From: Flavobacteriaceae bacterium
GTDB lineage: Bacteria; Bacteroidota; Bacteroidia; Flavobacteriales; Flavobacteriaceae
Reading direction: 5' to 3'
Assembly (NCBI GenBank): GCA_029861705.1
Contig: JAOTYW010000005.1
Location: 1-33,579 of the forward strand
Length of the DNA: 33,579 nt
Shown here: positions 1 through 33,579 of the stretch, one piece after another
How the letters are laid out: each line of letters opens with the position of its first letter
Position numbering within the stretch: the first letter of the stretch is position 1
The notes under the pieces: generated by a model
What the model saw: the letters and a program-made list of their open reading frames with translations, nothing else
Databases searched by the model: none
Told to the model about the DNA's origin: nothing
Made by a program: the position numbers and the translations under genes

Positions 1-1
1 A

Positions 2-1246
2 TTGGATTATGAAAGCATGATCCGCCAACCGGGAGACGCTAGACCCGAGAAGTTCTCATACGCGGATACGCGTCCTCTTATAGAACAACGGGATTGCCAT
101 ATGACACACACCAGTGTCGCTGTACATGAGCTTTTAAGAGAAGGATTTAGTAGATCTCCAATGTTTAACGGCAGAATAAAAAGCATTGGCCCTAGATATT
201 GCCCGTCGATTGAAGATAAAATTCACCGATTTGCAGATAAAGACAGCCATCAGATTTATGTTGAACCTGAAGGATTGAATACGGTTGAGGTTTATGTCAA
301 TGGATTTTCTACTTCCTTGCCTGAAGATATCCAGTACAAAGCACTGCGCTCGGTCAAGGGATTTGAAAAAGTAAAATTTTTTAGGCCCGGATACGCTATC
401 GAATATGATTACTTCCCTCCTACTCAATTAAAACACACCCTCGAAACAAAGATTATTGAGGGACTTTATTTCGCGGGTCAGATTAATGGTACTACTGGCT
501 ATGAAGAAGCTGCCTCTCAAGGACTAATGGCCGGGATAAATGCAAATTTAAAACTACACGAAAAAGAGCCCTTTGTTTTAAGAAGGGATCAGGCATATAT
601 TGGTGTCTTGATAGACGACTTAATAACTAAAGGAACCGAAGAACCTTACCGCATGTTTACTTCCAGAGCGGAGTACAGAACGCTGTTGCGACAAGATAAT
701 GCGGATTTGCGACTTACACCTTTAGGGCACGCCTTAGGATTAGCCTCAGATGAGCGAATGAAAGGAGTAGAGGCCAAAGCTTCAAAATCCAATGATTTTA
801 TAGCCTTCTTCTCAAAGACGAGTTTTGAACCGAAAGAGGTAAATGCAATTTTGGAACGTTTGGATTCAGCGCCCGTAAAACAGGCAGATAAGATGGTCAA
901 GGTCTTTTCGAGACCGAAAGTCACCATGGCACATATGATGGAGTTGCCCAAAGTAAAGGCCTATGTAGAGGAAAAAGAGCTGGACAGGGAGATTATGGAA
1001 CAGGCGGAAATCCAGGTAAAATATGCCGGATACATAGAGAAGGAAAAAAATAATGCTGATAAGTTGCAGCGACTAGAGGGGATTAAGATACCTGAGAGCT
1101 TTGATTATAGTAAACTTAGCTCCCTTTCAACTGAAGCGCGTCAAAAACTCCATTCAATTAGGCCCGCCACTATTTCTCAGGCTTCACGAATAAGTGGTGT
1201 TTCGCCTAGCGATATTAGTGTTTTACTTGTCTACCTGGGAAGATAG
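2..1246 (+). CDS. mnmG: tRNA uridine-5-carboxymethylaminomethyl modification enzyme MnmG/GidA, C-terminal part (5' truncated by window)
   Basis: ORF open at the window edge; contains RPGYAIEYDYFPPTQLKHTLETK, GLYFAGQINGTTGYEEAASQGLMAGINA and FTSRAEYRTLLRQDNADLRLT, typical of MnmG. Confidence 0.97.
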   Translation: MDYESMIRQPGDARPEKFSYADTRPLIEQRDCHMTHTSVAVHELLREGFSRSPMFNGRIKSIGPRYCPSIEDKIHRFADKDSHQIYVEPEGLNTVEVYVNGFSTSLPEDIQYKALRSVKGFEKVKFFRPGYAIEYDYFPPTQLKHTLETKIIEGLYFAGQINGTTGYEEAASQGLMAGINANLKLHEKEPFVLRRDQAYIGVLIDDLITKGTEEPYRMFTSRAEYRTLLRQDNADLRLTPLGHALGLASDERMKGVEAKASKSNDFIAFFSKTSFEPKEVNAILERLDSAPVKQADKMVKVFSRPKVTMAHMMELPKVKAYVEEKELDREIMEQAEIQVKYAGYIEKEKNNADKLQRLEGIKIPESFDYSKLSSLSTEARQKLHSIRPATISQASRISGVSPSDISVLLVYLGR

Positions 1247-1254
1247 CTTCTTAG

Positions 1255-1270
1255 TGTTCCACGTGGAACA
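1255..1270. promoter_or_regulatory. candidate parS (ParB/Spo0J binding) site
   Basis: Perfect 16-bp palindrome TGTTCCACGTGGAACA, 8 bp after the mnmG stop codon; close to the general parS consensus TGTTTCACGTGAAACA. Confidence 0.8.
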
Positions 1271-1343
1271 TTAATGATTTAATCAGCTATTTATACAACC
1301 GTTCGCCGAATCTTCTTGTGTTAAGAGTGAAAATGGACTAATT

Positions 1344-2204
1344 TTGACGCATCTTAGTCAATTACCACTAACTACCGTGCAAACTTTTTTAGAAACTAAA
1401 GACTATGCCGTCAGCGGCGAGGAATTCCGATTGCTATATGATCGGGAACTCGATATGCTAATTACAGATCCTCAGCCCCGGGAGATAGAGAAATACTATC
1501 AGAGCAATTCATATATCTCTCACACAGATTCATTCCAATCATTCGCGGATAAGCTGTATCATTTAGTAAAGAAATACATGCTTTGGAAGAAAATTCGAGT
1601 TATCGAACACTTTATTGGAGGCACTGGGAGTGTTTTGGATATAGGCGCCGGTACAGGGGATTTTCTCAGAATGGCTCGTAAACGAGGTTGGGAGATAAAT
1701 GGCGTTGAGCCAAATCACATGGCCAGAGGTTTGGCTTCAGAAAAACAAGTGATATTAATGCCAAAGATGAAGGATGTACAGGATGGATCTTATGATGCCA
1801 TTACTTTGTGGCATACACTCGAACATATACCCGATATCGATCGGCAAATAAAAGCCATGTTGGATTGCCTTAAAGAAAATGGGATCATTATTGTTGCTGT
1901 TCCAAATTTCAAATCCAAGGACGCGAAATATTATAAGGAGTTTTGGGCTGCCTATGATGTACCGCGTCATTTGTGGCATTTTTCACAGCTAGCAATTGAG
2001 CGTTTATTTGAAAAGCATAATGTGGAGTTGGTAAAAAAATCTCCTCTGCTCTTTGATGCCTATTACATTTCACTTCTCAGTGAAAAATACAAACATGGTA
2101 AGTCGAAATTTGCGCGGGCATTTTGGATGGGAATGCGATCTAATATGAGTGCATTGCAATCCAAGGAATATTCTTCTATCCTTTATATCTTAAAAAGGAA
2201 ATAA
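1344..2204 (+). CDS. class I SAM-dependent methyltransferase (TTG start as tracked)
   Basis: GSVLDIGAGTGDFLRMARKRGWEINGVEPN (motif I) and YDAITLWHTLEHIPDI; C-x-x-C-less short N-terminus. Confidence 0.85.
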   Translation: MTHLSQLPLTTVQTFLETKDYAVSGEEFRLLYDRELDMLITDPQPREIEKYYQSNSYISHTDSFQSFADKLYHLVKKYMLWKKIRVIEHFIGGTGSVLDIGAGTGDFLRMARKRGWEINGVEPNHMARGLASEKQVILMPKMKDVQDGSYDAITLWHTLEHIPDIDRQIKAMLDCLKENGIIIVAVPNFKSKDAKYYKEFWAAYDVPRHLWHFSQLAIERLFEKHNVELVKKSPLLFDAYYISLLSEKYKHGKSKFARAFWMGMRSNMSALQSKEYSSILYILKRK

Positions 2205-2434
2205 ATCGCATTTTAAGCACCTCTAAGCGTCTTTTACAGACAAAAGGACTTCAGCCCTGTTTTACATTAATAACCGCAGGAAAGCGACGGAAAATAGACA
2301 ATATAGAATAGATGTATCTTATAGTTTTACAAATAATTATAAATATTAATTATTGTATTTCCAAAACGTTCTCTGTTCGATACAATGTGAAAATCAAACA
2401 GCTTTCTTACATTTGACGCGCTAAAAAAAATCAA

Positions 2435-2941
2435 ATGAAATATTCTATTCTTTTTCTTTTTGCATTCGTACTTATTTCATGCTCCCAACAGAAGATCGGC
2501 TATGTAGATAATGTAACCCTGATGGATGGCTATCAGGAAAAAATAGACATCGAAGAGAAATACAAAATTAAAGTGGAAAACTTAGGCCGGAAGCGCGATA
2601 GTATTTCTCAGGCCTTCCAATTAGAAGCACAGGAATTTCAGAGTAGAGCGGAAAAAATGGCGGCATCTAAGGCGCAAAAGGAATATGACCTTCTTCAACA
2701 ACGCGGCCAATTCATTGGCCAGCAACTTCAACAAGAGGAACAAATTCTTCAGCAACAAGGTCAGCAGGAAATGGACAGTGTTGTACAAAAAGTAAAAGAA
2801 GAGATCAAAGCATTTGGGAAAGTAAACAAGTATACCTTCATTCTCGGAGGGGGAGAAGGAGGCAGCGTTCTCTACGGCCAGGAAGCCGATGATCTTACCG
2901 AAGAACTACTAAAGATCTTAAACGACAAATATAAGCAGTAA
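2435..2941 (+). CDS. OmpH/Skp-like periplasmic chaperone, putative lipoprotein
   Basis: Signal peptide with lipobox-like LISC; QQKIGYVDNVTLMDGYQ start and coiled-coil Q/E-rich body, C-terminal YTFILGGGEGGSVLYG. Confidence 0.8.
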   Translation: MKYSILFLFAFVLISCSQQKIGYVDNVTLMDGYQEKIDIEEKYKIKVENLGRKRDSISQAFQLEAQEFQSRAEKMAASKAQKEYDLLQQRGQFIGQQLQQEEQILQQQGQQEMDSVVQKVKEEIKAFGKVNKYTFILGGGEGGSVLYGQEADDLTEELLKILNDKYKQ

Positions 2942-2957
2942 AGCCTTGGTATACAGA

Positions 2958-2975
2958 TTGTTACACTTGTAACAA
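2958..2975. repeat. inverted repeat at a convergent gene junction
   Basis: TTGTTACA-CT-TGTAACAA, perfect 8-bp arms with 2-bp spacer, overlapping the stop region of the minus-strand ORF. Confidence 0.6.
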
Positions 2976-3359
2976 ATACACAAGAAGTACGGCAGGAATA
3001 AAATATATTACGATAGTTTTGGCACCTTCATAGTCTTTAGCAATACGCTGCCCTAAAAGCAGGAATAAAAGGCTGGTACAGGCCAGGATACCTCCAACAT
3101 AGGCAAGCGTTGTTTCGCCTCCATTCAAAATTTGTAGAATACCTGAAAAACAAACAATTCCAGTGACCAATTCCAGAATAGTGATTACTCCGAGTAAGGC
3201 TGGAACCATATTGCGAAAAGGGGATTTTGAAAAATGATCTTTCAAAAAGCCAAAATTACCTTTCCAGTCGAATATTTTATCGAGAGCACTTTGTAAAAAA
3301 GTGATAAGTAAAAAAAGCAAGAGTAGAATTTCTGCACTATGCGAAAAAAGAGATTCCAT
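2961..3359 (-). CDS. DoxX-like integral membrane protein
   Basis: 132 aa, four hydrophobic segments, pattern similar to Bacteroidota DoxX-like proteins. Confidence 0.6.
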   Translation of the reverse strand: MESLFSHSAEILLLLFLLITFLQSALDKIFDWKGNFGFLKDHFSKSPFRNMVPALLGVITILELVTGIVCFSGILQILNGGETTLAYVGGILACTSLLFLLLGQRIAKDYEGAKTIVIYFIPAVLLVYLLQV

Positions 3360-3379
3360 AGTCTTAAATTTTAGTGCTG

Positions 3380-4531
3380 CTAAGCAGCTTTTTTATGTAA
3401 AAGTCGGGTTAATTGTATAGAGAGATCCGTCCAGATAATCTTGGAATTGCCATTCCTTTCAATATGGTAATGCGCCTCTTCAAAGGCAGTTACTATATCC
3501 TGTAGGTTTTGTTCATGAATAAAAGGCGCAAAATTAGCTAGTTGAAAACCATCTATATGGATTTGCATATACGCTAATTCATCAACTCCATAATGAACCA
3601 ACATGGCTTGACGAATTAGCGCCAGACAATACGTGACAAATTTTTTCTGAGTTTCCCTTCCCGTTCTGGCCACCTCTTCACTCCATAAAATGAGCTCATG
3701 AACCGCACCCTTATTTTTCTTGGCTTTAAAAGCACTTCTCACCCATTGTACGAACCACCTTTCAAACACCAGATCTTCAGAATCTTTATTCATCAGATCT
3801 ATGGCTTTATTAAAATTACCGTTTGCTTCGTGAGCCACCTGCATGGCTTCCTCGTGCGATAAGCCATGTTCACTTAACGCTTGTGCGATTACTGCTTCCG
3901 ACAGAGGCGGAAAATGAATTACCTGACAGCGGGAATAAATGGTTTCCATGATCTTTTCTTCATCTTCAACCAGAAGAAGCATTATCGTTTTTTCCGGCGG
4001 CTCTTCGATGAGCTTGAGTAGTTTGTTTGCAGCGGAAGAATTCATCATCTCAGCCATCCAAATGATCATCACCTTATAGCCGCCTTCATATGCTTTTAGC
4101 GATAATTTTTTACTGATATCTAATGCTTCATCAACCCCAATTTGCCCTTGTTTTTTTTCCACACCGATAAGTCGATACCAATCAAACAGATTGCCATAAG
4201 GTTGTTCTTTGAGAAAATTCCGCCACTCCTCAATGTAATGATCGCTCACAGGATGGCTCTTGACCTTGTCAGAAGTTGCAACTGGAAACACAAAATGAAG
4301 GTCTGGATGCGAAAAAGAAGCACATTTAATATTGCAGGCTTCATCCCCATTGTTGTTTTCACCCTGGGAATTTTGGCAGAGTAAATAGCGCGCATATGCC
4401 AAGGCAGTTCCAAGTGTTCCGCTTCCTTCCCTACCTATGAACAATTGCGCATGCGGAATCCGCCCCGCATCGGCACTGGAAGTAAGGTGATGCTTAATAT
4501 GGGTAAGGCCTAATATGTCCTGAAACAGCAT
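3380..4531 (-). CDS. holB: DNA polymerase III subunit delta'
   Basis: [95 protein letters not shown]. Confidence 0.92.
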
Positions 4532-4635
4532 GCATCAAATATAGAACATTGATGAATATCTTCTGGAAATATTGCACCGCTGTTTTTGTGACGAATGTTG
4601 AATTCATACATTTGCCGAGCTACAAAAATTACAGC

Positions 4636-5826
4636 ATGATCACAATAGACGATTTTAATTTTGAGAATAAGCGCGCGCTTATTCGCGTCGACTTCAATGT
4701 TCCTCTAAATGATGAGGGCGAGGTAACAGACGCTACGCGTATAGAAGCAGCGAAACCTTCCATTATAAAGGTGCTTGAAGATGGCGGGAGTGTGGTTCTA
4801 ATGAGTCATCTTGGCAGGCCTAAAGGCTCCCTAAATCCAAAATTGTCTTTATCTCATATTGTAGATACAGCATCGGAAACAATTGGTGTAAATGTGAAGT
4901 TTGTTGCGGATTGCATCGGGGATAATGTGCGCCAAGCTGTTGCGTCACTTGAATCCGGGGAGATCCTTCTTCTCGAAAATTTGCGCTTCTACGCTGAGGA
5001 AGAGTTAGGCGATGAGAAATTTGCAGAACAACTATCTGAATGGGGCGATATCTATGTAAATGATGCCTTTGGGACTGCACACCGGGCACATGCATCTACT
5101 ACTAAAATTGCAGCTTATTTTTCTGGCCGCAAATGCTTTGGCTCTTTATTAGCAAATGAGATCATAGCCATTGACAAGGTCCTTTCTTCTGGAGAAAAAC
5201 CTGTCACTGCCATTTTAGGTGGGGCAAAAGTCTCTTCGAAGATCACGATTATTGAGAACATCCTTGATGCCGTAGATCATTTGATCATTGGAGGCGGTAT
5301 GACCTATACCTTCATAAAGGCACAAGGAGGAGAAATAGGCGATTCCATATGCGAGCTTGATAAATTGGAGTTGGCGATCAACCTATTGGAAAAAGCAAAA
5401 GCGAAGGGCGTTACAGTGCATCTTCCTGTTGATGTACTCGCAGCAAGCGAATTTAGTAATGATGCCGATGTACAGATATCAGCCGTTGATCAAATACCTT
5501 CTGGTTGGCAGGGGTTAGATGCCGGCCCAAGAACCCTGGAACACTTTAAATCTGTTATTCTTGCTTCTAAAACAATCTTGTGGAACGGGCCAATTGGCGT
5601 ATTTGAAATGCCAAATTTTGCCAAGGGTACCATTGCGATGGGCACCTATGTTGAAAAAGCCACCAAACAGGGTGCCTTTTCCCTGGTAGGAGGGGGCGAT
5701 TCGGTCGCTGCTGTAAAGCAGTTTGGCTTTGCCGATAAGGTAAGCTATGTATCAACCGGAGGAGGTGCTATGCTGGAAAGCTTAGAAGGAAAAACCCTAC
5801 CGGGAATTGCGGCCATTCTTAATTGA
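4636..5826 (+). CDS. pgk: phosphoglycerate kinase (start trimmed to ATG 4636; track start is 4549)
   Basis: [79 protein letters not shown]. Confidence 0.97.
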
Positions 5827-5926
5827 TCCTGTTTTAACGATTATTTAGCCCCTTTTGCAAAAAGAATTTTATAGATTACTAAAAAATTCGCACTTTAGTT
5901 AGCCCCACTACGTAAATTTCAGTTTT

Positions 5927-7477
5927 ATGTATTTAAAAAACAGCACATTAGCACTGCTGTCAGCGCTTCTGTATATATCTGTCGCCTCCGGCCAGGAAGG
6001 GGCTGCTGTACAAATAGAAACTTCGTTGACAGAGGTAGGAATTACGGAGACCAAAGAGAAAGAAGATGTATTTCAAGACTTGCCCCTGGCTTCTAAATGG
6101 GACAGTTTATGGTTAGTTGAAGTGGCTTCAAGGCAGGATATGTTCAGGGAAATGCATGATGCCGTTATAACTTCTTCAGATACGGAGGAGGAATTTATGC
6201 AAATAGATACGGAGGTGTTAAAAGCAAGATTGGCCGCCCTGGATTCGAAAACCCCATTTAACATTTCCTATAACCCTTCTCTGGAAAGCGTAATCAACTC
6301 CTTTTTAAAAAATAAAAAACAGCTCATCGAACGGATGCTAACTGTGAGCGAGTTCTATTTTCCCCTCTTCGAACAAGAATTAGACGCACACGACCTGCCC
6401 CTGGAAATTAAATACCTTGCCATTGTAGAATCTGCTTTAAATCCACGTGCCCGTTCGCGTGTCGGTGCGAAAGGACTTTGGCAATTTATGTATGGGACGG
6501 GTAAAATGTATGATCTGGATGTCTCAAGCTATGTCGATGAACGAAATGACCCTGTTGCTTCTACTAAGGCAGCATGTCTTTATCTAAAAAAACTACATGA
6601 AATTTTTGGCGACTGGGATTTAGCACTGGCTGCGTATAACTCCGGGCCGGGAAATGTGAATAAAGCCATACGCCGTTCAGGAGGATATGAAAATTACTGG
6701 AATATCCGCAGAAATTTACCCAGGGAAACAGCTGGTTATCTCCCGGCATTTCTTGCAACAATGTATCTGTTTGAATATGCGGATGAACATGGAATAGTAA
6801 AAAAAGATGCTGGTCGTTTTTACCAGGAAACAGATACGGTATTGGTAAAAAACATGATCACCTTTGATCAGATCACCAACTTTGTTCCCGTCACCATGGA
6901 CGATCTTAAGCTATTGAACCCATCCTATAAATTAAATATTATTCCCAGGGTAGAGGGGAAGAAGTATTATCTGCGCTTACCGGTTTCAGCCTTGGGCACT
7001 TTTGTGGCCAATGAGAAGGCAATATATGATCTCGCTAAGGAGCAACTTGCCAATAATGAAACACCATTACCTGAAATGGTTAAGGCCCAACAGAAAATCA
7101 GATATCGGGTTCGGAGCGGCGACTATCTTGGTAAGATCGCAGAGCGTTATCGGGTAGGTGTAAGCGACATCAAGCGTTGGAACGGATTGAGGAGCAATAT
7201 GCTGAGAGTAGGCCAAAGACTCACAATATACCCCAGGAATTCCGTGGCCTATGCGACGCCTAAAAAATCGAAACCTTCAACACAAAACACCCAGACGACT
7301 AGTGGATCCAAGGTCCATACGGTTCGAAAAGGGGATTCACTATGGACAATAGCCAGAAAATATCCGGGAGTGACTATCGAAAAATTAAAAATTTGGAACG
7401 GTATTAGTGGTACACGATTAATGCCAGGCACAAAACTAAAACTATGCGATTGCTCCATTTCAGCTTCAGGCCAATGA
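5927..7477 (+). CDS. membrane-bound lytic murein transglycosylase D-like protein with two C-terminal LysM repeats
   Basis: SLT motif AIVESALNPRARSRVGAKGLWQFM, LALAAYNSGPGNVNKAI; LysM-like IRYRVRSGDYLGKIAERYRVGVSDIKRWNGL and HTVRKGDSLWTIARKYPGVTIEKLKIWNGI. Confidence 0.95.
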   Translation: MYLKNSTLALLSALLYISVASGQEGAAVQIETSLTEVGITETKEKEDVFQDLPLASKWDSLWLVEVASRQDMFREMHDAVITSSDTEEEFMQIDTEVLKARLAALDSKTPFNISYNPSLESVINSFLKNKKQLIERMLTVSEFYFPLFEQELDAHDLPLEIKYLAIVESALNPRARSRVGAKGLWQFMYGTGKMYDLDVSSYVDERNDPVASTKAACLYLKKLHEIFGDWDLALAAYNSGPGNVNKAIRRSGGYENYWNIRRNLPRETAGYLPAFLATMYLFEYADEHGIVKKDAGRFYQETDTVLVKNMITFDQITNFVPVTMDDLKLLNPSYKLNIIPRVEGKKYYLRLPVSALGTFVANEKAIYDLAKEQLANNETPLPEMVKAQQKIRYRVRSGDYLGKIAERYRVGVSDIKRWNGLRSNMLRVGQRLTIYPRNSVAYATPKKSKPSTQNTQTTSGSKVHTVRKGDSLWTIARKYPGVTIEKLKIWNGISGTRLMPGTKLKLCDCSISASGQ

Positions 7478-8454
7478 AACGCTCACTGATTTTTTCCATT
7501 TGTCTTTTTCTCGCCTTTTCTTGTTTAGACAAGAAGAAAGTTAATTATAAACCCGCATCCATTGGGGCCATCAATACCCTGGCAGTCATCATGGAAACAC
7601 GCCTATGGGAAGGCACAGTAGGAGATAAGATCCGCGAAAAGTTTGCTGCCCCAAGCCTGGGTCTGACCTGGGAAGAACCTATCTTTTCTATAGATCATAT
7701 GCCCAAAAGTGTTTTCACAGGGCAAACGAGGCACCGCAGATCGGTATTATATGTTAGCCTGGACAGTCTTGATATTGCCCAGATCCAGACAGATACCTAT
7801 GCTACGCCTCAGCGCATTGGCGTAATAAAAGGGGAAACAGAAGAACAGCTAATTGCTAATATTGAAGCTGGAGCAGACAGACTCATTGCTTCTTACAAGA
7901 AACTTGAATTGGAAGAGACCCAAAAGAGATTTTTACGGTCCTTAAATAAAGAAAAAGCCCTTGAAGAGGAATTTGGCATCCGTTTACGCATACCATCCAT
8001 ATACACGGTCGGAAAACAAGAATCCAATTTTATTTGGATCGACAGGCAAATACCCAGGGGCACCATGAATATTCTGGCCTATACCATACCTGGAGGAAGC
8101 TTGAGTAATGATTCTACCTTAGTAAGCGATATTGTGAAAATGCGCGATTCTATAGGTATGAAATACATTCCCGGCCCTGATATCCCTAATAAGACAACTT
8201 ACATGATTACCGAAAAGGCCTTTGCACCCTATGTCTTTATTACGGCCCTGAAAGATAAAAAAGCTATCGAGGTCAGGGGCATATGGGAAGTGAAGAATTA
8301 TCCCATGGCCGGCCCTTTTCAAACCTATATTATTGATGACCCGGAACGGGATCGCAAATTGGTAATAGAAGGCTTCACTTTTGCACCGGCTACCAACAAA
8401 CGCGACTATATGTTTGAGTTGGAAGCCATCCTTAAGACTGTAGAGTTCCTCTAA
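7474..8454 (+). CDS. DUF4837-like putative lipoprotein (start trimmed to ATG 7474)
   Basis: MKRSLIFSICLFLAFSCLDKKK signal/lipobox; ATGA overlap with the preceding stop; overall pattern resembles Bacteroidota DUF4837 family. Confidence 0.75.
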   Translation: MKRSLIFSICLFLAFSCLDKKKVNYKPASIGAINTLAVIMETRLWEGTVGDKIREKFAAPSLGLTWEEPIFSIDHMPKSVFTGQTRHRRSVLYVSLDSLDIAQIQTDTYATPQRIGVIKGETEEQLIANIEAGADRLIASYKKLELEETQKRFLRSLNKEKALEEEFGIRLRIPSIYTVGKQESNFIWIDRQIPRGTMNILAYTIPGGSLSNDSTLVSDIVKMRDSIGMKYIPGPDIPNKTTYMITEKAFAPYVFITALKDKKAIEVRGIWEVKNYPMAGPFQTYIIDDPERDRKLVIEGFTFAPATNKRDYMFELEAILKTVEFL

Positions 8455-8466
8455 GGAATAAAAAAA

Positions 8467-8486
8467 CCCCTTTCTCCTGAAAGGGG
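8467..8486 (-). terminator. Rho-independent terminator, probably bidirectional
   Basis: CCCCTTTC-TCCT-GAAAGGGG between convergent genes; minus strand continues TTTTTTTATT. Confidence 0.85.
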
Positions 8487-8513
8487 TTATTCTATATTGA
8501 AGGATTTTAGTTT

Positions 8514-8684
8514 TTAGTCAAAAACAAATCCGGTTGCGATTCGATATGAAAAAGCGTACATAACTACTAGTAACATAGCAAAGCAAAACCAGAAAAAGAA
8601 TTTAAAATATTTGGTCAATAGTAAATGCCCAAGGTTTTTAAAAGCTTCAAGATAGATTTCTTTAATGAGTAATAATTTCTGCAT
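8514..8684 (-). CDS. 56-aa small single-TM membrane protein (paralog A; possibly DUF6747-type)
   Basis: Not in ORF track (below length cutoff). Translation MQKLLLIKEIYLEAFKNLGHLLLTKYFKFFFWFCFAMLLVVMYAFSYRIATGFVFD*; 34/56 identical to paralog B by ungapped count. Confidence 0.88.
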   Translation of the reverse strand: MQKLLLIKEIYLEAFKNLGHLLLTKYFKFFFWFCFAMLLVVMYAFSYRIATGFVFD

Positions 8685-8752
8685 GGTAATAAAATTTAGG
8701 ATTTATGACACTCCAAAATTGGGGTAGAATTATAAGAATTAATAATTATTTG

Positions 8753-8782
8753 GTTGAAATGTGATAAATAATAGTTATAAGT
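8753..8782. promoter_or_regulatory. degenerate 21-bp-period GTT direct repeat upstream of small ORF A
   Basis: GTTGAAATG-N12-GTTATAAGT; second GTT exactly 21 bp after the first. Confidence 0.35.
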
Positions 8783-8855
8783 AAAGAGGGAATCTATACA
8801 CCTTATAAATGTGTATTTTAACCTGATGAAGGGATAATCGAAACGGTTATAAACG

Positions 8856-8885
8856 AGAAAAGCGCCCGATAAAAGGCGCTTTTCT
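8856..8885 (-). terminator. hairpin terminator-like structure downstream of small ORF B
   Basis: AGAAAAGCGCC-CGATAAAA-GGCGCTTTTCT, 11-bp perfect stem. Confidence 0.75.
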
Positions 8886-8904
8886 GTCTTGAGGTTGTTT
8901 GGTT

Positions 8905-9075
8905 TTAATCGAATGCAAATCCGGTTGCTACTCTAAATAAGAATGCATACAATACAATGATGAAACTTATAAAGCAGAACCAGGTAAATACTCTAAAGTA
9001 ATTTTTTACAATAGTATGCCCCAGGTTCCTAAAGGCTTCCTGGTAAATTTCTTTGATAAGTAATAAGTAGTTCAT
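8905..9075 (-). CDS. 56-aa small single-TM membrane protein (paralog B; possibly DUF6747-type)
   Basis: Not in ORF track. Translation MNYLLLIKEIYQEAFRNLGHTIVKNYFRVFTWFCFISFIIVLYAFLFRVATGFAFD*; same length as paralog A with shared LLLIKEIY, NLGH, WFCF and ATGF.FD. Confidence 0.9.
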   Translation of the reverse strand: MNYLLLIKEIYQEAFRNLGHTIVKNYFRVFTWFCFISFIIVLYAFLFRVATGFAFD

Positions 9076-9157
9076 GGTCTATGTTCGTTTAATTAATGCT
9101 TTGGGTATTTATATAACTCTTTCCTGAAAGGGTTGCGTATATGCTTTATATGGGTTT

Positions 9158-9187
9158 GTTGTGAAATTTGTTTGCGATGTTGTGAAA
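9158..9187. promoter_or_regulatory. 21-bp-period direct repeat upstream of small ORF B
   Basis: GTTGTGAAA-N12-GTTGTGAAA; perfect 9-bp repeat, starts 21 bp apart. Confidence 0.6.
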
Positions 9188-9224
9188 ATCCTAAATGCTT
9201 CTTTTTCTGGGCATTATGCCCAAA

Positions 9225-12065
9225 TTACATATCAACTATTATGAATTCAGATCTTCGGTTCATTTGGTGCTTGGCACTGGAGCAACGTACACTTCCATCG
9301 CATTCATTGAGCAACCTTTCTTCACCATAGCCGATAGCGCTTTGAATGCGTTTTGGATCAATACCCTTCGATATTAGGTACTTCCGTGTAGATTTTGCTC
9401 TTCGGTCAGATAGATAACGGTTATAAGCCCGTTTACCTCTGGAATCTGTATGCGATTCGATTGCAATGACCAGCGTTGGATATTCATTCATTACGGTAAC
9501 AAGCTTATCCAATTCCTCAGCCGCATCACTTCGGATATATGATTTATCGAAATCAAAGAAGATCATTTCCAATTTGAGCTTGCGAATACCGTCTTCAACG
9601 CTGATCATATCTTCAAGTCGTCGCATAACCAAATCAGTTTCTACTAGCATGTTGTCTTTTGTAGACACCTCTACTTGCTCATCAAAGTAATCTCCTTTTG
9701 TCACTCGTACGGTGTATTTAGTATTGCTGTCGAGGTCTTCAAACAGGAAGCTACCGTCATCACCAGTCACCATTTCCTTGATCTTACGTCCATTTTCATC
9801 TAATAGCTCTACTAGTGCCTCAGGGAGGATCTCTCCAGTGACTACTTCGGTAACGATACCTGCAATCGCATTTTCATTAGGCTCTTCCGGCAAAATCTTT
9901 TTAAAAGAATAGATGTCATCACTTCCTTTACCTCCTTTTCGGTTGGAAGCAAAATAACCGTGTTGTGTTTCTTCATTAACGATATAAGAGAAATCGTCTT
10001 TATTGCTATTAATTGGCTTGCCGAGGTTACGCACTTCCAAAAATCCTTCGTCATCATTGAATGCTACTTCATATACATCCAAACCTCCAAGACCTACATG
10101 TCCATCGGAAGAGAAATAAAGTTTCTTATCGTTGATAAACGGGAACATCTCTCTTCGTTCAGTATTGATCTCAGGCCCTAGATTTCGGGGCTCAGAAAAA
10201 GAATTATCTCCCTGGATATCTACGACAAAAATGTCTGATTCTCCTAAAGAACCAGGCCTGTCCGACACAAAATACATTTGCTTACCATCAGGCGTTAATA
10301 CGGGATGCCCGGTAGACCAGTCATCACTGTTGAATGGCACTTCCACGGCATCAGTCCATTCGCCATCTACTTTTTTAGACATATAGATTTTAAGGTGATT
10401 AACACCGGACTTATCACGCTTTAATTTCTTCCCGTAGTTGTTACGGGTGAAATACATCGTTTCATTATCAGGCGTAAAGGCAACGGAAGCCTCATGGTAT
10501 TTTGTGTTGACCTTTTTAGACAGCTTAACTGCTTGCTTTACATCTTCTGATTCTTCATTGATTTTGGCCGCATACAGGTCTAAAAAAGGTTCATTATTCC
10601 ATTTATACCTCCTGGTAACAAAAAAGGAGGAATCCGCAGCAGACGCAAAGACAAGTTCATTGTCATTGTAATACATCGGTCCGAAATCGGAATATTTGGA
10701 ATTAATTGCGAGGTTCTTAACCGTAAACTGGTCTTCGGCGCTTAGAATATTGTCCAGGATCACCTCTCTGGGCGTTGCGTTGTCATCATTTGCTAATACG
10801 GCTTCATCTTCTTTCTTCAACTTTTTATTGTACAGCCTCATCAACCGCTTTGCGCGAGCATACTTGCCCGTTCCTTTTAGGGAATGTGCATATTTAAAGA
10901 TGTTTTCTGCAGACATTTCGCCCTTGTGCTTGCTGTAGAGCTGATCGTACCAGTAATACGCCCGCTCCATATTTGTGTTGAAATAGTGCGCATCTCCCGC
11001 TTTCTCTATGATCTCGAATGTATGGTTGTTCTTATTCCTGTTGAGGACTTGCTCGTACAGTTCAGCTGCTTCTGCATACCACATCTTGTTGAAATACAAA
11101 TCAGCTTTCTCCAAAAGCTTAGTTTTAGTTGGATCTTTCTGTGTGTTAAAAGTGGGCTTAAGCAGAATAGTACGTTGTGATGCTTTGTTTTGGTTGGCTC
11201 TTTGGGCCTTTGGCTTAGCAATTTTGGCAGTCTTGGGCACTTCTAGTACCCAGACTTTATTTTTTCTGTCTTTTTGAGTGTAGTTTTTGAGGAATGCGAG
11301 GGTTGTGTTTGAAGATTCAAATTGATCGAGATATACATATGAATTACCAGATTCAGGATGTACTAGGGTACTTGCTGCATATCCCTGATCTCGCAGCTTG
11401 AATTTTAAACGATCTGCATTCTTTCTTTCTCCGAAAACTCCGGCAATGATATAATATCCCGAGGTATACGATACAAGTGCTGCATCGCTTCTTGATGCGA
11501 TTCCGAGCGACTTTATACTTTTCTTGAATTCAATTGAAGAAAGAGCTTTTGCAGATGGATTGATCGTATTTTTAATAGGTGCAACCGGATTAACCATCGT
11601 TTTTCCATTATAGACATGAAGGATCCAAACTTTTTCTTCGAACTTGCCATTTAATTGGGAAGATGCTGAGGAAATAGCCTCGACCCCGGATACATGATAG
11701 CCGAGAGAAACATAATTTAAGTTCTTTTCTGGATGAAATAATACCTGAGCTTTCAGATTCTTAGCTTTCATTTGATCTGAAAGTCTGGAAGCATTTTCTG
11801 CATTGCCAAAAACACCAGAGATAATGTAATAACCATTAAAGGCGTCACTAAATCCATGCTGACTCCGCGTAGCAAATCCTTTTTCCTTTGCCAGGAGGAC
11901 AAAGGCCTTATGTGAAGCTGAAGAGGGCAAACTGTTTTCCTCCAAATTGACAGACGTCAAATTTGAAACAGATGCCTCAGCATAGCTTGCGTGCAATGCA
12001 AAGACCAGGAAGATTATTCCTGCTATTACATTCGCCTGCTGTATTAAGCTACGGGAGAAATTCAT
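9225..12065 (-). CDS. OmpA-family outer-membrane protein with N-terminal SPOR-like repeats, TPR-like region, PD40 beta-propeller, CarboxypepD_reg-like domain and OmpA C-terminus
   Basis: Two GYYII.GVFG... SPOR-like segments; PD40-like TPDGKQMYFVSDRPGSLGESDIFVVDI; carboxypeptidase-regulatory-like ILPEALVELLDENGRKIKEMVTGDDGSFLFEDL; OmpA FFDFDKSYIRSDAAEELDKLV...IESHTDSRGKRAYNRYLSDRRAKSTRKYLISKGID. Confidence 0.93.
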   Translation of the reverse strand: MNFSRSLIQQANVIAGIIFLVFALHASYAEASVSNLTSVNLEENSLPSSASHKAFVLLAKEKGFATRSQHGFSDAFNGYYIISGVFGNAENASRLSDQMKAKNLKAQVLFHPEKNLNYVSLGYHVSGVEAISSASSQLNGKFEEKVWILHVYNGKTMVNPVAPIKNTINPSAKALSSIEFKKSIKSLGIASRSDAALVSYTSGYYIIAGVFGERKNADRLKFKLRDQGYAASTLVHPESGNSYVYLDQFESSNTTLAFLKNYTQKDRKNKVWVLEVPKTAKIAKPKAQRANQNKASQRTILLKPTFNTQKDPTKTKLLEKADLYFNKMWYAEAAELYEQVLNRNKNNHTFEIIEKAGDAHYFNTNMERAYYWYDQLYSKHKGEMSAENIFKYAHSLKGTGKYARAKRLMRLYNKKLKKEDEAVLANDDNATPREVILDNILSAEDQFTVKNLAINSKYSDFGPMYYNDNELVFASAADSSFFVTRRYKWNNEPFLDLYAAKINEESEDVKQAVKLSKKVNTKYHEASVAFTPDNETMYFTRNNYGKKLKRDKSGVNHLKIYMSKKVDGEWTDAVEVPFNSDDWSTGHPVLTPDGKQMYFVSDRPGSLGESDIFVVDIQGDNSFSEPRNLGPEINTERREMFPFINDKKLYFSSDGHVGLGGLDVYEVAFNDDEGFLEVRNLGKPINSNKDDFSYIVNEETQHGYFASNRKGGKGSDDIYSFKKILPEEPNENAIAGIVTEVVTGEILPEALVELLDENGRKIKEMVTGDDGSFLFEDLDSNTKYTVRVTKGDYFDEQVEVSTKDNMLVETDLVMRRLEDMISVEDGIRKLKLEMIFFDFDKSYIRSDAAEELDKLVTVMNEYPTLVIAIESHTDSRGKRAYNRYLSDRRAKSTRKYLISKGIDPKRIQSAIGYGEERLLNECDGSVRCSSAKHQMNRRSEFIIVDM

Positions 12066-12159
12066 CGATTATGGTTTATTCTGGTTGATGCTCTGGCATT
12101 CAACTATTCATGCATTTAACGACGAAGTTATATCTTCCTTTTAGCTGCAAATAGTTTTT

Positions 12160-12189
12160 GTTGTGAAAGAGGTGTTTTATGTCGTGAAC
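12160..12189. promoter_or_regulatory. 21-bp-period direct repeat upstream of the SPOR-OmpA gene
   Basis: GTTGTGAAA-N12-GTCGTGAAC; same spacing and near-identical half-sites to the element at 9158. Confidence 0.55.
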
Positions 12190-12276
12190 AGCGAATTCTT
12201 GTAGTTCATCGATTGTAGGCTATAAACAGTGGCCTTAAATTGTGAGAAAAAACTGATGTTTTTAGACAAATTCTGG

Positions 12277-12800
12277 CTATTCAGTGATGTAGATCCATTC
12301 AGACCTCTCAGATCCTTCCGTTTCTGAGAAACTCAAAACGTAGAAATATGCGCCTTCAATCAATTCTTCGCGACCAAACTTGGTCAATTTTGGCTGTCTT
12401 TTACCAGTCCAGCTATTGTCATAGGCTTCCATTTCATAGACCAAAGTACCCTAACGGTCAAAGACCTGAAGAAAATTGTTGGGATAATTAGTAGTACAAG
12501 CGGCATAAAGCTCACACTTCTTTCCGTTAGCACGCTGAGAAAAATCGTTGAACACTACCAGGCAATCATTTTCAACCCATTTGATGGCCCTTTGATATTT
12601 GCAAGTTGATTTTTCGATGATTTTGTTTCATTAGTCTTAGAACTTCTTAAAAATCATTTAGCAGGATTAGCATTGATAATAAAGCTAAAACTCAATGTTT
12701 CACTTTCCTTTGCCCTGAGCATTGGTAATTTCCAAAGTCCTTCGTCTCATTATAATCACCCAGATCCTGAGTTTAGGCCTCCAGGAAACTTTCCACAGCA
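12277..12800 (-). pseudogene. decayed T9SS type-B (gliding motility-associated) C-terminal-domain protein remnant
   Basis: Minus-strand reading gives VVFNDFSQRANGKKCELYAACTTNYPNNFLQVFDR*GTLVYEMEAYDNSWTGKRQPKLTKFGREELIEGAYFYVLSFSETEGSERSEWIYITE*; in-frame TAG at 12451-12453 where the family has RWG. Upstream fragments DLGDYNETKDFGN and LPMLRAKESETLSFSFIINANPAK lie in different frames. The 12800 boundary is approximate. Confidence 0.8.
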
Positions 12801-12840
12801 AGTAGAATGTACACGAAAATACTAATTGGTATAAAATAAA

Positions 12841-12863
12841 AAACATCCCAACAAGGGATGTTT
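12841..12863 (-). terminator. Rho-independent terminator of tatA
   Basis: AAACATCCC-AACAA-GGGATGTTT; minus strand continues with T-rich TTTTTTATTTTA. Confidence 0.85.
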
Positions 12864-12886
12864 TCAATGTTTTTTAATGCCAGCGA

Positions 12887-13072
12887 CTACAAGTCGTTGT
12901 TCTCTTCTATTTTATCTTCTTCTTTGGATGCGTCTTTGAATTCTTTGATTCCGCTGCCCAATCCACGCATCAGTTCCGGTATTTTTTTACCGCCAAAAAG
13001 AAGTAAAATCACTACAACGACCAATACGATTTGCCAGGGGCCAAACGCAAGTATAATGTTCGATAAGCTCAT
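12887..13072 (-). CDS. tatA: Sec-independent translocase TatA/E-type protein (start trimmed from 13117 to ATG 13072)
   Basis: [52 protein letters not shown]: TatA TM helix, FGxxKxPEL hinge and amphipathic helix. Confidence 0.93.
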
Positions 13073-13211
13073 AATCTTGATTTTAGTTACACAAATGTAC
13101 AAAAAAGAAAGACCCAACTATAGAGACACCTAAATATCAAGCTGAATTCCTTTATCTATAATTTAACGTTGGAAAATACAATAAAATATAAATGGTCTTA
13201 TCTTTGTTTTT

Positions 13212-14081
13212 ATGGCCAAGAAAGTGAATAGGCGCAAGGAGATCAGGCGCAAGTTATTGCATAAGTACCGTTTAGTGGTACTCAATGAAAACACTTTTGA
13301 AGAAAAGATCTCTTTTAAATTGAGTCGGTTGAATGTATTTATTACGGGCACGCTTTTCATTATAGCCCTTATTGGCCTGACTACACTTATAATTGCTTTT
13401 ACACCTTTGCGCGAATATATACCCGGTTACTCTTCTACGGCCTTAAAAAGGCGGGCCACTGAATTAACATTTAAAACCGACTCCCTGGTGTCTGTATTAA
13501 ATTATACTAATCGGTATTTAGATAATGTTCGAATGGTCCTGCGTGGCGATATTGAAAACAATGAAATCAATAGGGATAGTCTGTTTACCCCATTTAAAAT
13601 AGATCCTGCGACTGTGGATTTAAGCCCAATTCGGGAAGATTCCCTGCTTCGGGCCGAAGTAGCCCTGGAAGATAAATACAATCTCTTTGAAAGAACAAAC
13701 AGCAATGCCAATCTGGTTTTGTTTTCACCGGTTTCGGGCTCCATATCTCAAGTGTTTGACGCACAACAAAAGCATTACGCTATTGATGTGGTTGCCGCTA
13801 TGGGGAGTCCGGTCAAGGCCATCACCCATGGTACAGTCATCTTTGCAGAATGGACCTCAGAAACCGGATATGTTATGGTTTTAGAACATCAAAACGGCTT
13901 ATTATCCGTGTATAAGCATAACGGGGCCCTTCTTAAAGTTCAGGGCGATTTTGTTCAGGGAGGAGAAGTGATTGCAGAGGTGGGAAATACGGGAGAACTG
14001 ACTACCGGTCCGCATTTGCATTTTGAATTATGGACCAATGGCACCCCTCTGGACCCCTTAAATTATATCGATTTTAAATAG
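13212..14081 (+). CDS. M23 family metallopeptidase (peptidoglycan endopeptidase-like)
   Basis: HYAIDVVAAMGSPVKAITHGTVIFAEWTSETGYVMVLEHQNGLLSVYKHNGALL...GNTGELTTGPHLHFELW. Confidence 0.95.
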   Translation: MAKKVNRRKEIRRKLLHKYRLVVLNENTFEEKISFKLSRLNVFITGTLFIIALIGLTTLIIAFTPLREYIPGYSSTALKRRATELTFKTDSLVSVLNYTNRYLDNVRMVLRGDIENNEINRDSLFTPFKIDPATVDLSPIREDSLLRAEVALEDKYNLFERTNSNANLVLFSPVSGSISQVFDAQQKHYAIDVVAAMGSPVKAITHGTVIFAEWTSETGYVMVLEHQNGLLSVYKHNGALLKVQGDFVQGGEVIAEVGNTGELTTGPHLHFELWTNGTPLDPLNYIDFK

Positions 14082-14082
14082 G

Positions 14083-15579
14083 ATGTCTCTTAAGTCATTT
14101 GCTGCCAGGATATTTGCTACTCGCGTTTTTAAGAAGCAAAATCGGTGGATGAATGATCCGCTGGCCACCCAATTATGCATATTTCGATCCCTGATTAGAT
14201 CAGCTGAAGATACCGCATTTGGTAAGGATCATAATTTCAATACGATTGAGAATTATCAGGATTTTGCCTCGAAGGTTCCTGTTAGAGACTACGAAGGTTT
14301 ACGCCCGTATGTCGATAGGGTAGTGGCAGGTGAGCAGAACATCCTATGGCCTGGTAAGCCTAAATATTTGGCGAAAACATCCGGCACCACCTCAGGTGCT
14401 AAATATATACCTATCACGGAAGAATCCATTCAATGCCAGGTAAATGCCTCTCGCGATGCCATCCTCAATTATATACACGATACGGGTAAGACGGATTTTA
14501 TACATGGGAAAATGATATTTCTGCAGGGCAGCCCAATTTTAAAGAAGAAAAATGGCATGAATATGGGCAGACTTTCTGGAATATCGGCCCATTATGTTCC
14601 TTCCTATCTACAAAAAAATCGTTTGCCAAGCTGGGAAACTAACTGTATCGAGGATTGGGAAACAAAAGTAGAACGAATTATTGATGAAACTATTCACGAA
14701 AATATGTCTGTTATTGCGGGCATACCTTCCTGGGTACAAATGTATTTTGAACGCTTAAAGGAGAGGAGCGGTAAGAATATTGGAGATCTCTTCCCAAATT
14801 TTCAACTTTTTATTTACGGAGGTGTAAACTACGAGCCTTACAGGGCAAAATTTGAAAACCTCATCGGCAAGAGCGTAGATAGTATAGAGTTATTTCCGGC
14901 AAGTGAGGGGTTTTTCGCCTTTCAGGATCTTCAAGATGAAAAAGACATGCTCCTTTTGTTGAATTCAGGGATCTTTTACGAATTCATAACAGCGGATAGC
15001 TTTTTTGATGAAAACCCGGATCGATTAACCCTGGCAGAAGTTCGAGTGGGCGTAAATTATGTGATGATCATCAGTACAAATGCGGGGTTGTGGGGCTATA
15101 ATCTTGGGGATACAATCGCCTTTACTTCTACAAAACCTTATCGGATCATAGTAACAGGAAGGATTAAACATTTTATTTCGGCTTTTGGTGAACATGTTAT
15201 AGCTAAAGAAGTTGAAGAAGCCATGCAAAAGGCGCTTCAAGCTTCAGATGCACGTGTCAGCGAATTTACAGTGGCCCCTCAGGTAGAGACACACGATAAT
15301 GAACTGCCTTATCACGAATGGTTCATTGAATTTGAAGCAGCACCATCGAATATTACGGAATTCAAACATATTCTCGACCAGAGCTTGCAAGAACAAAACA
15401 GTTACTATTTTGATTTAATCGAAGGGAATATTCTCCAACCCTTGAAAGTTTCTTCACTGCAACCGGGAGCCTTTCAGAATTACATGCAATCTCAGGGCAA
15501 ATTGGGTGGTCAGAACAAGGTAGTTCGACTTTCAAATGATCGTAAAATTGGGGACGCTTTACAAGCGTACAAACTTTAG
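14083..15579 (+). CDS. GH3 auxin-responsive promoter-like protein (acyl-adenylate-forming superfamily)
   Basis: YLAKTSGTTSGAKYIPIT motif; ELFPASEGFFAFQD; YNLGDTIAFTSTKPYRIIVTGRIKHFISAFGEHV. Confidence 0.9.
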   Translation: MSLKSFAARIFATRVFKKQNRWMNDPLATQLCIFRSLIRSAEDTAFGKDHNFNTIENYQDFASKVPVRDYEGLRPYVDRVVAGEQNILWPGKPKYLAKTSGTTSGAKYIPITEESIQCQVNASRDAILNYIHDTGKTDFIHGKMIFLQGSPILKKKNGMNMGRLSGISAHYVPSYLQKNRLPSWETNCIEDWETKVERIIDETIHENMSVIAGIPSWVQMYFERLKERSGKNIGDLFPNFQLFIYGGVNYEPYRAKFENLIGKSVDSIELFPASEGFFAFQDLQDEKDMLLLLNSGIFYEFITADSFFDENPDRLTLAEVRVGVNYVMIISTNAGLWGYNLGDTIAFTSTKPYRIIVTGRIKHFISAFGEHVIAKEVEEAMQKALQASDARVSEFTVAPQVETHDNELPYHEWFIEFEAAPSNITEFKHILDQSLQEQNSYYFDLIEGNILQPLKVSSLQPGAFQNYMQSQGKLGGQNKVVRLSNDRKIGDALQAYKL

Positions 15580-15637
15580 TCAAAATCCTTCTAATAGGGA
15601 CGTTTCCTAAAATTTAAGTGTAATTTTACACGCAATT

Positions 15638-17329
15638 ATGAGCAAAGGCGTAAATACTAGCAGAGCCAGAGCATCCACAAGCGCAATTGAGAGGCTTTAT
15701 GTGACCATGCGTCACTTGTTTAATAGGGGCTTTTACAAGCCTATGGGAATTTCCGGTGAATCCTTGCGAAACGCCTTGTTATTGTTGAGGCCTGAGATTT
15801 ATGGTTCAATTGCCGAGGAGAAAATAGAACTCAAAGGTTTGCTTTATGTCCTTGACCGGCTTCCGGAAGGAATAGAGGAATGTCGTTATATCAATCTAAC
15901 TTCAGACGAAGGCTTTACAAGATCTCACATTCAGCCTATTATACCCCCTAAACGACGCAGAAATTGCTATCGGATTGATAGCGAGCAAATGAATATCGAG
16001 ATCACCAGGGGGCGCTCTGATATCTATGACATTTTAACACACCTTACATTCCTATTCATAGAATCCAGAAAAATTTGCGAAAGAGTACTGATTGAAGAAA
16101 CGGGTAAGACAGTCAGAGACTGGTATAAGTTGGAAGAAGCCCTTGCACAAAAAAAATTATCTCAAGAACAGCTGGAAGTAGCCATAATACATACGGCCAA
16201 CATATTGGGCAGGTCATTTGATGAAGTGTTGGAGATCTACAATAAACTGAAAAGTAAGTCGGCCCCACACAGATTTCTTTCTATTATTTATTGGTTAGGC
16301 AAGCTTGCCATTGAAGAAGAAACCGGAGGCGAAAAACGCATTATTACCTTCAGCATGTTACTTCGGGAGCGTTTAGGCCATCATATCCATGGCGATCGAT
16401 GGGCAAATACCATAAAGAAGGTCCTTGACGAAAAAAATCTGCTACATCGTCCATTGCATATCATTAGTGCCAATATGCACAGTGTTGTCAACTCAATTTT
16501 TGCGAGAAAAGCCCTGACTAAAGAATTTTCGAATAATGGAACTTTAGATATTTACAAAGCACTGAGCTTGGAAAAGAATAATCATCTCAGGAATAAGGTC
16601 ATCGAAATGGCCAAAAAGAATGGAATGACTACCATTGAAGACACTTCAGGGACGAACATTGACGTACAACTGTTTGATCTGGCAAATTTGGGAAAAGATG
16701 CCTGCTGTTATGATTTACCGAAAACCCTCTCTAAAAATGAAATTCCTGTAATCCTCGTAATGGACTATGCATTTGGAGAACAGGCGTTTGAGACTATTGA
16801 TGAATTACTTAAACCGTATAAGGCCAATGATCTGGACCCTGTATTCATGAACATAGCCTCCATATCAATTATGGGAAAAGCAGGTATTTTGGAAGGGGGG
16901 AAAGGAGATTTAATGATCCCTACAGCACACATATTCGAGGGAACTGCGGACAATTATCCCATCGACAATGCATTTACAAGAGCCGACTTTGAAGACAATG
17001 GATTGCAAATACTCGAAGGACCTATGGTAACAGTTTTGGGAACATCACTGCAGAATAAAGATATCCTTCACTTTTTTAAAGAATCTACCTGGAAGGCCAT
17101 CGGTCTGGAAATGGAGGGTGTCCATTATCAGAAAGCCATCCAGGCTGCGGCGAAGATCAGAAAAAGCATTCGAGAAGATGTTATCACACGATATGCGTAT
17201 TATGCTTCGGATAACCCTCTAAAAACCGGAGGCACCTTGGCATCAGGAGGTCTCGGTACTACAGGGGTAAAACCCACATATCTGATAACTGACAAAATAT
17301 TAAATCAAATATTTAACTTCAAACCATGA
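15638..17329 (+). CDS. conserved Bacteroidota protein (possibly DUF6909) with nucleoside-phosphorylase-like C-terminal half
   Basis: 563 aa ORF; C-terminal VILVMDYAFGEQAFETIDEL, TAHIFEGTADNYPIDNAF, WKAIGLEMEGVHYQKAI, KTGGTLASGGLG. Confidence 0.75.
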   Translation: MSKGVNTSRARASTSAIERLYVTMRHLFNRGFYKPMGISGESLRNALLLLRPEIYGSIAEEKIELKGLLYVLDRLPEGIEECRYINLTSDEGFTRSHIQPIIPPKRRRNCYRIDSEQMNIEITRGRSDIYDILTHLTFLFIESRKICERVLIEETGKTVRDWYKLEEALAQKKLSQEQLEVAIIHTANILGRSFDEVLEIYNKLKSKSAPHRFLSIIYWLGKLAIEEETGGEKRIITFSMLLRERLGHHIHGDRWANTIKKVLDEKNLLHRPLHIISANMHSVVNSIFARKALTKEFSNNGTLDIYKALSLEKNNHLRNKVIEMAKKNGMTTIEDTSGTNIDVQLFDLANLGKDACCYDLPKTLSKNEIPVILVMDYAFGEQAFETIDELLKPYKANDLDPVFMNIASISIMGKAGILEGGKGDLMIPTAHIFEGTADNYPIDNAFTRADFEDNGLQILEGPMVTVLGTSLQNKDILHFFKESTWKAIGLEMEGVHYQKAIQAAAKIRKSIREDVITRYAYYASDNPLKTGGTLASGGLGTTGVKPTYLITDKILNQIFNFKP

Positions 17330-18330
17330 GTACTGACATTTCAAATTCTCCGGGATCCCCTAATGACGAACTAGATCTGGGTCAACTTTTTACACTAATC
17401 AAAAAGGGATTTTTAGGTGTATTCAAGTTCTTTTTACGCCTTTTCGTCTATGTACGAAATAACATAATTTGGCTGATTGTATTGAGTATACTGGGTGCTG
17501 CCTTGGGAATTGGCTTAAATAAAATATCTGCAAGGAAGTTAAAGACAGAAGTAATTGTCAGTCCCAATTTAAAAAGCAAGAATTACCTATATGATGCTGT
17601 TAATGAGATCAATGGGAAGATTAAAGCCAAAGACACGGCATTTTTTGCCTCCCTGGATGTAGGAAAGCGTGAATTTGAGAAATTTGAGGTTACAGTTGTT
17701 CCTGTTAGTATCAAAATAGAAGAAGACTTAGAGGCGGATATAAAATACCTGGAAGCATTAGAACCTTTTCAGAATTCACAAGCCACAGCAGATATCATCC
17801 GGAATTTACTGATAGATCAAAATTCATTTGAACAAAGAGTTACCTTTTTTTACAGGGATCCAATTTCTGGACCTGTAGTAGCTAGAAAATTAATCGACTA
17901 CATCAATAGCAATGATTACTATAGAAAATTGGTAGATGTCTACAATGCAAATGACCGCTCTCGCCTACTACAAAACGATTCAATTTTAGGTCAGATAGAT
18001 GAATTAATCAATACCTATACAACGCAAATGAATGCTAACGATCAAGCAGTAGAAGGTCAACTGGTCATATCAGAGGAGGAGGAATTGGATATCCCACAAT
18101 TATTTACCCTTAAGAATACCCTTATCACTCAATCTGAATTTAAACGCGTAGAACTGCAACAACGAACGGCTCCTTTAGGCATCGTCAATTTTGGACAATC
18201 TCAGCTTGTAAAAATTCCACTTTTTGGCAAATCAATATTCTTGATCCCATTGATCTTTATAGGGATCTTTATCCTTATTGATATCATAAAATATTTAAAC
18301 AAAAAATCAAGAGAACTCCTTCCTGAATGA
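17326..18330 (+). CDS. Wzz/chain-length-determinant-like inner membrane protein
   Basis: N-terminal TM near IIWLIVLSILGAALGIGLN, periplasmic body, C-terminal TM IFLIPLIFIGIFILIDIIKYL; first gene of the polysaccharide cluster; ATGA overlap with the upstream gene. Confidence 0.7.
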   Translation: MSTDISNSPGSPNDELDLGQLFTLIKKGFLGVFKFFLRLFVYVRNNIIWLIVLSILGAALGIGLNKISARKLKTEVIVSPNLKSKNYLYDAVNEINGKIKAKDTAFFASLDVGKREFEKFEVTVVPVSIKIEEDLEADIKYLEALEPFQNSQATADIIRNLLIDQNSFEQRVTFFYRDPISGPVVARKLIDYINSNDYYRKLVDVYNANDRSRLLQNDSILGQIDELINTYTTQMNANDQAVEGQLVISEEEELDIPQLFTLKNTLITQSEFKRVELQQRTAPLGIVNFGQSQLVKIPLFGKSIFLIPLIFIGIFILIDIIKYLNKKSRELLPE

Positions 18331-19358
18331 CGGATGAGGTGGATCAAAATACGATTTTAATTACCGGTGGAGCTGGCTTTATCGGAAGTAATTTTATTGC
18401 GTATTTTCTGGACCAATATCCCGCGTATCACATTATCAATCTCGATAAACTCACCTATGCGGGAAGCAAGGAAAACATGTCTGACTTCGTTAAGGATTCC
18501 AGGCATACCTTTGTTCAAGGAGATATCTGTGATCAAAAATTACTTAGCCAGATATTTGCATCAAACAGGATAGATGGAGTCATCCATTTCGCGGCAGAAT
18601 CCCATGTAGATCGATCAATTGAAGGCCCGGATGCATTTGTACAAACCAATATTGTTGGCACCTATTTCTTACTTGAGGCAGCAAAGAAAGCCTGGGAAAG
18701 AACTTCTTCGGGGCAGGAAGAATCTCCACGCTTCCATCATATCTCTACAGATGAAGTCTATGGCAGTTTGGGGAAGGAAGGGTATTTTAATGAGCAGTCT
18801 CCCTATGCCCCGAATAGTCCGTATAGTGCTTCTAAAGCAGCATCTGATCATCTAGTACGAAGTTATCATCACACCTATGGAATGAACATTTGCATAACGC
18901 ATTGCTCTAATAATTATGGTCCGCTACAAAACGATGAAAAGCTCATACCAACCATTATTAGAAATGCGATCGAAGGCAGGCCGATACCAATTTATGGCGA
19001 TGGATCTAATGTGCGAGATTGGCTTTATGTAGCCGATCATTGTGATGCTATTGACAAGGTATACCACAAAGGGCGAGCAGGTGAAACATATACGATCGGA
19101 GCCTGTAATGAGCTTGACAACATGTCAATGGCCACCCATATCTGTGAACAGTTGGATATTTACTACCCGAAAGCAAAAGGTTCATATAAAGAGCAAATAA
19201 CTTTGGTAGCTGACAGACCAGGACACGATTTCCGGTATGCGATCGATGCAACTAAAATGTCAAAGGAACTAGGTTGGAAACCACAAACTGAGTTTAATAA
19301 AGGCTTGTTGAAAACCATAAATTGGTTTGTCAAAAAATATAAGATCCAAACAGTATGA
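18327..19358 (+). CDS. rfbB: dTDP-glucose 4,6-dehydratase
   Basis: [67 protein letters not shown]. Confidence 0.97.
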
Positions 19359-20215
19359 AAGGTATTATTCTGGCAGGAGGAAGCGGCACGCGTTTATACC
19401 CACTTACCCAAGTGGTAAGTAAGCAACTTATGCCCGTTTATGACAAGCCAATGATCTACTATCCCCTATCTACGCTATTATCTGCGGGGATACAAGATAT
19501 TTTAATCATCACTACCCCCAGTGACCAGCATTTATTTATCCAATTACTGGGTGATGGGTCTCAATTAGGTTGTTCATTTTCCTATGCCGTTCAATCCGAT
19601 CCAAAAGGAATTGCAGACGCATTTTTAATCGGAGCAGACTTTATTGGAGAGGAGAATGTTGCACTAATCTTAGGAGATAATATATTTTACGGTACAGGGC
19701 TCAATACATTGCTGGCAGAATGTACTGATCCCAGCGGGGGTATTATTTTTGGATATCATGTTCAGGACCCTCAGCGATACGGGGTTGTGGAGTTTGATAA
19801 GAATTCGAATGCAATTTCCATTGAGGAAAAACCGAAAACGCCAAAATCAAACTATGCGATACCCGGTATCTATTTTTACGACAATGAAGTGGTTACTATA
19901 GCCCGGGGCATTACACCAAGCAGCCGGGGCGAACTTGAGATCTCCGATATCAACAAAAAGTACCTTGAAATGGGCAAATTACAGGTGCGCCGTATGGACA
20001 GGGGGATGGCATGGCTGGATACAGGCACGGTCAGTTCACTTATGCAAGCTGCACAATTCGTGGAAGTGATCGAAGGCCGCCAGGGGTTGAAGATTGGTTG
20101 TATTGAAGAAGTAGCATATTCCAATGGCTTCATTACAAAGGAGCAATTGCAGTCATTGGCGAGGCCGTTAGTAAAAAGCGGCTATGGAAAATATCTCATG
20201 GATTTAATGAACTAA
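19355..20215 (+). CDS. rfbA: glucose-1-phosphate thymidylyltransferase
   Basis: [86 protein letters not shown]. Confidence 0.98.
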
Positions 20216-20229
20216 TATCATAACTGCTG

Positions 20230-20775
20230 TTGGAAATAACTAAAACCCATATTGAAGGATTATTCATCTTGAAACCCACTGTTTATGAGGACTTGAGAGG
20301 AGGATTTTTCGAGTCATTCAATAAGCGAAAAATGGAAGCTGCATTGAAAGAAGATTTAAACTTTGTCCAGGACAATCATTCTGTGTCCAGAAGAGGTGTT
20401 CTGAGAGGCTTACATTACCAACTGGGCGAAATGGCCCAGGCAAAAATTGTCCGTGTTGTCTTTGGTTCTGTGCAGGACGTCGTGGTGGATATTCGACCGG
20501 ATAGTCTAACATATGGCGAGCATTTATCGATGGAACTACATGCCGCGGACAGAAATATGATCTTTCTACCGCGCGGAATGGCACATGGATTTCTCGCACT
20601 CGAGGACGATACAGAATTTCTGTATAAATGTGACAATTATTACGATCAGGGTGCAGAGCGAGGAATTCGTTACGATGATAAAACTATTGGAATAAGCTGG
20701 CAGCTACCTGATAAAGACATCATCTTATCAGAGAAGGATCGCAACCTTCCCTATTTAAACTCCTTCTCCCTATGA
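20230..20775 (+). CDS. rfbC: dTDP-4-dehydrorhamnose 3,5-epimerase (TTG start as tracked)
   Basis: DLRGGFFESFNKRK, FVQDNHSVSRRGVLRGLHYQL, VVDIRPDS, FLPRGMAHGFLAL. Confidence 0.96.
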   Translation: MEITKTHIEGLFILKPTVYEDLRGGFFESFNKRKMEAALKEDLNFVQDNHSVSRRGVLRGLHYQLGEMAQAKIVRVVFGSVQDVVVDIRPDSLTYGEHLSMELHAADRNMIFLPRGMAHGFLALEDDTEFLYKCDNYYDQGAERGIRYDDKTIGISWQLPDKDIILSEKDRNLPYLNSFSL

Positions 20776-21557
20776 ACCGTGTTCTGGTAACGGGAGCAGG
20801 AGGGCAGTTGGGGCAACAACTCCAGGAAATTTCTTCAGCATACCCCGAGTTAAAATTCACTTTTGCATCACAAGCAGATTTGGACATTACGGATGAAGAA
20901 GCCCTGGAGTCCTATCTAAAAAATAGCGCATTTGACTATTGTATCAATACTGCGGCATTTACCGATGTGGATGGCGCAGAACGATTTGCTGAACAAGCTT
21001 TTGAGGTTAATGCTACCGGGGTAAAATACCTTGCCATGGCGTGTCATAAACACCATGTAACACTGATACATATTTCTACAGACTATGTTTTTGACGGCAA
21101 AAAGAAAGAAGGATATTTTCCTGAAGACATTGCGAATCCAATTAACGCATACGGCGCCTCAAAACTGCAGGGAGAGATGTATGTAAGACATATTTTAGAG
21201 CAGTATGCGATAATCCGATCTTCCTGGCTTTATTCAGATTATGGTAAAAATTTTTATACAACGATCTCTAAAAAGTTATTGGAAGAAAAATCCATTGGAG
21301 TTACCAACGCACAAACGGGCCGACCCACACACGCCAAAGATTTAGGGAAATTTATTCTGGATTGGATTATGGACAAACAACGGCAATATGGCATTATTCA
21401 CTTTGCCGGTCCAGAGATCATGACTTGGTATGAATTTGCCAAAAAGATAGCTATAGAGCAAGGTCTGGGACACGAAGGAAAGATTGTTAAGGATAATAAT
21501 TATCGTAGTTTTGCGCCAAGGCCGGCACATAGTGTCCTGCGCATGCATAAAGCTTAA
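20772..21557 (+). CDS. rfbD: dTDP-4-dehydrorhamnose reductase, C-terminus apparently frameshifted
   Basis: VLVTGAGGQLGQQLQEI, INTAAFTDVDGAE, HISTDYVFDGKK, YGASKLQGE; ends early at SVLRMHKA*, with typical end NIPWLKEI* in the +1 frame at 21556-21582. Confidence 0.92.
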   Translation: MNRVLVTGAGGQLGQQLQEISSAYPELKFTFASQADLDITDEEALESYLKNSAFDYCINTAAFTDVDGAERFAEQAFEVNATGVKYLAMACHKHHVTLIHISTDYVFDGKKKEGYFPEDIANPINAYGASKLQGEMYVRHILEQYAIIRSSWLYSDYGKNFYTTISKKLLEEKSIGVTNAQTGRPTHAKDLGKFILDWIMDKQRQYGIIHFAGPEIMTWYEFAKKIAIEQGLGHEGKIVKDNNYRSFAPRPAHSVLRMHKA

Positions 21558-21563
21558 TATTCC

Positions 21564-22691
21564 GTGGTTAAAAGAAATCTGATCATTTTTGGTACTCGCC
21601 CCGAGGCCATTAAAATGGCTCCTTTGATTAGTGCATTTGCAAAAGATCAGGAGCATTTTGAAACCAGGGTCTGTGTGACAGCACAACACAGGGAGATGCT
21701 GGATCAGGTGTTGGACTTCTTCGGTATTACACCGGATTACGACCTCAACCTTATGAAGCCCGGGCAGCATTTATATGGGCTTACTGCTGCAATAATTGAA
21801 TCTTTGAAACCCGTTTTAGAAGAGTTTAAACCTGACTTCGTTTTTGTACATGGAGATACAACAACAACCATGGCTAGCTCTATTGCTGCCTTCTATGCCG
21901 GCGCCAAAGTATGTCATGTAGAAGCTGGCTTGCGAACTTTTAACAAATGGGCTCCTTTTCCTGAAGAAATGAATAGAAAGATCACAGGTTGCCTTGCCGA
22001 TTATCATTTCGCACCAACTCAGACTTCCTTCGATAACCTGATCAGAGAAAACACCAACAAAGAACAGATATTAATAACTGGGAATACGGTAATAGATGCC
22101 TTGCAATTCAGTACGGCAAAAGTGTCTGAAGGGCATTTTTCGGACGATGAAATTGAGCAATTGAAAAGTAAATTAGATTTTGAAAAGAAAATCATTTTAG
22201 TAACGGGCCATAGACGTGAAAATCACGGCCAGGGTTTTTTGAATATTTGCCATGCCTTAAAAACATTGGCTAATGAACATGGCGATATTGAAATAATCTA
22301 TCCTGTACATCTTAATCCCAAAGTCCAGGAACCCGTATATAGGATTTTGGGAAACCAGCCTAACATCCACTTAGTGGATCCCTTAGGATATCCGGCATTT
22401 GTATGGCTTATGAATCAAAGTCATTTAATAATTACAGATAGTGGAGGTGTTCAGGAAGAAGCTCCGAGCCTTGGAAAGCCCGTACTTGTGATGCGGGAAA
22501 ATACTGAGCGTCCTGAAGCGGTTGAAGCCGGCACCGTGGTCATGGTGGGGACTTCCCCGGAGAAGATTGTATCAGAGGCAAAAGAACTTTTGCTCAACCC
22601 GGATAGATACAAAGAAATGTCTGCCCGCCACAATCCGTATGGTGATGGCCTGGCTTCGAAAAGAATTGTAGATTTTATATTGGCAAAATAA
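21564..22691 (+). CDS. wecB: UDP-N-acetylglucosamine 2-epimerase (non-hydrolysing; GTG start)
   Basis: LIIFGTRPEAIKMAPLI, VHGDTTTTMASSIAAFYAGAKVCHVEAGLRTF, TGHRRENHG, ITDSGGVQEEAPSLGKPVLVMRENTERPEA. Confidence 0.97.
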   Translation: MVKRNLIIFGTRPEAIKMAPLISAFAKDQEHFETRVCVTAQHREMLDQVLDFFGITPDYDLNLMKPGQHLYGLTAAIIESLKPVLEEFKPDFVFVHGDTTTTMASSIAAFYAGAKVCHVEAGLRTFNKWAPFPEEMNRKITGCLADYHFAPTQTSFDNLIRENTNKEQILITGNTVIDALQFSTAKVSEGHFSDDEIEQLKSKLDFEKKIILVTGHRRENHGQGFLNICHALKTLANEHGDIEIIYPVHLNPKVQEPVYRILGNQPNIHLVDPLGYPAFVWLMNQSHLIITDSGGVQEEAPSLGKPVLVMRENTERPEAVEAGTVVMVGTSPEKIVSEAKELLLNPDRYKEMSARHNPYGDGLASKRIVDFILAK

Positions 22692-22692
22692 T

Positions 22693-23904
22693 ATGAATGA
22701 TCACCAGGTAGTAATGATGGGTTTGGGATATATTGGCCTTCCTACCGCAGCTTTGATTGCAAAAAATGGTACCAGAGTAATTGGTGTGGATATCAATGAG
22801 GAAGTAGTCAAAGTCATAAACTCAGGGAAGGTTCATATTATTGAACCCCAATTAGAGAATGAAGTTTCTACCGCGGTCAAAAGCGGACTCCTTACTGCAC
22901 ATACTGCACCTGTAGAGGGGGATGTGTATTTGATAGTAGTACCTACACCATTTAAAGGGAAACACGAACCTGATATATCCTATGTTGAAGCGGCAACGCG
23001 AACTATCTTGCCTTTGCTTAAGGAGGGTGACTTGTATATAATTGAATCTACTTCCCCAATTGGCACCACGGAAAAAATGAGAGATCTGATCTATGAGAGC
23101 AGACCTGAACTGGAAAACACCTTGTTTATTGCCTATTGCCCAGAGCGAGTCTTGCCGGGCAATGTCATGCATGAACTTGTACATAATGATCGTGTAATTG
23201 GGGGGATTGACGACCAATCTACCGAAAAGGCATCAGCCTTCTACAGCCAATATGTAAAGGGTAATTTGCACAAGACGAATGCACGTACGGCAGAAATGTG
23301 CAAGCTTGTGGAGAACTCCTCACGCGACGTACAGATCGCATTTGCCAATGAACTCTCACTCATTTGTGATAAAGCCGATATCAACGTCTGGGAATTGATC
23401 AATTTGGCCAATAGGCATCCCCGCGTAAATATTCTTAGTCCCGGTTCCGGTGTAGGAGGACATTGCATTGCCGTGGATCCATATTTTATCGTCAGCGATT
23501 ATCCTTTGGAATCAAAAATCATTGGGGCCGCCCGTGAAATAAATAATTATAAGTCGTTTTGGTGTGCCGAAAAAATACATCGAACCAAATTACAGTTCGA
23601 ATTAGATCATGGAAGGAAGCCTTCAATAGCCATAATGGGGCTGGCGTTCAAACCAAATATCGATGATCTCAGAGAATCGCCTTCTAAGTGGATAGCAGAA
23701 AAAGTGCTGCAGCAAGCCAACAATGAAACGTATTACATAGTGGAACCCAACATTTCTTCGCATGACTCATATACACTTACGCCATTTAAAGAGGCAGTTA
23801 AAAAAGCAGATATAATTGCCTTCCTGGTTGCACATAAGGAATTCAAAAAAATTGATATCCCTACAGACAAAATAGTTTTAGACTTTTGTGGGGTTACGGA
23901 ATAA
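22693..23904 (+). CDS. wecC: UDP-N-acetyl-D-mannosamine dehydrogenase-type nucleotide-sugar dehydrogenase
   Basis: MMGLGYIGLPTAALIAKNGTRVIGVDIN, VPTPFKGKHEPDISYV, ESTSPIGTTEKM, GVGGHCIAVDPYFIV, GLAFKPNIDDLRESPS. Confidence 0.93.
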   Translation: MNDHQVVMMGLGYIGLPTAALIAKNGTRVIGVDINEEVVKVINSGKVHIIEPQLENEVSTAVKSGLLTAHTAPVEGDVYLIVVPTPFKGKHEPDISYVEAATRTILPLLKEGDLYIIESTSPIGTTEKMRDLIYESRPELENTLFIAYCPERVLPGNVMHELVHNDRVIGGIDDQSTEKASAFYSQYVKGNLHKTNARTAEMCKLVENSSRDVQIAFANELSLICDKADINVWELINLANRHPRVNILSPGSGVGGHCIAVDPYFIVSDYPLESKIIGAAREINNYKSFWCAEKIHRTKLQFELDHGRKPSIAIMGLAFKPNIDDLRESPSKWIAEKVLQQANNETYYIVEPNISSHDSYTLTPFKEAVKKADIIAFLVAHKEFKKIDIPTDKIVLDFCGVTE

Positions 23905-23933
23905 GATGGTAAAAGCATGCCTATAAAAGTGCA

Positions 23934-25241
23934 TTGAAACAGCAACTTCAAAATATTTGGCAAGATTCGGATCGTAAAGAGATCCTGACCAAGGGATTCT
24001 CATTTCTGACGATACGTACTGCCGGGCTTTTAGCAGGCTACATTTTCACTTACCTGATCACCATCAATTACGGAGCTTCGGTTTATGGCCTTATTTCTCT
24101 TTGTTTCTCCCTCTTCATATTCGCAGGTATCCTGGGACGTTTAGGGACCGATATTAATTTGGTAAAGTTTTATTCTGACGAGAATAATCTTGGGGCTTCA
24201 GGACTGTTCTATAGGGTATTGATAAAATCTTTTTTGGCAGCGTCCCTGCTAGGCGCTTTGCTTTACTGGGGTCAGGATCTGTTTGTAATTTCCTTATTCG
24301 ATAAACCCCAACTCAGACCTTATATTTTATGGACTGCCCTGGCCATTCCTTTTTGGTCTGCCACCTTGGTATGTGCAGGAGTCCTCAGGGCAAGAAAGCA
24401 AAATAAGTGGTTTGCTTTTTTAAACAACCCAGGGAGATTTGCATTGGCAACGCTTGCATTGATTATCCTCTGGGCATGGGCTGATTCGCCGATCAATGCG
24501 ATAAAAGCACACTTTTATGGTGTAGCTGCTATGGCTTTAATTGCCTTTATTACCTGTATTTTGGGTTTTAAGAAATTTACACTTAGCTCTAACTGGAATT
24601 CCTGGATCTTTATTAGAGAATCCCTGCCAATGATGTTGTCTTCAACTATCCTTGTACTTCTGGGCTGGCTTGATACATTTGTGTTGGGGATCTTTGAAAC
24701 AGATGCCAATATTGGCATTTATAATGTGGCCTTGAAAATTAGTCTTCTCACAGGATTCGGACTTCAGGCAATTAACTCGATACTAGCTCCTAAATTGGCC
24801 AAAACTCATTCAGAAGGCAAGCTGCATCTTTTCAAAGGTTTAATTCGTTTCTCTACCAGGATCAATTTCTTTGCTACACTTGTAATAGTAATTGGCATCC
24901 TGATATTCCATCGGGGTTTGCTATCTATTTTTGGAGAAGAGTTTATAAGCGGAGCAACAGTACTGATCATCCTTTGCCTGGGTCAATTGATCAATGCTAT
25001 GTCGGGATCCATCGGGGAGATCATGTTGATGACCGGAAGGCAAATCCCCTATCAATATATAATGTTGGCGGCCCTTTTTCTAAACATTGTTCTGAATTTC
25101 ACATTGATTCCATTATATGGTATTTTAGGAGCGGCCATAGCTACTGCAAGTAGTATAGCCTTTTGGAATATTACCGGGGCGGTATATTTAAAGAGAAACG
25201 CAGGTCTTGAGTCCTATTATAATCCATTTAAACATAATTAA
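23934..25241 (+). CDS. polysaccharide flippase, Wzx/MOP superfamily (copy 1; TTG start)
   Basis: Polytopic, 435 aa; LNIVLNFTLIPLYGILGAAIATASS typical of flippases. Confidence 0.88.
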   Translation: MKQQLQNIWQDSDRKEILTKGFSFLTIRTAGLLAGYIFTYLITINYGASVYGLISLCFSLFIFAGILGRLGTDINLVKFYSDENNLGASGLFYRVLIKSFLAASLLGALLYWGQDLFVISLFDKPQLRPYILWTALAIPFWSATLVCAGVLRARKQNKWFAFLNNPGRFALATLALIILWAWADSPINAIKAHFYGVAAMALIAFITCILGFKKFTLSSNWNSWIFIRESLPMMLSSTILVLLGWLDTFVLGIFETDANIGIYNVALKISLLTGFGLQAINSILAPKLAKTHSEGKLHLFKGLIRFSTRINFFATLVIVIGILIFHRGLLSIFGEEFISGATVLIILCLGQLINAMSGSIGEIMLMTGRQIPYQYIMLAALFLNIVLNFTLIPLYGILGAAIATASSIAFWNITGAVYLKRNAGLESYYNPFKHN

Positions 25242-25273
25242 AACAACCGAGGAGGCAATCATAATTATCATGA

Positions 25274-26557
25274 ATGGGATTTAAAGAAGCCATAAAATCA
25301 TTGTCTTTTCTTTGGGCAGGGTCATTAATTGGTAGCGGAAGCACCTTTTTGATTTATCTTATACTGGCACGAGAGATAGGCCCGGCTATGTACGGATTAT
25401 TTTCTTCTGCTTTGGCAACGATAATGATCCTCTCTCTTTTAGCAGGCTTTGGCATCCCTCAGGTATGGTTAAAGTTTTTTGGTAAAGAAGGGTGGGACGC
25501 GATTAGATGGATAAAACCATCACTACAATTTGTCGGATTAACGCTTATATTTATAACTGGCCTGGTACTACTATTGGCGTGGATACAACAGAATGACAAG
25601 TTTACGGGCAATTTGCTTTTACTATTAATATTTTTTGTATCCGGTTATATTTCCGTTCAATTGGTTTCAGCCAAACTTCAGCTAGAAGAACGGTACACAC
25701 TACTATCATTATGGCAACTTTTGCCCAATTTCTCTCGCTTACTAGTCGTAGTAATATGTTTTTATGTTTTACAGCTAGAATTAAATGTCATAGATATCGG
25801 AATAATCTATTCGACAATTGGAATTAGTCTTACACTGATAGCCCTATGGGAATTGTATAAATTGGTATTGGGCAAGATCCGATTAGTAGGCCATAAAAAG
25901 CCAACAAATAATGCAACGGATATACCAAAAATTAGAGAAGTAATTCGTGAGGCATGGCCGTTTGGTTTCGCTGGAATTTTTGCTTTTATATATATTCAGA
26001 GCGATATTATAATGCTGAAGTACCTTATCAGCGATTCTGAAGCGGGATATTACAATGTTGCTTTTACTATCCTATTCGCAATAATGACCATTCCTACAGT
26101 AATATTCAGTAGGTATTTGAGCCCCAAATATCATAGATGGGCTCACCATGACAAAGACAAGTTTTTTCAAACATTTAATCGAGGCAATCGGATTATGGTC
26201 ATATCTGGAATCGGAATTTGCCTTGGAGTAGTTGTGTTGTCTTCTTATTTCATACCGCTGCTTTTTGGTGATCAATACAGGCCATCTGTAGTGATGACCG
26301 ATATATTGGCAATTACAATACCGTTTACTTTTCTGGCGTACAGTTACGGAGCTACATTGTTGACCAGTGAGCATATGAAATTGAAAGTGCGTCTTATGGG
26401 AATGGTTGCCGTTTTTAATATAGTATTAAACATTATTTTAATTAACGGTTACGGTGCCATCGGAGCGGCAATTTCTACCGTTCTCAGCAACGTACTTTTA
26501 ATGCTTTTGTATAGACACTTTACTTGGAAAAAAGTTTTTGATAAGAATATGGCATGA
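25274..26557 (+). CDS. polysaccharide flippase, Wzx/MOP superfamily (copy 2)
   Basis: Polytopic, 427 aa; FNIVLNIILINGYGAIGAAISTVLSNVLLM. Confidence 0.88.
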   Translation: MGFKEAIKSLSFLWAGSLIGSGSTFLIYLILAREIGPAMYGLFSSALATIMILSLLAGFGIPQVWLKFFGKEGWDAIRWIKPSLQFVGLTLIFITGLVLLLAWIQQNDKFTGNLLLLLIFFVSGYISVQLVSAKLQLEERYTLLSLWQLLPNFSRLLVVVICFYVLQLELNVIDIGIIYSTIGISLTLIALWELYKLVLGKIRLVGHKKPTNNATDIPKIREVIREAWPFGFAGIFAFIYIQSDIIMLKYLISDSEAGYYNVAFTILFAIMTIPTVIFSRYLSPKYHRWAHHDKDKFFQTFNRGNRIMVISGIGICLGVVVLSSYFIPLLFGDQYRPSVVMTDILAITIPFTFLAYSYGATLLTSEHMKLKVRLMGMVAVFNIVLNIILINGYGAIGAAISTVLSNVLLMLLYRHFTWKKVFDKNMA

Positions 26558-27543
26558 AGCAGATCAAGCAAAATATTCGACTGGTATTGAGAGGAATCTA
26601 TAGAATTGCCAATGGCTTTCTGGGGTTTGCTTATGATTTTCGAAGATTTGTTTCATATGGAGGTTGGAAAGAGACATTGTCTGATAAAGAAATGAGAAAT
26701 TATAACATTATGATGGCTTATCACGGATTGGAAAAGAGCCTGAGTTATAAGAATAGAGATCCTAATGCTGGGTGGAGTGCTGCGGAAAAAGTTTTTTTAA
26801 AGCTTACACAATTAAAAGGCATCACAGATATTGGATATCATGACAAGGCAGCTAAGGAGGTTTTGACAACTTTTCTAACCTTAGCTGTTAATATAGATAA
26901 ACCCAGGGCTAAACAAATGCTTTCAGCATTAAAAGAATTACCACTAAGTTCAGAAGATATGCATGGCGCCAAGGAATTTTCGGGAGATCTCTATCGCCAA
27001 GGAGTCTTAGCAAATCCAGAGGCCTTCTTTAATTCCAGGTATTCGTTGAGAGAGTACAAAGAGGAGACTGTGGATGATGAGTTAGTGAAGCGAGCGATTA
27101 AACTTGCTATGAAGACCCCGTCTGTTTGTAATAGGCATGCCTGGCATATATACCATGCCAGCGATAGGGAAATCATAGATAAAGCGTTGAGTTATCAAAA
27201 TGGTAACCGTCCGTTTGGTAAAAAAATACCTAACCTGTTAATAATCACAACAGACCTAAAGGCCTTCTTTGCAGGGCACGAACATTACCAGCATTGGATT
27301 GACGGAGGCTTATTTTCAATGTCTATCATGTATGCATTGCACTCTCTGGGGCTGGCTTCCTGCCCTTTGAATTGGAGCCAAAGACCAAAAACAGATCGGG
27401 CCTTACGCAAGGCGATCGAGATAAAACCCAACCATACAGTAATTATGATGATGGCATTAGGCTATCCGGATGAATTCAACAAGGTTTGTAGTTCTTCCAG
27501 AAGGCCATTCGAGGATATCTACAGCGAAATGAAAATGAAATGA
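26554..27543 (+). CDS. nitroreductase-family protein with long N-terminal extension
   Basis: Nitroreductase-like SRYSLREYKEETVDDELVKRAIKLAMKTPSVCNRHAWHIY and IDGGLFSMSIMYALHSLGLASCPLNW begin only after about 160 residues. Confidence 0.85.
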   Translation: MKQIKQNIRLVLRGIYRIANGFLGFAYDFRRFVSYGGWKETLSDKEMRNYNIMMAYHGLEKSLSYKNRDPNAGWSAAEKVFLKLTQLKGITDIGYHDKAAKEVLTTFLTLAVNIDKPRAKQMLSALKELPLSSEDMHGAKEFSGDLYRQGVLANPEAFFNSRYSLREYKEETVDDELVKRAIKLAMKTPSVCNRHAWHIYHASDREIIDKALSYQNGNRPFGKKIPNLLIITTDLKAFFAGHEHYQHWIDGGLFSMSIMYALHSLGLASCPLNWSQRPKTDRALRKAIEIKPNHTVIMMMALGYPDEFNKVCSSSRRPFEDIYSEMKMK

Positions 27544-28655
27544 AAATTGCATTAATAACGGTTCACAAAGTAACCAATTTCGGTGCGCTAATGCAGGCAT
27601 ATGCTAGCAAATTGATATTGTCCCGATTTGGAAAAGTCTCTGTTATAGATTACAAAAATCCTTTCTTGGACAAGCAAATGCATTTATTCAGATTTAAATT
27701 GTCTGTTCATGGATTTAAAATGCTCGCCCATGACATTTTAAATTTTGGGAATCGTTGGAAATACCGCAAGAAATTCAAGGATTTTATCAGGACCAATTAT
27801 AATCTTACGGAACCCTATACTTCTAAAAAATTGCAAAACCAGGAAATCGCTTTAGAGTATGATGTCTTTGTATGCGGTAGCGATCAGATCTGGAATCCTA
27901 AAATAATTAATCCTAATTCTCAGATAGATCCTAACTATTTTTTGGCTTTTGCTCCCCCTTCTTCATGTAAAATATCTTTTGCATCTAGTATGGGGAATTA
28001 TAGTTTTAATCCACAAGAGGCCGAATATTTAAGATCCTTACTGAAAGACTTTCATGCAATTTCTGTGCGTGAAAAGGAAGGTCGTGATTTTCTTGAAAAT
28101 TTATTTTCTGAAAAGACGATCCACCATGTTCTGGACCCCACTTTATTACTGTCCAAGGAGGATTGGCTGGAGACACTAGATACCCGTGATCCAGTGGTCA
28201 ACACGCCGTACATTCTTGTATATTCAGTACCTCGAACTGCTTTGTTACGAAAGGCAGTCACCTACTATTCGACCAAATTTGGAATGAAAGTAGTGGCAAT
28301 AGACAAAATGTTATTTCCCATGAAATCTGTAGACATTCACCATAGTAAAGGTGGCCCTGAAGATTTTATTCGATTATTCGCGAACGCCTCCTTCGTCATC
28401 ACAGATTCTTTTCATGGAACTTGCTTTTCAGTCAATTTTGAAAAACCTTTTGTTTGTATTCCAGCAACGCCTAAAGCCAATCGGCAGGAAGGCCTTCTTG
28501 GATCATTAGGACTAATGCAGCATATTGTATACGAAGAAAGCAGTTTTAAAAACATACCTAAAACTCTGGACTATCAAAATGCAAAGGCACGAATGCAGGA
28601 ACTTCGAAAGCAATCGCTTTCCTTTTTATCCACAGCTTTGAATAGCATTCCCTAG
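27540..28655 (+). CDS. polysaccharide pyruvyl transferase family protein
   Basis: KIALITVHKVTNFGALMQAYASKLIL, DVFVCGSDQIWNPKI, FASSMGN, AISVREKEGRDFL, DPTLLLSKEDW, FVITDSFHGTCFSVNFEKPFVCIP. Confidence 0.92.
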   Translation: MKIALITVHKVTNFGALMQAYASKLILSRFGKVSVIDYKNPFLDKQMHLFRFKLSVHGFKMLAHDILNFGNRWKYRKKFKDFIRTNYNLTEPYTSKKLQNQEIALEYDVFVCGSDQIWNPKIINPNSQIDPNYFLAFAPPSSCKISFASSMGNYSFNPQEAEYLRSLLKDFHAISVREKEGRDFLENLFSEKTIHHVLDPTLLLSKEDWLETLDTRDPVVNTPYILVYSVPRTALLRKAVTYYSTKFGMKVVAIDKMLFPMKSVDIHHSKGGPEDFIRLFANASFVITDSFHGTCFSVNFEKPFVCIPATPKANRQEGLLGSLGLMQHIVYEESSFKNIPKTLDYQNAKARMQELRKQSLSFLSTALNSIP

Positions 28656-28728
28656 TATTTAGCGCTTGATTTTTTGGTATATGGGCCTTCCATTATTAGT
28701 AGTTTTGTTGTTGAACAAATCTTGAAAT

Positions 28729-29973
28729 TTGAAAATTAACACCCTTTCTATAGATTATTTTATTTTATGGCTGCTAAGCTTTGTTGTCTTAGTGGATATG
28801 ATCAATGGTTTTTTTGTTATGGAGATTGATAAATTTCCTATTAGCCAAGGATTCAAACTCATCTTGTTAATTTTATTCGGGTTTAGATTATTGGGAACCA
28901 AAGATTTACTCTTTGCTATTTTGTTATTGGTCATATTACAAATAGGGCCTGTAATGGGATTGATAAAAACAGGGGACCTGAATGGCTTTATAAGCGATAT
29001 TGTCTTTTCAACCAAATGGTTTATGGTGCCCTTTAGCTACTTTTATTTTAAGAGGCTACTCAAAGGAGTTAATTTTGCGCTTGTACGAGAAAAGATCGCC
29101 AAGGTTGTAACACGATCCTATTTTTTTGTCGGTCTTAATTTACTATTGGGATTTGCAGGCCTTGGCATGGCATTTTATAATCACGGTTATCAAAATGCCT
29201 TAGGAACCAGAGGTTTTATTTATGCAGGTAATGAACTAACTATATTAGTATTGGCCCTGGCTTATTTAATGGCCATTTTTACCTTCCAAAAGAAAGCTTA
29301 CAAAATATATATTCTGCTGTTCTTGAGTTTTCTTTTATTTTCCTTTTTGATCACTTCGAAAACCGTATTGGGAGGGGTATTGATCGTTTTTCTTATCCCG
29401 ATACTAAGCAATTTTAAATTGCAGATCAAACGCAAATGGCTAGATGGAATAGCCATTATCTTATTTGTAGGACTGCCCACTTTGATTTTTCTTTTTTGGT
29501 ATGGTATTATGAAATCAGGTGTTGTGGATAAAATCCGGTATTCCATGATCAGGAATGAAAATGACATACTCACAGTGATTCTCTCTAATAGAAACAATTT
29601 TGTACAAAAAGGCTGGAAAGTATTCGCCGAAGATTTCAATTGGGCGGGAAAATTTTTTGGATATGGGCAACAACTGCACCTGAAACTTTCCGGACATACA
29701 GCAGAAGTTGATTTTTTCTCCATGTTATTTGCCTCTGGGATCATAGGAATCCTATGTTTACTTCTTTTATTGTTGTATTGGGGTTTAAATGCACGACAAC
29801 TAAGTATGATTGGACACTATCCCTTTGCACGATCAACTTTTCTTTTCTTGTGGTTTATTATAATAGCAGCTAATTTATCGGGGCATGTTTTGGGGTCGGG
29901 AATTGCTGGAATATTTCTGGGACTTTCATTGGCAATGATGTTTATTAAAGAGGAAGCAAATGGCGATGGATAA
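28729..29973 (+). CDS. polytopic membrane protein, O-antigen polymerase (Wzy)-like (TTG start)
   Basis: 414 aa, multiple TM segments with a polar loop (VVDKIRYSMIRNENDILTVILSNRNNF), locus context. Confidence 0.6.
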   Translation: MKINTLSIDYFILWLLSFVVLVDMINGFFVMEIDKFPISQGFKLILLILFGFRLLGTKDLLFAILLLVILQIGPVMGLIKTGDLNGFISDIVFSTKWFMVPFSYFYFKRLLKGVNFALVREKIAKVVTRSYFFVGLNLLLGFAGLGMAFYNHGYQNALGTRGFIYAGNELTILVLALAYLMAIFTFQKKAYKIYILLFLSFLLFSFLITSKTVLGGVLIVFLIPILSNFKLQIKRKWLDGIAIILFVGLPTLIFLFWYGIMKSGVVDKIRYSMIRNENDILTVILSNRNNFVQKGWKVFAEDFNWAGKFFGYGQQLHLKLSGHTAEVDFFSMLFASGIIGILCLLLLLLYWGLNARQLSMIGHYPFARSTFLFLWFIIIAANLSGHVLGSGIAGIFLGLSLAMMFIKEEANGDG

Positions 29974-31213
29974 AACTCACTTTCCTGCCAAATGGACCTA
30001 TGCAAGCATATTTTTTGCTGTTGTCATGCTACCTTGGGATACAAGTCTTAGCAATGCGGGAATTATTGCCATTATCCCTTTTTCCATTATCAGCTTTATC
30101 ATTTTGGGAATTGCTGGAAATATACTTCGAACTTCTTCTTTTTATCTCATTACTACAATTGCCCTTTTCTTACCTGTATTAATAGGAACGATATATTCGA
30201 ATGACTTGGAGGGCGCTATTTTCCAGGTTTCTAAAGCCATATTTTACCTACTTGTACCTTTGATGCTCTTGAGAAAAGACCTTCAGAGAGAAAAATTGAT
30301 GAAATGGATGACCATAGCCATGGTCATCGGGATGTCGTCTAGCATGGTATACCTGTTAAGTCGAAATTTGCACACATTTCTAAATTCAAATCTCCCGTGG
30401 GACAAAATATTTGCCTATTCTTTTACAGGAAAAAAATTCCTGGAACCCATTCCGGAGATGCATCCTGTTTACTATGGAAGCTATCTTTTGTTCTTCTTAG
30501 TGCTGCTAATCGGCAAAGCAAATCCAATTCAAAAATGGCTTAAGTGGATTTTAGTATTGCTCGCACTTGTCACGGTAATATTCATTAACTCCAGGATAAT
30601 TTTTTTAATCTTCCTGATTCTTGGTATACTCTTTTGGTTCCGGCTGCCAAATATTAAGCTAAAATTGTATTTTGGTATTGGCAGCCTGCTTAGTTTAGCC
30701 CTCTTGGCATGGGCGCTTCAAAGCACTTATGTTTTCAACAAAGTAACCAAAGGAACCCAGTGGGAATTATCAGAACAGATAGGAACTCCAAATTTATCGA
30801 AAGATCAGCTGGCAGATACGCGTATGTCTAGATGGAAAGTAAGTTTGGACATCATTTGGGATAAGCCAATTTTTGGACATGGAACTGGCGCTTCGAGGGG
30901 TATATTGGTAGAGACCTATAGAAAGAATCAAATGACGACCTCTGTGGACCAGCAATATGATTCACACAATCAATATTTAGGCTACGCTATAGACTACGGG
31001 ATTTTCGGATTATGTTTCCTGTTATGGTATCTCATAGGGAATGCCTTGGAATCGGTTCGCAGGAAAGATGTGCTTTTAGGGAGCTTTACACTTATTATTT
31101 TTATTATCTGCCTAACTGAAAATTACCTCATTAGGAATATGGGTATTAATTTTGTGGCTATTATGGGCGCAGTCCTGTTAATTAATCGATTCACAGAATA
31201 TCCTTCAAGGTAA
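29960..31213 (+). CDS. O-antigen ligase/polymerase (WaaL/Wzy-C) family protein
   Basis: Polytopic; RMSRWKVSLDIIWDKPIFGHGTGASRG... and YDSHNQYLGYAIDYGIFGL, typical of the Wzy_C/WaaL periplasmic loop. Confidence 0.85.
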   Translation: MAMDKTHFPAKWTYASIFFAVVMLPWDTSLSNAGIIAIIPFSIISFIILGIAGNILRTSSFYLITTIALFLPVLIGTIYSNDLEGAIFQVSKAIFYLLVPLMLLRKDLQREKLMKWMTIAMVIGMSSSMVYLLSRNLHTFLNSNLPWDKIFAYSFTGKKFLEPIPEMHPVYYGSYLLFFLVLLIGKANPIQKWLKWILVLLALVTVIFINSRIIFLIFLILGILFWFRLPNIKLKLYFGIGSLLSLALLAWALQSTYVFNKVTKGTQWELSEQIGTPNLSKDQLADTRMSRWKVSLDIIWDKPIFGHGTGASRGILVETYRKNQMTTSVDQQYDSHNQYLGYAIDYGIFGLCFLLWYLIGNALESVRRKDVLLGSFTLIIFIICLTENYLIRNMGINFVAIMGAVLLINRFTEYPSR

Positions 31214-31277
31214 AATATTCAATTAGAAAATAATGTACGGTAAGCCTAATGAAGAATAAGAACATTAAGATTAGGCC

Positions 31278-32318
31278 ATGAGAGTATTATTGGTTTCTAA
31301 TATGTATCCGTCTGCAGCAAAACCCTATTCAGGAATTTTTGTGAAGAACCAATATGAATTTCTTAGTAGGCATTACAAGCATGGGTATACCTGGCATATG
31401 TTCGCCATGAAACGAATGTTCACTTCCCGTTTTGGAAGCTTGTTGAAATATGTGAAATCGGGCTTGAATTTTTTCGGAAAACATCTGTTAAAAAAATATG
31501 ATGTCATTCACTTACATTATTTCTTTCCTTTAATAGTTGTTGTTGTTGTCTATACCTTTTTCCATCCTAAGACGAAGTTAATCGTCACCTTTCATGGAGC
31601 CGACGTTACCAATGCTGCCGGAAACAGGTTGTTCAAATGGGTTTTCAGCAGATTAGCCAATAATATTGACTACACAATAGCTGTGGGGTCTGATCTTAAA
31701 GAATTGATCGAAAAATCATTACAATGCCAAGTAAACAGAGTGCTTTGCGCGGGAATAAATGAGAAGGTATTTTATCCGCCGGATCATGTAAACAAAGAAT
31801 ATGATTTTGTTTTTGTGGGCTCTTTTATTTATCGAAAAGGAATTGACATTGTAATGGATTCTATCAAAAAACTGAATGACCGTTCAATCCATTTTTGTTT
31901 TGTTGGATCTGGACCGTACATGAATGAGTTAAAAGACCTACAGCAAAATCATAAAATTACAATCTTGGAAAACCAAAGTCAGGATGAATTACGGTCTATA
32001 TATGCCTCTTCTAAATTTTTGTTATTTCCTTCACGTGATGAACCTTTTGGGTTGGTTGCCACAGAATCCATTTATTGCGGCACACCTATCATTGTTTCAA
32101 GTGCAGGGGGATTAAAGGAACAAGTGAATATTGGCAAGACGGGGTTCATTGCAAATACTTCTGAAGAAATAATAAACATAATAAGAGAATCATTGAAAAT
32201 GTCCGAAAAAGACTATCATATAATGGCAGCCAATTGTAAAGAAAGTAATAAGCAATATTCCTTATCGTATGTTTGCAAAGAGTTAAAAAATACTTATGAT
32301 CGCTTAGGAAACACATAA
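31278..32318 (+). CDS. GT-B glycosyltransferase (GT4-like)
   Basis: [83 protein letters not shown]. Confidence 0.93.
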
Positions 32319-32322
32319 CTAT

Positions 32323-32832
32323 ATGAGAAAACTTAAGCTTTTCTTTTACTACCTCATTATTCAACACCTTCCCCATTCCAGGCTCTTCAATTTCTGTAAT
32401 GTAATTCGGTTAGCCTATGTATGCCATGTCTTAAAAATTATGGAATGGGATAAAAGATCGTTTTTTGAAAACAACATTTACTTGGGAAGAGCAAACAATA
32501 TCAAGATTGGGAAGTGTTGTGAGATTAATGAAGATGTTTTCATCCAGGGTGCCACAATTGGTAATTATGTCATGATTGCACCGGGAGTTAGCCTATTGGC
32601 CAATATGCACAACTATAAGTCTACTGATACCCCTATGATCCTACAGGGTAAGCAAATTGGCAATCCGGTTCTAATTGAGGATGATGTTTGGCTGGGTAGA
32701 AATGTAATTGTCATGCCTGGAGTTCATATTGGGAAAGGAAGTATAGTAGCTGCTGGTGCTGTCGTTACCAAAGATGTGCCTGCATTTACTATAGTTGGAG
32801 GCGTACCAGCCAAAATCATTCAAAGCAGATAA
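32323..32832 (+). CDS. left-handed beta-helix acyltransferase (WcaF/serine acetyltransferase-like)
   Basis: Hexapeptide repeats: [84 protein letters not shown]. Confidence 0.92.
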
Positions 32833-32834
32833 TT

Positions 32835-33579
32835 ATGTGCGGAATTGTAGGCTCCCTTAATGGCAATGGGCAACTAGACAAAGCCGTTCTTTCTTCTATT
32901 AGACATAGAGGTCCGGATACAGAAGGTGTTCTGACCTGGAAGAATATTTCCTTAGGCCATGTGCGTTTATCAATAGTTGATCTGAGTGAGGCTGGGAACC
33001 AGCCAATGGAATCAGAATGTGGAAAGTATGCCTTAATATTTAATGGGGAAATATATAACCATGATCATCTTCGTAAAAAATTAAGTAACATAAGGTTCCG
33101 AGGCCATTCGGATACTGAGACCATTTTATATTTCCTCCGCGAATTTGGCATAGAAGGTATAAAGGAATTAAATGGGATATTTGCCTTTGCTTTTCTCGAT
33201 AAAGTTAAAAATAAGCTCTACTTATCACGAGACCCATTTGGTGTCAAACCCCTTTATTATTACGAAAAGAAGGGATTCTTGAGTGCATTTGCTTCCGAAA
33301 TAAGAGGCTTGGAAGCCCTTGGCATAAAAAAAGAATTAGAGGTCTCCCAAATTGAATCATATCTGAAACTAAGATATTGTCCAGCGCCTATTACCTTGTT
33401 TCATAATATTAAGAAAGTCCGTCCCGGAACGGTAATGGAATTAAATGGGGCCGACGGTCATGTTCTAAATGAAATTTTGTATACCCGTGTTTCCGAGGTG
33501 CCATTGTCCATAACTTCCGATGAAGCATTGGAAGAATATGATCGATTATTACATAATGCTGTAAAAAGACAGTTGATGT
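32835..33579 (+). CDS. asnB: asparagine synthase (glutamine-hydrolysing), N-terminal part (3' truncated by window)
   Basis: Not in ORF track (no stop in window). MCGIVGSLNGNGQLDKAVLSSIRHRGPDTEGV...GHVRLSIVDLSEAGNQPM...LIFNGEIYNH...SDTETILYF...SRDPFGVKPLYYYE: class II glutamine amidotransferase domain. Confidence 0.93.
   Translation, partial: MCGIVGSLNGNGQLDKAVLSSIRHRGPDTEGVLTWKNISLGHVRLSIVDLSEAGNQPMESECGKYALIFNGEIYNHDHLRKKLSNIRFRGHSDTETILYFLREFGIEGIKELNGIFAFAFLDKVKNKLYLSRDPFGVKPLYYYEKKGFLSAFASEIRGLEALGIKKELEVSQIESYLKLRYCPAPITLFHNIKKVRPGTVMELNGADGHVLNEILYTRVSEVPLSITSDEALEEYDRLLHNAVKRQLM

Follow-up and report, generated by a model that had tools for sequence, protein, structure and literature searches.

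The two 56-aa proteins encoded at 8905–9075 (copy A, the upstream member of the pair) and 8514–8684 (copy B, the downstream member), both on the minus strand, are genuine, constrained protein-coding genes of the DUF6747 family (PF20532); positions refer to the window, the whole stretch of 33,579 nucleotides of a Flavobacteriaceae genome that was analyzed. An earlier note, drawn up from the letters of the DNA, had reported both open reading frames; their exact translations are recovered, and a recount of the ungapped alignment agrees with the 34/56 identical residues given there (116/171 identical positions at the DNA level). The family name, which the note had tentatively suggested, proves right: a Pfam profile search identifies PF20532 with 93 bits for copy A and 90 bits for copy B (E ~1e-25 to 1e-26, the curated cutoff being 27 bits), and the matches, which are well beyond chance, span model positions 1–55 of 55 in each copy. 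Both proteins are full-length members of the family itself, for which Pfam gives no function. Comparison with the nearest relatives (two nearest genomes) yields dN/dS of 0.06–0.12 for copy A and 0.05–0.09 for copy B, pooled pN/pS for moderately diverged pairs is 0.13 and 0.26, respectively, and synonymous changes greatly outnumber non-synonymous ones in both copies. Such strong purifying selection (dN/dS 0.05–0.12 for the two copies taken together) bears out the claim that these are real genes, and the low dN/dS and pN/pS values establish that A and B are protein-coding and constrained.

A search of NCBIfam with the two copies returns no match, PHROGs gives no useful match, and a sequence search of PDB gives nothing meaningful. 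A Pfam scan of 23 family members down to E 1 detects only DUF6747, plus one stray weak side match, to Cyt_b-c1_8 (E 0.13, in one of the 23 members), which was rejected. The literature was searched for DUF6747 and PF20532, and no paper naming the family was found in the collection searched.

Homologs, which the note had proposed to look for, are present in many other genomes: DUF6747 is represented in 79 of the 400 surveyed Flavobacteriaceae genomes (49 of 238 genera), with 1–6 copies in each. Among the named genera that carry it are Eudoraea, Muriicola, Maribacter, Arenibacter, Flagellimonas/Allomuricauda, Croceitalea and Poritiphilus. Of 296 genomes drawn from across the class, the window's own was the sole one with a DUF6747 match, and 14 control genomes yielded none; the family was detected here only in Flavobacteriaceae. 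The window's genome has three copies, namely the A/B pair and one that is truncated where contig C178 begins.

The family copies sort into classes with recurring neighborhoods. In a tree built on 56 columns, which does not settle the placement of the window's copy B, class C is a firm clade and 58 A copies group together with support, the resolution being lower for B. The description of A and B as duplicated tandem genes holds insofar as they are a paralogous pair; the pair is not a local duplication but is old and clade-wide, with both copies present in 51 of the 77 OmpA-linked loci discussed below. The single copies found at the A/B site in Flagellimonas carry B-type upstream elements and may be B orthologs. 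Class C proteins start with MGTL and end in F, without D; their gene follows an M48 peptidase gene and precedes one that we take to be gpmI, and upstream there are genes for VanY and for what is likely a type-B CTD protein (34.4 bits, compared to the cutoff of 35). Class D adjoins genes that presumably encode DNA polymerase IV and DnaE, as judged from their resemblance to these, and class E is located near what we assume, on the same grounds, to be a coaX-like gene. Five of the seven class C loci (L034, L039, L044, L046 and L047) share a small convergent gene that lies ~90–110 nt after the class C gene; the product of the single case scanned (L047:7602-7991) contains ankyrin repeats and probably a signal peptide.

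Analysis of the genomic context of the A/B pair reveals that, in each of the 77 loci scored (the window and 76 others, from named genomes), the gene immediately upstream, on the same strand, encodes an OmpA/PD40/SPOR protein (in the window at 9225–12065, minus strand, identified with Pfam and NCBIfam). The next gene downstream, in 75 of these loci, is the convergent gene of DUF4837 (7444–8454, plus strand, Pfam), which is used as a site marker only; PorP/SprF is encoded nearby in 11 loci, and 10 have a relative of the type-B CTD gene in the vicinity. With respect to the suggested co-occurrence with OmpA and T9SS genes, the OmpA link is real; the T9SS link is indirect and runs via the genes for PorP and the type-B CTD protein that some loci contain. 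The upstream neighbor resembles PorE and CHU_0125, scoring 350 and 432 bits against the respective NCBIfam models, below both cutoffs (600 and 620), and differs from these proteins by an added SPOR region; the likeness is the neighbor's only. The C-terminal domain of PorE, a lipoprotein of the T9SS, binds peptidoglycan (PMC7192894). Among the DUF6747-negative relatives, 17 of 20 have an M23 peptidase gene within ~0.5 kb after the DUF4837 gene, with TatA between the two where this was read out, and in the window the OmpA+DUF6747 block is located between DUF4837 and TatA/M23. A TatA/B/E-family gene is found at 12887–13117 on the minus strand, beside an M23 peptidase gene, and belongs to the gene order seen after DUF4837 in the DUF6747-negative relatives. 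Because 17 of the 20 negative relatives do not have the block at this site, either a gain by the carriers' ancestor or a loss elsewhere would fit the data.

One relative, G003, in which the only DUF6747 copy belongs to class C, has the OmpA gene at the site and neither A nor B, and a search of this site for an A/B remnant recognized none. The OmpA gene therefore does not require A/B, and, given this exception, the pair is not always present where its linked OmpA gene is, as would be expected of a T9SS component. These observations bear on the possibility that A and B are dedicated helpers of the OmpA/PD40/SPOR protein that would couple the inner membrane to the peptidoglycan-binding anchor of a T9SS type-B CTD/PorP cassette. 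The constant position of the OmpA gene, the PorP and type-B CTD genes near some of the loci and the VanY, M48 and likely type-B CTD genes upstream of class C are all compatible with such a role, which we nevertheless consider unlikely, given the situation in G003, the location of classes D and E elsewhere and the fact that the type-B CTD gene of the window is a pseudogene, yet A and B are still under selection. The latter gene (12280–12832, minus strand) is a decayed type-B-CTD-like gene with in-frame stops that extends over three reading frames. Its counterpart in L053, a close relative, has an open frame of 263 aa, and this intact version scores only 22.7 bits against the sorting-domain model (cutoff 35).

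The two genes are preceded by different conserved elements. Upstream of copy A, a motif search evaluated against shuffles identifies a bipartite direct repeat, TTCACAACA-N12-TTCACAACAAA (9155–9186, minus strand), a likely regulator site. A relaxed form of this repeat is present in 35 of 59 class A upstream regions, compared to 0.0 in shuffles; exact repeats occur at most twice per genome, in 7/7 carriers of the first genome set and, in a further set, in 7/10 carriers and 0/13 non-carriers, and all 20 exact matches are 32 nt long although the spacing was left free over 7 values. At 33 nt before copy B, alignment of upstream regions shows a TTTG box (8714–8717, minus strand) within a TAnnTTTG-like -7 element; in the copy B class, this box is mostly found 27–36 nt before the start, and a TTT(C/T)(A/G)TC element is present in 22/50 upstream regions (5.0 in shuffles). 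Class C has an invariant upstream 18-mer (seven aligned cases), which is detected in 5/6 carriers, the copy of the window's genome being cut by the contig start, and in a further set in 5/12 carriers and 0/20 non-carriers. If an element came with the gene, non-carriers would be expected to lack it, and such a lack alone is no proof of regulation; a shared regulator is more likely for the A repeat because this repeat has extra sites away from DUF6747. The sites of LytTR-type response regulators are 9-bp direct repeats with a 12-bp separation, an arrangement that the repeat before copy A shares, but the half-site TTCACAACA is not tied here to any regulator. The distinct elements upstream of A and B support the notion that the two genes are separately transcribed, with transcription start sites inferred from sequence only. 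Hairpins had been reported downstream of each copy and are seen by RNA folding, and only that of copy B passes the terminator pattern scan: the hairpin after copy B (8465–8488, minus strand) is intrinsic terminator-like and has the shape of a terminator for DUF4837, the convergent gene, as well, whereas the one after copy A (8851–8889, minus strand), with a strong stem and a weaker T-tract, is a probable terminator that the scan did not call.

The 32-nt TTCACAACA repeat is also found in other contexts. At several sites (G000:C167:7828-7859, within L138:5599-5860 on the minus strand, and in L140, L142, L174, L175, L178 and L179), it is followed by ~200 nt in which no gene is obvious, and then by a terminator-like hairpin, an organization that suggests a putative undescribed sRNA, usually convergent with a DUF3078-like gene; three of these loci had no Rfam match at the gathering score. 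In L139:5369-5743, L173, L176 and L177, the repeat is located upstream of a gene for a 124–132-aa protein (no Pfam match in the single case scanned), which is followed by a TPR-like gene. In L172, it lies ~85 nt before what we take to be a PAS-domain-sensor-like gene, after a presumably coaD-like gene. The occurrence of the repeat before the putative sRNA and, in one genome, before the PAS-domain-like gene, along with the several DUF6747 copies in unrelated loci with different upstream elements, is compatible with a stress-induced membrane peptide that acts on the bilayer or on signaling (e.g., as a small protein that regulates a sensor kinase or a protease) and has no relation to its neighbors. 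We regard this as possible but doubtful: the strictly conserved side chains suggest specific contacts rather than bilayer effects, although a signaling partner would still be compatible with them. A more elaborate scheme, to which we assign a low probability, is a clade-specific envelope-control circuit in which one regulator recognizing the 32-nt TTCACAACA repeat would drive a DUF6747 microprotein, the putative sRNA and the 124-aa protein, other DUF6747 versions would respond to other signals, and the accessory subunit of a single inner-membrane machine would thereby be swapped to suit the conditions.

Each copy contains one hydrophobic segment by the Kyte-Doolittle scale, in agreement with the single TM helix predicted previously; the best 19-residue means in the two proteins are 2.47 (residues 29–47) and 2.07 (residues 27–45). 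An AlphaFold2 model consists of one helix, residues 3–51, with a mean pLDDT of 83. The mean net charge is +3.2 over residues 1–28 and ~+0.2 at the C-terminal end. Because the N-terminal residues are positively charged, the positive-inside rule suggests an N-in, C-out topology: the basic N-terminal half of the long helix is predicted to be cytoplasmic or to lie at the membrane surface, the C-terminal half would span the inner membrane, and a short aromatic periplasmic tail, around the invariant Arg48 and Gly52, would end the protein. M1, Y11, F15, A44, R48 and G52 are invariant in both family alignments. With respect to the conserved tail pointed out in the note, R-x-x-(T/N/H)-G-(F/Y)-x-F is kept in the alignments; the final D, however, is missing in a deep subclass, so that the data do not support a role for RxATGFxFD as an exact string. 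Type I toxin-like hydrophobic peptides, or the product of a mobile element, are generally similar in size, in the single TM segment and in tandem and multi-copy occurrence. Such readings are disfavored and appear very improbable for DUF6747, given its fixed synteny and single-clade distribution, the lack of a match in 72,556 plasmid and 50,697 phage records, the lack of a PADLOC match, and the lack of an Rfam match near the locus at the gathering score (a permissive scan gives two sub-threshold hits).

The most economical reading is that DUF6747 proteins are accessory microproteins of an inner-membrane complex; we infer the subunit role, and the partner is a guess from the neighborhood. Specifically, A and B may be near-equivalent accessory (regulatory) microproteins that would bind one common inner-membrane partner, with the version chosen by the cell through different promoters. 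This is the explanation that we favor, tentatively and at less than even odds. The conserved side chains, together with the low dN/dS, are indicative of specific contacts, and the separate upstream elements suggest a condition-dependent choice of version. Since the OmpA/PD40/SPOR gene accompanies the A/B locus, at times joined by genes for PorP/SprF and the type-B CTD protein, the partner may be part of the envelope machinery or of that for T9SS surface anchoring. Accessory microproteins of membrane complexes are known, of the CydX, KdpF and AcrZ type. DUF6747 is similar to these in the length of ~50 aa, the conserved specific residues and the single membrane-spanning helix, which is present by prediction, but shows no visible sequence relation to them (Pfam to E 1, 23 members). 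Several observations count against this accessory-subunit reading: the OmpA linkage may reflect mere common descent from one rearrangement, other classes are located beside unrelated genes (DNA polymerase IV-like, coaX-like), and G003 keeps OmpA without A/B.

The family has already been catalogued; the account given here of its paralog classes, fixed loci and upstream elements comes from the data. What is added is the recurring synteny, the absence of the block from non-carriers and the upstream elements specific to each class. DUF6747 is an example of the kind of small membrane protein that readily escapes notice. The presence of several strongly conserved paralogs per genome, in fixed places and with upstream elements that differ, in cultured genera (Maribacter, Arenibacter, Flagellimonas, Muriicola and Eudoraea) makes it a tractable case, and the promoter repeat, together with its other targets, provides a concrete handle on regulation.

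Follow-up and report, generated by a model that had tools for sequence, protein, structure and literature searches.

Direct-repeat elements before envelope and DUF6747 genes as predicted operators of a LytTR-type response regulator in Flavobacteriaceae

Genes and repeat elements of the locus

The window analysed here, that is, the whole stretch of 33,579 nt, belongs to a 2.7-Mb draft genome of the Flavobacteriaceae that is close to Eudoraea. It carries on the minus strand a large envelope protein gene and two small open reading frames, A and B (Table 1). The small open reading frames are two copies of DUF6747 (PF20532), each coding for 56 amino acids with a hydrophobic stretch; in both cases the profile match spans the whole 55-aa model (90 and 93 bits, cut-off 27). 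No description of the function of DUF6747 was found in the open-access literature. The envelope protein of 946 amino acids, designated SPOR-OmpA in the following, has its OmpA domain at the C-terminus. Against the NCBIfam model of the T9SS protein PorE it scores 350 bits, which lies under the curated cut-off of 600, and it is described here as PorE-like without being assigned to that family. Further upstream on the minus strand, an ordinary TatA/E-type subunit of the twin-arginine translocase is encoded at 12887-13117, and 12277-12560 is occupied by the remnant of a coding sequence interrupted by in-frame stops, which presumably resembles a T9SS/gliding-motility C-terminal sorting domain.

The first-pass annotation had placed a direct repeat with half-sites of about 9 bp and an N12 spacer upstream of each of the three genes. 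The two strong repeats are present as described, and the window contains no further match with three or fewer mismatches: 9158-9187 reads GTTGTGAAA-N12-GTTGTGAAA without mismatch, and 12160-12189 reads GTTGTGAAA-N12-GTCGTGAAC with two. In the orientation of the genes, their sequences are TTTCACAAC-N12-TTTCACAAC and GTTCACGAC-N12-TTTCACAAC, respectively. Dinucleotide shuffles contained on average 0.06 matches within three mismatches, and none of 100 shuffles had two. The refined operator is TTTCACAACA-N11-TTTCACAACA, followed 5-7 bp further on by a T-rich stretch; the period of 21 bp proposed earlier is retained, and half-sites of 10 bp separated by 11 bp give the better description. The distances to the start codons, previously given as 83 and 95 bp, had each been counted one base pair too long. 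The two elements, named B and S, were scored with a weight matrix built from copies outside the window (Table 1); the top score among 12 shuffled windows was 10.2 bits. The third repeat, GTTGAAATG-N12-GTTATAAGT (element A), does exist as letters, yet it was rejected as a chance resemblance because it scores -10.7 bits while shuffled windows reach values up to 10.2. The orthologs of the second DUF6747 copy have no element at the corresponding position. With element A unsupported, the proposed regulation of small ORF A is unsupported as well.

Table 1 Features of the window discussed in the text
Feature	Position	Strand	Remarks
DUF6747 (PF20532) copy A	8514..8684	-	Pfam E 1.3e-25; without an element of its own
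Claimed third element (A)	8753..8782	-	-10.7 bits; not found before orthologs; rejected as chance
DUF6747 (PF20532) copy B, 56-aa small membrane protein	8905..9075	-	Pfam E 1.5e-26; downstream of element B
GTTATA	9112..9117	-	Kept in DUF6747-B promoters, ~38-42 bp after the element; 10/10 orthologous promoters
Element B, LytTR-type	9157..9187	-	TTTCACAACA-N11-TTTCACAACA; 82 bp before the DUF6747-B start; 36.3 bits
SPOR / PD40 / CarboxypepD_reg / OmpA envelope protein, 946 aa	9225..12065	-	Domains from Pfam; downstream of element S
-7 box TAACTTCG	12123..12130	-	Exactly 29 bp after element S; 5/6 consensus letters of TAnnTTTG
Element S, LytTR-type	12159..12189	-	GTTCACGACA-N11-TTTCACAACA; 94 bp before the SPOR-OmpA start; 29.6 bits
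CGATGAA block	12205..12211	-	22 bp upstream of element S; second recurrent promoter motif

Candidate regulator: co-occurrence and linkage

The occurrence of the motif was determined genome-wide by pattern searches in 151 Flavobacteriaceae genomes, with the reversed pattern as control. The genome of the window contains eight sites at up to two mismatches versus none for the control. Enrichment was restricted to genomes that possess one particular LytTR response regulator, represented by G000:C268:4339-5094, whose orthologs are mostly 70-94 % identical: the 26 genomes with this regulator contained 175 motif matches versus 32 control matches, and the 125 genomes without it 96 versus 195 (Mann-Whitney p = 1.3e-16). 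The motif-enriched genomes are largely those that carry DUF6747, and in an order-level sample the regulator was seen only within Flavobacteriaceae. Since the regulator, DUF6747, the motif, and the putative small RNA described below are confined to one clade, their co-occurrence is explained partly by shared ancestry, and for this reason linkage was analysed in addition, using 80 loci of up to 8.7 kb each, for which the regulator protein was the only selection criterion. Nearly all of these loci have an element on the strand of the regulator gene, 46-450 bp after its stop codon, and hardly any elements occur elsewhere in these regions. G061 has a regulator of 58 % identity, and here a diverged element is found 70 bp before the regulator gene itself. 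Among the seven LytTR genes in the genome of the window, G000:C268:4339-5094 alone is flanked by strong elements (32.5 bits, compared with at most 12.5 bits for the others).

The regulator is composed of a receiver domain (PF00072, E 2.5e-20) and a LytTR domain (PF04397, E 7e-18); residues 159-242 match the solved chain 3d6w. Binding sites of LytTR proteins consist of repeats of 9-11 bp with spacers of 11-13 bp (PMC4847170). The half-sites of 10 bp and the spacer of 11 bp found here agree with such sites, and this protein is the candidate binder; the earlier suggestion of a LytTR-type regulator as the likely binder is well supported. The adjoining sensor kinase contains TPR, HisKA_2, and HATPase_c domains. 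As domain analysis detected no 5TM-5TMR_LYT domain in this kinase, the pair is not a LytS/LytTR system in the strict sense.

Promoter architecture and conservation before orthologous genes

A -7 box of the form TAnnTTT(G/A) starts exactly 29 bp after the element in 73 of the 78 elements from regulator loci and in 108 of the 168 elements from regulator-bearing genomes, where this is the sole enriched offset; among 24 elements from genomes without the regulator no offset was enriched. In Flavobacterium psychrophilum, the flavobacterial -7 box was mapped at -12 to -5 (PMC9723704). If this position is adopted, the operator spans about -71 to -42; sites of AgrA are centred near -60 (PMC4227749). 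Because of the box located exactly 29 bp downstream in most copies, most elements look like activator sites.

Orthologs of the SPOR-OmpA gene are preceded by an element of at least 20 bits in 15 of 21 cases, nearly all of these having the box at 29 bp. The DUF6747 genes show a bimodal distribution of scores: about 11 of 80 matches have an element (8.7-36 bits), and the others score below zero. Ten of the 11 element-bearing genes are the first copy after SPOR-OmpA, with the element 71-86 bp before the ATG, and the DUF6747-B element is kept in ten genomes of different genera or species (nine besides that of the window). The first-pass annotation had named placement at random relative to gene starts, or absence of conservation upstream of orthologs, as observations that would refute the regulon; both were examined, and the idea withstood the test.

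The promoters of DUF6747 mostly do not have the box at 29 bp. A -7 box one turn closer was considered for them; instead, these promoters turned out to share two other sequences downstream of the element, ATAC at about 17 bp and GTTATA at about 40 bp (window 9112-9140, minus strand). Given the absence of the box at 29 bp from this class, element B could make use of another sigma factor or act in repression; a different sigma factor may be employed at the DUF6747 promoters.

A second motif, CGAYRAA, recurs upstream of the elements, near positions -23/-24, -33/-34, and -53/-54 relative to them, i.e. at multiples of about one helical turn. It was counted 50 times in the 168 elements versus about 4 expected and 60 times in the 78 elements versus about 2, and it was absent from 23 elements of genomes without the regulator. 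This suggests that a further factor could be involved at these promoters. The motif often reads CGATGAAAT and, as reverse complement, is similar to the YpdB half-site GGCATTTCAT.

Predicted small RNAs and the CAP-domain lipoprotein

Between the regulator and the kinase genes, two tandem non-coding units are located, each consisting of an element, a -7 box, a conserved core, and a terminator. In the first family of predicted small RNAs, designated sRNA1, the core is TTTTCATTTTCATATAGTGTTCTCG; an alignment of 44 sequences shows no variation at about 20 of its letters. The terminator hairpin that follows the core covaries, with 49 double-change cells versus 15 in shuffles, and sliding the hairpin by one column lowers the pairing from 93.5 % to at most 68 %. 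In Rfam, no match up to E = 1 was obtained for five sRNA1/sRNA2 loci. Strong copies of sRNA1 (covariance model, E < 1e-8) occur only in regulator-bearing genomes, usually with 2-5 copies per genome; within the window, there is no copy of sRNA1 and matches to it are at chance level only (E 0.11 and 0.15). For 32 copies picked through the RNA core or the model alone, and not by the motif, an element above 12 bits was present upstream in 28 and the box at exactly 29 bp in 31, while none of 123 background windows reached 12 bits. The motif having played no part in their selection, these loci provide independent confirmation. A second small-RNA family with the core CCCAAATC forms arrays behind further elements, 51 of 155 boxed units holding this octamer. 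Such sRNA-like arrays were seen at L123, L289, L313, L265, L300, and others, with a spacing of about 200-470 bp.

A search of six genomes for the complement of the sRNA1 core yielded near matches at the start region of an orthologous gene for a CAP-domain lipoprotein (PF00188) in four of them. Zero-mismatch complements were rejected as targets, being further copies of sRNA1 itself. A protein search of 30 genomes for orthologs of the lipoprotein followed, and unbroken duplexes, with G-U pairs allowed, were predicted. A duplex of 14-23 bp between the core and the mRNA across the AUG was obtained in 16 of 21 regulator-bearing genomes, which are not 16 independent events, since the orthologs are related; the longest duplex comprises up to 23 Watson-Crick pairs. 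Six CAP homologs from five genomes without the regulator pair over 6-9 bp only, second CAP paralogs in two regulator-bearing genomes over 6 bp, and shuffled controls over about 7 bp on average and never above 15. In the five other regulator-bearing genomes (G130, G057, G103, G136, and G087), no long pairing with the CAP mRNA was found. By such pairing, sRNA1 would most likely repress translation of the CAP lipoprotein.

Further predicted members of the regulon

The genes after 214 scored elements were grouped into families. The recurrent families are an ECF sigma factor and a 124-aa protein (10 elements each), peptides of 33-35 aa and collagen-like surface proteins (9 each), an LRR protein (7), and furthermore tandem peptides of 32/33 aa, a 42-aa membrane peptide, PAS proteins, and the kinase. 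SPOR-OmpA, DUF6747, the ECF sigma factor, the LRR protein, tiny proteins, and the small RNA with its 2-5 copies are among the predicted targets shared by many genera (Eudoraea, Muriicola, Maribacter, Muricauda/Allomuricauda, Robiginitalea, Croceitalea, and Cellulophaga). Of the single regulon that the first-pass annotation had proposed for the three genes of the window, SPOR-OmpA and DUF6747-B remain and small ORF A drops out; the regulon as such is supported, and its scope had been drawn too narrowly, as small RNAs, the kinase gene, the ECF sigma factor, and several surface proteins belong to it as well.

Two arrangements in the genome of the window deserve mention. At G000:C218:7917-7967 (L031), three tandem half-sites with a period of 21 bp precede a 42-aa membrane peptide, and a similar half-site array occurs in L258 (G058). 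At G000:C37:587-616 (L006, L033), one element is followed by tandem peptides of 32 and 33 aa (MLYDTYGEEYL.., MAEQNQDNAAY..), which are kept in two other genomes.

Proposed mechanism and alternatives

We consider it highly probable that elements B and S are operators of the G000:C268:4339-5094-type LytTR regulator, which would drive a regulon that includes sRNA1, the latter pairing with the CAP mRNA. The active regulator would bind the direct repeat with its 21-bp period on one face of the DNA and, from about -71 to -42, would recruit RNA polymerase containing the primary sigma factor. The predicted regulon comprises SPOR-OmpA, the first DUF6747 gene, the ECF sigma factor, the LRR protein, several proteins of 32-42 aa, the kinase's own region, and sRNA1. 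The small RNA would pair with the start region of the mRNA for the CAP-domain lipoprotein, most likely blocking its translation. Results obtained directly by computation are the motif with its placement and its distance to the -7 box, its linkage to and co-occurrence with the regulator, the RNA family, and the target complementarity. From these we infer binding and activation by the regulator, synthesis of the RNA, repression through pairing, and cell-envelope remodelling as the common theme.

It is unlikely that another transcription factor of the same clade binds the elements and that their proximity to the regulator gene merely reflects the small RNAs sitting there. Such a factor would be compatible with the confinement of all parts to one clade, with the six further LytTR genes in the genome, and with the second recurrent motif in the promoters, but direct repeats with a 21-bp period are the arrangement typical of LytTR regulators, the linkage holds for this regulator in almost all of the 80 loci, strong elements are missing from the other LytTR loci of the genome, and the regulator gene of G061 has the element in front of it. 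Binding by the LytTR regulator with the elements acting mainly as repressor sites appears quite improbable, as most elements lie outside the core promoter and end at about -42, where AgrA and other activators are situated; this alternative draws on element B, which has no box at 29 bp, and on the fact that the direction of regulation is not readable from sequence. Element A illustrates that loose versions of the pattern do arise by chance. Nevertheless, the assumption that chance or a mobile repeat family produced the elements and that they have no regulatory role is hardly conceivable and already refuted at the sequence level by the enrichment over reversed-pattern controls, the exact 29-bp spacing to the promoter box, and the placement before the same orthologous genes across genera with unrelated spacer letters.

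Beyond operators of the LytTR regulator at the two elements, we regard it as fairly likely that a clade-wide LytTR two-component regulon of marine flavobacteria exists in which the new multicopy sRNA family serves as the repressing arm and envelope and small membrane proteins are activated directly, the CAP start codon being sealed by up to 23 bp in a phylum without Shine-Dalgarno sites. The proposal offers a regulator, an operator with exact promoter geometry, targets across genera, a new RNA family, and a target at a start codon, each step being testable in cultivable species, and it would assign a defined regulator to DUF6747, an orphan family of small proteins.

Comparison with known systems

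The open-access literature yielded no account of a LytTR-controlled regulon in Flavobacteriaceae that includes small RNAs. Like Rfp18 and other small RNAs of F. psychrophilum, sRNA1 is a flavobacterial small RNA with a predicted mRNA target; unlike these, it comes from other genera and is linked to a LytTR regulator, a link absent from that paper (PMC9723704). YpdB and BtsR of Escherichia coli (PMC4847170, PMC5552118) likewise combine a receiver with a LytTR domain and recognise direct repeats of about 10 bp with spacers of 11-13 bp. Their kinases are of the LytS type with a 5TM domain and their known targets are transporter genes, whereas the kinase described here contains TPR and HisKA_2/HATPase domains and the predicted regulon is broad and includes small RNAs.

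AgrA of Staphylococcus aureus is a further LytTR activator, and its regulon includes the regulatory RNA RNAIII. RNAIII is a single long RNA of a quorum-sensing locus, whereas several short RNAs at separate loci are found here. The direct repeats of AgrA are centred near -60 (PMC4227749), similar to the position predicted for the elements of this study.

In CiaRH of Streptococcus, a two-component regulator acts through a direct repeat on several csRNA copies and on protein genes (PMC3091779). The system described here is not a member of CiaRH, because the repeat (TTTAAG-N5-TTTAAG for CiaR, TTTCACAACA-N11-TTTCACAACA here), the domain of the linked regulator (LytTR), the unrelated sequences of the RNA and its target, and the phylum differ. 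What both have in common, in our case as predicted from sequence, is a direct repeat at a fixed distance to a promoter box that precedes several short terminator-ended RNAs as well as protein genes.
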